Part shown: positions 1 to 64,000 of the stretch, piece by piece
Layout: every line of letters begins with the position of its first letter
Position numbering within the stretch: the first letter of the stretch is position 1
Assembly (NCBI GenBank): GCA_020851035.1
Contig: JADZDM010000024.1
Coordinates: 62,001-126,000, forward strand
Length of the DNA: 64,000 nt
Source: Gemmatimonadaceae bacterium
GTDB taxonomy: Bacteria > Gemmatimonadota > Gemmatimonadetes > Gemmatimonadales > Gemmatimonadaceae
Direction of reading: 5' to 3'
Made by a program: the position numbers and the translations under genes
The notes under the pieces: generated by a model
Told to the model about the DNA's origin: nothing
Seen by the model: only the letters and a program-made list of their open reading frames with translations
Database searches by the model: none

Positions 1-94
1 AGGCGTACCGCCTGTTAGCTTCCCTGAGCGTAGTGACTCCAGGGTGCCGCCGGTGTGCGCCCGTCGAGTGCCCCGCACCGACGAGGAGAAGCCG

Positions 95-532
95 ATGTCC
101 CGTACGCTGCCTGCCGCCCGCGACCAGTTCGTGAAGGCGATTGCCCGTGACACCCACGCCGTCGAGCAGCCGAGACTGGTGGCGGTGCTCGATGCGCTGA
201 TCGCCTGGAGTGCGAAGCACCCGACGCTCCTCAAGTTCCGCGAGGAGGAGGACACCCCCGGTACGATCGCCTTCGAGCGCGTGGGATCGAAGATGATCGT
301 CTGGACGGCGTCGCCCCGGCGGCAGGACGTGCCGCGGCTGGAGCTGGTGCCGAAGGCGCTCAAGACGATCCCTCCCGAGCAGCGCGAAAAGCTGACCAGC
401 ACCCTCAACGCGCACATGCGCGAGCCGCTGCTGCCCGACGAGAAGCTGCGCATCGGCTTCTCCGCTCTCAAGAACGCGGCCGCGCTGGCGGCCATCCAGA
501 CGGCCGTCGAGCAGCTCATCGCGCCTGCCTGA
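95..532 (+). CDS. hypothetical protein, 145 aa
   Basis: I do not recognise this protein. It is a soluble-looking, alpha-helical 145-aa protein with no signal peptide or membrane segment. I placed the start at the ATG at 95 because a GAGGAG ribosome-binding site lies 6-11 bases before it; the frame stays open up to 44 but that extension is Arg/Pro-rich and has no RBS. The C-terminal half is Ala/Leu-rich and helical. It stands alone on the plus strand and runs tail-to-tail into the MaoC-type gene, with a hairpin between them. The upstream 94 bases hold no supported gene. Confidence 0.72.
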   Translation: MSRTLPAARDQFVKAIARDTHAVEQPRLVAVLDALIAWSAKHPTLLKFREEEDTPGTIAFERVGSKMIVWTASPRRQDVPRLELVPKALKTIPPEQREKLTSTLNAHMREPLLPDEKLRIGFSALKNAAALAAIQTAVEQLIAPA

Positions 533-580
533 TCTGCTACTGCCGCCGCTCGGACGCGAAGGCCGCACGGGATGAGCAGC

Positions 581-608
581 AAGGGCGCAGAGTGATCTTT
601 GCGCCCTT
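581..608. terminator. hairpin between convergent genes
   Basis: Perfect 9-bp inverted repeat AAGGGCGCA / TGCGCCCTT (581-589 and 600-608) with a 10-nt loop, lying between the stop codons of two convergent genes. The AAGGGCGCA arm resembles arms of the larger dispersed repeat near 26.1 kb, so it may be a short degenerate copy serving as a bidirectional terminator. Confidence 0.5.
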
Positions 609-665
609 TCGGCACCCCTTTGCGCCCGTCGCGTCAAGACTGTCGCTCATCGAGCCGAACCGACC

Positions 666-1064
666 TCAGGGCCGCTGGACGACGGCCTCACCGCTCACGA
701 CCGGCTTCCCGCGTGCGTTGAGCACGGTCGTCGAGAGCGTGATGCGCCGGCGGGCGGCATCGATGGCGGTGATCTCCACCCGGGCCACGACGGTGTCGCC
801 GAGCCGGACGGGGCGCAGGAAGTTCAGCGTCTGCGAGAGGTAGATCACCCCGGGACCGGGGAGCTCGGTGGCGAGCAGCGTCGAGAAGAGGCTCGCCGTG
901 AGCATGCCGTGGACGATGCGGCCGCCGAACGGTGAGCTGGCCGCCGCCGCCTCGTCGAGGTGCACGGGGTTGTGGTCACCGGTGACCGCCGCGAACGCCA
1001 CCACGTCGGCCTCCGCGAGGGTGCGTTCGAGCTGTGCCGACTGGCCCACCACGAAGCGCTCCAC
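666..1064 (-). CDS. MaoC-like (R)-specific enoyl-CoA hydratase
   Basis: A 132-aa single hot-dog-fold protein of the MaoC dehydratase / PhaJ family, which hydrates trans-2-enoyl-CoA to (R)-3-hydroxyacyl-CoA. The hydratase signature is clear near residues 23-37: FAAVTGDHNPVHLDE, giving the catalytic Asp and His. It is followed by GGRIVHGML, which is also typical. Length is normal for PhaJ-type enzymes. It lies only 3 bases downstream of the anti-sigma gene on the same strand, so it may be the last gene of the sigma/anti-sigma transcript. Whether it feeds polyhydroxyalkanoate synthesis or another acyl-CoA pathway cannot be told here, because no PHA synthase is in the window. Confidence 0.85.
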   Translation of the reverse strand: MERFVVGQSAQLERTLAEADVVAFAAVTGDHNPVHLDEAAAASSPFGGRIVHGMLTASLFSTLLATELPGPGVIYLSQTLNFLRPVRLGDTVVARVEITAIDAARRRITLSTTVLNARGKPVVSGEAVVQRP

Positions 1065-1067
1065 GTG

Positions 1068-2021
1068 CTACCTGGTCGGGGTGCCGGCGATGAGGATCCC
1101 GCCGGTCGGCTGCGGCGACCCGCCCTCGGGTTCCTCGGTGATGGCGATGGCGGCGAGGTCAGGGCCGGCGAGTGCGTAGGTCGCCTGGAAGACGGTGTTG
1201 CCGCTGGCATCGGTGTTGAAGGTGCCGGCGCTGATCTTCTCCGACTTCGCCGTGACCAGCCAGAGTTGGTAGACATGTCCTTCCGAGGCCTTCGGCAGGT
1301 CGTGCGTCACCAGCGTCCAGCGGTTCTCGATGCGGTCCCAGAACATGCGGGCGCCCGGCGGCAGCTTGGCGGTGGAGACCATCTCGACGACGGTGACCTT
1401 GGGCCCGGTGAGCGACGCGATCATGCTGTCGCGCACGGCCAGCGTGGCACCGAGGCGCGAGGCCTCGGCGGTGGCGGCGGCGTACGCCTTCTGCGCCGCA
1501 TTCAGGTCGGCCACGGCGCTGCCCGCCTTCCAGACCGACGCGACGACGGCGATGCCGGCGGCGGCGAGCAGCATCGGCACCCACTTCGGCATGACCTTCT
1601 GTGCGACGACGGGCGTGGACCGCGTCGGCCGTGCGGTGTCACCGCCGGCCTGGCGATCGAGGGACAGCGCGGGCGTCGCCAGCGGGGTGCCGCGGCTCTC
1701 GCGGATCGCCGGCGAGGACATCGGCGTCGGCACCGCGGCGCGCTCGCCGGTCTCGTCGTGGATGCGCAGGTTCGCGTCGGCCGCCGCGCGCGACATGAGG
1801 CGCGAGCGGATGCCGGTGCGACGCTCGTACGAGAGCTGCGCCTTGGGCACGGCATAGCCGAGCACATCCACCGTGCCGCGCAGCGAGGCCAGCTCGGCCT
1901 GCAGCTTCGGCGAGGTCCTGACGATCGCCATCAGGCGCTCGGCCTCGGCCTTCGGCAGGTTGCCGAGGGCGAGGTCGGGCAGCATCACGAATGCTTCGTC
2001 CTGCTCGTTGGGGGTGCTCAT
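1068..2021 (-). CDS. anti-sigma factor, RskA type
   Basis: A 317-aa single-pass membrane anti-sigma factor. The short N-terminal cytoplasmic part (about residues 1-140) should bind the sigma factor encoded immediately upstream. One hydrophobic segment lies near residues 147-165 (MLLAAAGIAVVASVW). The C-terminal half (about 205-310) is the extracytoplasmic RskA domain, with GHVYQLWLV and the final GILIAGTP typical of the family. The N-terminal part lacks the CxxC zinc finger seen in the other anti-sigma factor of this window (59.1 kb). Its start codon overlaps the sigma-factor stop by 4 bases (ATGA), implying translational coupling. RskA proteins usually release sigma after regulated proteolysis; no protease gene is adjacent. 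Confidence 0.9.
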   Translation of the reverse strand: MSTPNEQDEAFVMLPDLALGNLPKAEAERLMAIVRTSPKLQAELASLRGTVDVLGYAVPKAQLSYERRTGIRSRLMSRAAADANLRIHDETGERAAVPTPMSSPAIRESRGTPLATPALSLDRQAGGDTARPTRSTPVVAQKVMPKWVPMLLAAAGIAVVASVWKAGSAVADLNAAQKAYAAATAEASRLGATLAVRDSMIASLTGPKVTVVEMVSTAKLPPGARMFWDRIENRWTLVTHDLPKASEGHVYQLWLVTAKSEKISAGTFNTDASGNTVFQATYALAGPDLAAIAITEEPEGGSPQPTGGILIAGTPTR

Positions 2022-2572
2022 GACTGTCCCTCGCGCAGCGCTTCAAGTCGGTCGCGCATCTTGCGGAGTGCGAGACGTACACGGGTCTTCACGGTGCCCA
2101 GCGGGAGCGACAGGCGCTCGGCGATTTCGGTCTGGCTGAGTCCCTCGAAGTAGGCGAGTTCGAGCGCCTCGCGCTGCTCCGGCGGCAGTCCCTTGAGCGC
2201 GGTGCCCACGCGACTGGCGCGGTCCGACTGGTCCAGGTCCGACAGCGGGTCGCCGACGGCGGGGGCGGCCTCGAAGATCGCCGGATCCGCCATCTGGTCG
2301 TCCCGCCGACGCCGCATCACGCGAAGCCGGTCCAGCGACCGGCTGCGGGCGATCGAGAGCAGCCACGCCCCGGGCGCCCCCCGCTCAGGGGACCAGCGTG
2401 TGGCCTGCTGCCACGCCTGCCAGAACACCGATTCCACCACTTCCTCGGCCTCGCTTTCGTCGCGCACGATGTTGACGACGAGCGCGTTCACGCTGTCGCA
2501 CCACCGGTCGTAGAGCGCCGCCAGTGCGGCCTCCTCCCCCCTCGCCATCCGCTCGACGATCGTCGCGTCCAT
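2018..2572 (-). CDS. ECF sigma-70 family RNA polymerase sigma factor
   Basis: A 184-aa extracytoplasmic-function sigma factor of the SigK type. Region 2 spans about residues 15-85 (ALYDRWCDSVNALV, then VFWQAWQQATRW). Region 4 spans about 130-180, with the helix-turn-helix AEYF-like core FEGLSQTEIAERLSL followed by GTVKTRVRLALRKMR. I chose the ATG at 2572 because it is preceded by GAGG and gives the normal family length; the frame remains open to 3304 but that extension reads through repeat DNA and looks nothing like sigma factors. It overlaps the RskA-type anti-sigma gene by 4 bases. It likely controls its own transcript and unknown envelope genes. Confidence 0.92.
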   Translation of the reverse strand: MDATIVERMARGEEAALAALYDRWCDSVNALVVNIVRDESEAEEVVESVFWQAWQQATRWSPERGAPGAWLLSIARSRSLDRLRVMRRRRDDQMADPAIFEAAPAVGDPLSDLDQSDRASRVGTALKGLPPEQREALELAYFEGLSQTEIAERLSLPLGTVKTRVRLALRKMRDRLEALREGQS

Positions 2573-2771
2573 CGCAGGATCCTCTACACGCCGGCTCCGG
2601 CCGACGCCGAGGGATGCTGCTGTCGAATCGAACTCTGGCATGAAGGTTACGAGAGGGGTCGCGAAACGGATCTCGCCGGTATCGGCGGACCGCGGAGGAA
2701 CGCCGCAAGATACCATGGAAGACGAGGGAGGGGAGCAGCCGTTTCCCGGGCGGGGCCGCCCGTGCGCGGAC

Positions 2772-2824
2772 TCGGTGCGCTGGTTCGGTGCGCTGGTTCG
2801 GTGCGGGGGGCTCGGTGCGCTGGT
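2772..2824 (+). repeat. 13-bp tandem repeat, 4 copies
   Basis: The unit TCGGTGCGCTGGT occurs exactly at 2772-2784, 2785-2797 and 2812-2824. A diverged copy, TCGGTGCGGGGGGC, fills 2798-2811. It sits directly upstream of the large palindrome that follows. Confidence 0.85.
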
Positions 2825-2842
2825 GGCTTGGCATGGTTCGCT

Positions 2843-2997
2843 GGTTCCCACGGAGCCACGGCGAGCACGGAGGCCACGGAGGACAGCAACAGCGGTTCTT
2901 GGGAACTGCTCGCGCGACACGATCGCTGCCTCGCTCGAGCAGTTCCCCACAAGTTGTTCTCCGTGGCCTCCGTGTTCGCCGTGGCTCCGTGGGAACC
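2843..2997. repeat. dispersed nested palindrome, copy 1
   Basis: A 155-bp imperfect palindrome. The outer arms (about 2843-2882 and 2957-2997) match over about 39 of 40 bases and carry the phrase GGTTCCCACGGAGCCACGG. Nested inside is a perfect 12-bp inverted repeat, GGGAACTGCTCG (2901-2912) and CGAGCAGTTCCC (2936-2947). The same architecture recurs near 6.1, 15.0, 18.6 and 26.1 kb. As RNA it would fold into a long cruciform-like hairpin. Confidence 0.85.
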
Positions 2998-3015
2998 GGC
3001 AAGCCTTGAGCGCCA

Positions 3016-3127
3016 CCAGCGCCCGTCCCCGTGCGCGAACCCGCAAGGCCCGAGCACTCCAGCGCCCGCCCCCGCGCGCGAGCCCGCAAGGCCCGAGCAA
3101 CACCACTACCCGTCCCCGTGCGCAAAC
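3016..3127 (+). repeat. 43-bp tandem repeat, about 2.5 copies
   Basis: A unit starting CCAGCGCCCGTCCCCGTGCG begins at 3016 and again, with a few substitutions, at 3059; a third partial copy starts near 3103 (ACCCGTCCCCGTGCGC). Period is 43-44 bp. It lies between the palindrome and the metallophosphoesterase start, in the 5' leader of that gene. Confidence 0.75.
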
Positions 3128-3185
3128 CGCTTTCCGCACCCCGTGCACCGCACTATGCTCGTCCGCTGACCCGAACAGGACGACG

Positions 3186-4124
3186 ATGAACGAACGTGCG
3201 GTGATGAAGGGCCTGGACAAGGCGATCTCGGGGTTCTTCACCTGGCGCACCGCACTCGACGTGCGGCAGCACGAGCCGTGGATCATCTTCTCGGACCAGC
3301 ACAAGGGCGCGGGCGACGGTGCCGACGAGTTCCGGCATTGCCGCGCGACCTACCTCTCCGCGCTCCGCCACTACGACGCGAACCAGTTCCGGCTCGTGCT
3401 GCTTGGCGATGTGGAGGAGCTTTGGGAGAACGACATCCGCGAGGTGATTGCCGCCTACCGAGAGGTGCTCGAGGCCGAGGCCGCGTTCGGGGCGGACCGG
3501 TACGTGCGCGTCTGGGGGAACCACGACGATCGCTGGATGGAGGAGCTGCTGGTGGCGCTCGACCTGCGCCTCTATGCCCCCGGGCGCCGGCTGCGGCGCG
3601 TGTTCGAGGGTGTGCGCATCAGCGTGCGTGACGGCGAGCGGAAGATCGGCACGCTCTTCATGACGCACGGCCACCAGGGCACGCTCGGCTCCGACCGGTT
3701 CAAGTTCTTCTCGCGATGGGCGCTGCAGTTCTATCGCTTCATGCAGAACCGATTCGGCGTGGCGTGGTTCGGCGGCGTCGACCTGCCGTCGCAGGACGAC
3801 TCGCTGCGTGGGGAACACGACCTGATCATGTACAACTGGGCCGAGCAGCAGGAGAAGATGATGCTGATCGTCGGCCACACCCATCGCCCGGTGTGGGCCG
3901 GCCGCACGAAGGAGCAGCAGCACGAGCCCGGGAGCAAGCCGGCGTACTTCAACACCGGGTGCTGCAAGTTCGCCGACGGCGACATCACCGGGATGGAGAT
4001 CCAGGATGGCATGCTTCGGTTGATCCGATGGAAGACACTGCCCTCCGGCCCCGTCCGCACCGTCCTCCAGGAAGCGCCTCTGTCGGCGCTCTTCGCCAAG
4101 CTTCGGTCAGCGCCAGCGAGCTGA
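3186..4124 (+). CDS. calcineurin-like metallophosphoesterase
   Basis: A 312-aa soluble metal-dependent phosphoesterase. The metal-binding motifs appear in family order: SDQHKG (about residue 36, with Asp and His ligands), GDVEEL (about 74, the GDxx(D/E) block), GNHDDR (about 111), MTHGHQG, and GHTHRP (about 230). All ligand positions expected of a binuclear metal centre are present. There is no signal peptide, so it acts in the cytoplasm; the substrate is unknown. The ATG at 3186 is preceded by an acceptable purine stretch (GGACGACG); upstream in-frame codons lie in repeat DNA. It stands as a single gene ended by the hairpin at 4128-4148. Confidence 0.88.
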   Translation: MNERAVMKGLDKAISGFFTWRTALDVRQHEPWIIFSDQHKGAGDGADEFRHCRATYLSALRHYDANQFRLVLLGDVEELWENDIREVIAAYREVLEAEAAFGADRYVRVWGNHDDRWMEELLVALDLRLYAPGRRLRRVFEGVRISVRDGERKIGTLFMTHGHQGTLGSDRFKFFSRWALQFYRFMQNRFGVAWFGGVDLPSQDDSLRGEHDLIMYNWAEQQEKMMLIVGHTHRPVWAGRTKEQQHEPGSKPAYFNTGCCKFADGDITGMEIQDGMLRLIRWKTLPSGPVRTVLQEAPLSALFAKLRSAPAS

Positions 4125-4127
4125 ACA

Positions 4128-4148
4128 GCAAAGGCATGGCGCCTTTGC
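4128..4148 (+). terminator. hairpin after the metallophosphoesterase gene
   Basis: Perfect 8-bp stem GCAAAGGC / GCCTTTGC with a 5-nt loop, starting 4 bases after the stop codon; the sequence just beyond (CAAGCTTTTGC) is modestly T-rich. The arms resemble those of the dispersed repeat near 26.1 kb. Confidence 0.55.
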
Positions 4149-4223
4149 GTCAAGCTTTTGCTCTGACGGCCTGCCCGAAGAGACAGGAGTCAGCCGGCCC
4201 TCCGGACTGAGTAGTTTTGGCGG

Positions 4224-6071
4224 ATGGCGACCCCAGCGACGAAGGACGAGAAGAGCAAGAAGCCGAAGTTCGACTCCAAGCGTGCCTGGGCCGAGGCCCG
4301 GGGGCTGATCTGGACGTACCGGAAGTCGGTCGGGATCGGCATCGTGCTGATGCTCGTGAGCCGGCTGGCTGGGTTCGTGCTCCCGGCCAGCACCAAGTAC
4401 TTCATCGACGAGGTGCTGGGGAAGCAGAACCACGACCTCCTGCCGAAGCTGGCGGCGGCGGCGTTCGCGGCGACGGTCGTGCAGGCCATCACCTCGTTCG
4501 CGCTGTCGCAGGTGGTGAGCGTGGCGGCGCAGCAGGCCATCGCGAAGCTGCGCGAGGAGGTGCAGGCGCACCTGATCCGCCTGCCGGTGCGTTACTTCGA
4601 CAGCACCAAGAGCGGCGTGCTGGTGAGCCGCGTGATGAACGACCCCGAGGGCATCCGCAACCTCGTCGGCACGGGGCTGATCCAGCTCCTCGGCGGGTTC
4701 CTCACGGCGGGCATCGCGATCGTGTGGCTGTTCGTCCTGAACTGGAAGCTCACGTCGGCCACGGTCGTCTTCCTCGCGATCTTCGGCGTCGGCATGTCGA
4801 TCGCATTCAAGAAGCTGCGCCCGATCTTCCGCGAGCGCAGCGTGATCCAGGCCGACGTCACGGGGCGCCTGACCGAGACCATCGGTGGGATCCGCATCGT
4901 GAAGGTGTACACGGCCGAGGAGCGCGAGCAGAAGGTGTTCGCGGTGGGCGTGGACAAGCTGTTCAGGAACATCGCCGCCACCATCACCGGTACGTCGGCC
5001 ACCACGGCGCTGAGTGTGGCGATCGTCGGTGCGCTCGGTGTGCTGCTGATGATGATCGGCGGTGGCGACGTGCTGAACGGCCGCATGACGCTTGGCTCGC
5101 TGATCCAGTACGTCTTCTTCATCGGCCTCGTGACGCTGCCGGTGGTGAGCATCGCCAGCATCGGCACGCAGCTCACCGAGGCGCTGGCCGGCCTGGATCG
5201 CATCCGCGAGCTGCGCGACATGGCGACCGAGGACCAGCTCGACGCGAGCAAGCGTTCGGTGCCGACGGTGCAGGGGCATGTGCAGTTCGAGGACGTGACG
5301 TTCGAGTACGAGCCCGGCGTGCCGGTGCTGAAGGGCGTCAGTTTCGACGCGCCGGCCGGCACGACCACGGCGCTGGTGGGCAGCAGCGGCGGCGGCAAGA
5401 GCACGATGATCAGCCTGGTGATGGCGTTCGCGGGGCCGAGTGCGGGGCAGATCCGCATCGACGGCACGCCGCTGGGTGAGCTCAAGCTGCACGAGTATCG
5501 CCGCCACCTGGGCGTGGTGCTGCAGGACAACTTCCTCTTCGACGGCACGGTGCGCGAGAACATCGCCTTCACCCGTCCGGGAGCGAGCGCGGAGAGCGTG
5601 GAGGAGGTGGCGAAGATCGCGTACGTCGACGAGTTCGTGAGCCGCTTCCCCGACGGCTTCGACACCATCGTCGGTGAGCGTGGTGTGAAGCTGAGCGGCG
5701 GTCAGCGCCAGCGGGTGGCGATCGCGCGCGCGATCCTGGCCGATCCGCGCATCCTGATCCTCGACGAGGCGACGTCGGCGCTGGACTCGGAGAGCGAGCA
5801 GCTGATCCAGGAGGGGCTGCGGCGCCTGCGGTCGGGGCGGACGACGTTCGTGATCGCGCATCGGCTGTCGACCATCACGTCGGCCGACCAGATCCTGGTG
5901 CTGGAGCAGGGGGAGATCGTGGAGCGTGGCACGCACGCGCAGCTGCTGGCGATGAACGGGCGGTATCGCGAGCTCTATGAGCGGCAGCACCGGATCGAGT
6001 CGGACCGGTTCATCAATCCGGGGGAGGATCCGTCGGCGGTGACAGTGGAGTCGGGGGCGCGGGCGTCGTAG
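4224..6071 (+). CDS. ABC transporter, fused permease and ATPase
   Basis: A 615-aa half-transporter of the exporter (MsbA/lipid-drug) type. The N-terminal membrane domain spans about residues 35-330 with six predicted helices. The nucleotide-binding domain spans about 352-590: Walker A GSSGGGKST at 386-394, signature LSGGQ at 490-494, Walker B LILDEA ending at Asp514-Glu515, and the switch histidine in FVIAHRLST. All catalytic residues are present. It should work as a homodimer in the inner membrane. The substrate (lipid, peptide or drug) cannot be inferred because no partner gene is adjacent. The start at 4224 gives a normal N-terminal Lys-rich cytoplasmic tail. Confidence 0.92.
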   Translation: MATPATKDEKSKKPKFDSKRAWAEARGLIWTYRKSVGIGIVLMLVSRLAGFVLPASTKYFIDEVLGKQNHDLLPKLAAAAFAATVVQAITSFALSQVVSVAAQQAIAKLREEVQAHLIRLPVRYFDSTKSGVLVSRVMNDPEGIRNLVGTGLIQLLGGFLTAGIAIVWLFVLNWKLTSATVVFLAIFGVGMSIAFKKLRPIFRERSVIQADVTGRLTETIGGIRIVKVYTAEEREQKVFAVGVDKLFRNIAATITGTSATTALSVAIVGALGVLLMMIGGGDVLNGRMTLGSLIQYVFFIGLVTLPVVSIASIGTQLTEALAGLDRIRELRDMATEDQLDASKRSVPTVQGHVQFEDVTFEYEPGVPVLKGVSFDAPAGTTTALVGSSGGGKSTMISLVMAFAGPSAGQIRIDGTPLGELKLHEYRRHLGVVLQDNFLFDGTVRENIAFTRPGASAESVEEVAKIAYVDEFVSRFPDGFDTIVGERGVKLSGGQRQRVAIARAILADPRILILDEATSALDSESEQLIQEGLRRLRSGRTTFVIAHRLSTITSADQILVLEQGEIVERGTHAQLLAMNGRYRELYERQHRIESDRFINPGEDPSAVTVESGARAS

Positions 6072-6095
6072 CGGTTCGCGGCATCGTCAAAGGTT

Positions 6096-6275
6096 CTCAC
6101 GCGGAGACGCGGAGCAGCGGAGGGTTCGACGCGCGGGGGGAGTCTGGTGCGCGTCGCGAGGGTTGAGAGTGCTGACGGAACAGCGCGCTCGCACCGCAGT
6201 TCCTCAAGCCCTTTCCTTCTCGTCTGGTGTGGATTTCGGCATGAGGGGAAAGATCCCTCCGCGTCTCCGCGTGAG
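6096..6275. repeat. dispersed nested palindrome, copy 2
   Basis: About 180 bp in the gap between the ABC transporter and the convergent lipoprotein gene. Outer arms CTCACGCGGAGACGCGGAG (6096-6114) and its reverse complement near 6257-6275, each continuing into a GGAGGG/CCCTCC block. The inner pair is GGAACAGCG (6177-6185) and CGCAGTTCC (6195-6203), with one mismatch. Same architecture as the copies at 2.8, 15.0, 18.6 and 26.1 kb but with CGCGGAGA arms. Confidence 0.75.
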
Positions 6276-6317
6276 CCCTGTTGGCGATGCCGCGAGCGCG
6301 GCAAGAGCCAGAGGCGC

Positions 6318-6998
6318 TCAGTACATCTCTCGCGGCGATGTCGGTCGAGCGTTCGCTGCGGAGAGGAACGCCATGCCGGCGTTCCAGATGGCTGGCGCGT
6401 CGGCTGAGTCCGGGGACCAGCGCACGAGCAGGGCATGCCCGCGTGCGTCGAGGCGCTCGAAGGTCCAGTCCGCGCCGTCACAGCCGCGGCTCGTGATGTA
6501 CGGGCCTGTCGAGGTGAGCCCGAGCCCCGCGAGCCTGGCGGCCAGGTCGTCGCAGGTGCTGCGATCGACAGTGACGGTATCGTGGCGGAGCATCCGGCCG
6601 CGGACGAGTCGGCTCGCACCGGAGTCGAGGGTCGGGATGGTCCAGCCGTCATTCTCGCGCACGGTCGTGACGACCCTGCAGCCCGCCGGTGCGCGCGTGA
6701 CCTGGACCGCGACACTCGGGTGGAACGCGCGGCTCCACAGGAAGCGCAGGACAGTCGTCTCCGAGTCGATGGTCGCGTGGCGGAGCGGCGGCTCGTGCAT
6801 CGCGCGCAAGATGTCGGTGAGGTACTCGAGCCAGACCGTGTCGCCCCAGTTGCGCGGCGTGTCGAAGTAGGCGGTCGCGGTGGTGTCGGTGCGGAAGACA
6901 ACGGTGGGCGAGGAACGCGGGAACGACGGTGGGCTGTCGCAGCCGGCGAGTGTGGAGAGGGCGTTGAGGAGGACAGCGACTCGCAGGATCGCGCGCAT
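6318..6998 (-). CDS. hypothetical lipoprotein, 226 aa
   Basis: I do not recognise the family. The N-terminus is a lipoprotein signal peptide (MRAILRVAVLLNALSTLAGC) with the lipid-modified Cys at residue 20. I chose the ATG at 6998, which has GGAGG a few bases upstream, rather than the open extension to 7154. The mature part has four further cysteines, including CRVVTT, STCDD and RGCDG segments, so disulphides are likely outside the cytoplasm. No enzyme motif is visible. It is divergent from the neighbouring peptidase-like lipoprotein gene and shares a 176-bp intergenic region with it. Confidence 0.75.
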   Translation of the reverse strand: MRAILRVAVLLNALSTLAGCDSPPSFPRSSPTVVFRTDTTATAYFDTPRNWGDTVWLEYLTDILRAMHEPPLRHATIDSETTVLRFLWSRAFHPSVAVQVTRAPAGCRVVTTVRENDGWTIPTLDSGASRLVRGRMLRHDTVTVDRSTCDDLAARLAGLGLTSTGPYITSRGCDGADWTFERLDARGHALLVRWSPDSADAPAIWNAGMAFLSAANARPTSPREMY

Positions 6999-7174
6999 GG
7001 TGACGCCTCCGGTGTGGGTGGTGAGTGCATCATGGCGCCGGGACATGATCTCCCCGTGTGGCCTGGATGACGTGTGCATGAGCTGCGGATGGCGGCGGTG
7101 TAACTTCCGGATTGGCGTCAGGTGCCGGAGTCGGTTCCAGGGGCGCTCACCCACACGATCACGGAGCCCCGCCC

Positions 7175-8158
7175 ATGCGCCGCATCACCTGCTGTGCCCT
7201 CCTCACCGCTGCCACCCTCGCCGCCTGCGCCCCCAAGGCTGACGCCCCCGGCGCGAAGCAGGACTCGACCACGGTCGCGACGAAGGACTCCGCCGTCGAG
7301 GGCTTCATCCAGGTCCCCGGCGGCAAAGTCTGGTACCGCGTCGTCGGCGCCGACAAGCCGGGCATACCGCTGCTTACGCTGCACGGCGGCCCCGGGATGC
7401 CGAGCTACTACCTGTCGCCGCTGGCCGAGCTGGCGAGCGACCGGCCGGTGATCTTCTTCGACCAGCTCGGGTGCGGGCGCAGCGACCATCCGAACGACAC
7501 GACCCTCTGGACCATCCCGCGCTTCGTGCGGGAAGTGCAGGCGGTGCGCACCGCGCTCGGCTACAAGGAAGTCCACCTCCTCGGCCACAGCTGGGGGACG
7601 TTGCTGGCGTTCGAGTACCTGCTCACGAAGCCGACGGGCGTGAAGAGCGTGATCATGTCCGGCCCGGCGATCAGCATCGTGCGGTTCCGGCACGATGTGG
7701 ACAGCATGATCGCGATGCTCCCCGACTCATTGATCCAGGCGATCCGGAGGAACGAGAAGGCTGGGACGACCACCGCGCCGGACTACATGGCCGCGAGCCA
7801 GGTGTTCTACGACCGCCACGTGATCCGGACCAAGCCGATGCCGGCCGATGTGGAGAGCACGTTCAAGTACCTCGGCACGCAGGTATACAACACGATGAAC
7901 GGGCCGACGGAGTTCACGGTGGTGGGGTCGTTCAAGGACTATGACGGGACGCCGCGGCTGAAGGAGCTGACGCAGCCCGTGCTGTGGATTGCGGGCGAGC
8001 ATGACGAGACGTCACCGGCGGCGGCGCGGGATTTCCAGAGGATGGTGCCGGGGAGTGAGTACGTGGAGCTGAAGGGGGCGGGGCATATGACGATGTATGA
8101 TGCGCGGGCTGACTACCTCGCCGCTGTTCGCACGTTCATCGCGGCGCACGAGCGCTGA
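7175..8158 (+). CDS. alpha/beta hydrolase lipoprotein, proline iminopeptidase-like
   Basis: A 327-aa serine hydrolase of peptidase family S33. The N-terminus (MRRITCCALLTAATLAAC) is a lipoprotein signal with the acceptor Cys at residue 18, so the enzyme is anchored in the envelope. The oxyanion motif HGGPG is at about residue 70, the nucleophile elbow GHSWGT with Ser at about 139, the acid in AGEHDETSP at about 276, and the catalytic His in GAGHMTM at about 303. HGGPG and GHSWGT are the hallmark of proline iminopeptidases, which remove N-terminal proline from peptides; related lactone or amide hydrolases cannot be excluded. It appears monocistronic. Confidence 0.86.
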   Translation: MRRITCCALLTAATLAACAPKADAPGAKQDSTTVATKDSAVEGFIQVPGGKVWYRVVGADKPGIPLLTLHGGPGMPSYYLSPLAELASDRPVIFFDQLGCGRSDHPNDTTLWTIPRFVREVQAVRTALGYKEVHLLGHSWGTLLAFEYLLTKPTGVKSVIMSGPAISIVRFRHDVDSMIAMLPDSLIQAIRRNEKAGTTTAPDYMAASQVFYDRHVIRTKPMPADVESTFKYLGTQVYNTMNGPTEFTVVGSFKDYDGTPRLKELTQPVLWIAGEHDETSPAAARDFQRMVPGSEYVELKGAGHMTMYDARADYLAAVRTFIAAHER

Positions 8159-8290
8159 AGCTGGCGCCTGCGCTGGGCGGGGGTCGAAAACGGCATTCTG
8201 GCGGGGAGCCTCTCCCGTCAGCTGCGTACTTGCACTACTCCAATTCTCCGTGTGGCCGAACCGACACATGCCAGAACAACGGACGTCCCG

Positions 8291-11200
8291 ATGACTCTCC
8301 CCCGTGGATTGTACGACCAGCTTCTGACCACTGAGCTCAAGCAGCGCATTGCCGGTGAGACGCCGTCTGTTGCGGTCGATACACTCTCGCGGTCAGACTC
8401 GATTCTTCACCTGGTCGATCTCGTCGGCCGAACGCTCGCGGACTCGCTCGAATCCTTACCCGGGTCGCTGTCCGAGCAGGTCGAGTCGAATGCCGCCTTG
8501 ATCTCTGAAATACTCAAGGTCATCCAGCGATATAGTCGATCTGCAGACGGCGTTCCCGGCTTGCCGCCGCCGCCGCTGAAGAGGCTTCGGGCTGTCGGGG
8601 ACGCCAATATTGGTGCCGTGCTGCCAGAGACCGGCCTTGCTGTGCCGTGGCTCTTCACGGCATCGAAGGGGTCGCCGACGCTGTACGAGGAGATTCGGCG
8701 CGAAGCCGCGTCCTGCGATTCCATCGACATCCTCGTGAGCTTCATCACGGTATCCGGAGTTCGCAAGTTGATGGACGTTCTGCAGCGTGTGACGGCTGCG
8801 GACGCCACAGGGAGGGGTCGAACTAGCATTCGAGTGCTCACGACCACTTACACAGGTGCGACGGAGCAACGAGCGCTCGACACGCTGGCGCGATTGAACG
8901 GGTGCGAAGTGCGAGTGTCGCTCGACGGTCGCCGCACACGTTTGCACGCCAAGGCTTGGATGTTCAAACGGAAAACCGGGTTTGGCACCGCGTATGTGGG
9001 GAGTGCAAACCTATCCGGCGCTGCCTTGCTGGGCGGGCTCGAGTGGACCGTCAAGCTCACGGAACGCGGCCAGGACTTCCTGTTCAAGCGGGCCGCGGCG
9101 CACTTCGAGACGCTCTGGGAGGACGACGAGTTCTCCCCGTACCATCCTGATATTCCCCAGGCCACCGAGGCGCTGCGCCAGGCGCTAAAGAGGGAAGCGG
9201 TAGGCAGTGGTGCGGCTTCGACTTTCTTCTTCGATATCACAGCGAAGCCGTACCAAGCAGATATGCTGCAGCAGCTACAGTACGAGCGCGACCACGGGCG
9301 CACAAAGAACTTGCTCGTGGCCGCGACGGGCACAGGCAAGACGGTGATGGCAGCGCTTGATTACCGTCGCTCCGTCGCACAGATGGGTTCACGGCCGCGG
9401 TTGCTGTTCGTCTCACATCGTCAGGAGATTCTGGCACAAGCGATGGCGACCTATCGCGCGGTGCTGCGCGACGGCGGGTTCGGCGATTTGCTCGCGGCCG
9501 GTAGCTCGCCAGCGCAGTATGATCACTTGTTCGCGACGATCCAAAGCGTATCTGCGCAGGACATCGTACGGCGATTCGGCACCGGCAACTGGCACACGGT
9601 CGTTGTCGACGAATGTCATCGGTTGGCCGCCAAGCAGTTTGAGCAATTTGCACAGGCGATCCGGCCAACTGTGTTCCTTGGCCTGACCGCGACGCCGGAG
9701 CGATCTGACGGAGAGCCGTTGGCGCCGTTCTTTCACATGCGGCCTGATGGCTCACCTGCAGCAGAACTCCGCCTCTGGCACGCGCTGGATCTTCAGCTGC
9801 TGGCGCCATTTGAGTACTTCGGCTGCAATGACCAGACAGACTTCTCGAACGTGCCTTGGGGGCAGGACGGCCAGAAGCAGGCAATCGACGGACTGGTGAC
9901 CGGAAATCAGGTCCGAGCACGGATGATCGTCAATGAATGGGAGCGTCTCAGTGGCAACGCTGCCGGCAGTCGAGCTTTGATCTTCTGCAACTCATTGGAG
10001 CACGCGCGATTCATGACCGACTACCTAAAGCGCGCTGGCTTGCCGGTCGTGATGTTGAGTGGCGATTCCAGTGACGAGGAGCGCGCCTTAGCGCCAGGCC
10101 GGCTGGAGCGTGGCGAGATTTGCGGCATCGTTACGGTCGATCTGTACAATGAAGGCATCGACATCCCCTGTGTTGATACTCTGCTTTTCCTGCGCCCAAC
10201 GCAGAGCCCGCTGGTGTTCCAGCAGCAGCTCGGGCGCGGACTTCGGTTAAGCGACGGAAAGGCGAGTTGTTTGGTCCTCGATTTCGTCGGTCGGCATCGC
10301 GCCGAGTTCCGCTTTGATCGACTGCTTGCATCAATCACCGGGCTCACGCGGAAAGGCATTCTGCGCGGTGTCCAAGAGGGATTCAGCACGCTTCCCAGCG
10401 GCTGCCATATCCACCTCGAGGCACAGGCAACAGCGCAGATCCTGTCGAGCCTGCGCGGGATCGCTGCAAACTCGTGGAGGAATCTGAAGCGCGAGCTCAT
10501 GGCCTTCTCCGCGACTCGGCCCGCCGGCGGAGTGCGTCTCGGCCGCTTCCTCGATGAGTATGAGGTCGAATTGCGCGACGTGTATCGAGATGCGGCTCGC
10601 TCCGGGTGGACTCCGTTGCGCCGTGACGCTGGGGTGCTCAGCGCGAATGACGAACCCGCTGACGAAGCGAAGCTCTCGAGGGCATTGCGAATGCTGTTGC
10701 ACAACGATGATCCGGAGCACCTCGCGCTGATTGGTCGAGTCGCCGAGTCGAAGGGCGAATACGAGGTTGACTCTGCTCGTTCGGCGCGACGCCTGCAGAT
10801 GCTCGCCTATCAGCTCGATCATACCTCGACCGGTAGCTACCAGGAGTTGCTCGTGCCGCTGTGTTCCTCGACGGCTGTGCTGGACGAACTCGGCCAGCTG
10901 ACCGAGATTCTCGCCGCACGGTCGCGCGTGGGAGCGGTTCGTATCCCCGGGTTCGAGGACCTCCCCCTCTTGCTCCATGCCAGGTACAGCCGACGCGAGA
11001 TTCTCGCTGGCGTGGGATACCATTCCGCGACGTCGAGGCCGAGCGTCCGTGAGGGAGTCCTGAATCTCCCCGACGCGAAGCTGCAGCTCCTATTCGTCAC
11101 TTTGGACAAGTCGGACGGCTTTCACGACCGGATCGCGTACCATGACTATGCCGTCAGCGTCTCGCGCTTCCATTGGCAGACGCAGAACAGCGCTGGCCCG

Positions 11201-11425
11201 CGAACCGAGACCGGGCGGCGTTATCTAGAGAGTCAGGAGAATGGCTGGCGATTTCTGCTGTTCGTGCGCGAAACACCGGAGCACGCCTTCTTTTCCTGTG
11301 GCACCGCACGGCTTGTGTCCGAGGCTGACGTCTCTGGCGAAAAGCCCATGAACATCGTCTGGACGCTCGATACGCAGCTCCCCGTGCACGCCTTCCGCGC
11401 CTTCTGTGCCATCCGCGGTGTGTAG
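8291..11425 (+). CDS. PLD-nuclease / SF2 helicase / DUF3427 fusion protein
   Basis: A 1,044-aa multidomain protein. Domains in order: an N-terminal helical segment beginning PRGLYDQLL; a phospholipase-D-type nuclease module at about residues 130-265, with HAKAWMF near 219 and GSANLSG near 237, i.e. one HxK...GSxN active-site half that would complete by dimerisation; a superfamily-II helicase core with Walker A ATGTGKT near 345, DECH near 440, the SAT-like GLTATPER block and motif VI QLGRGLR near 646; and a C-terminal DUF3427-like domain to the end. This arrangement is known from restriction- or defence-associated helicases. I chose the ATG at 8291; a GTG at 8252 would add 13 residues. Codon use is less GC-rich than the neighbours and a TA pair follows, suggesting horizontal transfer. 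Confidence 0.85.
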   Translation: MTLPRGLYDQLLTTELKQRIAGETPSVAVDTLSRSDSILHLVDLVGRTLADSLESLPGSLSEQVESNAALISEILKVIQRYSRSADGVPGLPPPPLKRLRAVGDANIGAVLPETGLAVPWLFTASKGSPTLYEEIRREAASCDSIDILVSFITVSGVRKLMDVLQRVTAADATGRGRTSIRVLTTTYTGATEQRALDTLARLNGCEVRVSLDGRRTRLHAKAWMFKRKTGFGTAYVGSANLSGAALLGGLEWTVKLTERGQDFLFKRAAAHFETLWEDDEFSPYHPDIPQATEALRQALKREAVGSGAASTFFFDITAKPYQADMLQQLQYERDHGRTKNLLVAATGTGKTVMAALDYRRSVAQMGSRPRLLFVSHRQEILAQAMATYRAVLRDGGFGDLLAAGSSPAQYDHLFATIQSVSAQDIVRRFGTGNWHTVVVDECHRLAAKQFEQFAQAIRPTVFLGLTATPERSDGEPLAPFFHMRPDGSPAAELRLWHALDLQLLAPFEYFGCNDQTDFSNVPWGQDGQKQAIDGLVTGNQVRARMIVNEWERLSGNAAGSRALIFCNSLEHARFMTDYLKRAGLPVVMLSGDSSDEERALAPGRLERGEICGIVTVDLYNEGIDIPCVDTLLFLRPTQSPLVFQQQLGRGLRLSDGKASCLVLDFVGRHRAEFRFDRLLASITGLTRKGILRGVQEGFSTLPSGCHIHLEAQATAQILSSLRGIAANSWRNLKRELMAFSATRPAGGVRLGRFLDEYEVELRDVYRDAARSGWTPLRRDAGVLSANDEPADEAKLSRALRMLLHNDDPEHLALIGRVAESKGEYEVDSARSARRLQMLAYQLDHTSTGSYQELLVPLCSSTAVLDELGQLTEILAARSRVGAVRIPGFEDLPLLLHARYSRREILAGVGYHSATSRPSVREGVLNLPDAKLQLLFVTLDKSDGFHDRIAYHDYAVSVSRFHWQTQNSAGPRTETGRRYLESQENGWRFLLFVRETPEHAFFSCGTARLVSEADVSGEKPMNIVWTLDTQLPVHAFRAFCAIRGV

Positions 11426-11447
11426 GCCGTCCGGCCAACGCTCCAGC

Positions 11448-11759
11448 CTACACCGGAACGAACCGCACACTCACTCGCTCCCCCACCGCCAGCGCGATCC
11501 GTCGCAGCATCGCCGTCGAGTGCCCGGCATACGACGCGTTCTCCAGGCGCGCGATCGCAGACTGAGTCGTCCCCACCCGCTCGGCCAGCGCAGCCTGCGT
11601 CAGCCCGTGGCGCTCGCGCAGCGCGAGCACCTCTTCGGCGATCTCGAACGCGGCCGCCCCCAGGGCGACCTTCTCCGCCCAGCCTGGCGTCCCCGAGAAC
11701 GCCGCATCGATCACATCAGTGGCTTGGTTGCGGCGCCGAGCGTTCGTTCGCGTTGCCAT
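11448..11759 (-). CDS. XRE-family antitoxin, HigA-like
   Basis: A 103-aa protein with a helix-turn-helix of the XRE type at about residues 50-85: LRERHGLTQAALAERVGTT then SAIARLENASY. It is the expected partner of the RelE/HigB-like toxin encoded 28 bases upstream on the same strand. The antitoxin should neutralise the toxin and repress the shared promoter. The toxin-first gene order is that of higBA modules. The gene ends 22 bases from the convergent PLD-helicase gene. Confidence 0.85.
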   Translation of the reverse strand: MATRTNARRRNQATDVIDAAFSGTPGWAEKVALGAAAFEIAEEVLALRERHGLTQAALAERVGTTQSAIARLENASYAGHSTAMLRRIALAVGERVSVRFVPV

Positions 11760-11787
11760 CCGTATCCTCCGTGTGACGTCGTGTCCG

Positions 11788-12177
11788 CTATTTGATGTCC
11801 GGCGCCGTGTGTCTCAACGGTGCCGCGAGAAGCGCAGCCCGCCGCCGGATCGCGCGCTCGATCTCTCCCGCAGGCACATGGCGCTCCTTGGCGCAGCCGT
11901 GCGAGACGACCGCCACACCTGGGCCGGCAAAGAAGTAGAGCACCCGGTACTGCACACGTCCAACCGCAATGCGCAGCTCGTACACACCGTCGCGAAGCGG
12001 CGCAGCCGTTGGATGTCGCAGTTCATGCCCCGCCTGCGCCAGACGCTCGAGGGCGAAGCGAATCTTCTCACTCGAACGCGCGCCAGCGACACCCGATATC
12101 CGCAACGCCTCTACCCAGTCATCGAAAGGCACCCGGCCATTGGCATCACGAAAACGCAGGACGACGCACGCCGGCAC
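11788..12177 (-). CDS. HigB/Gp49-like toxin of a type II TA pair
   Basis: A 129-aa member of the RelE/ParE superfamily, Gp49-like (DUF891) branch. The core DGVYELRIAVGRVQYRVLYF followed by HGCAKERHVPAGEIERA is characteristic, with the Arg/Lys-rich strand that forms the mRNA-cleaving site on the ribosome. I chose the GTG at 12177: it has GGAGGGG a few bases upstream and family N-termini begin close to this point. An upstream ATG at 12234 would add 19 residues that overlap an AT-rich patch containing TATATT, which looks like promoter DNA. With this start the toxin and the downstream HTH gene form a two-gene operon. Confidence 0.8.
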   Translation of the reverse strand: MPACVVLRFRDANGRVPFDDWVEALRISGVAGARSSEKIRFALERLAQAGHELRHPTAAPLRDGVYELRIAVGRVQYRVLYFFAGPGVAVVSHGCAKERHVPAGEIERAIRRRAALLAAPLRHTAPDIK

Positions 12178-12325
12178 ACGCCCCTCCAGAATATAGCAAA
12201 AATGAGATAGTGCAAGGGGCGACGCGTCTGACATGGAGTGAGCCGCGCATTCACGCGACGTCGCCCACGATCGCTCGGCAGGGCATGATCCGCACACCGC
12301 TTTCACGCACGTGTCACCACGAGAA

Positions 12326-12357
12326 GGCGGCACCCGCGCCGAAGCGCAGGTGCCGCC
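12326..12357 (-). terminator. intrinsic terminator-like hairpin
   Basis: Outer perfect 9-bp arms GGCGGCACC and GGTGCCGCC (12326-12334 and 12349-12357) enclose an inner GCGC-CGAA-GCGC stem, so almost the whole 32 nt pairs. It begins 22 bases beyond the stop codon of the minus-strand LVIVD gene and should end the DUF305-LVIVD transcript; there is no strong T-run. Confidence 0.65.
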
Positions 12358-12379
12358 ATTCACATCCGAGCAGAGAGTC

Positions 12380-14218
12380 TTACCTCGTCGCCTCGGCCAA
12401 CTCCCGGATCGCCGCCGCCATCGCCAGGATCTTCCCCCCTTTCTGCGCCACCGCCGCGTCCGCATCAACCTCAGTCGCCAGCCTCGTCAGCATCGCCCGC
12501 CGCCGCGCACCTGTCGCCTTCTCCGCCGCGTCCAGCTGCCCACTGATCGCCGAACTCCGCGCCGGCCCAAGCCCCTCCGACCGCACCAGCTGGTCCAGGT
12601 ACGACCGCACCACCGGAAACGCTGCCGGCCACACGATCTCCGGCTGACTTTGCGGATTGAACTCCCCCCACTGTACCAGCTTCGCTGCCGCAATCTCGTT
12701 CGCGCTCAGCATCGGCCCCGGCACCAACTCGAGAATGTCGAACCCGCGCGCCATCTCCGCGCTGTAGATCCGCCCGTTGTACCAGTACGCCCCCCAGCTC
12801 CCGCCAATCGTCCCCCGCGTCCGGCTGTTCGCCGCCCCATCCGGACTTGGTGCATCCACCGGCCCACGGTCGAAGTATGCGATCTCCATCGGCTTGTCGG
12901 CATCGGTGAAGTCGATCACGTCCACGCCACCCTGGTACCACCCCTGCACCATGATGTCGCGCCCCGGCACCGGCACCAGCGACCCGTTGTGGCTCACGCA
13001 GTTCTCGTTCGCCCCCTGCGCCGTCGGGATCTTGAAGTACGCATGCTGCCGGAACTTGCGGTCGGCGCCGATCACCAGCGTCGTGTTGCCACCCATCTCC
13101 AGCGGATGCATGGACTGGCAGTTCGGCGACGTGCCACCACCCCACTCGTCGGTGAACACGACCTTGCTGCCATCGTTCGAGAACACCGCTGTGTGCCAGA
13201 GCGAGAAGTTCGTGTCGGCCACGGCATCCAGGCGCACGGGCTGCTCGGGGTTGCTGATGTCCACCAGCAGGCCGTAGCTGCCGCAGGCCCCCGCCAGCAG
13301 GTGCTTCGCGGGATAGGCCGTCACGTCATGACAGTTGCGCGGGCCGGAGGCGTTCATCTGCGCCATCATCGCGCTGTCGGCACCGGGCAGTGCGCGCGCC
13401 CGCTGCGAACGCCCGCCGCGTGCCGGCGCCGGGCCGAGCCCGGTGAACAGGCGTGCCCCCGTCACCACCGCCGCATCCTGTGGACGGTTCAGCGGCACCC
13501 GGATCACGTCCAGCCGATAGAGCGAGTTGCCCGCGTCGGCCGGGTCGGCTCCGTTGCGGCAGCCGGCCAGCTCGGACTCGGGCCGCGCCCCCTGTTGCCC
13601 CGACACGTAGAGGTACACGACGTTACGGTCCGTGGGCGACGGCACCACGGTGTGCGTATGTGATCCTTTGCAGGTCTCGACGTTCTTCACCAGCCGGGGA
13701 GCGCGCGGGTTCGCGATGTCGTAGATGCGCACGCCGGTCATGTGTTCCGACGGCTCCTTCACACCGCCCTTCGCGCAATCCTTCCGGTTCCCGCCGCCCT
13801 CGGCGCTCACGAACAGCAGCGTGCCGACCACCGAGGGATCGCCCTGCGACGTGATGCACTCCACCACCGACAGCAGGGCCGGCCGAGCGGCGTTGCTCAC
13901 ATCATAGATCGAGAACCCGGCGAAGTTCCCGACCACCACCGTGGTGCCACGGAACGCCAGGTCGCTGTTCACGAAGGTCAGGCCGCGCACCGTGTCCAGC
14001 GCAGCCGGCTTGCGGGTGGTCGAGACGAGCGTCATCCCCGAGATCGCCACGCCGGCATCGTGCAGGCCGGGTTTCAGGCCGTTCCGGGGATCCGTGGCGC
14101 TGGGGTAAGTCTGCGCGCCGAGTGACGGCGCGGTGGCCGCGAGGGCCAGCAGCACGGACGGAATCAGGGCAGGAAGCCGGGCTGGCGCAGGGGGGCGCGC
14201 GCCAAATGACACGGTCAT
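12380..14218 (-). CDS. secreted LVIVD-repeat beta-propeller-like protein
   Basis: A 612-aa exported protein. The signal peptide ends near residue 36 (SVLLALAATAPSLGAQ). The body shows repeated segments of the LVIVD type: GFSIYDVSNAARP, GVRIYDIANPRAP, YGLLVDISNPEQP and GVDVIDFTDADKP at spaced intervals, each forming one blade of a probable propeller. Conserved CxG and HTH-type clusters (KGSHTHTV, LWHTAVF, CVSHNGS) suggest metal or ligand contacts. The last 90 residues are a charged helical tail rich in Ala. The start at 14218 has GGAG nine bases upstream. It follows the DUF305 gene by 23 bases, so both are probably co-transcribed. Biochemical function is not known. Confidence 0.85.
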   Translation of the reverse strand: MTVSFGARPPAPARLPALIPSVLLALAATAPSLGAQTYPSATDPRNGLKPGLHDAGVAISGMTLVSTTRKPAALDTVRGLTFVNSDLAFRGTTVVVGNFAGFSIYDVSNAARPALLSVVECITSQGDPSVVGTLLFVSAEGGGNRKDCAKGGVKEPSEHMTGVRIYDIANPRAPRLVKNVETCKGSHTHTVVPSPTDRNVVYLYVSGQQGARPESELAGCRNGADPADAGNSLYRLDVIRVPLNRPQDAAVVTGARLFTGLGPAPARGGRSQRARALPGADSAMMAQMNASGPRNCHDVTAYPAKHLLAGACGSYGLLVDISNPEQPVRLDAVADTNFSLWHTAVFSNDGSKVVFTDEWGGGTSPNCQSMHPLEMGGNTTLVIGADRKFRQHAYFKIPTAQGANENCVSHNGSLVPVPGRDIMVQGWYQGGVDVIDFTDADKPMEIAYFDRGPVDAPSPDGAANSRTRGTIGGSWGAYWYNGRIYSAEMARGFDILELVPGPMLSANEIAAAKLVQWGEFNPQSQPEIVWPAAFPVVRSYLDQLVRSEGLGPARSSAISGQLDAAEKATGARRRAMLTRLATEVDADAAVAQKGGKILAMAAAIRELAEATR

Positions 14219-14241
14219 GTCGTCGAACTCCAGGGTGAATG

Positions 14242-14841
14242 TCAGTGATCCAGCAGCATCTGGCGCATCAGGCCGATCTCGGCCGTCTGCGTGGTCTCGA
14301 CGTCGTTCGCGAACACGTTGATGTCCACCTCCTGTCCGGCGCGCGGCGTCCGGAGCAGGTCGGCCACCATGGTCAGCGCCCCTTCGTGGTGGCGGATCAT
14401 GAAGGTCAGGAACAGGCGATCGAACTCGGCGCCGCGGGACGCATCCAGTTGCGCGAGCTGCTCCGTGGTCAGCATTCCAGGCATCGTCATCCCGCGCCAC
14501 GACGAGGTGTCGGGCACGAACTGCCCATACTCGCGGAGCCAGCCCTGCATCAGCACGATCTCGCCGGCCTGCGCGAGGTCGATCTTCTGCGCCAGCTTCA
14601 GCACCCGCGGCGTGGCCCCCCGCGCGGTGGCCATTTGCGACATCACCACCGCCTGCGCATGGTGGGCGATCATCCCCTGCATGAACCGCACGTCGGCCTC
14701 GGTCACGATCGAACCGGCCGGAAGTGTCACCGGCGGCATCCCGGCGGCGTGGTCATGCTGGTGCTGTGCGCCCAGGCCGCCGGCACTGGCGGCCGTCGCG
14801 CCCGCCGTGGCGGCAAGGAGCAGGAGGTGGCGGATGGACAT
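14242..14841 (-). CDS. DUF305 family exported protein
   Basis: A 199-aa protein with a signal peptide (MSIRHLLLLAATAGATAAS) followed by a His-rich mature N-terminus (QHQHDHAAGM). The DUF305 signatures are present: FMQGMIAHHAQAVVM and, later, TFMIRHHEGALTM, two copies of the Met/His-His helix motif. The family adopts a ferritin-like helical bundle and is often found with copper or metal-stress genes, so metal binding in the periplasm is a reasonable inference. The start ATG at 14841 is the only good signal-peptide start. It is the first gene of a likely two-gene operon with the LVIVD-repeat gene. Confidence 0.85.
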   Translation of the reverse strand: MSIRHLLLLAATAGATAASAGGLGAQHQHDHAAGMPPVTLPAGSIVTEADVRFMQGMIAHHAQAVVMSQMATARGATPRVLKLAQKIDLAQAGEIVLMQGWLREYGQFVPDTSSWRGMTMPGMLTTEQLAQLDASRGAEFDRLFLTFMIRHHEGALTMVADLLRTPRAGQEVDINVFANDVETTQTAEIGLMRQMLLDH

Positions 14842-15588
14842 GGGTGTGAGGCGATGGTGTAGGTGAGGATTGCCCCTACGATACTCCCTGAACGCCGGCA
14901 CTGCTGGGGTGGCTGTGCCGCGCCCGTCTCCGCGGGCGTTGTGAGCGAGTCCGGTGGTCGCTGCGGTGGCTGGCTCGCTGGTTCCCACGGAGCCACGGAG
15001 CACACGGAGTCCACGGAGGACAGCAACGGATGATGGAACTGCGTGCCCGACGCAAGCTCCGCCACGCGCACGCAGTTCCCCAATGCTCTTCTCCGTGACC
15101 TCCGTGCACTCCGTGGCTCCGTGGGAACAGGAAACCCACCACAGCACCGACCCGTCGAGACACCGCAGGAGAGGCGTGCGCCGTATGGCCTCGCAAGTCC
15201 ATCGTGGACCCGCCGCGACACCACACGCACTCCGCGCACCGCAGCTCATCCGTGAGCGCGACCAGATGCAGAAGCGACCTGAGCACCCCCGAGCCGAACA
15301 CGCCCCGCCCTTGACCGCGCCTGCCGCCGCGCGATGTTCTCAGGTGTGATATCGCACCGTACCACACGCGGTGTCACGACAAGTCGTACACGAGTCCGGT
15401 CCACCCTGGCACCTCGCGTCCCGCGTGCACTCCCCCGCGGACGGCGACGATGACAGGGGTGCGCCGAGCGATGCGCGTCGCACGTGCGGGCAGGTCCACG
15501 CACGCACGCCGGTGCGCTGGCACGCTTCCACGCACGACATCGCGTCCGTCACGGACGCCATGTGTCACGCCTCGGGAGAACCATACCC
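14842..15588. other. 747-bp intergenic gap with a repeat, no gene
   Basis: Lies between the divergent DUF305 and TonB-receptor genes. It contains the 148-bp nested palindrome at 14981-15128. The rest (15130-15588) has several short overlapping reading frames on both strands, none with a recognisable domain or a convincing RBS; the Arg/His-rich translations look like GC-rich noise. The final bases carry GGGAGAA, the RBS of the receptor gene. Promoters for both flanking genes must be here. Confidence 0.6.
14981..15128. repeat. dispersed nested palindrome, copy 3
   Basis: A 148-bp imperfect palindrome with the same CCACGGAG-type arms as the copy at 2843: left arm 14981-15020 beginning GTTCCCACGGAGCCACGG, right arm ending at 15128. 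The inner perfect 11-bp pair is GGAACTGCGTG (15035-15045) and CACGCAGTTCC (15069-15079). Arms agree at roughly nine bases in ten. Confidence 0.85.
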
Positions 15589-18537
15589 ATGCACACACGT
15601 TCGTTCGCTCCGCGACTGCGCCGCTGGTTCGGCACGCTCGCGTCCATCGCGTTCACGGTCGCGGCCGCAGTGACCGCCACCGCGCAGACCACCACCGGCA
15701 CCATCCGCGGGTACATCACGTCGCAGGGCCAGCCGGCCACCGGCGCCACGGTCACGGCCACCAACATCGCCAACGGTGCGACGCGATCGGCCGTCGCCGC
15801 CACCAGTGGCCTCTACGTCCTCACTGGCCTCGTGCCCGGCCAGTATGACGTGAGCGTGCGCCGGGTCGGCCTGTCGCCGCAGACCCGCCGCCAGGTGGTC
15901 GGGATCGGCCAGGTGATCCAGCTCGACATCGCCCTCACGGCCGTCGCCACGCAACTCGGCGCCGTCACCGTGCAGGCCAGTCGCGGCGCCATCGAGACGC
16001 GCACCTCCGAGGTCGCCACCAACGTCTCGCAGGCGCAGATCGCCAACCTGCCCACGGCGGACCGCAACTTCCTCGGCCTCGCCAGCCTCGCGCCGGGTGT
16101 GCGCATCTCGGGCGAGAACGCCGAGGGCACCACCAAGAGCTTCCGAGCCGGGGCGCTGGACGCCGGAAGCATCAACGTCTTCATCGACGGCGCCAGCCAG
16201 AAGAACGACGTGACCGGCAGCGGCATCGCCGGCCAGGATGCCAGCCGCGGCAACCCCTTCCCGCAGAACGCGGTGCAGGAATTCCGCGTGATCACGCAGA
16301 ACTTCAAGGCCGAGTACCAGAAGGCGTCGAGTGCGATCATCGTCGCGACCACCAAGTCCGGCTCGAACACGTGGTCGGGCAGCGCGTTCGGCACCTACGT
16401 GAACAACGACTTCGTCGCCCTCGACTCGTTCCAGCGCCGCAACCGAGCCGGTAACCCGTCGTTCGCGCTGCAGGACTACCGCCGCTACCTCGCCGGCGCC
16501 ACGCTCGGCGGGCCGATCATCAGGAACAAGCTGTTCTTCTTCGGCTCGTACGAGATGAACAACCAGAACCGCGGCCAGTCGGTGAACTTCAACACCGTGC
16601 CGTCCACGGCCGTGATCCCGGCCGATGTGGTGCAGCGCTTCGCCACCAACACCGGCTCGTACCAGTCGCCCTTCCGCTCGAACCTCTTCCTCGGCAAGCT
16701 GAACTACTCGGCCAGCGACGAGACGTCGTATGAGCTGAGCTACAACGGCCGCTTCGAGACCGACGTCCGCAGCTTCGGCGGCCAGACGAGCATCGAGTCG
16801 GCCGAGAACGTGCGTAACAAGGTGAATTCCGTGGTGGCCAAGCGGTCGTGGTCCAGCGGGCCGCAGCTCCACGAGACACTGTTCAACTTCTCGCGCTGGA
16901 ACTGGGACCCGACGCCGGAGAACCGCACGCTGGTGGGCCTCGACTACCAGGGCATCGGCCGCCTGGGTGGCCGTGATGGTGGCCAGAGCTGGGTGCAGGA
17001 TCGCTACTCCATCCGCCATGACTACACCTACAGTGGCCTGCAGCTCGCCGGCGACCACGTGATCAAGGTGGGCGGCAACTACGACCGACTGAACTACAGC
17101 GCGAGCAAGACCTTCGTGCGCCCGCCGGTCTTCCGCTTCAACTCGGCGGAGAACTTCGCGTTCCCGCGCGAGGCGCAGTACGGCACCGGCAACCCCGACA
17201 TCACCGCCGACAACAACCAGTTCGGCCTCTACGCGCAGGACGACTGGAGCCCGACCAAGCGGCTGCAGTTCAACCTCGGCGTCCGCTGGGACGTGGAGAC
17301 CAACCAGTTCGACCGCAACTACGTGACGCCGTCGCAGGTGCGGGCCGACCTCGACTCGGTGCTGCGTAACCGCGGCTTCGATCCCGGCACCTACTTCAGC
17401 GACGGCAGCCAGCGGAAGATCTTCTTCGGCGCCATCCAGCCGCGGGCCGGGTTCAGCTACGCCCTGGACGAGGCGCAGCGGACGACGGTGTTCGGCAGCT
17501 TCGGCCTCTTCTACGACCGCAGCAACTTCAACAACGGCCTCGACGAGCGGTTCCGGCTGCAGTACGCCATCCGCACCTTCCGCTTCAGCAGCGACGGGCT
17601 GCCGCGCGACGGCTTCCAGACGATCCAGTGGAACTCGTCGTACCTCAGCGCCGCCGGCCTGGACGGGCTGATCGCGAGTGGCCTGGCGCCGAAGCCGGAG
17701 GTGTTCCTGATCCGCAACGACCAGAAGCCACCCGTCTCCACGCAGTACAGCGCCGGCATCCGCCAGGTGCTGGGCAGCTGGCGCGCGGCGGCCACCTATA
17801 CCAACGTGAGCAGCCGGAACGGCTTCACGTTCATCTTCGGAAACCGCACGGCCGAGGGGAACTGCTGCGCGACGGTCAGCTCGAACTACAGCAACGTGCT
17901 GCTGAGTGACAACTCACCGCGCACCTGGTACCAGGCGCTGATGCTCCAGCTCGACCGCCCGTACACCTTCGTCGCGCGCGACAAGTTCAACTGGGGCATG
18001 GGGGTCGCGTACACCTACGCCCAGGGACGCCAGCGCGGCGGCGACCTGTTCTCGCTGGACTATCCGAGCGTGAGTGCCTATCCGAAATTCCCCACCAGCA
18101 TCGACGTGCCGAACCTTCTGGTCGCGAACTGGATCGTGGACATCCCGTACCTGTGGGGCATCAACTACTCCGGCGTGATCCGCCTGCACTCGGGCGACCC
18201 GTACACGATCGTCGACCAGACGCTCGGGAGCGGTGGCGGACAGCAGAAGCTGCTGCTGAACAGTGGCCGGCCGCCGAAGAAGCGCTTCCTGGTGCCGGGC
18301 AACGTGTGGGGCTATCGCAACGTGGACATGCGCCTGCGGAAGGACCTCTTCACCGCCCGCTCGGTGAACCGCATCGGGGTGACGGCGGACCTGTTCAACG
18401 CCTTCAACTTCGACAACCTCGGGTGCTGGGATGGCTTCATCCCGACGCCGCCGGGCACCAACGCCAACTTCGGGCGCGCGAACTGCGTGTCGGCTGATGC
18501 GCGGCGGTTCCAGGCGGGGCTGACGGTGGACTTCTGA
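15589..18537 (+). CDS. TonB-dependent receptor with CarboxypepD-like domain
   Basis: A 982-aa outer-membrane receptor. After the signal peptide (to about residue 29) comes a carboxypeptidase-regulatory-like beta domain at about 30-115 (GTIRGYITSQGQPATGATV), as in SusC-like proteins. The plug domain follows at about 130-250 (VSQAQIANLPTADRNFLGL), then a long barrel with many Asn/Tyr/Arg-rich strands. The chain ends in Phe (LTVDF), the usual barrel-assembly signal. The start at 15589 has GGGAGAA upstream; the open frame before it is not signal-like. It would take up a large substrate using TonB energy. The next plus-strand gene encodes a probable glucan hydrolase, so a glucan oligosaccharide is the best guess for the ligand. 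Confidence 0.92.
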   Translation: MHTRSFAPRLRRWFGTLASIAFTVAAAVTATAQTTTGTIRGYITSQGQPATGATVTATNIANGATRSAVAATSGLYVLTGLVPGQYDVSVRRVGLSPQTRRQVVGIGQVIQLDIALTAVATQLGAVTVQASRGAIETRTSEVATNVSQAQIANLPTADRNFLGLASLAPGVRISGENAEGTTKSFRAGALDAGSINVFIDGASQKNDVTGSGIAGQDASRGNPFPQNAVQEFRVITQNFKAEYQKASSAIIVATTKSGSNTWSGSAFGTYVNNDFVALDSFQRRNRAGNPSFALQDYRRYLAGATLGGPIIRNKLFFFGSYEMNNQNRGQSVNFNTVPSTAVIPADVVQRFATNTGSYQSPFRSNLFLGKLNYSASDETSYELSYNGRFETDVRSFGGQTSIESAENVRNKVNSVVAKRSWSSGPQLHETLFNFSRWNWDPTPENRTLVGLDYQGIGRLGGRDGGQSWVQDRYSIRHDYTYSGLQLAGDHVIKVGGNYDRLNYSASKTFVRPPVFRFNSAENFAFPREAQYGTGNPDITADNNQFGLYAQDDWSPTKRLQFNLGVRWDVETNQFDRNYVTPSQVRADLDSVLRNRGFDPGTYFSDGSQRKIFFGAIQPRAGFSYALDEAQRTTVFGSFGLFYDRSNFNNGLDERFRLQYAIRTFRFSSDGLPRDGFQTIQWNSSYLSAAGLDGLIASGLAPKPEVFLIRNDQKPPVSTQYSAGIRQVLGSWRAAATYTNVSSRNGFTFIFGNRTAEGNCCATVSSNYSNVLLSDNSPRTWYQALMLQLDRPYTFVARDKFNWGMGVAYTYAQGRQRGGDLFSLDYPSVSAYPKFPTSIDVPNLLVANWIVDIPYLWGINYSGVIRLHSGDPYTIVDQTLGSGGGQQKLLLNSGRPPKKRFLVPGNVWGYRNVDMRLRKDLFTARSVNRIGVTADLFNAFNFDNLGCWDGFIPTPPGTNANFGRANCVSADARRFQAGLTVDF

Positions 18538-18540
18538 CGC

Positions 18541-18770
18541 CAACTGCTTGAGCGCACAGGCGCAGGGGAGGGCGACGGGCGCAAAGGACTCCGTGTGGCG
18601 GGCGGCGACTGGCGCCGCCCGGCGCATCGAGTTGCCTCGGTGACAGCAACGGCAACCGCAACGGCCGACTCGTGTTGTGGGCTGTTGCGATTGCTCGTTC
18701 CCAGGGCTTTCGCTGTTGCAGTTCCTTTGCGTTCATCGCCCGCTCTAGCATCTTTGCGTTCAAGCAGTTG
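18541..18770. repeat. dispersed nested palindrome, copy 4
   Basis: About 230 bp between the receptor and the glucan-hydrolase gene. Outer arms CAACTGCTTGAGCGC (18541-18555) and GCGTTCAAGCAGTTG (18756-18770) match at 14 of 15 positions. Inside are GGGCGCAAAGG (near 18578) opposed to CCTTTGCG (near 18724), and GCAGTTCC on the right side, the motif shared by all copies. More diverged than copies 1 and 3. Confidence 0.65.
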
Positions 18771-18801
18771 GATCGGTCCAGGCCAATGCACGGAGCCACG
18801 A

Positions 18802-20253
18802 ATGAAGGCACTGAAGCTGGCGGCTGTCCTGGTTGTTGCAGCCTGCTCGCGTGGCGGGATGACGAGTGCGCCGGTGCCAGCCAGGTATGCCCCGAGCGCA
18901 CGCGAATCAGCGCTCGCGGATACGGTGGCGGAGCGGACGTTCCGGTGGTTCTGGGAAACGACCGACACCCTCACCGGACTGGCACACGATCGCTGGCCGC
19001 GGACGGACTTCTCGTCGGTGGCGAGCATCGGCTTCGCACTCACGGCGTACCCCGTGGGTGCGGAGCGCGGGTGGGTCACGCGGGCGCAGGCCGCGCGCCG
19101 CACGCTCACCACGCTGCGGTACCTCTGGACGCTGCCGCAGGGGCCGGCCGCGAAGGGCATGGGCGGGCACAAGGGGTTCTTCTACCACTTCCTGCGCTAT
19201 ACCGACGGCCAGCGCTTCGAAAACGTGGAGCTCTCCACCATCGACACCTCGCTGCTGCTCGGTGGCGCGCTCTTCGCGCAGAGCTACTACACCGGCAGCG
19301 ACACCACCGAGGTGGCGATCCGCGCGTATGCCGATTCCCTCTACCGGCGCGTCGAGTGGCCCTGGGCCGTCACGCGCGCGCCGCGCGTGAGCATGGGCTG
19401 GAAGCCCGAGAGCGGCTACATCACTGCCGACTGGAAGGGCTACAACGAGGCGATGCTCCTCTACATCCTCGCCCTCGGCTCACCGACCCATCCGCTGGGC
19501 CGCGATGCCTGGGACGCCTGGTCCAGCACCAACGCGTGGCGCCGCTATCGCGGGCAGGATCACGTGAACTTCACGCCGCTGTTCGGACACCAGTATTCGC
19601 ACGTCTGGATCGACTTCCGCGGGATCCGCGACGCATACATGCAGGGGAAGGGCATCGACTGGTTCGAGAACTCCCGACGGGCGACCCTCGCGCAGCGGCA
19701 GTACGCCATCGACAACCCGCGCGGCTTCCGTGACTACGGGCCAACCATCTGGGGCCTCACGGCGGCCGACGGACCGGCCGACACGCTGCTCACCTGGAAG
19801 GACGGCCCGCTGCAGCTCCACACCTACTGGGCGCGCGGGGCCTCCGCGTTCGATGATGCCGACGGGGCCGAGCGTGACGACGGGACCATCGCACCGACGG
19901 CGGCGATCGGATCCCTGCCGTTCGCACCCGAAATCGCGTTCCCCGCCATGGTCGCGATGCGCGAGCGGTACGGCGACGCGCTGTTCACGCGCTACGGATT
20001 CCACGACTCCTTCAATCCCACGATGCTGGATTTGCCGGGGGTGAAGCTGTCGCACGGCGCCGTCGTGCCAGGTGCCGGCTGGATCGCCCCCGATCACCTC
20101 GGCATCGACCAGGGGCCGATCGTGGCGATGCTCGAGAACCACCGCTCCGGCCTCATCTGGCGGACGATGCGTCGCAACCCGTATGTCGTCGCCGGCCTGC
20201 GTCGGGCGGGCTTCACGGGCGGATGGCTCGACAGTACGTCCACCGGGCGATGA
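18802..20253 (+). CDS. glucoamylase-domain lipoprotein, probable beta-glucan hydrolase
   Basis: A 483-aa protein of the glucoamylase / GH144-like family (PF10091 type), whose characterised members cleave beta-1,2-glucan. The lipoprotein signal is MKALKLAAVLVVAACS with acceptor Cys at 15. An (alpha/alpha)6-barrel pattern follows: FRWFWETTDTLTGLAHDRWP, then TAYPVG, GGHKGFFYHFL, STIDTSLLLGG, WGWKPESGYI-like GWKPESGYITADW, YNEAMLLYILALGSPTHPL, HQYSHVWIDFRGI, and a C-terminal FAPEIAFPA and WIAPDHLGIDQGPIVAM. These are the conserved blocks of the family. Placed 264 bases downstream of the TonB-dependent receptor, it could degrade a surface-bound glucan whose fragments the receptor imports. Confidence 0.85.
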   Translation: MKALKLAAVLVVAACSRGGMTSAPVPARYAPSARESALADTVAERTFRWFWETTDTLTGLAHDRWPRTDFSSVASIGFALTAYPVGAERGWVTRAQAARRTLTTLRYLWTLPQGPAAKGMGGHKGFFYHFLRYTDGQRFENVELSTIDTSLLLGGALFAQSYYTGSDTTEVAIRAYADSLYRRVEWPWAVTRAPRVSMGWKPESGYITADWKGYNEAMLLYILALGSPTHPLGRDAWDAWSSTNAWRRYRGQDHVNFTPLFGHQYSHVWIDFRGIRDAYMQGKGIDWFENSRRATLAQRQYAIDNPRGFRDYGPTIWGLTAADGPADTLLTWKDGPLQLHTYWARGASAFDDADGAERDDGTIAPTAAIGSLPFAPEIAFPAMVAMRERYGDALFTRYGFHDSFNPTMLDLPGVKLSHGAVVPGAGWIAPDHLGIDQGPIVAMLENHRSGLIWRTMRRNPYVVAGLRRAGFTGGWLDSTSTGR

Positions 20254-20455
20254 CGTCCTGAGCGCGCGGGAAGGTGTGACGCGGTGAGGTGACCGGCGGC
20301 GAGCGAGCGCAGGCATTCCGCACACCGCCCGTGTTGTGGGTGCAGAGATCCGGTCGGCATCATGCCGTCGTAGCCCGATAGCGAGGCGTCCGTTGCACGG
20401 GAGTGACCGTGACTGGGCGCCTGCCTGCGCGAGCCGCCGTCGCTCGCTCGCGCCA

Positions 20456-20479
20456 GCTGTCGGAGGGCCCTTCGACAGC
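20456..20479. promoter_or_regulatory. 24-bp palindrome upstream of the PEP-CTERM gene
   Basis: A 24-bp near-perfect palindrome with arms GCTGTCG / CGACAGC around AGGGCCCT; only one base pair breaks the symmetry and it would be a G-U pair in RNA. It ends 20 bases before the start codon at 20499, so it could be an operator or a leader hairpin that hides the ribosome-binding site. Confidence 0.45.
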
Positions 20480-20498
20480 CACCCACAATTCGCCGGGC

Positions 20499-21194
20499 AT
20501 GCCAATGTCTCATCCGTACCGGAACGCCACGCGTCTCGTTGCCGTGGCCGCCATCGCGCTCGCAGGCGTCGCGGCCACCGCTGCTCCTGCGTCCGCGCAG
20601 GCCACTGTCGTCACCTTCAACAGCCTGACCGAGAGTTCGCCCGGTTCGGGCACGCGCTTCGTTGGCAACTGTCATCTCGAGAGCGGCTTCCTGTTCACGG
20701 CGGTGGGCATTCCGTGCACCGGCGCCGCGGCCGCCAATGCGTTCGTGGCGGGCAGCGCCAGCAGCCCCGTCTTCGGTGGCGGCAGCACGCCATCGCTCCT
20801 CCTCAACGCGGCTGCGGCCACCACCATCGACATCCGTCGGCAGGACGGCGCCACGTTCGACTTCACGTCGATCCTGCTCGCGCCGTTCGATGGCGCGGCG
20901 ACGAGCGTGACGTTCAACGGGTTCCGCGCCGGCGGCGACGTGTCGCGGTCGGTCACGCTGGCGGGCAGCCAGGCCGGCTTCGCCATGTTCTCCTTCGCCG
21001 ACCTCTTCATCGGCGTCACCGGGGTGCAGATCGTCGCCACCAACGAGTTCGGCGAGTCGCTGGTCAAGTTCGACGACTTCAGCGCGGGGGTCCCGGATGT
21101 CGGCGTGGTGCCGGAGCCGTCGACGGTCCTGCTGCTCGGATCCGGGCTCTGCATCATGCTGGTTGTGGGCCGCCGCTGGGGGACTCGCGCATGA
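20499..21194 (+). CDS. PEP-CTERM sorting-domain protein
   Basis: A 231-aa exported protein. A signal peptide covers about residues 1-35 (VAAIALAGVAATAAPASAQA). The body is beta-rich with Ser/Thr/Gly/Ala and no catalytic motif. The last 25 residues are a textbook PEP-CTERM anchor: VPEPSTVLLLGSGL, a hydrophobic helix, then a basic tail GRRWGTRA. PEP-CTERM proteins are handled by exosortase and usually end up on the surface or in the extracellular matrix; no exosortase gene lies in this window. The stop codon overlaps the start of the next gene by 4 bases (ATGA). The ATG at 20505 is an alternative start. Confidence 0.85.
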   Translation: MPMSHPYRNATRLVAVAAIALAGVAATAAPASAQATVVTFNSLTESSPGSGTRFVGNCHLESGFLFTAVGIPCTGAAAANAFVAGSASSPVFGGGSTPSLLLNAAAATTIDIRRQDGATFDFTSILLAPFDGAATSVTFNGFRAGGDVSRSVTLAGSQAGFAMFSFADLFIGVTGVQIVATNEFGESLVKFDDFSAGVPDVGVVPEPSTVLLLGSGLCIMLVVGRRWGTRA

Positions 21195-21901
21195 GCCAGT
21201 CAACTGATACGTCCCGGGCTGTGTCCGCCGTCGTGGCGGATCGCCGCGAATTCCTCCGGCGCGCCGGACTCGCCGGTGCTGCCCTCGCGCTGGTGGGCTG
21301 TGGTGCCGGTGCCCCGGAGCTGCTCGCCCCCTCCAGCGGGCCGCGGGGCGCCGTCGTCGGGGCCGGTGGTGCGATCACGCTCGACTTCTCGCAGGACATC
21401 GACGTGCTGAACTACGCCTATGCGCTCGAGCAGCTCGAGGCGGCTTTCTATATCGGCGTGGTGACCAACGGGGCGTTCGCCTCGGTGTTCACGGCGGCCG
21501 AACGACGCGTGCTCACGGACATCCGCGACCACGAGGTGGCCCATCGTGACTTCTTCGCCGCGGCGCTCGGGTCGGCCCGGATCCCGGACCTCACACCGAA
21601 GTTCGGCGCGATCGACTTCGCGGACCGCACCAGCGTGCTGCAGACGGCGCGCACCTTCGAGGACCTCGGCGTGAGCGCGTACAACGGCGCGGCCCGGTTC
21701 ATCGCCAGCGAGGCGTACCTCGGTGTGGCCGGCAAGATCGTCTCGGTGGAGGCGCGTCACGCATCGGCGATCCGGGACATGCTCAGCCCGCGCAGCGCCG
21801 CCTTTGCACCGGACGCGTTCGACGCCGGCAGCACCCCGCAGGACGTGCTCACCGCCGCCGGTCCGTTCATCACGGAAAGCATCACCGTCGTCAACGCCTA
21901 G
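21191..21901 (+). CDS. Tat-exported ferritin-like domain protein 1
   Basis: A 236-aa protein. The N-terminus has a twin-arginine motif (DRREFLRRAGLAG) leading to a hydrophobic stretch and a lipobox (ALVGC), so it is probably Tat-exported and lipid-anchored. A ferritin-like four-helix region follows: ALEQLEAAFYIGV, TDIRDHEVAHRDFF with its Glu/His ligands, FEDLGVSAYNGAA and SVEARHASAIRDM. This matches the ferritin-like domain family found near oxidative-stress or metal genes in many bacteria. It is translationally coupled to the PEP-CTERM gene and is followed 12 bases later by a paralogue. Enzymatic activity is unknown; a di-metal site is plausible from the E...DHE.H / E..H pattern. Confidence 0.85.
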   Translation: MSQSTDTSRAVSAVVADRREFLRRAGLAGAALALVGCGAGAPELLAPSSGPRGAVVGAGGAITLDFSQDIDVLNYAYALEQLEAAFYIGVVTNGAFASVFTAAERRVLTDIRDHEVAHRDFFAAALGSARIPDLTPKFGAIDFADRTSVLQTARTFEDLGVSAYNGAARFIASEAYLGVAGKIVSVEARHASAIRDMLSPRSAAFAPDAFDAGSTPQDVLTAAGPFITESITVVNA

Positions 21902-21913
21902 GAGCCACACGAC

Positions 21914-22756
21914 ATGACCAACGATTCCACCACAGCAGCCATGCCCGGCGCCCTGGATCCTGACATCGCAGCCACGCTCGTCTCCCGGCGCGACGCGATT
22001 GCGAAGGGAGCCACCACCTCGGGCACCGTGCTGGCCGGCCTGCGCATGGGCACCATCCCGATGGCGCTCGCAGCCCTCTCCACGGCGGCCTACGGTCAGG
22101 GGCGCGCCTTGCCGACCGCCGTGCTGGGGGTGCTCAACTTCGCCCTTCGGCTCGAATACCTCGAGTCGGAGTTCTACAACCGCGGTGTGGCTGCCGCGGG
22201 GCTGATCCCCGCTGCCGATCGCACGATCTTCACGACCATCCAGTCGCACGAGGCCGTGCACGTGGACTACCTGAAGACGCTGCTGGGCAGCTCGGCACGG
22301 CCGAAGCCCACCTTCGACTTCACGGCCGGCAACGGCAGCGGCAGCGGGCCGTTCGCGGATGTCTTCACGAACTACGCCACCTTCCTGGCCGTCGCCCAGG
22401 CGTTCGAGGACACGGGTGTGCGTGCGTACAAGGGACAGGCGGCGACGCTCGCCCCGTACAAGGATGTGCTGCAGGCCGCACTGAGCGTCCACTCCGTCGA
22501 GGCGCGTCACGCGGCGGAAGTCCGGCGCCTGCGCGGCAACTTCCAGGACAACGAGCCCAATCAGGGGTGGATCTCGGGGGCGATGACCGACGTTGCCGCG
22601 ATCGCGCCGGTCTACGCCGGCGAGGCCAACACGACGCACCTCGGCCTGGATGTCACGACCATCACGGGTGTGTCGGCTGGGGCCGTCACGGAAGCGTTCG
22701 ACGAGCCGCTCACCATGGCACAGGTGCTGGCCATCGTGGACCCGTTCATCGCCTGA
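21914..22756 (+). CDS. ferritin-like domain protein 2
   Basis: A 280-aa paralogue of the preceding protein. It has an N-terminal SRRDAIAKGATTSGTV segment with a twin-arginine start and a weak hydrophobic stretch. The four-helix region contains NFALRLEYLESEFYNRG, TIQSHEAVHVDYLKTLL, QAFEDTGVRAYKG and SVHSVEARHAAEVRRL, i.e. the same E / HE..H / ED / E..H ligand set. The insert of about 15 Gly/Ser-rich residues between helices 2 and 3 is not found in the first copy. The two genes are separated by 12 bases, so the PEP-CTERM and both ferritin-like genes form one operon, ended by the repeat tract that follows. Confidence 0.85.
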   Translation: MTNDSTTAAMPGALDPDIAATLVSRRDAIAKGATTSGTVLAGLRMGTIPMALAALSTAAYGQGRALPTAVLGVLNFALRLEYLESEFYNRGVAAAGLIPAADRTIFTTIQSHEAVHVDYLKTLLGSSARPKPTFDFTAGNGSGSGPFADVFTNYATFLAVAQAFEDTGVRAYKGQAATLAPYKDVLQAALSVHSVEARHAAEVRRLRGNFQDNEPNQGWISGAMTDVAAIAPVYAGEANTTHLGLDVTTITGVSAGAVTEAFDEPLTMAQVLAIVDPFIA

Positions 22757-22784
22757 CCGGGCTCGGCGACCGAAACCCGGTGAA

Positions 22785-22950
22785 TTGAGTGCACTGTCAC
22801 CGGATTTCGAGTTGAGTGCAGTGTCACCGGATTTCGATTTGAGTGCACTGTCACCGGATTTCTGAGTGCACTGTCACTGATTTTCCTGAGTGCACTGTCA
22901 CCGGATTACAGATTGAGTGCACTGTCACCGAATTCCTGTCACCGAATTCC
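22785..22950 (+). repeat. 24-27-bp tandem repeat array, 6 copies
   Basis: Six head-to-tail copies of a unit with core TGAGTGCACTGTCACCGG followed by ATTTC or a variant, starting at 22786, 22813, 22840, 22863, 22887 and 22914. Spacing is 27, 27, 23, 24 and 27 bp. The array ends in two partial copies of CTGTCACCGAATTC. The tract is much more AT-rich than its surroundings. It fills the gap between convergent genes and has no gene of its own. The length variation and the small size of the gaps rule out a CRISPR. Confidence 0.85.
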
Positions 22951-22985
22951 CGGCATCGGCAACACGACCGTGTTGCCGATGCCGG
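22950..22985. terminator. perfect 16-bp hairpin between convergent genes
   Basis: CCGGCATCGGCAACAC (22950-22965) and its exact reverse complement (22970-22985) with a 4-nt GACC loop. It directly follows the tandem array and lies 12 bases from the stop of the minus-strand SET gene. Probably a bidirectional terminator, although no T-run follows. Confidence 0.65.
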
Positions 22986-22997
22986 TCGGTCCAGGCG

Positions 22998-23465
22998 TCA
23001 ACGCTTGCGCGCGAGCATGGTCCCGCGGCACGAGGCTGCGCCGCAGGAACAGGGATAGCGCCGCTTGGCGGCCGGCGTGTGGCGCGTGGGCAGGGTGAAG
23101 GCGTAGTCGTACGCCAGCTCCTCGCCGGGCACGATGTCGCGGATGGACTCGATCCAGATGCGCCCGTCGTCGATCACGGCGTCGCAGTTCGGGGCGCAGG
23201 AGTGGTTGATCCAACGGGCATCGTTGCCGTCCACGGCGGCGTCGATCACCACCGCATCGTCGATCGCGAAGAGGAAGGTGTGGTGCCGGGTGTGAGTGTC
23301 ATCGGGGTAGCGGGCCTCCGCCGCCGCGGGTGACAGGCGCTCGCCGGCGTACTCGACCAGCCGGGTGCCGGCCGGGATGTGGTGGGTGGCGAAGGCACCC
23401 AGGCCCTGGATCGGTGACTGGCGGATCTCGAAGGGCGGGGAGGCTGTGGCGTCGTAGCGCGGCAT
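22998..23465 (-). CDS. SET-domain protein (protein lysine methyltransferase-like)
   Basis: A 155-aa compact SET-domain protein. The SET motifs are: GLGAFATHHIPAGTRLVEY at about residues 21-40, RWINHSCAPNC near 85-95 (the cofactor/active-site knot), ELAYDY near 120, and a post-SET cysteine cluster, CSCGAASCRG, at 139-148. With the Cys of NHSCAPNC this can bind zinc, as in eukaryote-type SET proteins. SET proteins transfer methyl from S-adenosylmethionine to lysine side chains. The substrate here is unknown: no ribosomal-protein or histone-like gene is nearby. It is a single gene convergent with the ferritin-like operon. Confidence 0.9.
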   Translation of the reverse strand: MPRYDATASPPFEIRQSPIQGLGAFATHHIPAGTRLVEYAGERLSPAAAEARYPDDTHTRHHTFLFAIDDAVVIDAAVDGNDARWINHSCAPNCDAVIDDGRIWIESIRDIVPGEELAYDYAFTLPTRHTPAAKRRYPCSCGAASCRGTMLARKR

Positions 23466-23546
23466 TCGTCAAATGTGGCGGGGACCCGGGCCGGGCGCGG
23501 GGTGACTCTCGCACGAGGCCGCGCGCGAGACCACCTTTCCCTGTCC

Positions 23547-24056
23547 ATGAACGCACCAACCCGCCCGTCCGTCGTCGACCGCACCGCATTCCTCCGGGTG
23601 CTGGCGGTGTACAAGTTCGTGCAGACGGCGATCCTGGTGGCGCTCGGGCTGGCCACGGTGCGGCTGGTACGCCCGGAGGTGGCGGCGGCGTTCGAGCAGT
23701 GGGTGCAGGACCTGCCCGTCGGCTACGTGCAGCACGTGTCCGAGCGGTTTCTCGGGTGGATCTCCGGCCCGCAGACGCACCGCGTGCTGATCCTGGGTGG
23801 CGCGCTCTTCGCGTACTCGGCGCTCTTCCTGGTGGAGGCCGTGGGGCTCTGGCTGCAGCGGCGCTGGGCCGAGTGGCTGACGGTGGTGGCCACCGGGCTG
23901 CTCATCCCGCCGGAGGTCTACGAGTGCTTCATGCACCCGTCCACGACGCTCTTCGTGCTGCTGTTCGTGAACGTGACCGTGGTCTGGCTGCTCGCGAAGC
24001 GGCTGCAGCACGAACTGGCGGGGACGATCCCCACCGGACGGGCCCCCGCGCCCTGA
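23547..24056 (+). CDS. DUF2127 family integral membrane protein
   Basis: A 169-aa membrane protein. The ATG at 23547 gives the family-like N-terminus VVDRTAFLRVLAVYKFVQTAI; an open extension upstream overlaps the promoter region of the divergent SET gene. Hydrophobic helices lie at about 15-40, 75-100 (LILGGALFAYSALFLVEAVG), 105-125 and 130-150. The motif LLIPPEVYE in the third helix is characteristic of the DUF2127 family. The function is unknown. It is divergently transcribed from the SET-domain gene with 81 bases between the start codons. Confidence 0.82.
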   Translation: MNAPTRPSVVDRTAFLRVLAVYKFVQTAILVALGLATVRLVRPEVAAAFEQWVQDLPVGYVQHVSERFLGWISGPQTHRVLILGGALFAYSALFLVEAVGLWLQRRWAEWLTVVATGLLIPPEVYECFMHPSTTLFVLLFVNVTVVWLLAKRLQHELAGTIPTGRAPAP

Positions 24057-24187
24057 GCCTGCGCCGGCCCGCTGCGGCCTGACGGACGGGAGCGCGACGG
24101 AAGCGCCTGTTTGCCGCCCGGGGGCGCCGGACGAGGGCCGGAACGCCTGCTGCGGGACGCCTCCGCACCGGCCCAGATCGGACCGCG

Positions 24188-24204
24188 GGGCCGTTTTTCG
24201 GCCC
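24188..24204 (+). promoter_or_regulatory. small leader hairpin before the deaD-like gene
   Basis: GGGCCG-TTTTT-CGGCCC, a perfect 6-bp stem with a T5 loop, 24-40 bases upstream of the helicase start codon. It could be a leader structure of the kind that modulates RNA-helicase mRNAs; it may equally end the preceding transcript, although no T-run follows. Confidence 0.3.
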
Positions 24205-24227
24205 TGGCCGGTGTACCTTCATAAGCT

Positions 24228-26036
24228 ATGACATCAAGTCCCACAAGTTCAGAACTCTCCACCGATACCGGCTTTGCCGGCCTCGGTCTCGATGCACGAC
24301 TCGTTGGCGCACTCGCCGGTCTTGGCTACGAGGAACCCACCCCGATCCAGAGCGCGGCGATTCCGCCGCTGCTCGCGGGGCATGACATCCTCGCGCAGGC
24401 CGCCACCGGCACCGGCAAGACGGCAGCCTTCGCGCTGCCGCTGCTGCACCTCGTCGACACCGGTGCGCCGGCGCGCACCCGCACGAAGGCGCTGATCCTC
24501 ACCCCCACCCGCGAGCGGGCCATGCAGGTCGCGGAGGCGGTGCACCGGTACGGGAAGGCGATGGGCATCATCGCGCTGCCGATCTACGGCGGCTCGGCGA
24601 TGGACACGCAGATCCGCGCGCTCCGCCGCGGCGTCGACGTCGTCGTCGCCACGCCGGGCCGCGCCCTCGACCACATCCGCCGTGGCACGCTGTTGCTCGA
24701 CACGGTGCGGATCGTGGTGCTGGACGAGGCCGACGAGATGCTCGACATGGGCTTCGCCGAGGACCTCGAGGCGATCCTCGCCGCCACGCCGGCCGAGCGC
24801 CAGACGGCGCTGTTCTCGGCCACCGTCGCGCCGCGCATCGCGCAGATCGCGAAGAAGCACCTCCGCAACCCGATCAGCGTCAGGATCGACAAGGCGAAGG
24901 TGGAGCCGGGCCAGACCGCGAAGGTGCGCCAGGTGGCCTACATCGTTCCGCGCGCGCACAAGATGGCCGCCTTGGGCCGCGTGCTGGACGTGGAGCAGCC
25001 GCAGTCGGCGATCATCTTCTGCCGCACGCGCACCGAGGTGGACGAGCTCACCGAGACGATGAACGCCCGCGGCTACCGCTGCGAGGCGTTGCACGGTGGC
25101 CTGAGCCAGGACCAGCGTGACCGCGTGATGAAGAAGTTCCGCGCCGAGAAGACGGACCTGCTGGTGGCCACCGACGTGGCCGCGCGCGGGCTCGACATCC
25201 AGCACGTGTCGCACGTGGTGAACTACGACGTGCCGACGTCGACGGAGGCCTACGTGCACCGCATCGGCCGCACGGGGCGTGCCGGCCGCGAGGGCGTCGC
25301 GATCTCGCTGGCCGAGCCGCGCGAACACCGGATGCTCCGGAACATCGAGCTGGCGACGAAGTCGAAGATCGAGATCGCCACGGTGCCCACCGTCGCCGAC
25401 CTGCGCACCCGCCGCCTGGAGCTGACGAAGGCGTCGCTGCGCGAGGGGATCCTGGCCGGAGACCTGGATGCGTTCCGCAGCATCGTGGAGTCTCTGGCGG
25501 AGGAGTTCGACGTGATGGACGTCGCGGCCGCCGCGGTGAAGCAGCTGGAGCTGGCGAACGGCGGCAGCGCCGACGAGAAGGAGATTCCCGCCGTCGAGCC
25601 GCGCCGGGACCGCCCGGAGCGCAGCGAGCGCACGCCCACGCCGCACCGCGGCTCGGCCGAGCGCACGAGCACGCGTTTCGAGCGCAACGAGCGCCCGGAG
25701 CGCGCACCGCGCACCGATCGTCCCGAGCGCACGGAGCGGCCCGAGCGCCCCGGCGCCGACGGCGAGCGTCCCGCCCGCCCGGCACGCAAGCCGCAGTGGG
25801 ATGTCGCACGACTCTATGTCGGCGCCGGCCGCCTGGCGCGGGTCCGTCCGGGCGACCTGGTCGGTGCCATTGCCAACGAGTTGCAGCTCGACGCCAGCGT
25901 GGTGGGGGCGATCCAGATCCAGGACAAGTTCTCGATCGTCGAGGTGCCGGACGAGATCGCCGACGACATCATCGACGCGCTCCGCAACACCACCATCAAG
26001 GGCAAGCGCGTCGTGGTCCGTCGCGACCGCTCCTGA
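24228..26036 (+). CDS. deaD: DEAD-box RNA helicase with DbpA RNA-binding domain
   Basis: A 602-aa DeaD/CsdA-type helicase. The Q motif is near residues 34-38 (PTPIQ); Walker A ATGTGKT at about 60, DEAD at 166-169 (DEADEMLDMGF), SAT, and motif VI HRIGRTGRAG at about 344. A low-complexity linker (about 455-525) is packed with Arg-Pro-Glu-Arg repeats. The last 75 residues (VARLYVGAGRLARVRPGDL to the end) are a DbpA-type RNA-recognition domain ending VVVRRDRS. Such enzymes remodel structured rRNA and mRNA, often in the cold. The gene appears monocistronic. A second DEAD-box protein, RhlE-like, is encoded at 60.9 kb, so their roles are divided. Confidence 0.9.
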   Translation: MTSSPTSSELSTDTGFAGLGLDARLVGALAGLGYEEPTPIQSAAIPPLLAGHDILAQAATGTGKTAAFALPLLHLVDTGAPARTRTKALILTPTRERAMQVAEAVHRYGKAMGIIALPIYGGSAMDTQIRALRRGVDVVVATPGRALDHIRRGTLLLDTVRIVVLDEADEMLDMGFAEDLEAILAATPAERQTALFSATVAPRIAQIAKKHLRNPISVRIDKAKVEPGQTAKVRQVAYIVPRAHKMAALGRVLDVEQPQSAIIFCRTRTEVDELTETMNARGYRCEALHGGLSQDQRDRVMKKFRAEKTDLLVATDVAARGLDIQHVSHVVNYDVPTSTEAYVHRIGRTGRAGREGVAISLAEPREHRMLRNIELATKSKIEIATVPTVADLRTRRLELTKASLREGILAGDLDAFRSIVESLAEEFDVMDVAAAAVKQLELANGGSADEKEIPAVEPRRDRPERSERTPTPHRGSAERTSTRFERNERPERAPRTDRPERTERPERPGADGERPARPARKPQWDVARLYVGAGRLARVRPGDLVGAIANELQLDASVVGAIQIQDKFSIVEVPDEIADDIIDALRNTTIKGKRVVVRRDRS

Positions 26037-26077
26037 CTTCTACGCCCCTGCGGCATCGTCAGGAGCAACCGCTTCAC

Positions 26078-26278
26078 CGCAAAGTCGCAAAGGGCGCGAA
26101 GGGCGCAAAGGGGTCGGTGAACACGGCAGGCCTCTGCTTCCTTTGCGGCAACGAAAAATGCTGTAGGAACTGCGCGCACGATCACGCAGTTCCTAGAGCA
26201 TCTTCAGTTGCGATGGGCGCAAAGGTTTGAGGTCGGCGCAGACCCCTTTGCGTCCTCCGTGCCCTTTGCGCCTTTGCG
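26078..26278. repeat. dispersed nested palindrome, copy 5
   Basis: About 200 bp filling the gap between the convergent helicase and lgt genes. Outer 38-bp arms built from CGCAAAGG phrases (26078-26115 and 26241-26278) match at about 33 of 38 positions. The inner perfect 11-bp pair is TAGGAACTGCG (26164-26174) and CGCAGTTCCTA (26185-26195). Shares the GGAACTGC...GCAGTTCC core with the other copies but has a different arm sequence. Confidence 0.8.
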
Positions 26279-26297
26279 TCAATGCTGTTCAAGACGC

Positions 26298-27116
26298 TCA
26301 GGCCGCAGCAGGAGCCGGCGTGCGCACAGGTTGGCGGTAGACCCATGACGCGACCGCGACGCCGGCAACGATCATCAGCGTCGAGAGCAGCTGCCCCATG
26401 GTGATGCCGCCGGCGAGGAAGCCGAGCTGGGCGTCGGGCTGCCGCGTGAACTCGACCAGGATGCGCACGACGCCATAGCCGATGAGGAACGCCGTGCCGC
26501 CCACACCGGGACGCCACCATCCCTCGCGCCGCGCCTTTGCCTCGAGCCACCAGAGGAAGCTGCCGAGGATGATGCCCTCGCCGAGCATCTCGTAGAGCTG
26601 GGACGGGTGGCGCGGCACCTGCTGCGGGTCGGTGGGGAAGACCATCGCCCACGGCACGTCGGACTGGCGGCCGTACAGCTCGGCGTTGATGAAGTTGCCG
26701 ATGCGGCCGAAGGTGAGGCCCGGCGCGGCGCAGAGCGCGAGCGCGTCGGTGAGGTACATCAGGTCGATGCGGAAGTGCCGCGCGGCCCACCAGCACGCCA
26801 CCACCATTCCCAGCGCCGCGCCGTGAAACGAGAGGCCGCCGTTCCAGACCTTGAGCCACTCCACACCGGTCAGCAGGCTGCGGTCGTACACCAGCACGTA
26901 CATCGCGCGGGCACCGAGCAGCATCCCGATGAACAGCGCCGTGAGCCAGGTGTCGAGCCCTTCCTGCGTCAGCGGCAGGGTGCCGTCCTTGATGCGCTTC
27001 CGGGCCAGCCGCGCGCCGGCGATGTAGCCGAACACGTACATCAGCCCGTACCAGCGCACGCGCAGGGGGCCGATGTGGATGAGGTCGGGCGAGAGCTTCG
27101 GATAGGGCCAGGTCAT
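26298..27116 (-). CDS. lgt: prolipoprotein diacylglyceryl transferase
   Basis: A 272-aa inner-membrane enzyme that attaches a diacylglyceryl group from phosphatidylglycerol to the cysteine of prolipoproteins, the first step of lipoprotein maturation. The Lgt signature GRIGNFINAELYGR is intact near residues 140-153. Other conserved blocks are IGPLRVRWYGLMYVFGY at the N-terminus, GGLSFHGAALG, and RHPSQLYEMLGEG. Seven hydrophobic helices are predicted. Length is slightly shorter than E. coli Lgt. The start at 27116 is the first ATG and gives the expected N-terminus. Many lipoproteins in this window depend on it. It is a single gene. Confidence 0.95.
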   Translation of the reverse strand: MTWPYPKLSPDLIHIGPLRVRWYGLMYVFGYIAGARLARKRIKDGTLPLTQEGLDTWLTALFIGMLLGARAMYVLVYDRSLLTGVEWLKVWNGGLSFHGAALGMVVACWWAARHFRIDLMYLTDALALCAAPGLTFGRIGNFINAELYGRQSDVPWAMVFPTDPQQVPRHPSQLYEMLGEGIILGSFLWWLEAKARREGWWRPGVGGTAFLIGYGVVRILVEFTRQPDAQLGFLAGGITMGQLLSTLMIVAGVAVASWVYRQPVRTPAPAAA

Positions 27117-27242
27117 CTGCCCAATCTAAAGGCCCGCGCCGGGGCCGGCAGCCTGCGGTCTGGCGGCGTTGGAAATCCTCGCGATACCGCTGGTACTGCT
27201 GCGTTTTCCGCACTGCCAGGCCACGGAATTCCTGCCAGCCTC

Positions 27243-27268
27243 TCGTGTCACGAATCTGCGGGACACGA
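27243..27268 (-). terminator. hairpin after kdpE
   Basis: TCGTGTC (27243-27249) and GACACGA (27262-27268), a perfect 7-bp stem with a 12-nt loop, immediately beyond the kdpE stop codon on the minus strand. It should end the kdp transcript. Confidence 0.5.
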
Positions 27269-27270
27269 CA

Positions 27271-27978
27271 CTAGCCCGGTTCGACGTCGTCACGGAGCCG
27301 GTAGCCCACGCCGGGCTCGGTTTGCAGCAGCCGTGGCCGCGCGGTGTCGGCCTCGATCTTCCGCCGGAGCTGGGCCACCACCACGCGCAGGTTCTGCGTG
27401 TCGTCCACCACGTGGTTGCCCCAGACCTCGCGCACCAGCAGCCGCTGCGTGCAGACCATGCCGGCGTGCCGGATCAGGGTCGTGAGCAGCTTGTACTCGG
27501 TGGGGCTGAGGTGGGTTTCCTCGCCAGCCACGGTGACGAGGCGCCTGACGAGGTCCACCGCCAGGGTGCCGGCACGGAAGGTGGCCTGCGCCGGCTGCGT
27601 GGCCCGCGCGGCATGCCGCAGCGCCACGCGCATCCGCGCCAGCAGCTCTCCCACGCTGAACGGCTTCGTAAGGTAGTCGTCCGCCCCCGCGTCGAGCGCG
27701 GCGATCTTGTCGTTCTCCAGCTCCCGCGCCGACAGCACGATGATCGGCACGGCGCTCCACTCGCGGATGCGGCGGGTGGCGTCGAGGCCATCGCCGTCGG
27801 GGAGCCCGAGGTCGAGCAGGATCAGGTCGGGATTCCGCGCCGCGGCCTGCGCGAGGCCGTCGTGCATCGTCGCCGTCTCGACCAGCCGGTACTCGTGCGC
27901 GGGCAGCGCCGAGCGCAGGAAGCGCCGCATCTGCGGCTCGTCCTCGATGAGCAGGACCAGCGGGCCGGCCTGCGTCAT
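27271..27978 (-). CDS. kdpE: KdpE response regulator
   Basis: A 235-aa OmpR/PhoB-type response regulator. The receiver domain spans about residues 6-120: acidic pair IEDE at 11-14, phospho-acceptor Asp56 in LLDLGLPDGDG, and the conserved Lys105 in LTKPF. The winged-helix DNA-binding domain spans about 130-230 (LSPTEYKLLTTLIRHAGM, then HVVDDTQNLRVVVAQLRRKI). It is phosphorylated by KdpD, whose stop codon overlaps this start by 4 bases, and should activate the kdp operon at low potassium or osmotic stress. A candidate binding site with 11-bp direct repeats lies upstream of the operon at 36435-36452. Confidence 0.95.
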   Translation of the reverse strand: MTQAGPLVLLIEDEPQMRRFLRSALPAHEYRLVETATMHDGLAQAAARNPDLILLDLGLPDGDGLDATRRIREWSAVPIIVLSARELENDKIAALDAGADDYLTKPFSVGELLARMRVALRHAARATQPAQATFRAGTLAVDLVRRLVTVAGEETHLSPTEYKLLTTLIRHAGMVCTQRLLVREVWGNHVVDDTQNLRVVVAQLRRKIEADTARPRLLQTEPGVGYRLRDDVEPG

Positions 27979-30665
27979 GCGGTGACGTCGTCGTCGGGAC
28001 CGTCGTGGGGCATGCCGACAATGTGCGCCGGCGGCTCGCCGGCGGGCAACGAGAAGCGCACCACGGTGCCACCGCCGTCGCGCGCCTCGAGCCAGATCCT
28101 GCCGCCGTGCGCCAGCACGATGCCGCGACAGATGGTGAGCCCCAGCCCCACGCCCGGCGTCTCCGTCGAGTGCTCGATGCGGTGGAACTTGTCGAACACC
28201 GCCAGCGCCTGGCCCGGCGGGATGCCGATGCCGCGGTCACTCACGCTGACGGTCACGGTGTCGCGGGCTGCGGTGGCGCCGATCGCGATCGGCGAACCCG
28301 CCGGCGAGTACTTGAGCGCGTTCTCGAGCAGGTTGATGAGCACCTGCTCCACCAGGATCGCGTCGATGCAGACCAGCGGGAGTGCGACCGGCAGCGACAC
28401 GGTCACCTCGCGGCCGGCGAGGCGCTCGTCGAGTCGCAGCAACGCCACGCTCACCACCTCCTCCAGCGGCTGCCACTCCTGGTGCACGCTGAGCGCCCCG
28501 GTCTCGACGCGGATCATGTCGAGCAGGTTGCCGACCATGCGCGTCATGCGGCGCGATTCCTCCACGATCGCCTGCGCGAGGTCACGCCGGGTCTCGTCAC
28601 CGAGGGTGGTGCCGGCGTCCGCGAGGCTGCTGGCGGCACCCTCGATGGCGCCGAGCGGCGTGCGCAGGTCGTGCGAGAGGGAGCTGAGCAGCGACGTCCG
28701 CAGCCGCTCGGCCTCCACCTCCACGCGGGCCAGCTCGGTGCCCTCGGCGAGCCGCACCCGCTCGAGGGCGATGGCGGCCTGCGTGGCGAATGATTCCAGC
28801 AGCTGCCGGCGCGCCGGGTCCGACACGTCGCGCGGATCGGCCGGCGCCATCCGCAGCACGCCATGCGCCACGTCGGAGGCCACCAGCGGCAGGTAGAGCG
28901 CCGGGCTGGCCGGCAGGGTCTGCGTCCCCATGCCCGCCATCTGGCGGTGTTCGAAGGCCCAGCGCTCCACGCCGTCGTCGGAGTCCAGCGCGCCATCGTC
29001 GCGGCGCAGGCTCACCCGTGAGCTGCCCGGCACCACGCTGGTGCTGTGCCGCTCGAGCGCGGCCGAGATCTCCGCCGGTGCCCGCGCGGCGCTGAGGTCG
29101 GAGGAAAGCGAGAATGCGGCCGCGGTGCGCGCCTCCCGTGCGCGCGCGGCGTCGGCCTGCGCACGGAGCGTGCCCGTGAGCCGGCTCACCAGCACTGCCA
29201 CCACCAGCATCATCGCGAACGTGAGCAGGTAGTTCGCATCGCTCACCGCCAGCGTGTAGAACGGCGGCACGAAGCAGAGGTCGAACGCGAGGATCGCGAG
29301 CACCGAGGCGAACAGGGCGGGCCGGTACTGCGTGCGGCTGCCGATGATGGCGATGCCGAGGATGTAGAGCATCGCGACGTCGGTCGTGCTGACACGTGCA
29401 CGCAGCAGCAGGCCGATGGCGGTGACGATCCCCACCACCACCGTGGCCTGCAGGTAGCCGGACAGGCGCGGCGCCGGTGCATGCTGCGCCGCGGTGGCAC
29501 TGCCGTCCCCGCGCGGCGCATCGGCTGCGACCACCATCACGTCCACGCTGGTCACGCGCTGGGCCACGGCGTCCAGCAGTGACCGGCGCCAGGGCGCCCA
29601 GGCGCGCCGTCGGGGCTGGCCGAGCACCAGCCGGGTGACGTTGTTCGCCCCCACGAACCCGGCAACGGCATCGGCGACATCGTCGTTCGCGAGGGTCACG
29701 GCCCGCGCGCCGAGGCGCTCGGCCAGCTGCAGGTGTGCGGCCACCGTGGCGCGGTCGTCGTCGCTGAACCCGCCGGCCATCACCGGCTCCACGCTGAGCG
29801 CGATCCACTCGGCGTCGAGCGCCTCGGCGAGCCGGCGCGCGCGGCGCACGATGCGGTCGTCGTCGGGCCGGCGTCCCACGCACGCCAGCACGCGGTCGGT
29901 GGCGGCCCACGTGTCACGGATGCCGCTGCGCTGCATCCAGCCGCGCATGTCGGCGTCCACGCGCGACGCCGTGCGGCGCAGCGCCAGCTCGCGCAGCGCG
30001 AGCAGGTTCCCGCGGCGGAAGAACCGGTCCAGTGCGCGTGCCGCCTGCTCGGGCACGTACACCTTGCCGTCGCGCAGGCGCTCGATCAGCACCTCCGGCG
30101 ACACGTCCACCAGCTCGATCTCGTCGGCATGCTCGATCACGCTGTCAGGCACCGTCTCGCGGACGGTGATGCCGGTGACCTGCGCCACCACGTCGTTCAG
30201 GCTCTCGACGTGCTGCACGTTGAGGGTGCTGTAGACGTCGATCCCGGCGTCGAGCAGCTCGTCCACGTCCTGCCAGCGCTTGGCATGGCGGCTGCCGGGG
30301 GCGTTGGTGTGCGCCAGTTCGTCGAGCAGCAGGAGCGCGGGGCGGCGCGCCATGGCGGCGTCGAGGTCGAACTCCTCGAGCACGATGCCGCGGTGCTCCA
30401 CCGTCCGCCGCGGCAGGATGGGCAGCCCCTCGGTCAGGCGCTGCGTCTCGCGCCGCCCGTGCGTCTCCACGATGCCGATGACCACGTCCACGCCCTCGTC
30501 GCGACGGGCGGCGGCTGCCTCGAGCATCGTGAAGGTCTTGCCCACGCCCGGGGCCGCACCGAAGAACAGCTTGAACCGGCCGCGCGTGCGTGCCTCATCG
30601 CCCTCCTCACGCAGCCGGTGCAGCAACGCGTCAGGATCGGGGCGCCCGTCGCGCGGCTCGACCAT
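27975..30665 (-). CDS. kdpD: KdpD osmosensitive potassium-channel sensor kinase
   Basis: An 896-aa full-length KdpD. The N-terminal KdpD domain (about residues 28-235) has Walker A GAAPGVGKT at 36-44 and ALLLLDELAHTN. A universal-stress-protein domain lies at about 255-380. The four-helix DUF4118 membrane region is at about 403-500. A GAF-like segment follows at about 520-640. The histidine-kinase core has the phospho-acceptor His665 in SSLSHDLRTPLGA, the N box NLLENALKY and the G boxes DRGIGIPPG and GVGLGLTIC. It senses potassium and ionic stress in the inner membrane and phosphorylates KdpE. It starts 5 bases downstream of the porin-like gene stop and overlaps kdpE by 4 bases. Confidence 0.95.
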   Translation of the reverse strand: MVEPRDGRPDPDALLHRLREEGDEARTRGRFKLFFGAAPGVGKTFTMLEAAAARRDEGVDVVIGIVETHGRRETQRLTEGLPILPRRTVEHRGIVLEEFDLDAAMARRPALLLLDELAHTNAPGSRHAKRWQDVDELLDAGIDVYSTLNVQHVESLNDVVAQVTGITVRETVPDSVIEHADEIELVDVSPEVLIERLRDGKVYVPEQAARALDRFFRRGNLLALRELALRRTASRVDADMRGWMQRSGIRDTWAATDRVLACVGRRPDDDRIVRRARRLAEALDAEWIALSVEPVMAGGFSDDDRATVAAHLQLAERLGARAVTLANDDVADAVAGFVGANNVTRLVLGQPRRRAWAPWRRSLLDAVAQRVTSVDVMVVAADAPRGDGSATAAQHAPAPRLSGYLQATVVVGIVTAIGLLLRARVSTTDVAMLYILGIAIIGSRTQYRPALFASVLAILAFDLCFVPPFYTLAVSDANYLLTFAMMLVVAVLVSRLTGTLRAQADAARAREARTAAAFSLSSDLSAARAPAEISAALERHSTSVVPGSSRVSLRRDDGALDSDDGVERWAFEHRQMAGMGTQTLPASPALYLPLVASDVAHGVLRMAPADPRDVSDPARRQLLESFATQAAIALERVRLAEGTELARVEVEAERLRTSLLSSLSHDLRTPLGAIEGAASSLADAGTTLGDETRRDLAQAIVEESRRMTRMVGNLLDMIRVETGALSVHQEWQPLEEVVSVALLRLDERLAGREVTVSLPVALPLVCIDAILVEQVLINLLENALKYSPAGSPIAIGATAARDTVTVSVSDRGIGIPPGQALAVFDKFHRIEHSTETPGVGLGLTICRGIVLAHGGRIWLEARDGGGTVVRFSLPAGEPPAHIVGMPHDGPDDDVTA

Positions 30666-30670
30666 GCCGG

Positions 30671-31747
30671 TCAGAACGCCAGGCTGAGCGACGTCACGAG
30701 CAGGCGGTCACGTGACGACCCGATCGCGGCGCTGCCATGCGCGAGGAGCGGGGAGGAGGTGTGCAGCTCGCGCACCTCCGATCGCCAGCGCACGCCCTCA
30801 TCCAGTGTCACATCCACTCCCAGTGACCCGCCAGTGCCGGTGAATCCCGTCAGCAACCCCGTGCCGATGATCACCTGGTCGGGATCGGCATAGCGCTCGA
30901 GTCGCCCGACCACCGCCACCCGCGCGCTCACCGGCTGCCGCGCGATGCCGACGAGCCCATCCCAGCGCCGGCCACCCTGCGACCCGATGTCGACCTGGCC
31001 CTGCAACTGGGTGCCGGTGGGCAGCACTCCCTTCGCCATCACCTGGTGGAACTGCCGGAGCACGCCGCTGCCGCCGGTGGGGCGCTCGTTGCCGAAGAAG
31101 TTGGCGTAGCTGAGCGTGAGCGCAGGGGAGACGGCCACGTCGATCCGGCCGCCGACGGCCTTGGACCGGTTGTTCTCGGCGATGTTCTGCCAGCCGTTCA
31201 TCACGTGCGCCTGCGCGGTGACACGCGGTGTCGGCTGCCAGGTGAGCTTCACACCCGAGAGATAGTACGGCGAGTAGTCCGCCACCAGCGAGCGCGTGTA
31301 GGTGGGGTTGTCGGATGACGACCAGCCCTCGAGGCCGATGTAGCTCAGGTACACGCCGCCATCGACCCAGGCGTGATCGCCGAGCTTCACGCCGACCACG
31401 GCCTCCTGGATCATCCGTGCGACGTCGGGGCCGCTGGTGGGGCCGCTGCGTGGTTCGCCGGCGTAGTTGACCTGCACCGACGTGCCGGCCTGGATGGCGA
31501 ACCGTGCCCGGAGCGCGCGGCGCTCGACGGTCACGCCGAGCCAGGCGAGGTTCACGTTCACCTCGTCGTGGCGCACGGCCTGGGTGGTGAACTGCCGTTC
31601 GCCATCCACGGGCCGGTTGGAGTCCCAGGCGTAGTAGGTGTCGATGAAGCCGTTGAATCGGATGCGGGTGGCGGTGTCGGCCACCTGCGCGCCGAGGGCG
31701 CCGGTGAGCAGCGCGAGGGCGGCGGCGAGGCAGAGTGGGCGGATCAT
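30671..31747 (-). CDS. outer-membrane porin-like beta-barrel within the kdp operon
   Basis: A 358-aa outer-membrane barrel of the OmpL-like beta-barrel porin-2 (bbp2) type. The signal peptide is MIRPLCLAAALALLTGALGA, cleaved near residue 20. The mature part starts RIRFNGFIDTYYAWDSNRP and has alternating amphipathic strands, ending in LSLAF with a terminal Phe. The ATG at 31747 overlaps the kdpC stop codon by 4 bases (ATGA), and its own stop lies 5 bases before kdpD. It is therefore translated as part of the kdp operon. I infer it may let potassium or small osmolytes cross the outer membrane for the Kdp pump; direct evidence for this is lacking. Confidence 0.82.
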   Translation of the reverse strand: MIRPLCLAAALALLTGALGAQVADTATRIRFNGFIDTYYAWDSNRPVDGERQFTTQAVRHDEVNVNLAWLGVTVERRALRARFAIQAGTSVQVNYAGEPRSGPTSGPDVARMIQEAVVGVKLGDHAWVDGGVYLSYIGLEGWSSSDNPTYTRSLVADYSPYYLSGVKLTWQPTPRVTAQAHVMNGWQNIAENNRSKAVGGRIDVAVSPALTLSYANFFGNERPTGGSGVLRQFHQVMAKGVLPTGTQLQGQVDIGSQGGRRWDGLVGIARQPVSARVAVVGRLERYADPDQVIIGTGLLTGFTGTGGSLGVDVTLDEGVRWRSEVRELHTSSPLLAHGSAAIGSSRDRLLVTSLSLAF

Positions 31748-32364
31748 GGTGTCATGGTGGGACGAAGAGTCGGGGCCGGCGCGGCGGTCGCGGGGAGGGC
31801 GTCGAGCGCGAGATTGACCTGCAGCACGTTCACGCGTGGTTCGCCGAGCAAGCCGAAGGTACGTGTTGCCGTGCCGGCGTCCACGGCCTGCCGCACGACC
31901 CGGGGGTCCAGGCCGCGGGCCTGCGCGATGCGCGCCACCTGCAGGTCGGCCGCCGCCGGCGACAGGTGGGGATCGAGCCCGCTGCCCGAGGCCGTGACGA
32001 GGTCCGCCGGCACCGGCGTGTCGCCAGCGTCGCCGGCGGCGCGGATGCTGGCCACCCGGGCCCGCACCAGGCTGTCGAGGGCAGGGTTGGTCGGGCCGAG
32101 GTTGGAGCCGGCACTGCCGCGCGCATCGTACGGCCGTGCGATGGCCGACGGGCGACCCCACAGGTAGCGCGGGCTGGTGAATGACTGGCCCACCAGCAGC
32201 GAGCCGCGCACCGTGTCGCGCACGGTGATGAGTGATCCGCGCGACCGCACGGGGAAGGCGGTGGCCGCGATGCCGGTGACCGCGACGGGATACACGATTC
32301 CTGTCAGGAGGGAGAGCACGCCGAGGGCGCGGAGTCCGGGGAGCAGGTCGGGGCGAAGGGACAT
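31744..32364 (-). CDS. kdpC: potassium-transporting ATPase subunit KdpC
   Basis: A 206-aa KdpC, the small subunit that stabilises the KdpFABC complex. One N-terminal helix (about residues 14-35) leads to the periplasmic domain with GSLLVGQSFTSPRYLWGRPS, SAGSNLGPTNP, and the C-terminal HLSPAAADLQVARIAQARGL and VNVLQVNLALD blocks, all diagnostic of KdpC. The start at 32364 is 7 bases after the kdpB stop. The 3' end overlaps the porin-like gene by 4 bases. The extra C-terminal tail (PATAAPAPTLRPTMTP) is Ala/Pro/Thr-rich and longer than usual. Confidence 0.95.
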   Translation of the reverse strand: MSLRPDLLPGLRALGVLSLLTGIVYPVAVTGIAATAFPVRSRGSLITVRDTVRGSLLVGQSFTSPRYLWGRPSAIARPYDARGSAGSNLGPTNPALDSLVRARVASIRAAGDAGDTPVPADLVTASGSGLDPHLSPAAADLQVARIAQARGLDPRVVRQAVDAGTATRTFGLLGEPRVNVLQVNLALDALPATAAPAPTLRPTMTP

Positions 32365-32371
32365 GCGAACC

Positions 32372-34444
32372 TCAGGTGAGGTGCAGCGCCACGAGGGCGC
32401 GGTCGATGAGCCAGCTGCCGGCGAACGGCGCGGCCAGCCCGCCGAGGCCGTACACCAGCAGGTTGCGGCGCAGGATCGCCGCTGCACCGAGCGGGCGGTA
32501 CGTCACGCCGCGGAGCGCCAGCGGGATGAGCGCCACGATCACCAGCGCGTTGAAGATCACCGCCGAGAGCACCGCGCTCTGCGGTGTGGCGAGCCCCATC
32601 ACGTTGAGGCGGTTCAGCGCGGGGTAGGTGGTGGCGAAGGCGGCGGGAATGATCGCGAAGTACTTCGCGACGTCGTTCGCGAGGCTGAAGGTGGTGAGCG
32701 AGCCGCGCGTCATGAGCATCTGCTTCCCGGTCTCGACGATCTCGATCAGCTTGGTGGGGTTGGAGTCGAGGTCCACCATGTTGCCCGCCTCCTTCGCCGC
32801 CTGCGTGCCGGAGTTCATCGCGACCGCGACGTCGGCCTGGGCCAGCGCGGGTGCGTCGTTGGTGCCGTCGCCGGTCATCGCGACCAGCCTGCCGCCGGCC
32901 TGGTACTCGCGGATGAGCCGCAGCTTGGCTTCCGGCGTCGCCTCGGCAAGGAAGTCGTCCACCCCCGCCTCGGCGGCGATGGCCGCGGCCGTGAGCGGGT
33001 TGTCCCCGGTGATCATCACGGTCTTGATGCCCATCCGCCGCAGCTCGGCGAAGCGTTCGCGGATGCCACCCTTCACGATGTCCTTGAGCTGGATCACGCC
33101 GAGCACGCGCGGGCCGTCGGCCACCACCAGCGGTGTGCTGCCGGCGCGGGCCACCTCCGTGACCGCGGCGGCGACATCCGGCGGCACGGTGCCGCCGTGC
33201 GACGTCACGAGGCGTGCGATCGAGTCCGCCGCGCCCTTCCGGATGGAGCGCGTGCCGAAGTCCACCCCGCTGCTGCGGGTCTCGGCCGTGAACGGGACGA
33301 ACGTCGCCTCGCCCACGGCGAACGAGTGCTCGCGCAGCTCGTGCAGTGTCTTCGCCAGCACCACGATGCTCCGCCCCTCCGGCGTCTCGTCGGCCAGTGA
33401 CGCCAGCTGTGCCGCCTCGGCCAGCTCGCGCTCCGGCACGCCGGCCGCAGGAATGAAGCGTGACGCCTGCCGGTTGCCGAGCGTGATGGTGCCCGTCTTG
33501 TCGAGCATCAGGACGTCCACGTCGCCGGCCGCCTCCACGGCGCGGCCCGAGGTCGCGAGCACGTTCTGGCGCAGCATGCGGTCCATCCCTGCGATGCCGA
33601 TCGCCGACAGCAACCCGCCGATGGTGGTCGGGATGAGGCAGACGAGCAGCGCCACCAGCACCGTCAGCGTCACCGGCACGCCGCTGCCGGCGGCGGTCAC
33701 GCTGAACCGGGAGTAGGGCAGCAGCGTTGCGCAGACCAGCAGGAAGATGATCGTGAGCGCGGCCAGCAGGATCGCCAGCGCGATCTCGTTCGGCGTCTTC
33801 TGCCGGTGTGCCGCCTCGATCAGGCCGATCATCCGGTCGAGGAAGCTCTCACCGGGGTTGGCGGCGATGCGCACCACGATCCAGTCCGAGAGCACGCGGG
33901 TGCCGCCGGTCACGGCGCTGCGGTCGCCGCCAGCCTCGCGGATCACCGGTGCACTCTCGCCGGTGACCGCACTCTCGTCCACGCTCGCGATGCCCTCGAT
34001 GATCTCGCCATCGCCGGGGATCACGTCGCCCGCCACCACGTATACCACGTCGCCCTTGCGCAGCGTCGCCGCGGCCACGCTCTCGATCACCAGGTGATTC
34101 GCGGGATCGTCGAGCTTCCGGGCCATCACGTCGCGCCGCGTGGCCTTCAGAGCATCAGCCTGTGCCTTGCCGCGGCCCTCGGCCAGCGCCTCGGCGAGGT
34201 TCGCGAACAGCACCGTGAACCAGAGCCAGGCGGCGATGGCCCACACGAACGCGGGCGAGCCCTCCGTCACGCGGCCCGTGCTCGCGAGAAGGGCCAGGAT
34301 CGTGGTCGCGATGCTGCCGACGAAGACCACGAACATCACCGGGTTCCGTACCTGAGAGCGGGGGTCGAGCTTGGCGAATGCGGCGAGGATGCCGGCCCTT
34401 AGTTGCCCGGACCGCACCAGCCCGGTCCGTTCATGCGTGGACAT
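32372..34444 (-). CDS. kdpB: potassium-transporting ATPase ATP-binding subunit KdpB
   Basis: A 690-aa P-type ATPase that energises K+ uptake by KdpA. The A-domain motif TGES is at 161-164, the phosphorylation site is Asp315 in DKTGT, and the hinge motif [12 protein letters not shown] is near residue 525. Membrane helices carry the KdpB-specific [20 protein letters not shown] segment at 270-289. It begins 2 bases after the kdpA stop (start at 34444) and is followed by kdpC. Length is normal. The conserved Ser in TGES (inhibitory phosphorylation in E. coli KdpB) is present. Confidence 0.97.
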
Positions 34445-34446
34445 GG

Positions 34447-36180
34447 TCAGCGCCCTCCCTGCTGGAGCTGTTCGACCACCGGCCCGAGTGCCAGCGCCGG
34501 CAGGAAGGTGAGTGCCCCCACCAGCAGCACGGTGCCGATGAGCAGGGCGGTGAAGAGCGGAGTGTGCGTCGGCAGCGTGCCCGCGCCGGCCGGCACCCGC
34601 TTCTTCTGCGCCAGGCTGCCGGCGATGGCCAGCACGGGGATGATCACGCCGAATCGCCCGACCCACATCACCACCGCGAGCAGCACGTTGTAGAATGGCG
34701 TGTTCACCGACAGCCCGCCGAAGGCGCTGCCGTTGTTGTTGCTGGCGGAGCTGAGTGCGTAGAGGACCTCGGTGAAGCCGTGGGCGCCTGGGTTCAGGAT
34801 GCCGGAACGTCCCGCCTGCGTCCCCACGGCGAGTGCCGTGCCAAGCAGCACCGCCGCCGACGGCAGCAGGATCACCAGCGCCGACATCTTCATCTCGAAG
34901 GCCTCGATCTTCTTGCCGAGGTACTCGGGCGTGCGTCCCACCATCAGCCCGGCGATGAACACCGTGATGAGTGCGAACACCAGCATGCCGTACAACCCGC
35001 TGCCGGCGCCCCCGTAGACGATCTCGCCGAGCTGCATGAGCCAGGTCGGAGCGAGGCCGCCAAGCGGCGTGAAGCTGTCGTGCATGGCATTCACCGACCC
35101 GTTCGACGCGGCGGTGGTGGCGGTGGCCCAGAGGGCGCTGTTGACGATGCCGAAGCGCACCTCCTTGCCTTCCATGTTGCCGCCGGCCTGGGTGGCGGTG
35201 GCATCGGCCATCACGCCGGCCCGTGCCAGCAGCGGCGTGCCGGCCTGCTCGGCAGCGATGGTGCCCACCGCGAGCGGCGTGAAGATCATCGTCATCGCGG
35301 CCAGGATCGCCCACCCCTGTCGCATGTCACCCACGATTGCGCCGAAGGTGCAGCAGAGGGCGGCGGGGATCAGCAGGATCGCGACCAGTTGCAGCAGGTT
35401 GGAGAGCGGGGTGGGGTTCTCGAGGGGATGCGCGCTGTTCACGCTGAAGAACCCGCCGCCGTTGGTGCCCAGCTGCTTGATCGCCACCTGGCTGGCGGCG
35501 GGGCCCAGCGGGATCACCTGCGTGGCGGTCGGGTCGGGCGCGGCGTCGAGCACGTGGGCCGTGGCGGGGGCGTCGAAGGTCTGCACCACGCCCTCGCCGG
35601 CCAGCGCCACCGCGAGCACGAGGGACAGCGGCAGCAGCACATGCACCGTCCCGCGCACGAGGTCCACCCGGAAGTCACCGATGGTGCCACGCTCGGCGCG
35701 GGTGAAGGCGCGCACCAGCGCAGCCAGCACCGCCATGCCGGCCGCCGCCGAGACGAAGTTCTGCGTGCCGAGCGCCAGCATCTGCGTGAGGTACGACATC
35801 GTGCCCTCACCGCCGTAGGCCTGCCAGTTGGTGTTGGTGACGAAGCTGATCGCGGTGTTCAGCGCCAGCGTCGGTTCGACGGCACCGAGGGCCAGCGGAT
35901 TGAGCGGCAGGAGACCCTGCAGCCGCTGCAGCGCGTAGACCAGCAACACGCCGGCTGCGCTGAACAGCAGCACCTGCCGGGCATAGGCAGCCCATCCCGT
36001 CTCGCTGTCGGCGGAAACGCCGGTGAGGCGCAGGCAGAGTCGCTCGAGTGGTGCGAGCAGCGGCGAGAGGATGGTGCGCTGGCCCTGGTAGACGCGCGCC
36101 ATGTACACGCCGAGCGGGTGCGCGGCGAGGAGCACGAGGGCGATGAAGAGGGCGGATTGCAGCCAGGCGGAGCGCGTCAT
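34447..36180 (-). CDS. kdpA: potassium-transporting ATPase subunit KdpA
   Basis: A 577-aa polytopic channel-like subunit that binds and conducts K+. The selectivity-filter-like segments are [46 protein letters not shown] and [13 protein letters not shown], each carrying the Gly/Asn residues typical of the four pore loops. The start at 36180 overlaps the kdpF stop (ATGA) and the stop is 2 bases before kdpB. Ten or so membrane helices are predicted. Complete and of normal length. Confidence 0.97.
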
Positions 36181-36269
36181 CCGAGGCGCTCCGGCGCCAG
36201 CAGCGCATGGATCAGGTAGGCCAGCAGCGCGAGGACGACCAGCGCGGCGATGATGTCGGTCAGCGGCAT
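36177..36269 (-). CDS. kdpF: potassium-transporting ATPase subunit KdpF
   Basis: A 30-aa one-helix membrane peptide, too short for most gene finders: MPLTDIIAALVVLALLAYL followed by [11 protein letters not shown]. The Tyr-Leu-x-x-Ala-Leu-Leu-x-Pro-Glu-Arg ending is the KdpF signature, and KdpF stabilises the KdpFABC complex. Its stop codon overlaps the kdpA start by 4 bases, confirming the reading frame and translational coupling. Confidence 0.88.
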   Translation of the reverse strand: MPLTDIIAALVVLALLAYLIHALLAPERLG

Positions 36270-36276
36270 GGTCGGC

Positions 36277-36357
36277 TCAGCGGCGCGCGAGGGCGCGGAC
36301 GGCGAGGAGCGACAGCGCCAGCAGCGCGCCGGCCACCAGCAGTACGACGAGGTCCAT
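36277..36357 (-). CDS. 26-aa membrane micropeptide upstream of kdpF
   Basis: A short frame starting at the ATG at 36357 with GGAG eight bases upstream: one hydrophobic helix (MDLVVLLVAGALLALSLLAV) and a basic tail RALARR. It ends 7 bases before kdpF and is the first reading frame of the kdp transcript. The helix-plus-basic-tail design, the RBS and the packing with kdpF favour a real gene. I do not know a family for it; it could be an extra regulatory or stabilising peptide of the Kdp complex or a leader peptide. Confidence 0.6.
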   Translation of the reverse strand: MDLVVLLVAGALLALSLLAVRALARR

Positions 36358-36434
36358 CGGTATCTCCGTCGGGAAGGGAACTCCCTCAGGTTACCGGTGG
36401 CGGCGTGAGCGCCGTGCGAGACTTCGGGTGGCGG

Positions 36435-36452
36435 GTGTGAGAGAAGTGTGAG
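36435..36452. promoter_or_regulatory. direct repeat with 11-bp period upstream of the kdp operon
   Basis: The heptamer GTGTGAG occurs at 36435-36441 and 36446-36452, i.e. CTCACAC-TTCT-CTCACAC on the operon strand, with one helical turn between repeats. OmpR/PhoB-family regulators such as KdpE bind tandem half-sites spaced 11 bp apart. It lies about 80 bases upstream of the first operon start codon. Confidence 0.4.
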
Positions 36453-36548
36453 GGCGTGGACGGGAACGGACCGGGCGGGTGACGCATGCCCGCGTCACCC
36501 GCACGGTGGTGGTTCACGATCCCTGTCCCCGTGCACGGTCCCCGCGAA

Positions 36549-36567
36549 CGTGGTCCACTCGACCACG
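36549..36567 (-). terminator. hairpin after the DUF6702 gene
   Basis: CGTGGTC-CACTC-GACCACG, a perfect 7-bp stem with a 5-nt loop, 2 bases beyond the stop codon of the minus-strand DUF6702 gene. It probably ends that transcript and insulates it from the kdp promoter. Confidence 0.5.
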
Positions 36568-36569
36568 GC

Positions 36570-37093
36570 TCAGAACCGGAACACCTGGTCCGCCCGGGAT
36601 CCCCCGGAGAAGAACTGCGTCGCCTCCTTCCCGCTGCCGAGGTGCTTCAGCTTCACGATGTTCTGCTGGTCGTCGAACAGCTCGAACATCGTCGCGTTGT
36701 GCATCGACACCGCAGTGATCGGCGCCGCCGACGTCCATGTCACGATGAATGCCCACATCTGCCCGTCCGCCCCGCCGCTCACGACCACCGGTGCGAGCCG
36801 CCGTCCGTTCACCGACACGGGGAACATCTCCGCCAGGTACGACTGGAACGCGGCCTCCGCCGCCTTCGAGGCCAGCACCAGCGCCGGCGTGCGCGAGCGC
36901 TCCACCAGCGCCCGCGTCACGTCGTCGGTGAACATCCGGATCTGCGCCGTGATCACCGTGGGCTCGATCGCCATGCGCGTGTACGACACGTGGAAGTCGT
37001 GCCGCACGGGCGGGTCACGCCCCGGCACCTCGCGGGCGGGGGCGGCCGACAGCACCGTCCCCGCCAGCAGCAGCGCCGGCAGCCAGCCGGTCA

Positions 37094-37094
<1 letters not shown>
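36570..37094 (-). CDS. DUF6702 family exported protein
   Basis: A 174-aa protein with an N-terminal signal (MTGWLPALLLAGTVLSAAPA). The mature part starts RHDFHVSYTRMAIEP and continues with an IRMFTDDVTRALVE segment, typical of the small secreted family now called DUF6702; its function is unknown. It is often seen next to M1 peptidases and HupE-like proteins in diderm bacteria, and here the start codon overlaps the M1 peptidase stop codon (TGATG). It is the last gene of the minus-strand series that begins with the M1 gene or upstream. Confidence 0.8.
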
Positions 37095-39178
<2,084 letters not shown>

Positions 39179-39342
39179 GGGGTGGCGGTCTGGAGGTTGG
39201 GACGACACACGGAAAACTACGGGGGGACCGGCGGAACGGTTCCGCTCAGCCGCGCTGCCCGGCCAGGCAGGGAGCACGGAGGACCTCCCCGGCCTGGCGC
39301 GGACCTTCCGCGCCCCCGTCGTGGCGCGGTGCGCGGGGTCGC

Positions 39343-39945
39343 TCACAGCCGCGCCAGCAGCATCTGCGTGGCACATCCCAGCGTCACGCCGCTGGCCGCC
39401 AGCACGTACCCGCGGCGGTCCGTCAGGCGGCCCACCAGCAGGGCCCCGATCACCGCCAGCACCACCAGCACGATGACCTGCGCCAGCTCGATGCCGAGGT
39501 TGAAGGCCAGCAGCGGCATCACGATCGACTCCTCGTCGCCCAGCAGCCCCCGCAGCACCGACGAGAATCCGAGCCCGTGAATCAGGCCGAAGGTCAGCGC
39601 CATGGTGTAGCGGGGCCAGAGCCGGCCGGCGGTGTCGGTCGCCGGAGGGTCGTTGGCACGCCGGCCACGCCGCCAGGTCCAGAGGTTCACGACACTGGTG
39701 ACCACGATGGTGCCCGGGATCAGCGCCTCCACGACACGCGTGTCGGGATGCACCAGGTTCAGCGTGGCCAGCGCCAGCGTGAGCGAGTGCCCGATGGTGA
39801 ACGCGGTGATCAGGACGAGGAGCTGGCGCCATCCTCCGAGCTCGTGCGCGAGCGCGAGGGTGGCCAGGAAGAGCAGGTGGTCGGCCGCCTCAGGGGTGAG
39901 GATGTGGTGCAGGCCGAGCGCGAGGAAGCTGCCGAAGGACGACAT
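39343..39945 (-). CDS. HupE/UreJ-like membrane protein
   Basis: A 200-aa polytopic protein of the HupE/UreJ_2 family. Typical features: LALGLHHILTPEAADHLLFL near the N-terminus, with the metal-type H-H and D-H residues, then TIGHSLTLALATLNLV and FGLIHGLGFSSVL. Six helices are predicted. Relatives have been linked to nickel or metal uptake in hydrogenase and urease loci, but no such genes are here and the true role in these M1-peptidase neighbourhoods is unknown. The ATG at 39945 gives a family-like start; an extension to 40056 is Arg-rich and not credible. Confidence 0.85.
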   Translation of the reverse strand: MSSFGSFLALGLHHILTPEAADHLLFLATLALAHELGGWRQLLVLITAFTIGHSLTLALATLNLVHPDTRVVEALIPGTIVVTSVVNLWTWRRGRRANDPPATDTAGRLWPRYTMALTFGLIHGLGFSSVLRGLLGDEESIVMPLLAFNLGIELAQVIVLVVLAVIGALLVGRLTDRRGYVLAASGVTLGCATQMLLARL

Positions 39946-39958
39946 CGGGAAGGCTGAG

Positions 39959-39980
39959 GACGGTCGCGCCCGCGACCGTC
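39959..39980 (-). terminator. strong GC hairpin between paralogue 2 and the HupE-like gene
   Basis: GACGGTCGCG (39959-39968) and its exact reverse complement CGCGACCGTC (39971-39980), separated by two bases. It follows the stop of the 446-aa gene (39995) and precedes the HupE-like start at 39945, so it probably divides the minus-strand series into two transcripts. Confidence 0.55.
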
Positions 39981-39994
39981 GCGTCGCGCGCGAC

Positions 39995-41335
39995 CTAAGG
40001 TCGCTCTTTCGCCGTCCGCTGGGCAGCACCCTCGCCCGACGCGCTGCCGCTGCCACCGGTGCTGGTGTTCACGGCTGTGCCGCCGCCGGCCGCCGCTGCA
40101 CCGCTGTAGCCCACGCTCCCGACGCTGCTGCCCACCGATTGCACCGGCCGCGCCGTCCGTCCGTCTCCGTCGACGGCCCCCTGCGAGTAGCCTCTGCCAT
40201 TCACGACCCGGCTGGGCGGCGAGGCGGAGGCCGGCGGATTGGCGTTCGGTGTGCCACCGCCCACCCAGGTGTCCGGATAGACGACGTACGCCTGCCGGTA
40301 TTGCGAGAGGTTGTAGCAGTAGCTGTCGTTCCACCCGCCCCACGCCGAGCCGTAGCTGCCGTACCCGAGGTAACACGAGTAACTCGGCGAGCACGACGCG
40401 CTCATGTACATGCCGCCGTAGCCGCCGCACCCGAATGTGCCGAGCCCCGCGAGCATTGCCGCGTTGGCGACGGCCCGCTCGCGCGCAGGCTGGCGCAGGG
40501 CGACCCGCTCGCGGACCACCGGCTCACCGCGCGGGGAGAGCGTGAATGTGCCGGGGCTGGAAACGGCAATCATCATGTCGAGCACCCGCTCCGGCACGCC
40601 CGCGGCGCGCAGGCTCCGCAGGTCGCGCGCGCCGAAGAGCACCTTCTGCCCGTGGCCGGCAATCCACGCCTCCACCAGCGCCGGGTCCAGCAACTGCGTG
40701 GCGTCCAGCACGTCGCCGGCGGTGAGCGACGCGAGTGCGGTGGAGCGCGCCGTGCGGACGACGGAGCCGTCGGGGTTCGGCACGCGGCGCAAGACGGCGG
40801 CGGACACGGCGCGCGTGTCCGCCGCCAGCCGGTGCTCGATGATGCGCACCGCGGTGGTCCCCCGCCGCTTCATCGCCTGCACCCGCACGAACGACCCTTC
40901 GGTGCGCATCGTGAAGACCGACGTGGACTGCTGCGTGACGCTGTCGGCGCAGGTGAACTCCGTGCGCACCTGGAAGGAGCGCTCGTTCAGCAACCACCCG
41001 GTGACCTGGGTGCCGGTGCACCCATCGCGCTCGAGCGCCACGGGCCGTCCGGTGAGGTCGAAGCGCTCGCGCATGGTGGCGGAATCACCGGCGACCGTCA
41101 TCAGGTCGACGATGCGCGGGTCATCGGTCGAGAGCAGGCAGGTCATCGGCCCGCGCAGCCCGTCCACCGTCGTCTCCCAGCAGCCCAGGTATGGCAGCCA
41201 GTGGGCATCGACCGTGATGGCAGGCGCCGCAGCGGTGTCGGGGGCCTGCGCACCGAGACTCGCCGCGGTGCCGGCCACGATCAGGCCGAGTGCGGCGCAC
41301 GTCCGGCGGTGCGCCGTCAGTGCGCGCGGCATCAC
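39995..41335 (-). CDS. secreted protein of unknown family, paralogue 2
   Basis: A 446-aa exported protein of no named family. The signal peptide covers about residues 1-30. Recognisable blocks shared with the upstream gene are WLPYLGCWETTVDGLRGP, CTGTQVTGW, LVEAWIAGHGQ and AGVPERVLDMMIAVSSP, the last a helical motif seen in other secreted proteins of such bacteria. The second half is low-complexity, rich in Gly, Tyr, Ser, with CGGYGGMYM and SYSCYLGYGSYGSAW and many cysteines. It ends with RVVNGRGYSQG and the tail AQRTAKERP. Its start overlaps the stop of the upstream paralogue by 4 bases. The disulphide-rich design suggests an envelope or extracellular location. Confidence 0.7.
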   Translation of the reverse strand: MMPRALTAHRRTCAALGLIVAGTAASLGAQAPDTAAAPAITVDAHWLPYLGCWETTVDGLRGPMTCLLSTDDPRIVDLMTVAGDSATMRERFDLTGRPVALERDGCTGTQVTGWLLNERSFQVRTEFTCADSVTQQSTSVFTMRTEGSFVRVQAMKRRGTTAVRIIEHRLAADTRAVSAAVLRRVPNPDGSVVRTARSTALASLTAGDVLDATQLLDPALVEAWIAGHGQKVLFGARDLRSLRAAGVPERVLDMMIAVSSPGTFTLSPRGEPVVRERVALRQPARERAVANAAMLAGLGTFGCGGYGGMYMSASCSPSYSCYLGYGSYGSAWGGWNDSYCYNLSQYRQAYVVYPDTWVGGGTPNANPPASASPPSRVVNGRGYSQGAVDGDGRTARPVQSVGSSVGSVGYSGAAAAGGGTAVNTSTGGSGSASGEGAAQRTAKERP

Positions 41336-42591
41336 GGCCTCGGCTTCGCGGTGCGCTGCGCACCGCCGCCACTCGTGCTGCTCCCGCCCGACGACGATGA
41401 CCCGGAGCCAGATCCCACGCTGGTGGAGGTGCCGCCGCCGCCGCCCGAGGGCGTCGCCCGGCGGCCGTCATTCGACGCGCCGCCCTGCGAATAGCCGGCC
41501 CCGTTCACCACCCGGCCCGGTCGCGGAGCCGGACCCGTCGGCGTGGGCTGCGTGATGATCACCACCGGTCCGCCGCCGCCATAGGCCCAGCCGGAGTTCT
41601 GGCAGCTGAAGACCGAGATGCACGCCGCGTATGGATTGAGCCAGTTGCCGTACAGGCCGCCGGCGTAGCCGTAACCATAGCCGTACCCGTAGCCATACGT
41701 CCCGCCCCCGACATACGGCGACCCGAGCATCGGGTCGTAGCCCCACGGCACCTGGCCACCGGCGACCACGCGGGGGTCCGCGGTGGCCGTCCGAACGGCG
41801 GGAGAACCGCCGCGTGCCAGGGTGAACACCTGCGGATTGGACAGCGCCACCATCACGTCGATCACGCCCGGTGCCACGCCCGCATCACGCAGCCGGCGCA
41901 GGTCCGTCGCCGCGAGGTCGAAGCGCTGGCCGCGATCCGCGATCCACGCCTCCACCACCGGCGAATCCACCTGCTTCACCGCCTCGGCCACGTCGGCGGC
42001 GGTCACCGGCGCCGCCGCTTCCACGCGCGCGGCGTATGTCCGCAGCTCCGTGGCCGGCGGCATGCGGTCCAGCATCGCCTGCGGCACGTCAGCCCCTGGC
42101 GCCACCGACGCGAAGTTGATCACGCGAACGCCCGAGCCGCCGCGCGTCTTCACCGCCTCGATGCGCGCGAAGCCGGCGTTGTGCGACATGGCGTAGAGGC
42201 TGCTCGTCTTCTGCACCGGCCCGCCGCCACAGGTGAGCTCGGACTGCACGAACAGGCGCCGCTCATCGCGCGACCAGGTGCCGCGTTCCCATCCGGTGCA
42301 GCCGTCACGCGTGCGCGTGACCTGCCGCCCGCTGGCATCGATCAGCAGGCTCGTGACCACCGAGTCGGCGCCGATGCTGCGCAGCTCGACGACCTGCGGG
42401 TCTTCCGTGCCGAGGATGCAGACGCCCGGGCCGGCGAGGCCACCCGTGTGCGTGCTCCAGCAGCCGACGAAGGGACGCCAGCGCTCGTCGAGGCGCACGC
42501 CCGGGTCCTTCTGGGCAAGGGCCGGCGTGGCGAGCAGCAGGCCGAACGCGGCGGTGCAGAGCGCGCCGGTGGTGCGTGTGGTGACGGTCAT
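41332..42591 (-). CDS. secreted protein of unknown family, paralogue 1
   Basis: A 419-aa exported protein, tandem paralogue of the gene that follows it. It opens with a signal peptide ending near residue 26 (FGLLLATPALAQ) and then RPFVGCWSTHTGGLAGP with the GCW motif, DGCTGWERG, VVEAWIADRGQ and AGVAPGVIDVMVALSNP. The middle contains a run of Tyr-Gly dipeptides (YGYGYGYGYGYAGG). The C-terminus has RVVNGAGYSQG and the tail AQRTAKPRP, almost identical to the paralogue tail. It starts 12 bases after the outer-membrane barrel gene and overlaps the second paralogue by 4 bases, so all three are one operon. I know no function. Confidence 0.72.
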   Translation of the reverse strand: MTVTTRTTGALCTAAFGLLLATPALAQKDPGVRLDERWRPFVGCWSTHTGGLAGPGVCILGTEDPQVVELRSIGADSVVTSLLIDASGRQVTRTRDGCTGWERGTWSRDERRLFVQSELTCGGGPVQKTSSLYAMSHNAGFARIEAVKTRGGSGVRVINFASVAPGADVPQAMLDRMPPATELRTYAARVEAAAPVTAADVAEAVKQVDSPVVEAWIADRGQRFDLAATDLRRLRDAGVAPGVIDVMVALSNPQVFTLARGGSPAVRTATADPRVVAGGQVPWGYDPMLGSPYVGGGTYGYGYGYGYGYAGGLYGNWLNPYAACISVFSCQNSGWAYGGGGPVVIITQPTPTGPAPRPGRVVNGAGYSQGGASNDGRRATPSGGGGGTSTSVGSGSGSSSSGGSSTSGGGAQRTAKPRP

Positions 42592-42603
42592 GGTCGTCCC
42601 CTC

Positions 42604-43428
42604 CTACAGGCGCATGGTGAGGCCGAGCGACGCCGAGCCGCCGGACAGGTCGATCTTGTCGAAGCCGACGAAGGCGCCACGCGAGGCGTTCATGCTGCCA
42701 CGCGACGCGGTGTAGCGCAGGTCACCCATCAGCGAGAAGCGGGTGGTGAGCCGGAGCTCGGTGCCCAGGCTGGCGTAGGCCATCGGGGCCCACCCCGACG
42801 CCTTGTACTCGTCGCGGAAGACGTTGAGCGTCTCGAAGTCCACGAAATCGCCGGTCTGGCTGAAGGTGTAGCTCATGACGCCCGCGCCGGCGCCCACCCA
42901 GGGCGTGATGCGGGACGGGATCCAGGCGAACTTCGAGATCCGCTCGCCCGGCGCGGTGACGGCGTAGCGCACGCCGAGCGACACCGGGAAGCGCTGCAGG
43001 CGGGTGGACTGCTCGATCGGCAGGTCGTTGTTGTCGACGTAGCGCCGGAACTCGGACGCCACGTCGCGGCTCGAGTTGCCGGCGGTGAGCACGATCTCGG
43101 CGCGCTCGCTGAGGCGCACCCCGAGGTCCACCTGGTAGCCGCCGGTGGCGAAGTCACCCCGGTTCACGGTGAGCTGCTCGGTGACCAGGCCGTAGATGTC
43201 GCTGCCGGCGGTGGGGCGCTCGTAGCCGCCGCGCACGGAGAGACTCAGGATCGGACGGCGGAAGTAGAAGCCGTCACCCACGCTGCCCACGTTCTGGGCC
43301 ATCAGCGGAATCGGGGCCGCGGCGGCGGCAAGCGCCAGCAGCCAGCGCAGCCAGGTGCCGGTGCGCGGCTCGGCCGTGCGGGCACGGGCGGCGGAGCGGG
43401 GATGGAACCGGGTCGGGGAGGGACGCAT
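42604..43428 (-). CDS. outer-membrane beta-barrel protein, OmpA/OmpW-like
   Basis: A 274-aa protein with an unusually long signal region: a basic N-terminus and a hydrophobic core WLRWLLALAAAAAPIPLMAQ cut near residue 45. The mature part is made of repeated amphipathic strands with LSLSVRGGYERP, VDLGVRLSERAE, GVRYAVTAPG, VGAGAGVMSYTF, SLGTELRLTTRFS and ends GLTMRL. This is the pattern of an eight-stranded barrel of the OmpW/Opa-like group. The ATG at 43428 has GGAGC upstream. It is the first gene of an operon with the two secreted paralogues. What it transports or anchors is not known. Confidence 0.75.
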   Translation of the reverse strand: MRPSPTRFHPRSAARARTAEPRTGTWLRWLLALAAAAAPIPLMAQNVGSVGDGFYFRRPILSLSVRGGYERPTAGSDIYGLVTEQLTVNRGDFATGGYQVDLGVRLSERAEIVLTAGNSSRDVASEFRRYVDNNDLPIEQSTRLQRFPVSLGVRYAVTAPGERISKFAWIPSRITPWVGAGAGVMSYTFSQTGDFVDFETLNVFRDEYKASGWAPMAYASLGTELRLTTRFSLMGDLRYTASRGSMNASRGAFVGFDKIDLSGGSASLGLTMRL

Positions 43429-43474
43429 GGGGCGCTCCGGGGCTGGGCTTGGCGGGAAGACCACCAGAATGGTA

Positions 43475-43518
43475 TCAGCTGAGTACCAGTGTCGGAGTCT
43501 GCAGTTCCGTCAGCTGAG
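43475..43518. promoter_or_regulatory. paired TCAGCTGA palindromes upstream of the barrel gene
   Basis: TCAGCTGAG occurs twice, at 43475-43483 and 43510-43518 (35-bp spacing), each centred on the perfect palindrome TCAGCTGA. They lie 47-90 bases upstream of the minus-strand barrel gene start. Two copies in a promoter region look like an operator pair, but nothing identifies the regulator. Confidence 0.3.
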
Positions 43519-43554
43519 GATGCTGCCCAAGCCGGGCCGGCACCAGCCCCCTCC

Positions 43555-43767
43555 TCACCCCGCCGGCGGTGTGCCCGAGGGCCCGGCGTCGCCGGCCGCG
43601 GGCGCGTCGCCCGGCGCGGCGGGGAGGCGGCCATCCCGCTGCAACGCCCGGCGCAGGACGAACTCGATCTGGCCGTTCAGGCTGCGCAGGTCCGCGTTCG
43701 CCCAGCGCTGCATGGACTCCAGCAGCGCCGGGTCGACGCGCAACAGGAATGACTTCCGCTCCGCCAA
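43555..43767 (-). CDS. Arc/CopG-like ribbon-helix-helix protein
   Basis: A 70-aa protein. The N-terminal 45 residues fit a ribbon-helix-helix DNA-binding fold: strand KSFLLRVDPALLESMQRWA and helix RSLNGQIEFVLRRALQR, as in Arc-type proteins. The C-terminal 25 residues are Pro/Ala/Gly-rich and probably disordered. It lies 9 bases downstream of the SPFH gene on the same strand, so it is co-transcribed with it. I infer it represses the shared promoter, which carries a palindrome at 44683-44697. Confidence 0.8.
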   Translation of the reverse strand: MAERKSFLLRVDPALLESMQRWANADLRSLNGQIEFVLRRALQRDGRLPAAPGDAPAAGDAGPSGTPPAG

Positions 43768-43776
43768 CGGTCCGGC

Positions 43777-44646
43777 CTACTGGTAGATCGTGCCGGTGTT
43801 CAGCACCGGCTGCGCACTCCGCTCACCGCAGAGCACCACCAGCAGGTTGCTGATCATGGCGGCCCGGCGCTCGCCGTCGAGCGTCGCCATGCCGCGTTCC
43901 TCGACCATCTGCAGCGCCATGTCCACCATGCCCACGGCGCCCTCCACGATCTTGGTGCGGGCGGCGATCATCGCCGAGGCCTGCTGGCGCTGCAGCATCA
44001 CTCCCGCGATCTCCGGGGCGTAGGCCAGGTGGCTCACCCGGCTCTCGATCACTTCCACGCCGGCCTTCGCGAACCGCTCCGTGAGCTGGATGCTCAGCTC
44101 GTTCGCGATCTCGTCGGGATTCACCGAGAGGGAGACCTCCCCCTCGGCGTGGGCATCGTACGGGTACTTCGTGGCCAGTGCACGCAGCGCACTCTCGCTC
44201 TGCGTCATCACGTACGTCTCCACGTTCTCCACCTCGAACAGCGCCTCGGCGCTGTCGATCACGCGCCAGACCACGATCGCCGCGATCTCGACCGGGTTGG
44301 AGTGCTTGTCGTTCACCTTCAGGCGCGTGGTCTCGAAGTTCCGCGCGCGCAGCGTGATCCGCTTCTTGGTGAAGAACGGGTTCGCGAAGAAGAGCCCCTG
44401 CTGGCGCACCGTGCCCTTGTAGGTGCCGAAGAGCTGCAGGACCTTGGCCTCGTTCGGCTCCACCGTGAACAGGCCGGCAGACAGGAAGAGACAGGCCAGG
44501 ATCAGGACCGCGCCGCCGGCGAGCGTGGAAAACGACCGCCCGCTGATGCCGGCATAGATGAAGTACGCCCCGATGGCCATGCCGGCGAGCAGGGCGAACA
44601 GCATGGGGAGGCCAGGGGCGGCCTTGCGGAGGAATTCACGTGTCAT
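43777..44646 (-). CDS. SPFH/stomatin-like membrane protein
   Basis: A 289-aa protein. Two N-terminal membrane helices (about residues 13-32 and 42-60) lead to an SPFH domain at about 61-250: [61 protein letters not shown] and [20 protein letters not shown]. The C-terminal part contains a coiled-coil-like stretch [20 protein letters not shown] proteins form oligomeric rings or scaffolds in membranes. The pair with a downstream RHH gene is common in related bacteria. The promoter region upstream holds a strong palindrome. The start at 44646 fits the family length. Confidence 0.9.
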
Positions 44647-44680
44647 GGGAGTTCTCGACCTGGGTGAAGTGACATCGATA

Positions 44681-44698
44681 TGATATCACCGTGATATA
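44681..44698. promoter_or_regulatory. palindromic operator-like site of the SPFH gene
   Basis: ATATCAC-C-GTGATAT at 44683-44697 is a perfect 7-bp inverted repeat around one base. TGATAT also recurs 11 bp apart (44681 and 44692). On the minus strand it sits between a TCGACG -35-like hexamer and a TATCAT -10-like hexamer with 17 bp spacing, and covers part of the -10. This is the position of a repressor operator for the SPFH-RHH operon; the co-transcribed RHH protein is the natural candidate. Confidence 0.55.
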
Positions 44699-44762
44699 CG
44701 ATCGTCGACCCCCCTGGTTTCAGCCGACACCGACCGTGGTGGCGACAGGCATGACGCACGAA

Positions 44763-44788
44763 GGGGGAGCGGCCACCGGCCGTCCCCC
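44763..44788 (-). terminator. GC-rich hairpin after the candidate immunity gene
   Basis: GGGGGAGCGGCC pairs with GGCCGTCCCCC around a 3-nt loop, with one bulged base, within 80 bases of the minus-strand gene stop at 44844. It may end the toxin/immunity transcript ahead of the SPFH promoter. Confidence 0.45.
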
Positions 44789-44843
44789 TCTCGCCACCCC
44801 ATTGGCCGGACCCCGGACCGACGCCCGCGCGCCTGGACGAGGA

Positions 44844-45272
44844 TCAGTCCTGGTCGGGTCGGAGCAACCCGTTGACCAGCAGGTCCTCCTTGAGCACCGG
44901 CCCCGGCAGGGTGGGGCGCCGGAAATACCACCACTGCCACTCGGGTCGCCACGCGTTCGTCTGGGCGATGGCCTCGCCCCAGAGGCAGGGGGAGGGCTCG
45001 GTGATGGCGTGGAAGCGCTCGTCGGCTTCGTCGAGGCGCGTCGAGGCGGCGCGCCGCTCCCGGGTGCCGGTGGCGGCGAGTGCGCCGGCGAGGATGTCGC
45101 GGAGGTCCATGTCGTTCAGCCACTCGTCCAGCGACATGTCGCGCCCGCGCTCGGCCTGGGCGACGATCGCCGACCACTGCTCCAGCAGCCCCACCAGCCC
45201 GCGACGCACCACCAGCGGCGCGCAGCCGCGGCTGACCAGGTACGTGTGCACCGCTTCACGTTCGGTGGTCAT
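44844..45272 (-). CDS. hypothetical protein, candidate immunity protein
   Basis: A 142-aa, acidic, soluble protein with no recognised domain. It is helical in prediction and Trp-rich near the C-terminus (RPEWQWWYFRRP). Its start codon overlaps the stop of the upstream membrane-anchored gene by 4 bases (ATGA), so the two are made together. Small acidic proteins coupled behind a nuclease-like domain are the usual arrangement of immunity proteins. The call rests on position and size, not on similarity. Confidence 0.5.
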   Translation of the reverse strand: MTTEREAVHTYLVSRGCAPLVVRRGLVGLLEQWSAIVAQAERGRDMSLDEWLNDMDLRDILAGALAATGTRERRAASTRLDEADERFHAITEPSPCLWGEAIAQTNAWRPEWQWWYFRRPTLPGPVLKEDLLVNGLLRPDQD

Positions 45273-45793
45273 GGTCCACCCCCCGGCGTGCGTGAGGCCT
45301 GCCGCCGGAAATAGGACTCGCCGTCGTTCGGCCGGAAGAACGTGCGGATCGTGCGGTCGCGATTGAACGCCAGGAAGGCCCCGCTCTCGCGATCGAAGCG
45401 GGTCACGACACCGTCGGCACGCCGGGCCTCGAGCACGGTGGCGCCGGTTGCCGCATCCCGCAGTGACTGCGCCGCACGCAGGTAGCCGGCCATGTCCAGC
45501 CCCGGGAACTCGGCACCGTGCTTCTCGAAGTGCTCCACCAGGTGCCGCCGGTTGGTGAAGCCCGGCCCGCCACCGACAGCCGCGGCACCGGCCGACGGTT
45601 CGCGTGCGGCATCGGCATCCCGCGCGGCCTGGCCTGCCGGTGCGGCGCGGGGCGTCGCCGGTGCGGCAGCCGGCGCCGTGCTGGCCGGCGCACGCTGCGG
45701 GGCACGCGACCGCGACGAGAAGATCGCGGCGAGGATCGCGAGGATCACGGCGACCGGAAGGCCGGCCCGGGTGCGTCGGCGCGGACGGTTCAT
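45269..45793 (-). CDS. membrane-anchored protein with RNase-toxin-like C-terminus
   Basis: A 174-aa protein in three parts: a basic N-terminus and one membrane helix (about residues 12-25, LPVAVILAILAAIF); an Ala/Pro-rich linker (about 30-80); and a C-terminal domain (about 85-174) with HLVEHFEKHGAEF, YLRAAQSL, VTRFDRESGAFLAF, TIRTFFRPNDG and a final YFRRQA. This pattern resembles the small RNase domains of polymorphic toxins (BECR-like fold) with a His near the start and a Lys/Arg/Thr set near the end. I chose the ATG at 45793; the frame is open to 45871. It overlaps the following small gene by 4 bases. The toxin role is an inference. Confidence 0.55.
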   Translation of the reverse strand: MNRPRRRTRAGLPVAVILAILAAIFSSRSRAPQRAPASTAPAAAPATPRAAPAGQAARDADAAREPSAGAAAVGGGPGFTNRRHLVEHFEKHGAEFPGLDMAGYLRAAQSLRDAATGATVLEARRADGVVTRFDRESGAFLAFNRDRTIRTFFRPNDGESYFRRQASRTPGGGP

Positions 45794-45960
45794 GCGCAGG
45801 AGCAGGGGGAAGGCACCGCGGCGGGAGAGCGGCGCGTGCACGACCTTCGCCTCGATTCCAGCATCCCGCAAGCGTGCGCGGCGTGGTGCCGGAATGTCAT
45901 GCGTGCCGGCACGCGAGATTCAACGGTCGTCCGTCGCGCGCGGGTCGCGGGACGCGACGA

Positions 45961-46356
45961 TCAGCGGCGGCGGAAGTGCTGGCCGGCGTCCCAGGTCGTG
46001 CTGTCGAACTGCACCAGGCCAAGCGTGCCGCCGCGCACCGCGAGCAGGATGGAGGTGGCGCGGGCCGCCGTTCCCTCGGTGCGGACCACCACCCGCAGCA
46101 GCGAGTCGGCGCCGTCCCAGGTGCCACGTTCCACGAGGCTGTCACGGCCGGGCGTCACGCGCACCAGCTCGGCCATGCCGTCCTCGCGGATCAGCAGCCG
46201 GGCCAGTCGCGCACTGCCTCCGGCACCGGACACGCTGTCACTCTCCCAGCGTCCCACCACCGCGCTGTCCTGGACGCGGGCCTTCTTGTCCCGCTGGCTG
46301 CAGGCGGTGACGGACAGGATGGCGATGCAGAGGAGGGTGGCGTGGCGTGGGCGCAT
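45961..46356 (-). CDS. hypothetical lipoprotein, 131 aa
   Basis: A 131-aa protein with a lipoprotein signal (MRPRHATLLCIAILSVTAC; acceptor Cys at residue 19). The mature part is a small beta-rich domain beginning VVGRWESDSVSGAGGSA, in the style of lipocalin/NlpE-like or META-like folds, with a second conserved-looking strand ERGTWDGADSLLRVV. No catalytic residues are seen. It is divergently transcribed from the M28 peptidase gene, sharing a 101-base promoter region. Confidence 0.7.
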   Translation of the reverse strand: MRPRHATLLCIAILSVTACSQRDKKARVQDSAVVGRWESDSVSGAGGSARLARLLIREDGMAELVRVTPGRDSLVERGTWDGADSLLRVVVRTEGTAARATSILLAVRGGTLGLVQFDSTTWDAGQHFRRR

Positions 46357-46457
46357 GGGGACAATCTCGCACCGGCCGGCACCGCATCACAGCGCCGCTC
46401 CCGGGATCCCGCCCGCCACTGCTGGCGTGGCCCGGCGTTCGGGCGTAGCGTGCCCGC

Positions 46458-48437
46458 ATGGCACTCCACACCCCTCGTCGTCTCCGACAGCTCCCGCGCG
46501 CGGCACTGCTGCTGGCGCTTCCCGCCGCCTTTCCCGCCGCCGACCTGCCTGCGCAGCAACGCCGCGCACCAGCCACCGGCGCCGCCAACGGCGCACCCAA
46601 CACCGATGTCTGGCTTTCGCGCATCAGTCGCCGCGACGGCGCCCTGCTGGTGCAGCCGCCGCTGAACCTCTCGCGGCGCGACGGCTACGACAACCAGCCC
46701 AGCTTCGACGCCCGCGGCCGCACACTGTTCTACACGCGCCGTGCGCCGAACGCGCTGCTGGCCAACACGGAGCGCGACGTGCAGACCGACATCTGGCGCT
46801 ATGCCCTGGATGGCTCGCAGCACGTGCCGGTCGCCGTCACCGCCGAGAGCGAGTACTCGGCGCAGGTCACACCCGACGGCAGCGCGCTCACGGTGGTGCG
46901 GGTGGAGCGTGACTCGGCCCAGCACCTCTGGCGCCTCCCGCTGTCGGCCGACGGTCGCGCGGAACGCCTCGTGGGGCGCGTGAAGCCGGTGGGGTACTAC
47001 GCGTGGGTGGACGCGCAGGTGGCGATGTTCGTCCTCGGCGCGCCCGCCACGCTGCAGGTGATGGACACCGTGTCGGGACGCCTGGACACGATCGCGCGGG
47101 ACATCGGGCGTGGCGTGAAGCGCGTGCCCGGCACTGGGCGCGTGAGCTTCGTCCAGCGCGCCGGCGCGCAGTGGTTCATCGACGAGGTGGACCTGGCCAC
47201 CCGCGTGGTGACGCGACTGGTGCCGACGCTGCCGGGTGCCGAGGAGTATGCGTGGCTGGACAGCACCACCATCGTCGCCGGCAGCGGCACCACGCTGCAG
47301 GTGTGGACGCGTAACCAGCAGGGCTGGAGCGTCGCCGCCGACCTGTCGTACGCCCCGCTCACGAAGATCACGCGGGTGACGATCGATCCCACCGGCGCCT
47401 GGCTGGCGTTCGTGGCCGAGCCCACGCCGGTGCCGCCGCCCCGCGCCGCGACATACCGACCGCGTGTGCGGGATGCGGATGTGGCGCGCGACCTGGCCAT
47501 CCTCGCGGCGGACAGCATGGAAGGGCGGCTGACCGGCTCACCGGGCAGCTGGCGTGCGACGCGGTGGCTGGCCGCGCAGTTCGCGGCAGCGGGGCTGCAG
47601 CCGGCGGGCGACAGCGGCTTCGTGCAGCGCGTGCCGCTGGCGAGGGGCAGCGCGGCGCCCGGCGCGCGGGTGCGTCCGCAGCTCCTCACCAGTTGGGGCG
47701 CGTACGACTCGGTGCCGGCGGCCAACCGCCTGCCGGGCGCCAACGTCGTGGGCTACATCGAGGGCAGTGATCCCGCGTTGCGGAGCGAGTACGTGCTGAT
47801 GACCGCACACTACGACCACATCGGCGTGACGAAGGCGGTGGAGGGCGACTCGATCAACAACGGCGCCGACGACGATGCGGCGGGCACGATCGCCGTCCTG
47901 CAGGTGGCGCGGTTGCTGGCCCGCGGCGCGGTGCGCCCGAAGCGCACGATCATCTTCGCCGCGATGACCGGGGAAGAGGTGGGGCTGCTCGGCACGCGCT
48001 GGTTCATCGACCATCCCACGCGGCCGCTGTCCGAGATGGTCGCGAACCTGGAAGTGGAGATGATCGGGCGCCCGGACAGCCTGGCCGGTGGCGCGGGCAA
48101 GGCGTGGCTCACGGGGTACGAGCGCTCCACCCTCGGCGACCAGTTGCGCGACGGCGGCATCCCGATCGTTCCCGACCGCCGGCCCGCCCAGCGCTTCTTC
48201 GAGCGCAGCGACAACATCGCGTTCGCGCGCATGGGCATCCCGGCCCACACGCTCTCGAGCTTCAACCTGCACGCCGACTACCACACCGTGCGCGACGAGG
48301 CCCGTTACGCCGACCCCTCGCACATGGCGCGCGTGATCGAGGCGGCGGCGCAGGCGATCGTCATCCTCGCCAACGGTGCGAAGCCGGCGTGGCACCCGAA
48401 CGGCCAGCCGGTGGGCACCACGCGACCGATGCGCTAG
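46458..48437 (+). CDS. M28 family zinc peptidase with N-terminal beta-propeller
   Basis: A 659-aa exported protein. The signal peptide (to about residue 33) is followed by a TolB/PD40-type propeller (about 45-320) with blades such as DGYDNQPSFDARGRTLFYTR and YSAQVTPDGSALTVV. The C-terminal catalytic domain (about 340-640) has the M28 zinc ligands in TAHYDHIG, NNGADDDAAG, MTGEEVGLLG, NLEVEMIG and DYHTVRDE. M28 enzymes are aminopeptidases or carboxypeptidases using two zinc ions. The start at 46458 is the only ATG that gives a signal peptide. It is monocistronic and convergent with the OYE-like gene. Confidence 0.88.
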   Translation: MALHTPRRLRQLPRAALLLALPAAFPAADLPAQQRRAPATGAANGAPNTDVWLSRISRRDGALLVQPPLNLSRRDGYDNQPSFDARGRTLFYTRRAPNALLANTERDVQTDIWRYALDGSQHVPVAVTAESEYSAQVTPDGSALTVVRVERDSAQHLWRLPLSADGRAERLVGRVKPVGYYAWVDAQVAMFVLGAPATLQVMDTVSGRLDTIARDIGRGVKRVPGTGRVSFVQRAGAQWFIDEVDLATRVVTRLVPTLPGAEEYAWLDSTTIVAGSGTTLQVWTRNQQGWSVAADLSYAPLTKITRVTIDPTGAWLAFVAEPTPVPPPRAATYRPRVRDADVARDLAILAADSMEGRLTGSPGSWRATRWLAAQFAAAGLQPAGDSGFVQRVPLARGSAAPGARVRPQLLTSWGAYDSVPAANRLPGANVVGYIEGSDPALRSEYVLMTAHYDHIGVTKAVEGDSINNGADDDAAGTIAVLQVARLLARGAVRPKRTIIFAAMTGEEVGLLGTRWFIDHPTRPLSEMVANLEVEMIGRPDSLAGGAGKAWLTGYERSTLGDQLRDGGIPIVPDRRPAQRFFERSDNIAFARMGIPAHTLSSFNLHADYHTVRDEARYADPSHMARVIEAAAQAIVILANGAKPAWHPNGQPVGTTRPMR

Positions 48438-48446
48438 GGCACGCCA

Positions 48447-49394
48447 CTAGCCCCAGTCGAAGCTGACCGCGCACGCGACGTCGCTGAGGATCGCGGCGGC
48501 GGCGCGCTCAGGGGTGAAGTCGCCGTGGAGCACGAACGGCCGTGGATAGCGGTCGCGCAGGCGCGGGGTGAGGTCGGTGTCGGTGGGGCCGGAGAGGTGC
48601 ACCCATGCCAGGTCGAGTGAGGCCAGCAGCCGCAGTGCCGTGCCGAACGTGGTGAGGGGATCACGGTCGCGCATCGCGTTCGCGGTGCCGGCCGGTGACA
48701 GGCGCACACCGGTGCGGTCGGCACCGACCACCTTCGCCACTGCCTCGGTCACCTCCATCAGGAACCGGGCGCGCTGTTCGGCGGCACCGCCGTAGCGGTC
48801 GAAGCGCTGGTTCACGCCGTCGCGCAGGAACTGGTCCACCAGGTGGCCGTCTCCCGCCTGGATCTCGATGGCGTCGACGCCGGCGACCAGGGCGCGGCGC
48901 GCCGCGAGCGAGAACTGCTGCACCACCGCGGGAATCTCGGTCGAGTCCAGCGCGCGTGGCTCTGACGCCGGCTCGTCGGTGCCGCGCGGCGAGCGGAGCA
49001 ACACCGAGGAGGCGGTGAGTGGCGTGGATGTCAGCGGCGCCGCGCCGCCCTCCTGCCACGCGTGGAGCGAGAGACGGCCGCAGTGCGTGAGCTGGAGTGC
49101 GATCCGTCCTCCGGCATCGTGCACGCTGGTCACCACCTGACGCCACGCCTCGCCATGTTCGTCGGTCCAGAGGCCGGCCATGCCTGGCCAACCCACGCCT
49201 GGTCGCGCTGCGGCGGCGCCGTCGGTGAGCAGCAGCCCGGCGTCGGCGTGCGCGGCGAGCAGCGCACCCGACTCCGGTGACGGTGACCAGTCCGCCTGCG
49301 CTCTCCCGCGTCCGAGGCCGGCCTTCAGCACCCGCGAGGGCAGCCGGAGTGCACCGAGTGAGACAGGGGCGTGCAGGATGGGGAAGTCGGTCAT
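48447..49394 (-). CDS. Old Yellow Enzyme homologue with altered active site
   Basis: A 315-aa flavin-dependent TIM-barrel of the OYE/NADH:flavin oxidoreductase family. Supporting blocks: LRLPSRVLKAGLGR, GGRIALQLTHCGRLS, FSLAARRALVAGVDAIEI, LVDQFLRDGVNQRFDRYGG. The usual substrate-binding motif HxxNGY (or HxxHGY) is changed to Gln-Ala-Gly-Asp-Gly-His in EIQAGDGHLVDQF, so the His, the Asn/His and the Tyr are all replaced. The neighbouring NQR and YGG blocks are normal. I infer either an inactive or a repurposed enzyme. The protein is also shorter than classic OYEs. The start at 49394 fits the family. Confidence 0.8.
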   Translation of the reverse strand: MTDFPILHAPVSLGALRLPSRVLKAGLGRGRAQADWSPSPESGALLAAHADAGLLLTDGAAAARPGVGWPGMAGLWTDEHGEAWRQVVTSVHDAGGRIALQLTHCGRLSLHAWQEGGAAPLTSTPLTASSVLLRSPRGTDEPASEPRALDSTEIPAVVQQFSLAARRALVAGVDAIEIQAGDGHLVDQFLRDGVNQRFDRYGGAAEQRARFLMEVTEAVAKVVGADRTGVRLSPAGTANAMRDRDPLTTFGTALRLLASLDLAWVHLSGPTDTDLTPRLRDRYPRPFVLHGDFTPERAAAAILSDVACAVSFDWG

Positions 49395-49563
49395 CGGGGC
49401 CGGGCGCGGGAACGGCGTGCACGTGGCGTGTGCGAGGTGCTCGCGCCGCGGGTGGGGCGGGTTCGCCCCGGCAGGAAGGATACCCGGCGCGCCGGCCACC
49501 CCGGCGTCGAGCGATCCGCCGGTTGCGGTTGCGCCGCCCCTGACCTGCCGCCATTCTCGCCCG

Positions 49564-50220
49564 ATGCCTTCGAACGACGCCGATCGCATCGGCCCCAAGG
49601 GACACGTGTACGTCGAGCTGGTGCGAGAGCAGTACCGGGCGCCGCTCGAGCGCGGGAGCGTGCGCCGGTCGCTGGCCACGGCGCTGCTGGCGATCGCGCT
49701 GGTGATCCTCGGCGTGGTGGGGGCCTGGGTCGCCAATCCCGAGGCGCTGGTTGCGGTGGCGGTCGGTGGCGTGGCGCTCTTCTCGTCACTGCCCGAGCTG
49801 CAGGCGCTGCGCCCGGAGTTCGAGGAGTCGCGGCGGATCGGGTGGGTGGAGCCGTCGTTCGACGACAGCCGGGTGACGGCCGGCGAGCCGGCCACCTTCG
49901 CCACCGTGCTGCATGCCAGGAACGCGCTCACGGTGCGGGGCCTGTCGCTGGTGGCCGAGGCCCACCAGTGGGCGGGTGACCGGCGGGGGGCATCGCTGCT
50001 GGTGCTGCCGCTCCCCGTGACCCTCTCCGGCAGCCAGGTCGCGGCGGGGGACAGCTGGCGCCAGACGGTGACCTTCCGCATCCCCGACAGCGCGCCTGCG
50101 AGCTGGTACGATGCCGGCAGCTCGGTGCGCTGGACGATGACGATGGAACTGACCTTCGCCAACGCCGAGCCGTGGCGCCGGACGTGGCCGATGCTGGTGT
50201 TTCCGGCCGAGGCGAGCTGA
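49564..50220 (+). CDS. membrane protein of unknown function
   Basis: A 218-aa protein. The N-terminal 40 residues are cytoplasmic and basic, followed by two hydrophobic stretches at about 40-60 (LATALLAIALVILGVVGAWV) and 63-80. The remaining 140 residues look like a beta-sandwich: RVTAGEPATFATVLHARNAL, GLSLVAEAHQW, LPVTLSGSQVAAGD and RQTVTFRIPDSAPASWY. I do not recognise a family. It stands between the divergent OYE homologue and the beta-oxidation operon; a weak hairpin at 50242-50257 may end it. Confidence 0.7.
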   Translation: MPSNDADRIGPKGHVYVELVREQYRAPLERGSVRRSLATALLAIALVILGVVGAWVANPEALVAVAVGGVALFSSLPELQALRPEFEESRRIGWVEPSFDDSRVTAGEPATFATVLHARNALTVRGLSLVAEAHQWAGDRRGASLLVLPLPVTLSGSQVAAGDSWRQTVTFRIPDSAPASWYDAGSSVRWTMTMELTFANAEPWRRTWPMLVFPAEAS

Positions 50221-50241
50221 CCGTCAGGCAAACGGGAAGTG

Positions 50242-50257
50242 CACGACGCGGGTCGTG
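50242..50257 (+). terminator. weak hairpin after the membrane-protein gene
   Basis: CACGAC-GCGG-GTCGTG, a 6-bp stem with a 4-nt loop 22 bases after the stop codon. Short, with no T-run. Confidence 0.3.
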
Positions 50258-50380
50258 ACGCGACCCTGACCATCCGACGTTGCGCCGGCGCGGCCGCGGC
50301 GGCAGGATTCGGGTACCACGCCGGCGTCTGCTTCGCGGTCGGCTGCTTCTTCTCAACTCATCGTCTCAACGTCGCCTCTC

Positions 50381-52726
50381 ATGGCCATCGAGATCCGCCG
50401 CGCCGCCGTCATCGGCGCGGGCACGATGGGGAGTGGTATTGCCGCGCAGCTGGCGAACGCGGGAATCCCGGTCCTCCTGCTTGACGTCGTTCCAGCCGGC
50501 GCCGCCGAGCGGAACGTCCTCGCAGCCGGCGCGCTCACGCGCATGCGCACGCAGCAACCCGCGCCGTTCATGAGCGCCGAGGCGATGGCCCTCGTCACCC
50601 CCGGGAACGTCGAGGATGACCTCGACGCCGTCAGCGAGGTGGACTGGATCATCGAGGCGGTGTTCGAGGACCCGGCGGTGAAGGCGCCGCTGTACAAGAA
50701 GCTCGACGCCACGCGTCGCCCCGGCAGCATCATCTCGTCGAACACCTCCACCATCCCGCTCGGCACGCTGATCGCGGGACAGTCCGAGGCGTTCGCCGCC
50801 GACTTCGCGATCACGCACTTCTTCAACCCGCCGCGGTACATGCGGTTGCTGGAGCTGGTGAGCGGGCCGCAGACGCGCCCGGAGGTCACCGACGCGCTGC
50901 GCCGCACCTGCGACGAGCGGCTGGGCAAGGGCGTGGTGGTGTGCAAGGACACCCCGGGCTTCATCGCCAACCGCATCGGCACGTACTTCATGTATGCGGC
51001 GATGCACGAGGCCCTGCGGCACGGGCTGTCGGTGGAGGAGGCGGATGCGGTGTGCGGCAAGCCGATGGGGCTGCCCAAGACCGGCATCTTCGGGCTCACC
51101 GACCTGGTGGGACTCGACCTGATGCCGCACATCATGAAGAGCTTCCACGCCACGCTGCCGGCCGGCGATCCGTTCCTGTCGCTGCCGACATCGTTCGCCC
51201 CGATGGAGACGCTCATCGCCGCCGGCAACACCGGCCGGAAGAGCAAGGGTGGTGGCTTCACACGGCTGGTGAAGGACGCCAGCGGCGCGCGAATCAAGGA
51301 AGTGGTCGACCTGCAGACGGGCGCGTACCGCGCCGAACGGGAACCGCGACTGGCGTCGCTGTCGGCAGCGAAGGGGAAGGGGGCGCTGCGCACGCTCGTG
51401 TCGTTCGATGATCGGGGCGGGCGTTTCGCGGCGTCACTGCTGGCGCAGGGACTCTCGTACGCCGCTTCGCTGGTGCCGACCATCGCCGATCGTGTGAGTG
51501 CGGTGGACGAGGCGATGAAGCTGGGCTACGGCTGGACGTTCGGCCCCTTCGAACTGATCGACCAGCTCGGTGCCGCAGGATTCGCTGCGCTGCTGCAGCA
51601 ACACGGCATCGCCGTGCCACCGATCGCGGCGCGCGGGCTTCCGTTCTATCGCATCGACGGTGGTGTGCTGGAAGAGCTGCTCCCGTCGGGCGAGTACGCG
51701 GCCGTGCCGCGCGCCGCCGGCGTGCTCTCGCTGGACGACGTGAAGCGGAAGGGCAAGCCGGTGATGAAGAACGCGTCTGCCAGCGTGTGGGACATCGGCG
51801 ATGGGGTGCTCTGCCTGGAGTTCACCTCGAAGATGAACACCATCGATCCCGAGATCATGGCGATGATCCGCCAGGTGATCGCGACCGTGGGCGACGGCGG
51901 CGGCGCCTACAAGGCACTGGTCATCTACAACGACGGATCGAACTTCAGCGTCGGGGCGAACCTCGGCCTCGCGATGTTCCTGCTGAACATCGCGAGCTAC
52001 GATGCCCTCGAGCAGAGTGTGGCCGACGGGCAGAAGACGTACCTCGCGCTGCAGCATGCCCCGTTCCCGGTGGTGAGTGCGCCGGCCGGCATGGCACTCG
52101 GTGGCGGCTGCGAGATCCTGCTGCACTCCGATGCGGTGCAGGCGAACGCGGAGAGCTACATCGGGCTCGTGGAGGCGGGTGTGGGCATCGTGCCGGGCTG
52201 GGGCGGGTGCAAGGAGATGCTGCTGCGCCACGTCGCACCGGTGCAGGTTGATGCCGCCAGGGCAATGGCGGCGACCGGGCACGTGTTCCAGGCCATCGCC
52301 ACCACGCGAACCTCCACCTCGGCGGCCGACGCGCGGACGATCGGATACCTGCGCAGCGGCGATGGCATCACCATGAATCGTGACCGGCTGCTGGCCGACG
52401 CGAAGGCGAAGGCGCTGTCGCTGGTGGCCGGCTATGCCGCGCCGCCGATGCGTTCGGTGTCGGTCGCCGGTGCGCGTGGCAAGGCGATGCTCATGGCCGG
52501 TGTCGCATCGATGGTGGCGTCCGGACAGGCGACTGCGCACGACGCAGTGGTGTCGGAACACCTCGCCAGCGTGGTCACCGGCGGTGACGCGGCGGCGGGC
52601 GCCTCGCTCGACGAAGTGGCGCTGCTGGCGCTGGAACGCACGCACTTCATGCAACTCGCCCGCACACCGGGCACCCTGGCCCGGATCGAGCACATGCTCG
52701 CCACCGGCAAGCCGCTGCGGAACTGA
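50381..52726 (+). CDS. 3-hydroxyacyl-CoA dehydrogenase / enoyl-CoA hydratase (FadN-like)
   Basis: A 781-aa bifunctional beta-oxidation enzyme with the dehydrogenase first, as in FadN of Bacillus rather than FadB of E. coli. The NAD-binding motif GAGTMGSGIAAQLA is at residues 11-24; the substrate domain has SNTSTIPLG and ITHFFNPPRYMRLLE, then CKDTPGFIANRIG. The hydratase domain occupies about 460-700, with LGGGCEILLHSDAVQ and YIGLVEAGVGIVPGWGGC. It should hydrate 2-enoyl-CoA and oxidise the L-3-hydroxyacyl-CoA. The acyl-CoA dehydrogenase gene follows 12 bases later, so they form an operon. No thiolase is in the window, which would be needed to complete the cycle. Confidence 0.93.
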   Translation: MAIEIRRAAVIGAGTMGSGIAAQLANAGIPVLLLDVVPAGAAERNVLAAGALTRMRTQQPAPFMSAEAMALVTPGNVEDDLDAVSEVDWIIEAVFEDPAVKAPLYKKLDATRRPGSIISSNTSTIPLGTLIAGQSEAFAADFAITHFFNPPRYMRLLELVSGPQTRPEVTDALRRTCDERLGKGVVVCKDTPGFIANRIGTYFMYAAMHEALRHGLSVEEADAVCGKPMGLPKTGIFGLTDLVGLDLMPHIMKSFHATLPAGDPFLSLPTSFAPMETLIAAGNTGRKSKGGGFTRLVKDASGARIKEVVDLQTGAYRAEREPRLASLSAAKGKGALRTLVSFDDRGGRFAASLLAQGLSYAASLVPTIADRVSAVDEAMKLGYGWTFGPFELIDQLGAAGFAALLQQHGIAVPPIAARGLPFYRIDGGVLEELLPSGEYAAVPRAAGVLSLDDVKRKGKPVMKNASASVWDIGDGVLCLEFTSKMNTIDPEIMAMIRQVIATVGDGGGAYKALVIYNDGSNFSVGANLGLAMFLLNIASYDALEQSVADGQKTYLALQHAPFPVVSAPAGMALGGGCEILLHSDAVQANAESYIGLVEAGVGIVPGWGGCKEMLLRHVAPVQVDAARAMAATGHVFQAIATTRTSTSAADARTIGYLRSGDGITMNRDRLLADAKAKALSLVAGYAAPPMRSVSVAGARGKAMLMAGVASMVASGQATAHDAVVSEHLASVVTGGDAAAGASLDEVALLALERTHFMQLARTPGTLARIEHMLATGKPLRN

Positions 52727-52738
52727 GGACCACCGGAC

Positions 52739-54529
52739 ATGCCCACATACAAGGCTCCCCTGGACGACATGAAGTTCGTCCTGAACGACGTGATCGACTA
52801 TTCGCGACTGGTGACACTGCCCGGGTATGCCGACTTCGACGCCGGGACGGCGATGTCGGTGCTGGAAGGGGCAGCGCAGTTCTGCGAGGAGGTACTGCAG
52901 CCGCTCAACCAGAGTGGTGACTCGGAAGGCTGCCACATCGAGGACGGCACGGTCACCACACCGAAGGGTTTCATCGACGCGTACAGGCAGTACGTGGCGG
53001 CGGGATGGCCCGCGCTCTCGGCGGACGAGGCGTTCGGCGGACAGGGGTTCCCGCAGACGCTGCGCTTCGCGGTGGAAGAGATGATGTGCGCCTCGAACCT
53101 CAGCTTCGGGATGTTCCCCGGCCTCAGCCACGGCGCCTATCACGCGCTGCTGATGCACGGCACCGACGCGCTCAAGACCACGTGGCTGCCAAAGCTGGTG
53201 ACCGGTGAATGGGCCGGCACCATGTGCCTCACCGAGGCGCATTGCGGCACCGATCTCGGCCTGCTCACGACGAAGGCCGTTCCGCGCGAGGACGGCAGCT
53301 ATGCGATCACGGGGAACAAGATCTTCATCTCCGCCGGTGACCACGACCTCACGTCGAACATCGTGCACCTGGTGCTGGCGCGCCTGCCCGACGCACCGCC
53401 TGGCATCAAGGGCATCAGCCTGTTCATCGTGCCGAAGTTCCTGCTGGTCGCCGATGGCACGCCCGGCGACGCGAACGGCGTGCGCTGTGTGAGCATCGAG
53501 CACAAGATGGGCATCAAGGCATCGCCGACCTGTGTGCTGGCCTTCGATGACTCGATCGGCTGGCTGGTGGGTGAGACGAACAAGGGCATGCGCGGGATGT
53601 TCACGATGATGAACGCGGCGCGCCTGGCCGTCGGCATGCAGGGGCTCGGCATCAGCGAGGTCGCGTACCAGAACGCGGTGAGCTATGCGAAGGACCGCCT
53701 GCAGGGCCGCTCGCTCACCGGGCCGAAGAACCCGGCCGGGCCCGCCGACCCGCTGATCGTGCACCCCGACGTGCGCCGGATGCTCATGACCATCCGCGCC
53801 TTCAACGAGGGGGCGCGCGCCCTCTCGCTCTGGGTCGGCACGCACATCGACCTGCACGAGAAGCACCCCGATCCGGCGGTGCGCAAGGACGCCGACGACT
53901 TCGTCGCCCTGATGACGCCGATCGTGAAGGCGTACTTCACCGACATGGGCTCCGAGTGCGCGAACATGGCGATGCAGATCTACGGCGGCCACGGCTACAT
54001 CCGGGAGTACGGGATGGAGCAGTTCGTGCGCGACGCCCGCATCGCGCAGATCTACGAGGGCGCCAACGGCATCCAGGCGCTGGACCTGGTGGGGCGCAAG
54101 CTGCCCGCCGAGGGGGGGCGCTTCCTGCGCTTCTTCTTCCACCCGCTGTCCGAACGGCTCCAGCGCACGGTCGCGGATCCGCAGCTCCGCGAGTTCGCCG
54201 AGCCGCTGTCGAAGATCTTCGCACGCCTGCAGCAGGCCACGCAGTTCGTGGCGATGAAGGCGCTTGGCAACCCGGACGAGGCGGGGGCGGCAAGCAGCGA
54301 CTACCTGCGCCTCTTCGGCCTGGTGGCGCTGGGCGACATGTGGCTGCGCATGGCGGAGGCCGCGTACACCCGGCTCCCCGCCGCGGACGGGGACCGCCTG
54401 TTCCTCGAGACCAAGATCCACACGGCGCGCTTCTATTTCACCAAGGTGCTGCCGGAGGCGCATGGCCTCTTCGCCCGGATCATGGCGGGTGCCGCACCGG
54501 TGATGGCCCTGGAGGCGGACGCCTTCTGA
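52739..54529 (+). CDS. acyl-CoA dehydrogenase
   Basis: A 596-aa FAD enzyme that introduces the trans-2 double bond in fatty acyl-CoA. Domains: N-terminal helical part (about 30-150) with GWPALSADEAFGGQGFPQ, middle beta domain with MCLTEAHCGTDLGLL and GNKIFISAGDHDL, and the C-terminal helical domain with AMQIYGGHGYIREYGMEQF and the catalytic-Glu block AQIYEGANGIQALD. The extra C-terminal domain of about 130 residues is typical of the long bacterial acyl-CoA dehydrogenases. It is coupled to the FadN-like gene, and ends at a strong hairpin. Confidence 0.94.
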   Translation: MPTYKAPLDDMKFVLNDVIDYSRLVTLPGYADFDAGTAMSVLEGAAQFCEEVLQPLNQSGDSEGCHIEDGTVTTPKGFIDAYRQYVAAGWPALSADEAFGGQGFPQTLRFAVEEMMCASNLSFGMFPGLSHGAYHALLMHGTDALKTTWLPKLVTGEWAGTMCLTEAHCGTDLGLLTTKAVPREDGSYAITGNKIFISAGDHDLTSNIVHLVLARLPDAPPGIKGISLFIVPKFLLVADGTPGDANGVRCVSIEHKMGIKASPTCVLAFDDSIGWLVGETNKGMRGMFTMMNAARLAVGMQGLGISEVAYQNAVSYAKDRLQGRSLTGPKNPAGPADPLIVHPDVRRMLMTIRAFNEGARALSLWVGTHIDLHEKHPDPAVRKDADDFVALMTPIVKAYFTDMGSECANMAMQIYGGHGYIREYGMEQFVRDARIAQIYEGANGIQALDLVGRKLPAEGGRFLRFFFHPLSERLQRTVADPQLREFAEPLSKIFARLQQATQFVAMKALGNPDEAGAASSDYLRLFGLVALGDMWLRMAEAAYTRLPAADGDRLFLETKIHTARFYFTKVLPEAHGLFARIMAGAAPVMALEADAF

Positions 54530-54535
54530 CGGCAT

Positions 54536-54569
54536 CGCGGGCGTGACCGGCCCCACCGGCACGCCCGCG
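54536..54569 (+). terminator. strong hairpin terminator of the beta-oxidation operon
   Basis: CGCGGGCGTG (54536-54545) pairs with CACGCCCGCG (54560-54569). An inner CCGG/CCGG pair extends the stem, leaving a small loop. It starts 7 bases after the stop codon. Confidence 0.65.
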
Positions 54570-54767
54570 GACGCGAATGCAGGCAAGGCTTCAGCTTCCT
54601 GCCCGCACCGCCGATCCTGAAGGCAGGAATCCGCTGGACCCTGTTGCCGTTCCGCGGCGCCGTCGTCGTACTGACACGGCGGTGTGGGACCGCCCGGCCG
54701 TATCGTGACCATGCCCCCATTCCGGCGGGCATGGATGCGGTGTGCCTCTCGACGATGGGAGACTCAC

Positions 54768-56183
54768 GTGCACCCAGAACTGTTCGAACTCAAGGCGCTC
54801 GTCGCCGGACGCCTCGACCTGCACCGTCGACGCGAGATCGATGATCACCTTGGCTCGTGTGCCGAGTGCTCGCGACACTACGTCGCGATGATGCTCGGCA
54901 GCTCGTCGCCGAAGACATCGGAGCAGGAGGCACGCGCCGGGATGGTGGCCGCGGCGGCTGCGCCCGTGCTCGCCGGTGCCTCGGGTGGTGCGTCACTCGC
55001 GTCGGCCTACGGCATCGATGCCCCGCTGGCGCCGCCCGCGCCGCGACCGGCGCCCCGCGTGCCGAACACATCGCACGCGCTGGAGGTGGAACTCGGTCCC
55101 TCGACGGCGTCGTCGCAGGTGCCCGTCTCCCCCAGCCTGGTGGACGCCATCACGAAGTTCCGGACGGAGTCCGACCTCGCACGCGGGGTGGCCTCGGCCG
55201 CCGCGCCAGCGGTCGTGCCATCGGCGCCGGCGCCGAAGCCCGTTGCCGCTGCTCCTGCGCCCAGCGCAGCGGCCCAGCAGGCAGGTGCACCGGCGGCGCC
55301 CGTGCGCGCCGCTGCGGCCGCCGCCGCGCCGGACCCGGTGCCCGCTGTGATCATCGCCGCCGAGACCGTGGCGCCCGAATCTTCGCTGATCATCGAGCCG
55401 TCGATCTTCATGCCCACGCCGCTCGGCGGTGTGTCGATCATCAACCCGCCCGCACCCGCCGCCTTCGCGCCGACGCCCGATCGCGCCGCCTACATCGCGA
55501 AGCCGAAGGCGCCGTCCGAGGTGCCCGTCACCCCGCCGACGCCGGAACTGGTCGTCACCTTCTCCTCGACGCCCACGCGGTTCAAGACACACCGCTCACC
55601 GGCGGCATCGCCGGTCGTCGAACCGACGACGCCGCGGGCCGTGCCGCTGTCCGATTCGGAGATCGAATACGTGTCACAGTCGGTGCCGACGAGTGCGTCG
55701 GTCCCGCTCCCGGAGTTCCCGCACGCCGAGCCCGCGCACGCGCCGGCACCGTCGTCGAAGTCGTTCGGGATGCTCGCCGGCGGCGTGGCAGTGATGGCGG
55801 TGCTCGCCATCGGTGGCGTGAGCTACTTCCGGTCGTCGGTGTCTGCCGCTGCGGCCGCTGCGGCCAGTGCGGCCGCGAAGCAGGTGACAGCGGCTGCTGC
55901 TGCACAGCGCACGCCGGCGGCCGCACCGGTGTCACCGGCACCGGTGCAGACCCGCGTGGTCTACGTCGAGCGCCCGTCGCGGAAGAAGGACGAGAAGCCG
56001 AAGGAAGCCGAGGCGCCCACCGTGGTGCCGACCGCACCGACGGCCGTGGTCATCCTGCCCGACGTGAACCTTCCCACGGGCCCGGATGCGTCGCTGCAGT
56101 CGAACACGCAGCGCAGCGCCACCTCGGAACTCACGCGCAGCGCCCGGGCGACCGCCATGCGGACGGCCACGCCGCGCCCATAG
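54768..56183 (+). CDS. zinc-finger single-pass membrane protein, anti-sigma-like
   Basis: A 471-aa protein. I chose the GTG at 54768, with GGGAGAC just upstream and a first segment HPELFELKALVAGRLDLH that matches zf-HC2-type starts. The zinc-finger motif HLGSCAEC lies near residues 30-37. A long Ala/Pro/Ser-rich region follows, a single membrane helix near residue 335 (GMLAGGVAVMAVLAIGGVSY), then an Ala-rich and charged extracytoplasmic tail. This is the architecture of a membrane anti-sigma factor, but no sigma gene is adjacent; the next sigma factor is at 58.6 kb with its own partner. Low-complexity content is far above the neighbours. Confidence 0.72.
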   Translation: MHPELFELKALVAGRLDLHRRREIDDHLGSCAECSRHYVAMMLGSSSPKTSEQEARAGMVAAAAAPVLAGASGGASLASAYGIDAPLAPPAPRPAPRVPNTSHALEVELGPSTASSQVPVSPSLVDAITKFRTESDLARGVASAAAPAVVPSAPAPKPVAAAPAPSAAAQQAGAPAAPVRAAAAAAAPDPVPAVIIAAETVAPESSLIIEPSIFMPTPLGGVSIINPPAPAAFAPTPDRAAYIAKPKAPSEVPVTPPTPELVVTFSSTPTRFKTHRSPAASPVVEPTTPRAVPLSDSEIEYVSQSVPTSASVPLPEFPHAEPAHAPAPSSKSFGMLAGGVAVMAVLAIGGVSYFRSSVSAAAAAAASAAAKQVTAAAAAQRTPAAAPVSPAPVQTRVVYVERPSRKKDEKPKEAEAPTVVPTAPTAVVILPDVNLPTGPDASLQSNTQRSATSELTRSARATAMRTATPRP

Positions 56184-56208
56184 TCGCAGCACGGCGAAGC
56201 GAGGACGC

Positions 56209-56249
56209 CATCGGGGGCCACCACACGCGACGTGTGGTGGCCCCCGATG
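56209..56249 (+). terminator. perfect 19-bp hairpin terminator
   Basis: CATCGGGGGCCACCACACG (56209-56227) and its exact reverse complement (56231-56249), with a 3-nt loop. It starts 26 bases after the stop codon of the zinc-finger gene and lies about 100 bases before the VIT/VWA gene. This is one of the strongest hairpins in the window; no T-run follows. Confidence 0.75.
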
Positions 56250-56347
56250 CGTCGGGACCGGCCTGCTGCCACTGACGCGGCGCCACTGGTGTGCACGGGT
56301 TTCGCGGTCGGGCATCTCCCACCGGACCCGACACCCGAGGCACTGCC

Positions 56348-58603
56348 ATGTCACGACGCACCCCGTTCCGCCGTTCACTGCTGGTCGCACTTGCCGCCGC
56401 TGCTGCCGTTCTCGCCCCGCGCCCCGCCGCCGCCCAGGGCTGGATCGAGGCACGCCCGCAGCCGGGACCGATCCGTCCCCGTGACTGGAACGTCACGCGC
56501 GTGTCCACCGCCATCCGCGCCACCATCGAGGGCCGCGTGGCGCGCATCGAGGTGGAGGAACAGTTCCGCAACAACGGCGGCGGCATGGCGGAGGGCACCT
56601 ACCACTACCCGCTGGCCGGTGAGGCGGTGTTCCAGTCGCTCTCACTCTGGATGGGCGAGACCGAGATGCGCGGCGAGCTGATGGACGCCTCCCGCGCGAA
56701 GGGGATCTACGAGGAGATCGTGCGACGGCGCCGTGATCCGGCGCTGATCACCCTCGCTGGCCACCAGCTCCTCCGGGCGCAGGTGTTCCCGATCCAGCCC
56801 GGTGAGACACGCAAGGTGGTGCTGCGCTTCACGCAGCTCCTCGACAAGGAAGGTGACGCCCTGCGCTGGCGCTACGCACTGGGCCCCGAGGAGCGTGGCT
56901 CGGTGCGACCCGACATCCGCGTCACACTGCGCGAACCGGCGCGATTCGGCCGGCCGTTCTCGCCCACGCACACCGTCGCCGTGAGCGGCGAGAACGATCG
57001 CGACGTGCGCATCACCGACGGCGCACGCGGTGACATCGAGCTCTTCCTGCCACTGCAATCGACGGCCGCCGGCCTGAGCGTGGTGACCCATGCGCCCGCG
57101 GGAGAGCAGGGCTACTTCCTGCTCTACGTCACGCCGCCGGAGATGGCGGCGCAGCAGGCGATCGGCCGTGACCTGACGCTGGTGGTGGATGTGTCGGGCT
57201 CGATGAGCGGGCCCAAGCTCGAACAGGCGAAAGCCGCGATCCACCAGGTGCTCGGCACGCTCGGCACGCGGGATCGCTTCCGGCTGGTCGCCTTCTCGAG
57301 TGCCGTGCGCCCGTTCCGCGACGGGTTCGTGACCGCCGACGCACAGGCCCTCGAGGCCGCGCGGAACTGGACGAACTCGCTGGTGGCCGATGGCGGCACG
57401 AACATCGAGGGGGCGCTGCGCGAGGCGATGCGCCGGCAGGGCGGCAGCACCCGCGACGGCAACCTCGACGTGCTCGTCTTCCTCACCGACGGTGTGCCGA
57501 GCGTGGGGGAGACGCAGCCCGAGCGCCTGGCGGCCCTGGCGAGCCAGGAATCGGCGCGCATGCGGATCTTCACGATCGGCATCGGCACCGACGTCAACAC
57601 CTACCTGCTCGAGCGGATGGCGCAGGACGGCCGCGGGTCGGCAGGGTTCGTGCCGCCCGAGGGCAGCGTGGAGGAGACGGTGGGCAGCCTCGCGCGCAAG
57701 CTGCGCGCTCCGGCGCTGGTGGACCTGCGCGTGGTGTCGTCACCCGCTCGCATCGTCTCGATGGAGCCGGTGCGCCTGCCCGACCTGTTCGCCGGCCAGG
57801 AACTGGTGGTGCTGGGACGGTACGAGGGCAGCGGGAGCGGCCCGCTCGTGATCGAGGGCATGCGCGACGGGGAGAAGGTGCGCGTGTCCACGCCGGTGAC
57901 GTTCGCGCAGTCAGACACGGACCACGAATACGTGGGCACGCTCTGGGCCGCGCGCCGCATCGGCGCCCTCACCCGCACCATGCGTCTCGAGGGTTCCACG
58001 CCGGCACGCATCGAGGAGATCAAGTCGCTGGCGCTGCGCCACGGCATCGTGACGGAGTACACGGCGTACCTGGTGCAGGAGCCGGTGGTGGCCTCGGGTG
58101 GCCCGGGCATGCCGCGCCGGACGGACCGTGACGGACGGGCCACCAACGTGGCGAATGCCCCGATGGCCTCGGCGCCGGCGGTGGCCCAGACGGGCCGGGC
58201 GGCGTTCGAGCAGGCGCAGACCAGCGCCGACATGGCAGGGGCCGGCAGCGTGGGCGAGGCCCGCAAGGCCAGCGAGCGCGCGCAGGCCCGCCTCGAACCC
58301 GAGGCGCGGGTGGCGGGTGGTGGCACGCGGCAGCGGATCGTCGGCAGCCGCCGATTCGAGCAGCAGGGCAGCCAGTGGACCGACATGACGCAGCGCAGCC
58401 AGCGGGTGGTGAACGTGGAAGCCTTCTCGCCAGCGTACTTTGCCCTGCTGCGCCTGCTGCCCGAACTGCGGGACGCCTCGCAACTGGGCGACGACGTCCT
58501 GGTGGCGGGCCAGCGGGTGAGCATCCGGCTGCAGCGCACCGGCCAGGCGACGCTCGCCGCGGCCGAGGTGTCGCAGCTGGCGAAGGACTTCCGCGGCGCC
58601 TGA
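56348..58603 (+). CDS. VIT and VWA domain exported protein
   Basis: A 751-aa protein with a signal peptide (RSLLVALAAAAAVLAPRPAA, cut near residue 30). An N-terminal VIT domain spans about 40-180 (ARIEVEEQFRNNGGGMAEGT, YHYPLAGEAVFQSL). The von Willebrand type A domain spans about 275-450, with the metal-ion site DVSGSMSG near residue 280, the Thr in DGGTNIEGAL and the Asp in VFLTDGVPSVG. The C-terminal third is Ala/Arg/Glu-rich with probable coiled coil and ends with a small helical domain. VIT/VWA proteins mediate protein-protein contact at the cell surface in many bacteria. The gene is 15 bases upstream of an ECF sigma gene, so it is probably co-transcribed with it. Confidence 0.87.
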   Translation: MSRRTPFRRSLLVALAAAAAVLAPRPAAAQGWIEARPQPGPIRPRDWNVTRVSTAIRATIEGRVARIEVEEQFRNNGGGMAEGTYHYPLAGEAVFQSLSLWMGETEMRGELMDASRAKGIYEEIVRRRRDPALITLAGHQLLRAQVFPIQPGETRKVVLRFTQLLDKEGDALRWRYALGPEERGSVRPDIRVTLREPARFGRPFSPTHTVAVSGENDRDVRITDGARGDIELFLPLQSTAAGLSVVTHAPAGEQGYFLLYVTPPEMAAQQAIGRDLTLVVDVSGSMSGPKLEQAKAAIHQVLGTLGTRDRFRLVAFSSAVRPFRDGFVTADAQALEAARNWTNSLVADGGTNIEGALREAMRRQGGSTRDGNLDVLVFLTDGVPSVGETQPERLAALASQESARMRIFTIGIGTDVNTYLLERMAQDGRGSAGFVPPEGSVEETVGSLARKLRAPALVDLRVVSSPARIVSMEPVRLPDLFAGQELVVLGRYEGSGSGPLVIEGMRDGEKVRVSTPVTFAQSDTDHEYVGTLWAARRIGALTRTMRLEGSTPARIEEIKSLALRHGIVTEYTAYLVQEPVVASGGPGMPRRTDRDGRATNVANAPMASAPAVAQTGRAAFEQAQTSADMAGAGSVGEARKASERAQARLEPEARVAGGGTRQRIVGSRRFEQQGSQWTDMTQRSQRVVNVEAFSPAYFALLRLLPELRDASQLGDDVLVAGQRVSIRLQRTGQATLAAAEVSQLAKDFRGA

Positions 58604-58618
58604 CCTTTCCGACCGACC

Positions 58619-59125
58619 ATGGGCCTCGATCTCGGTGGACTCTTCCGCGACTACCACGAGTCGCTCGTGCGGATGCTCACGCGCCGCACGGGCGACCGTG
58701 GCCGCGCCGAGGAACTGGCGCAGGAGACGTTCGCGCGGGCGGTGGCCGCACCGCCCACCAACCCACGGCCGTGGCTGTTCGCCGTGGCGCTGAACCTGTT
58801 GCGTGAGGAAGGCCGCAATGCCGCCACGCGCGAGCGGCGGCTGGTGCTGGTGCGCGACGAGGATCATGTCGCGCCGTACGAACAGCCGGACGAGGCGTAC
58901 GAACGCGAGGAGACACGGCTGCGCGTGCGCGCCGCCCTCGCGGAGCTCTCCGAACGGGATCGCGACGTACTGCTGCTGCAGGCCGAGGGATTCGACTACG
59001 ACGAGATCGCGCAGGCCACCGGGCTGGCGCGTGGAGCGATCGGCACGACACTCGCGCGGGCACGGAAGCGCCTGCTCGACGTGTACACGCAGGGAGAGGG
59101 AGGAGCACATGTCGCACGTGGATGA
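58619..59125 (+). CDS. ECF sigma-70 family RNA polymerase sigma factor
   Basis: A 168-aa ECF sigma factor. Region 2: LFRDYHESLVRMLTRRTGDR and AEELAQETFARAV at about residues 8-45. Region 4: LAELSERDRDVLLLQAEGFD then YDEIAQATGLARGAIGTTLA at about 105-155. The region 2-4 linker carries an unusually long acidic stretch (EDHVAPYEQPDEAYE). It overlaps the downstream zinc-finger anti-sigma gene by 17 bases, a classic sigma/anti-sigma pairing. The upstream VIT/VWA gene is likely in the same transcript and may be its target. Confidence 0.92.
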   Translation: MGLDLGGLFRDYHESLVRMLTRRTGDRGRAEELAQETFARAVAAPPTNPRPWLFAVALNLLREEGRNAATRERRLVLVRDEDHVAPYEQPDEAYEREETRLRVRAALAELSERDRDVLLLQAEGFDYDEIAQATGLARGAIGTTLARARKRLLDVYTQGEGGAHVARG

Positions 59126-60269
59126 GGGAACACTGCACGCGCTGGTGGACGATGCGCTGCCACCGGAGGAGCGGGACGCCGTGCAGGCGCACCTGGCGTC
59201 GTGCGGCGACTGTGCGCGGCGCTTCGCCGAGGCGACGGCGATGGCACGCCAGGTCATGACGCTGCTCGGTGCGCTGGACGCGGAGCCCGCGGCGCGGGTG
59301 CGCGTGGTGGCACCGGCGTCGGTGCCGGCACCGTCTGTGACGGCCGTCACGCCGCTGCGGGCGCGGATGGTCACGCTGCGTCGCGTGGCGATCGCCGCCA
59401 GCGTGATGCTGGTGGCGGGGGTGAGTTACCAGGTCGGCCGGCAGAAGGACGCCGCCGTCAGCGCGGTGGCGGAATCCGCGCCTCCCGCGCCGAAGCGGAC
59501 CGGCGCCGCGGTCGCGACGCCCAGCCTGGTGGAGGCGCCGTCGGGGCCGTCCGATCCGTCGGCGGTGCCGATGCCGGCGTCCCGGCTGGCCACGCGCGGT
59601 GGCCCCCGGGCGGAAGCCGAGCAGGTGGTGGAGCGCGACGCGGTCGCTGCGGGCGCCGGGAACGCCGCACCTGCCGCGGCGCCGGTGCTGGCCGTGCCGA
59701 CGCCTGCGCTCGCGGCGCTGCCGGAGGCATCGCGCCAGGTGGCGATGGAGCAGGCGCAGCAGGCGGCCGGTCGTACGGACCAGGCCGCCGAGCGACGGGC
59801 GCGCGTGGCCGAAGCGCATGCGGAGCCCGTGGTCGGTGAGGCGGTGCCGTCGCAGCGTGCGCAGGCGGGCCAGGGCCGTGTGGTGGCGTCGCAGGACGCG
59901 GCCGCGCCAGCGCCGGAGTCACAGGCGCGAAAGATGTCGGCGCCGGTGCAGGCCACCGCGGCCAATGCCAGCGTTGCCGCGGCGAAGGCGGTGGCGATTC
60001 CCGGCTACACGGCCACCGAGGAAGCCTCGCAGCCCGCCATCATCCGCCGGCGCTACGTGTCACCGGCGGGCACACCGTTGCTGTTGCAGATCATGCAGGC
60101 GCCGTCCGCGTCGAAGCCGCAGGGGGCGCGATCGGAGTCGGCGGAGTTCGTGGTGTCCACCAGCAACGGGCGCAGCACCGTGCGCTGGCAGCGCGACGGG
60201 AGATCGTACGAGCTGCAGGGTGCGCTGGCCCCCGACTCGCTGGTGAAGCTGGCCACGCTGCTGAAGTAG
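59109..60269 (+). CDS. zinc-finger anti-sigma factor
   Basis: A 386-aa single-pass membrane protein. The N-terminal zinc-finger domain (about 1-45) contains HVDEGTLHALVDDALP and the HLASCGDC motif. One membrane helix lies near residues 98-118 (VAIAASVMLVAGVSYQVG). The extracytoplasmic half is a long Ala/Pro/Glu-rich linker followed by a compact C-terminal domain (about 300-386) with RRRYVSPAGTPLLLQIMQAP and STVRWQRDGRSYELQGAL. The start overlaps the sigma gene, so the pair is coupled. The extracytoplasmic domain presumably senses an envelope signal, which remains unknown. Confidence 0.88.
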   Translation: MSHVDEGTLHALVDDALPPEERDAVQAHLASCGDCARRFAEATAMARQVMTLLGALDAEPAARVRVVAPASVPAPSVTAVTPLRARMVTLRRVAIAASVMLVAGVSYQVGRQKDAAVSAVAESAPPAPKRTGAAVATPSLVEAPSGPSDPSAVPMPASRLATRGGPRAEAEQVVERDAVAAGAGNAAPAAAPVLAVPTPALAALPEASRQVAMEQAQQAAGRTDQAAERRARVAEAHAEPVVGEAVPSQRAQAGQGRVVASQDAAAPAPESQARKMSAPVQATAANASVAAAKAVAIPGYTATEEASQPAIIRRRYVSPAGTPLLLQIMQAPSASKPQGARSESAEFVVSTSNGRSTVRWQRDGRSYELQGALAPDSLVKLATLLK

Positions 60270-60284
60270 CAGCGTGGCGAGTGA

Positions 60285-60313
60285 CGGGACACGTGCGACG
60301 CGCGCGTGTCCCG
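60285..60313. terminator. hairpin between convergent genes
   Basis: CGGGACACG (60285-60293) and CGTGTCCCG (60305-60313), perfect 9-bp arms around an 11-nt loop, between the anti-sigma stop and the DUF2059 stop. It can work for both strands. Confidence 0.6.
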
Positions 60314-60319
60314 CTGGTC

Positions 60320-60826
60320 TCAGGGCTTCACGGGCTTGGTGGACGGCTTGCCCTTCTGCGCGCCGTCGTTCAGCAGTTCCGCGCCGACCTCCATGCCCAC
60401 GCGCTGGCCCCAGCGTGAACCGGCAACGGACGAGTTGGCCCCCATGATCGGCGCCACCAGCACCGAACGCTGGCCGGCCGGCGTCTTGTAGAAGACGATC
60501 AGGGCGCGCAGGTCGTCGTTGCTGAAGTAGCGCGCGTAGTCCTCCACCAGCGGCGCGATGAGCGTGTCGACATCCTGCTCGGCGCGTGCGATCACGCGGT
60601 CCCAGAACCCCGGCGGCGCGGGCATCGTGGCGGCCTGCAGCCTGGCCGTCTCGCGCATGGTGCGCACCACCTGCTGGCGGAAGTTCGCCACCTGGACGAG
60701 TTCGGAGACGAGTGCGCGCTTCACCGCATCGTGCGGCTCGGCGATGGTGTCCACCACCTGGGCCTGCGCCAGTGGCGCGACGGCGGCGAAGACCAGGGCC
60801 AGCAGTGCCATCCGTGTGTGTCGCAT
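60320..60826 (-). CDS. DUF2059 family exported protein
   Basis: A 168-aa protein with a signal peptide (MRHTRMALLALVFAAVAPLA, cut near residue 22). The mature part contains the DUF2059 pattern: helix pair followed by DTLIAPLVEDYARYFSNDDL, RALIVFYKTPAGQRSVLVAP and a closing RWGQRVGMEV. The family is widespread in diderm bacteria, periplasmic, and of unknown function. A Lys/Pro-rich tail (GKPSTKPVKP) follows. It is the gene downstream of the rhlE-like gene on the same strand, 75 bases away. Confidence 0.85.
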   Translation of the reverse strand: MRHTRMALLALVFAAVAPLAQAQVVDTIAEPHDAVKRALVSELVQVANFRQQVVRTMRETARLQAATMPAPPGFWDRVIARAEQDVDTLIAPLVEDYARYFSNDDLRALIVFYKTPAGQRSVLVAPIMGANSSVAGSRWGQRVGMEVGAELLNDGAQKGKPSTKPVKP

Positions 60827-60901
60827 CGGGATCTCTCTGCGCCCGCGGGGGCGTGGGCGCCCTCGCGTGAGGAGCGGCCGGGGTGAAAGGGCGGCTGGTG
60901 A

Positions 60902-62353
<1,452 letters not shown>

Positions 62354-62428
62354 AGGGATCGGGACTGGGAGAGGAACCGGATCCGCCGCGACCCCGTGCC
62401 GCGGCAGATCAGGGCAAGATAGTCCCGG

Positions 62429-64000
62429 TCAGGCCCGTTGCGCGGTCCGGCGGCGCCGGCTGGACTGCAGCGTGCCCCGGATGGCGTCGGTGAGCTGGGT
62501 GAGCGTGTACGGCTTGTCGAGCACCGTCTCGATGTGCGCCTCGCGCAGGCGATCGGGGGTCACGCGCCCGGTGTAGCCGGTGCTGAGGATGATCGGCATC
62601 GACGGCCGGAGGGTCTTCGCCCGCTCGGCCAGCGTCAGGCCGGTCATCTCGGGCATGGTCTGGTCGGTGATCATCAGCGCGACGTCGTGATGATCGCCGA
62701 GCAGCTGCAGCGCCGCGCCGCCGCTGCCGGCGGTGATCACGCGCATCCCCGCACTCATGATGCCACGTTCGGCCGCCCGCAGGATCCCCGGCTCGTCGTC
62801 CACCAGGAGGATCAGCGGCGCATCACCCGCCAGCGCCGCGGCCGCGGCGCTGGGCACCGGCGTCGTGTAGGCCGGTGACGGCAGCGCGACGCCGGCCGGC
62901 GCCTCGTGCGGCGCCGGCACGAGCGCGAACAGCAGCTCGAAGTCGGTGCCCTCGCCCTCCACCGACTCCACGTGCACCGAGCCGTGGTGCGACATCACGA
63001 TCCCGTGCAGCACGGCGAGCCCGAGCCCGGTGCCCTCGCCGATCGGCTTGGTGGTGAAGAACGGCTCGAAGATGCGCTGGCGCACATCGTCGTTCATGCC
63101 GCTGCCGGTGTCGTGCACCATCAGGCGCACGTACCGTCCCGGGCGCAGCTGCGGATGCCGGCCGGCATTGGCGGCCTCGTCGAGCGAGATCACGTCCACC
63201 TTGACGCGCAGCATGCCGCCATCGGTGCGTCGCATCGCATGCTCCGCATTGCTGCACAGGTTCAGCAGCAGCTGCTGCATCTGCGTCGCATCGCCGCTGA
63301 TCCACGCCTCGGCGTTCCGGACCTCCACCAGGAGCTGCACGGTGGACGGGATGGTCGCGCGGAGCAGGGTCTGGGTGTCGGTGATCAGCGCCGCGAGGTT
63401 GATGTGGTCGTGGGTGGGCACGGAGCGGCGCGAGAAGAGCAGGATCTGCTTGACGATGTCGCGGGCACGGTCACTGGCCTGGATGACGGCGTGCAGCGAC
63501 TCCGCCACCCCGGGGAAGTCGCGCTGTGCCATCGAGAACTGCGCGATCTCGGAGTTGGCGCGGATGACGGTGAGCAGGTTGTTGAAGTCGTGGGCCACGC
63601 CACCGGCCAGCGTGCCGAGCGCCTCGAGGCGCTGGCTCGCGAGGAGCTGCGCCTCGAGCTCGCGCCGCTCCGCCTCCAGCCGGCGGGTGTCGCGCAGGTC
63701 GCGGAACTGGTAGTGCAGCAGGAGGCCGGCATCGAGCGGGATGCGGGTGCGCCGGAGGGCGACGGGAATGGCCTCGCCGTCGACGGTCTGCACTTCCGTC
63801 TCGTACGACATGTCGTCGTCGGTGCCGGAGGGCCCACTGTCACTGGTGACCTGCACGGTGGTGAGCCCGACGAGGCGATCGGCATCCCCCTCGGCGAGGA
63901 GGGCCGTCGCGGCGGGGTTCGCCGCCACGATCCGGACGCCGTCGGAAAGGAGCTGCGGGTCTGCACCACGATCGAAGAGCCGGCGGAACCGCTCCTCGCT
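62429..64000 (-). CDS. PAS-domain hybrid histidine kinase with receiver (partial, runs off the right edge)
   Basis: Only the last 523 residues are in the window; the frame is still open at base 64000. The visible N-terminal part is a PAS fold (SEERFRRLFDRGADPQLLSD, then RIVAANPAATALLAEG). The kinase core has the phospho-acceptor His in GGVAHDFNNLLTVI, N box LLNLCSNAEHAMRR and G boxes DTGSGMND and GTGLGLAVLHG. A C-terminal receiver domain (about the last 125 residues) carries LLVDDEPGILR and the phospho-acceptor Asp in ITDQTMPEMTG. The chain ends in a basic tail, SRRRRTAQRA. No partner regulator is visible. It is a soluble or membrane-linked sensor of the PAS/hybrid type, with the sensing part outside the window. 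Confidence 0.9.
   Translation of the reverse strand, partial: SEERFRRLFDRGADPQLLSDGVRIVAANPAATALLAEGDADRLVGLTTVQVTSDSGPSGTDDDMSYETEVQTVDGEAIPVALRRTRIPLDAGLLLHYQFRDLRDTRRLEAERRELEAQLLASQRLEALGTLAGGVAHDFNNLLTVIRANSEIAQFSMAQRDFPGVAESLHAVIQASDRARDIVKQILLFSRRSVPTHDHINLAALITDTQTLLRATIPSTVQLLVEVRNAEAWISGDATQMQQLLLNLCSNAEHAMRRTDGGMLRVKVDVISLDEAANAGRHPQLRPGRYVRLMVHDTGSGMNDDVRQRIFEPFFTTKPIGEGTGLGLAVLHGIVMSHHGSVHVESVEGEGTDFELLFALVPAPHEAPAGVALPSPAYTTPVPSAAAAALAGDAPLILLVDDEPGILRAAERGIMSAGMRVITAGSGGAALQLLGDHHDVALMITDQTMPEMTGLTLAERAKTLRPSMPIILSTGYTGRVTPDRLREAHIETVLDKPYTLTQLTDAIRGTLQSSRRRRTAQRA

Follow-up and report, generated by a model that had tools for sequence, protein, structure and literature searches.

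A tandem repeat array in a Gemmatimonadaceae genome is very probably a gene-less copy of a TIRtron-like element with a RAYT-family transposase

Introduction

Y1 transposase genes flanked by inverted repeats that are unrelated to the GTAG REPs have been named TIRYTs, and the corresponding elements TIRtrons (Di Nocera et al, 2013; PMC3733652). The account given there notes that the terminal inverted repeats (TIRs) are also found at sites apart from the gene, in dimers and groups, and that a genome can hold several such genes with different TIRs. It further calls TIRYTs less productive than RAYTs, and it reports a shared core, GGGGWSAS, for 'some TIRs', so this core is not strictly defining. Most TIRYTs were placed in TnpAY1 subclass 2.1 by Quentin et al (2018; PMC6006769), whose description of subclass 2.1 genes reports no REP-like sequences beside them. 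Here we analyse a repeat array of a Gemmatimonadaceae bacterium within a window of 64,000 nucleotides, the whole stretch of DNA studied, and compare it with these systems.

Results

An array of repeat units between two convergent genes

The array spans positions 22784-22949 of the window and consists of six units and one half unit at a spacing of 23-27 bp. The following features, of which the units were located in the sequence itself, make up the locus:

21914-22756, plus strand: ferritin-like gene upstream of the array (PF13668; Pfam E 5.1e-39)
22770-22783, minus strand: decayed half unit CCGAAACCCGGTGA, facing the opposite way and forming an imperfect inverted dimer with unit 1 (DNA fold and sequence)
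22784-22807, plus strand: unit 1, core GTGCACTGTCACC at 22789
22811-22834, plus strand: unit 2, core at 22816, GTGCAG variant
22838-22861, plus strand: unit 3, core at 22843
22864-22884, plus strand: unit 4, core at 22866, TGTCACT variant
22885-22908, plus strand: unit 5, core at 22890
22912-22935, plus strand: unit 6, core at 22917
22936-22949, plus strand: truncated unit that retains just its outer half, CTGTCACCGAATTC, and repeats 22922-22935 exactly (14 bp; Tandem Repeats Finder)
22950-22985, no strand assigned: perfect hairpin (inverted repeat in the sequence)
22998-23465, minus strand: SET-domain gene, the convergent neighbour (PF00856; Pfam E 9.2e-24)

The six units described in the initial annotation were borne out by the positions of the cores, which start at steps of 27, 27, 23, 24 and 27 bp, and by Tandem Repeats Finder (22785-22934, period 27, 5.8 copies, 82% matches); the accompanying statement that every unit contains GTGCAC is true of five of the six, unit 2 being the exception. 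A second array detected by the same program (22922-22950, 14-bp period, 2.1 copies, 100%) corresponds to the duplicated half unit. The array is AT-rich against its background, as had been noted, with a GC fraction of 0.500 vs 0.697 across the window, and the 12-mer GTGCACTGTCAC did not occur in any of 50 first-order random windows. The decayed half unit at 22770-22783 had been overlooked at first reading; folded as DNA together with unit 1 (22770-22811) it gave -10.4 kcal/mol (z -4.27), a value equalled by one of 200 shuffles. A scan of the window against Rfam returned no family match, and promoter and terminator scans found nothing at the array. Elsewhere in the window, a short tandem repeat of CCACGGAG lies at 14985-15022, and positions 20403-22756 hold a gene with a C-terminal VPEPSTVLLLGSG stretch, which we take to be PEP-CTERM-like, followed by two ferritin-like frames, the second backed by Pfam and the first by likeness only.

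The hairpin beside the array has arms of 17 nt (22950-22966 and 22969-22985) that lie 2 nt apart, and can equally be drawn as 16 bp with a 4-nt loop. It had been taken for the end of the array; the perfect inverted repeat is real, but it is separate from the array. The ferritin-like gene also occurs in two congeners, G001 and G002, with 74% protein identity over 281 and 278 residues; in both, a strong but different hairpin comes directly after the gene, and there is no array. Because the congeners' gene has a hairpin without an array, the structure at 22950-22985 is read as a 3' end structure of the flanking genes that is older than the array. It lacks a T tract and was rejected by the terminator scan, so it does not qualify as a consensus intrinsic terminator. 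Downstream of the ferritin-like gene the array-free congeners carry other genes, and a search of the ferritin/SET region among 59 relatives for an empty site found none collinear, the two flanking genes not being neighbours in the congeners.

The repeat is dispersed through the genome with outward polarity

The initial annotation would have counted absence of the core elsewhere against its reading, but the core is common: the 13-mer GTGCACTGTCACC occurs exactly 146 times across the 4.97-Mb assembly, while the reversed control pattern does not occur. With up to two mismatches there are 176 units in 40 clusters of 1-11 units, and all 146 exact copies lie inside these clusters. The units share the consensus AATnnGTGCACTGTCACCGRWTTnC, with information falling to background beyond approximately 24 bp. 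A 14-mer extension, GTGCACTGTCACCG, has 138 copies here and, among the 59 relatives, eight in G001, one in each of five others and none in the remaining 53. The direct repeats are of a length seen in iterons, and the initial annotation had suggested a phage or plasmid attachment or replication region; however, copies at 40 places over many contigs, next to unrelated genes of which the four tested (ferritin-like, SET, DUF2127 and DEAD-box) are ordinary, leave that proposal unsupported and extremely improbable.

The orientation of the units follows a rule. Half of the clusters (20/40) contain units in both orientations, and in 18 of these every minus unit lies to the left of every plus unit, so that the GGTGAC ends point outward. 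Of the two clusters that deviate, one includes a stretch copied from neighbouring DNA (L014) and the other has a second unit group 115 bp away (L017). At the first of these (C2:55658-56001) the GTGCAC array adjoins a unit of a second repeat family (family 2), and the whole stretch is duplicated together with part of a gene end. Neighbouring opposite units are arranged minus-plus in 21 pairs and plus-minus in 2, and the inner gap is 14-23 bp in 15 of the 21 minus-plus pairs. Two such dimers were tested by folding and gave z scores of -7.1 and -9.0. Inverted dimers able to form a hairpin, a low-copy Y1 gene (below) and placement at gene ends recall the REP/REPIN sequences that accompany RAYTs in E. 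coli and Pseudomonas; unlike those, a single unit here folds no better than shuffled sequence (-0.4 kcal/mol, with 165 of 200 shuffles equally good), and no GT[AG]G foot was seen at the single unit.

Clusters are enriched between convergent genes

Twenty-nine of the 40 clusters are intergenic, 14 between convergent, 8 between divergent and 7 between tandem genes, compared with 8, 7 and 28 gaps of these kinds in the window; the excess at convergent genes (14/29 vs 8/43, Fisher p 0.0098) rests on gene calls that came from a codon-score script of ours and not from a standard caller. The other 11 clusters overlap open frames, and the units there are read through. These in-frame clusters (L019, L022, L071, L073 and seven others) include what are presumably FdhD-like, ABC-ATPase-like and pyruvate-ferredoxin-oxidoreductase-like frames. 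At the repeats, the FdhD frame exceeds that of 14 of 18 relatives by 10 residues and that of the other 4 by 8; because the loop aligns poorly, we regard this excess as support and not as proof.

This distribution bears on the proposal, made in the initial annotation, that the array is a multi-site regulator operator, for which the short regular period and the palindromic GTGCAC would be suitable. The 40 clusters lie at unrelated genes, many of them in frames or at convergent gene ends where a promoter would be unexpected, and no sigma-70-like promoter was found in 22500-23200 of the window. The operator proposal is thus without support and highly improbable. The window array probably has no dedicated function for its neighbouring genes.

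Each of three Y1 transposase genes lies beside its own repeat family

The initial annotation noted the absence of a transposase nearby, and indeed the window's contig holds no Y1 gene; the genome has three, on contigs C2, C21 and C25. Its likening of the array to transposon ends, or a remnant of one, came close, since a Y1 (RAYT/TIRYT) element located elsewhere in the genome has this unit as its terminal inverted repeat:

C2:173084-173743, minus strand: intact HUH/Y1 RAYT gene, inside a frame of outward-facing units

Read in the sense of this gene, five minus units lie upstream and two plus units downstream. Each of the three genes adjoins a repeat of its own with GGKGAC pointing outward, namely GGTGACAGTGCAC at C2, GTTCAAGGGGACGGAGATCTTGAAC at C25 and GGGGACAGAGTC at C21, the upstream side of the C21 gene having only a variant of its repeat. 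The C2 repeat has 146 exact copies, the C25 repeat 148 (up to two mismatches) and the C21 repeat 13 (up to one mismatch), numbers that are probably lower bounds: two contig ends (C10:6-116 and C33:14-204) fall in family-2 arrays, and therefore the assembly probably breaks at those repeats. At the C25 locus (L067; 161000-166000) the Y1 gene stands beside tandem arrays of CAAGGGGACGGAGATCTTG, the repeat with 148 copies, and at the C21 locus (L068; 172500-177500) beside tandem arrays of GACTCTGTCCCC, the one with 13. Two relatives, G009 (L047) and G029 (L051), carry C25-like Y1 genes with tandem TTCAAGGGGTCAGAG(T/C)CCTTGAA, a variant of the C25 repeat; there, gene and repeat seem to diverge together.

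The protein encoded on C2 contains the motifs NHVH, WQ and YVLLNP, and residues N59, H60, H62 and Y119 are invariant in all 27 aligned rows. It matches Pfam Y1_Tnp with 39.2 bits (cut-off 23), whereas against NCBIfam NF047646 (REP-associated tyrosine transposase, cut-off 80) the C2 and C21 proteins score below the threshold (70.7 and 70.8 bits) and the C25 protein above it (82.2 bits). When the 27-row profile was compared with the PDB, TnpAREP (4er8) ranked first (E 8.2e-10), and the same structure was the best fold match (E 2.5e-8) of a predicted model with mean pLDDT 90.3. The C-terminus is a helical tail in this model, and Pfam gave no HTH family there at E up to 1.

The congener G002 retains a fragment of the C2 gene (73 residues at 59% identity), upstream of which lies one unit-like sequence, and G001, which has the eight 14-mer copies, lacks a C2-type gene. 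These observations are relevant to a domesticated RAYT system, in which a Y1 protein that no longer transposes would serve the host at gene ends by way of the repeats, in DNA processing for instance. The single C2-type gene, the many repeats and their placement at convergent gene ends would agree with such a role; in the congeners, however, the gene and most of the repeats are lost or degenerate, and the scattering of the gene-repeat pair over other bacteria, described next, looks like mobility and not host service. We consider domestication unlikely.

The same repeat accompanies one clade of Y1 genes in other bacteria

Two cores within 8-30 bases of each other were found in 75 stretches of named genomes, which by their record titles are all Proteobacteria, mostly of alphaproteobacterial groups, except for one Kuenenia bin. 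Fifteen of the 75 stretches contain a Y1 gene, and each of these resembles C2 more than it does C25 or C21. A search for C2-type genes in 24 array genomes matched 20, one match being a 43-residue fragment. The gene lies beside units in 18 of these 24 genomes, all of which were chosen for holding arrays, so that the sole contrast is with the 59 relatives (one decayed fragment, L049); the six without a C2-type gene beside units may be incomplete assemblies. At 17 of 21 C2-type loci the closest unit is minus on the upstream side and plus on the downstream side, the failures being L154, L159, L167 and L175, and the genes at L170, L174 and L182 have no adjoining units, yet lie in array-holding genomes.

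A phylogenetic tree placed 19 unit-flanked genes, C2 included, in one clade (support 89/91; 86% of bootstrap trees), and none of 500 shuffles gave a value as low; the label 'unit-flanked' denotes any unit with up to two mismatches within 600 bp, and it covers L159 and L167 with a proper unit on one side only and L154 with both kinds on both sides. The Y1 genes of relatives from the same family group with C25 and C21, apart from this clade. The tree omits L049, L171, L172 and L175-L181, which are fragments, duplicates, genes with internal stops or, in the case of L181, a distant Y1.

The polarity rule extends to the named loci, where 35 of 81 clusters are mixed and 29 of these 35 have minus units before plus units (6 break the rule; 36 minus-plus pairs and 7 plus-minus). 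The gaps of the inverted pairs are bimodal: 40 of 53 measure 15-114 bp, and 13, at 700-736 bp, match the RAYT gene in length. The gaps fall into one class without and one class with room for the gene, which is the clearest indication that the arrays are versions of the element lacking the gene.

In Sphingomonas naasensis (L131), two near-identical full Y1 genes and one partial gene lie in direct repeat with units between them, and the whole element seems to have been tandemly duplicated. A search of plasmids for the element found no near copy, the best identity being 36%, and a Bradyrhizobium flank used to look for an empty site returned no orthologous flank, only scattered unit matches.

Units within an arm resemble one another

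Identity between the flanks of units is 0.586 within an arm, 0.425 between arrays and 0.442 between opposite arms of one array, and none of 200 label shuffles reached the within-array mean. Since flanks in the same arm agree more than those in other arrays or in opposite arms, the arms look as if they lengthen on their own by local tandem duplication. Half units in the genome's clusters are outer halves in 45 cases and inner halves in 2, and most lie 13-19 bp past the previous unit.

Shared flank variants within an arm and half units that are exact 14-bp duplicates are also what a minisatellite would show, in which a chance sequence expands by slippage with no mobile element involved, and slippage probably does lengthen the arms. 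Slippage cannot, however, carry a single core in either orientation to 40 different sites, and it leaves unexplained both the outward polarity and the occurrence of the same core around one transposase clade in other bacteria. As an account of the array as a whole, a minisatellite is very unlikely.

The bias towards outer halves is not obviously predicted by slippage; speculatively, it would follow if a nuclease acted on the outer half. One could go further and imagine that a subclass 2.1 HUH transposase itself builds the arrays, acting at the conserved outer half TGTCACCGGATT and repeatedly adding copies outward, so that inverted dimers would become two polar arms. The shared GGKGAC half would then serve for processing and the inner half particular to each family (GTGCAC, GATCTTGAAC or GAGTC) as an address, with gene and repeat passing together between distant bacteria. 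We offer this tentatively and think it rather doubtful.

Discussion

We consider it highly probable that the window array is a non-autonomous TIR copy of a TIRtron, a RAYT-family Y1/HUH element whose autonomous form lies on C2; we infer that it was inserted as a dimer whose left arm decayed while its right arm grew. In the proposed course of events, the autonomous element would be the C2 RAYT gene inside its outward-facing repeat frame, and the small derivative would be two inverted units around a short centre. As single-stranded DNA such a dimer can fold into one hairpin, the likely substrate that the transposase may cut and move. A dimer would have entered downstream of the ferritin-like gene, ahead of the 3' hairpin of that gene, after which the left arm would have decayed and local tandem duplication would have extended the right arm to six and a half units. 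For the window copy one arm is clear, and its suggested origin as a dimer is read from one decayed half unit in the sequence.

The array fits a new, unusually productive member of the TIRtron/TIRYT elements in TnpAY1 subclass 2.1. As in the published account of TIRtrons (PMC3733652), inverted repeats with no relation to GTAG REPs border a Y1 gene on both sides, dimers or groups of these repeats lie apart from the gene, and one genome holds several genes with different TIRs. Relative to the GGGGWSAS core given there, GGTGACAG is one base off and, in the other two families, GGGGACGG is one base off and GGGGACAG an exact match. The locus departs from that account in that two families here reach approximately 150 copies each, against elements described as 'less productive', and in its tandem arms, which are polar, face outward and carry truncated outer halves, a feature outside the TIRtron description cited. 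The protein resembles subclass 2.1 (Bertels group 1) as characterized by Quentin et al (PMC6006769) in NHVH, W[EQ], Y[IV]xLNP, a long C-terminal tail and the lack of a GTAG REP, but differs from what is reported there in that a repeat family lies at each of the three genes and the C2 protein has no Pfam HTH. IS200/IS605 elements have the HUH/Y1 fold in common with it; here, the catalytic region is of the Y---NP and not the Y---Q type, and the repeats far outnumber the genes. A literature search for the 13-mer GTGCACTGTCACC gave no relevant match and one unrelated.

The specialist interest of these findings lies in the pairing of repeat with gene and in the polar arms. One genome holds three subclass 2.1-type genes, each with its own repeat family and two of these families at approximately 150 copies, and the GTGCAC gene-repeat pair recurs in Proteobacteria. 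Such defined pairs of substrate and enzyme would allow the way in which RAYT-family proteins spread repeats to be tested in vitro.

Follow-up and report, generated by a model that had tools for sequence, protein, structure and literature searches.

The analysed DNA, here called the window, is a stretch of 64,000 nucleotides from a soil bacterium of the Gemmatimonadaceae. On its reverse strand it carries a complete kdp gene set in which a gene for an outer-membrane porin of the BBP2 family is inserted between kdpC and kdpD. The genes form one directon in the order microprotein, kdpF, kdpA, kdpB, kdpC, porin, kdpD and kdpE, and all junctions within it are either overlaps or short gaps (Table 1). 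This anatomy is shown by the sequence. No terminator was found in a search within the operon, and a simple sigma-70 scan of the region returned nothing. A joint transcript of kdpC, the porin gene and kdpD is inferred from an ATGA overlap, a 5-base gap and the absence of an internal terminator.

Table 1. Features of the kdp region in the window.
Feature	Positions	Strand	Description
kdpE	27271..27978	-	OmpR-family response regulator; 4-base overlap with the end of kdpD
kdpD	27975..30665	-	full-length sensor kinase, 896 aa; PF02702 N-terminal sensor domain (324 bits), DUF4118, HisKA, HATPase
BBP2 outer-membrane porin	30671..31747	-	358 aa, from ATG to TGA; open reading frame matching PF07642 in Pfam (E=5.7e-65)
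kdpC	31744..32364	-	206 aa; PF02669, 228 bits; 4-base overlap with the porin ATG
kdpB	32373..34444	-	P-type ATPase subunit; TIGR01497, 1048 bits
kdpA	34447..36180	-	K+ translocating subunit; PF03814, 783 bits
kdpF	36177..36269	-	30 aa membrane peptide; ATGA overlap with the kdpA start; similar peptides in the same place in relatives
Microprotein	36277..36357	-	26 aa, single helix, MDLVVLLVAGALLALSLLAVRALARR; immediately ahead of kdpF
Putative KdpE operator	36404..36452	-	half-sites CTCACA, CTCACA, CTCGCA and CTCACG at offsets 0, 11, 32 and 43

Peptides similar to the microprotein were observed at the same position in most kdp operons of Gemmatimonadota and KSB1 bacteria that encode a full KdpD, and it is possible that this microprotein is a second small Kdp subunit.

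The porin was identified as a member of BBP2 (PF07642, TC 1.B.66) by a match of 220.2 bits, at a cut-off of 26.2, which spans profile positions 2-317 of 339 and is thus near full length. This family membership is shown, while the beta-barrel fold and the formation of a pore are inferred from it. Inspection of the sequence revealed features of an exported outer-membrane protein, namely a hydrophobic N-terminal signal (MIRPLCLAAALALLTGALGA) ending in ALGA/Q and a C-terminal Phe; among relatives in the Gemmatimonadota, 36 of 52 end in F or Y. The PDB search by sequence with the porin yielded no relative. The genome of 4.97 Mb contains a single BBP2 gene, the kdp-linked one.

At the 5'-end of the porin gene, the ATG (31747-31745) and the kdpC stop codon (31746-31744) share the four bases ATGA, and no clear ribosome site was detected ahead of the porin start. 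Re-initiation after translation of kdpC is therefore likely, which is consistent with coupling to kdpC. At the other end, five bases (30666-30670) separate the porin stop codon from the kdpD ATG. The first-pass annotation had placed a bbp2-type barrel between kdpC and kdpD, with a 4-base overlap on one side and a 5-base distance on the other, and this held on the basis of the ORF coordinates and Pfam; its suggestion of translational coupling to KdpC remains an inference that fits the ATGA overlap and the lack of a clear ribosome site.

An operator-like array of four half-sites was located upstream of kdpF, 272 bases 5' of kdpA. The array was scored by the mutual likeness of four half-sites at offsets 0, 11, 32 and 43; the window array reached a score of 30 compared with a shuffle mean of 20.2, and none of 200 dinucleotide shuffles scored as high. 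Upstream regions of relatives with full KdpD and KdpE contain YTTGAY as a direct repeat; its period is 11 bases, and another pair follows at a distance of 32 bases. The window and these relatives agree in the spacing and position of the array but differ in the sequence of the half-sites. The strict YTTGAY pair was present before kdpA in 8 of 13 kdpA-first loci with full KdpD and absent from all of the 53 split-KdpD loci, 23 porin-kdpA junctions and 65 internal porins, at a background of about 0.007 per 500 bases. Among six porin-first loci, the array lies upstream of the porin gene and not of kdpA in L211, in L162 and, weakly, in L218; none was seen in L153, L156 and L217. The array itself is shown by sequence. 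Its reading as a KdpE-type operator that covers the porin gene as well as kdp is inferred from sequence, without data on KdpE binding.

A different arrangement of the sensor was observed in most Gemmatimonadota kdp loci (L061-L096, e.g. L065, L067 and L077), where KdpD is split: kdpE and a separate kinase gene are located 5' of kdpA, and the porin gene is followed by only the N-terminal sensor part of KdpD, about 380 aa in length. These split-sensor loci are without the YTTGAY array.

The linkage between kdp and BBP2 genes recurs far beyond the window, as shown by surveys of four phyla, which are based on sampled species and do not represent independent draws. In 200 genomes of Gemmatimonadota, BBP2 was the next same-strand gene after kdpC in 29 of 37 cases (about 0.03 expected by chance). 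Bacteroidota kdp loci contain it directly after kdpC in 17 of 55 cases and nearby in 5 more. In Myxococcota it directly precedes kdpA in 32 of 63 kdp loci, with 1 additional case after kdpC and 4 divergent ones, and in Acidobacteriota the position directly before kdpA is occupied in 10 of 47 loci, with 2 others. A scan of named genomes using the family alignment added the order kdpC-porin-kdpD in KSB1 bacteria, Mucilaginibacter and one Acidobacteria MAG. The named-genome scan also found a porin gene directly 5' of kdpA in Elusimicrobia, Bdellovibrionota and Myxococcota; the KSB1, Elusimicrobia and Bdellovibrionota genomes are MAGs. Cultured carriers include Mucilaginibacter roseus (L175) and, with the porin gene ahead of kdpA, Corallococcus terminator (L177) and Hyalangium versicolor (L183). 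In total, the linkage was found in at least seven phyla, in varied slots and with varied BBP2 subfamilies. Nearby BBP2 genes are missing from about 20% of the kdp loci in Gemmatimonadota, from more than half in Bacteroidota and from about three quarters in Acidobacteriota, and with so many kdp loci lacking it, the porin must be dispensable at the species level.

The position of the porin gene is variable. It sits between kdpB and kdpC in L236, after kdpE in L237, divergent from kdpA in L213 and L214, and in inverted orientation between kdpC and kdpD in L221, and two porin genes occur within one kdp operon in L210. A tree of 141 BBP2 proteins distributed the kdp-linked members over several clades, and this label required 25 changes, 20 of which are forced by well-supported branches; the tree was a quick one, and the placement of long branches is unsure. 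All tree neighbours of the window porin are kdp-linked. A clade of BBP2 proteins of about 450 aa from Gemmatimonadota, Bacteroidota, Myxococcota and Acidobacteriota was confined to kdp or kdpDE-type loci, including one locus (L114) where the gene lies beside a kdpE and kinase pair in a genome in which no kdpABC was found. Since slot, orientation and BBP2 subfamily all vary, the pattern points to recurrent recruitment and not to a single frozen order.

Two further gene arrangements were recorded during this comparison. In the Bacteroidota locus L228 (G377), kdpABC, a BBP2 porin gene, a kup gene and kdpD form a single run, and in the Kdp-like clusters L235, L249, L250 and L094 kdpC is located ahead of kdpA, as opposed to the usual order A-B-C.

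The same family was also shown, by sequence, to adjoin other uptake systems. Close relatives of the window porin are encoded divergently from kup in Gemmatimonadota (L104 and L136), and a BBP2 gene lies directly 3' of kup in the Bacteroidota locus L240; the Kup assignment was confirmed by Pfam K_trans. Genes for ammonium transporters, often accompanied by PII, neighbour BBP2 in ten Gemmatimonadota loci (L097-L101, L106, L109, L110, L112 and L113), and further BBP2-Amt loci were found in Bacteroidota (L242-L245) and Acidobacteriota (L222 and L224). Among 88 strong BBP2 genes of Bacteroidota, 23 are located in kdp loci, while amt lies within 2 kb of at least 27 and kup within the same distance of 3. 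One gene falls into two of these groups, so that at least 52 of the 88 adjoin kdp, amt or kup, where fewer than 1 would be expected; for about 40% of these strong Bacteroidota genes none of kdp, amt and kup was nearby. As proteins, Kdp, Kup and Amt are not related; all they have in common is their substrate class, and the partners of BBP2 thus point to K+/NH4+, two ions of similar ionic radius (PMC4016748). The pairing of BBP2 with PII and/or Amt (L242, L243, L097-L101 and L109-L113) would, as an inference from gene context, indicate that ammonium has an outer-membrane step of its own. In Kuenenia, a BBP2 gene is reported to be strongly induced under ammonium limitation (PMC7438415).

Some BBP2 genes were observed in other settings. 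In L105 (6955-8103) the BBP2 gene is divergent from an apparent glutamine synthetase gene, and PII was matched close by. In L168, L169 and L176, BBP2 genes of a separate clade are located 3' of a methyltransferase-like gene, with a SURF1-like gene near in L168 and L176; no K+ or NH4+ transporter was found near in these three neighbourhoods. Plasmid relatives in Rufibacter and Hymenobacter were set aside, being located outside kdp and annotated merely as "porin".

The BBP2 tree contains at least five partner switches between K+ and NH4+. Two alignment columns that differ between K+- and NH4+-linked barrels (S135/T135 and Q187/D187) were considered as substrate determinants and rejected, as they follow the clade and not the partner; six kdp-linked members of amt-rich clades retain T135 and have D or N (one W) at 187. 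Partner switching together with columns that track the clade looks as if one pore could serve both K+ and NH4+, a possibility inferred from sequence. The net charge of the mature window porin is about +2, with a slightly negative mean for the BBP2 family, and the comparison of linked with unlinked barrels gave no clear selectivity signal, cation selectivity included.

These results bear on the remaining claims of the first-pass annotation. Its proposal of a function shared with Kdp is supported by the predicted position of the porin gene under the same operator-like array and by the recurrence of the linkage in at least seven phyla. It had named random gene order in relatives as a refutation, and the survey of kdp operons for bbp2 found that the order is not random. 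The proposed passage of K+ across the outer membrane is supported by the Kup and Amt neighbours but had to be corrected to the class K+/NH4+ instead of selectivity for K+, with conductance remaining inferred. A second correction concerns the spread of the arrangement, which is common to many bacteria and not peculiar to the organism of the window.

In a few cases, other proteins were found in or near places that the porin takes elsewhere. An Acidobacteriota kdp locus without BBP2 (L264, 7007-7795) has a TorF-family putative porin (TIGR02001) in the kdpC-kdpD slot, and in Aquabacterium olei a TorF gene adjoins an ammonium transporter gene. Proteins that carry a signal peptide and are each about 240 aa long are encoded 5' of kdpA in the Acidobacteriota loci L261 (2506-3204, adjacent) and L263 (1790-2545, about 0.7 kb away); they have no Pfam family, and it is conceivable that they are further outer-membrane partners. 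The TorF and small-protein observations are single cases.

It is likely that the window porin acts as the outer-membrane stage of a high-affinity system for K+ uptake across two membranes and serves Kdp, with conductance, selectivity, co-transcription and a benefit at low K+ being inferred. According to this model, K+ limitation would cause KdpD/KdpE to turn on kdpF-A-B-C-porin-D-E from the operator-like array 5' of kdpF, and translation of the porin would be coupled to that of kdpC via ATGA. The barrel would then be exported and inserted into the outer membrane, where K+, and likely NH4+ too, would find a path of low resistance, probably with a preference for cations, into the periplasm. KdpFABC would thereby not be limited by diffusion across an outer membrane that possibly lacks abundant general porins; the scarcity of general porins in these phyla is likewise an inference.

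Three alternative explanations were considered. The first regards the barrel as a general, non-selective porin: under K+ limitation or osmotic stress the outer membrane would have to be more permeable overall, hence the co-expression with Kdp, and K+ would pass along with anything small. It draws support from a published family tree (PMC4827864), in which BBP2 groups with OprB and Opr, both general porins, and from the missing charge signature of cation selectivity. However, the only recurrent partners are K+ and NH4+ uptake systems, and the inspected neighbours showed no repeated occurrence of any other transporter class, which makes this explanation unlikely. The second, for which the case is weaker still, takes the barrel to be a sensor or structural partner and not mainly a channel, either reporting external K+ or the state of the envelope to KdpD or tethering KdpFABC across the periplasm. 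The barrel gene does adjoin kdpD in Gemmatimonadota, even where kdpD is reduced to its N-terminal sensor part, but its place is before kdpA and away from kdpD in Myxococcota, Acidobacteriota, Elusimicrobia and Bdellovibrionota, and its sister genes accompany Kup and Amt, systems without a KdpD. Hitch-hiking, that is, chance capture in the operon and retention for convenient co-expression without a functional link, can appeal to overlaps and short gaps being usual in compact operons but is practically ruled out by the repeated independent association over several phyla, slots, orientations and BBP2 subfamilies, for which fewer than 1 case would be expected by chance in each survey.

The preferred reading, a porin serving Kdp, can be extended to the whole BBP2 family, whose members would then be channels by which small monovalent cations enter through the outer membrane, each wired to the Kdp, Kup or Amt of its host, with K+ and NH4+ partners swapping within clades and TorF able to fill the same place. 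The balance of evidence tips only slightly towards this bolder reading, in which conduction is inferred. Models of Kdp end at the inner membrane, and the passage of K+ across the outer membrane has been assumed from E. coli. If the reading for Kdp is true, K+ and, via the sister genes, NH4+ have a dedicated and co-regulated channel in the outer membrane of many diderm phyla; BBP2 would gain a substrate class, and the outer membrane would become a testable control point in nutrient scavenging. If the bolder reading is true, much of the diderm bacteria scavenges K+ and NH4+ with a dedicated and regulated component at the outer membrane. Because partners switch inside clades, BBP2 also offers a natural experiment on the discrimination between K+ and NH4+.

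No description of a kdp-linked porin was found in the literature searched, which covered few subscription journals, so that an earlier notice is not excluded. The component families are known, while the Kdp arrangement with an outer-membrane component is new and the family-wide substrate assignment is apparently new. With BBP2 as listed under TC 1.B.66 and PF07642 (OmpL-like putative porin), the window protein shares the full-length match, the signal peptide and the C-terminal aromatic residue; substrate, structure and function of the family are listed as unknown (PMC4827864), whereas the substrate class put forward for it here rests on gene context. KSMBR1_3177 of Kuenenia stuttgartiensis is also a BBP2 gene and is reported to be induced when a small monovalent cation is limiting (PMC7438415), but the cation is ammonium and not potassium, and the observation is a lone expression result that was not set in the context of the family. 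The TorF/Gcw_chp putative porins (TIGR02001, PF09694) belong to an unrelated family of about 260 aa and occupy the same kdpC-kdpD slot in L264. KdpFABC-KdpDE of Escherichia coli has the same pump subunits, KdpF, sensor kinase and response regulator, with the order A-B-C-D-E as in the window. E. coli relies on abundant general porins. Unlike the window, E. coli, used as a control genome, has no BBP2 and no porin in its kdp operon.
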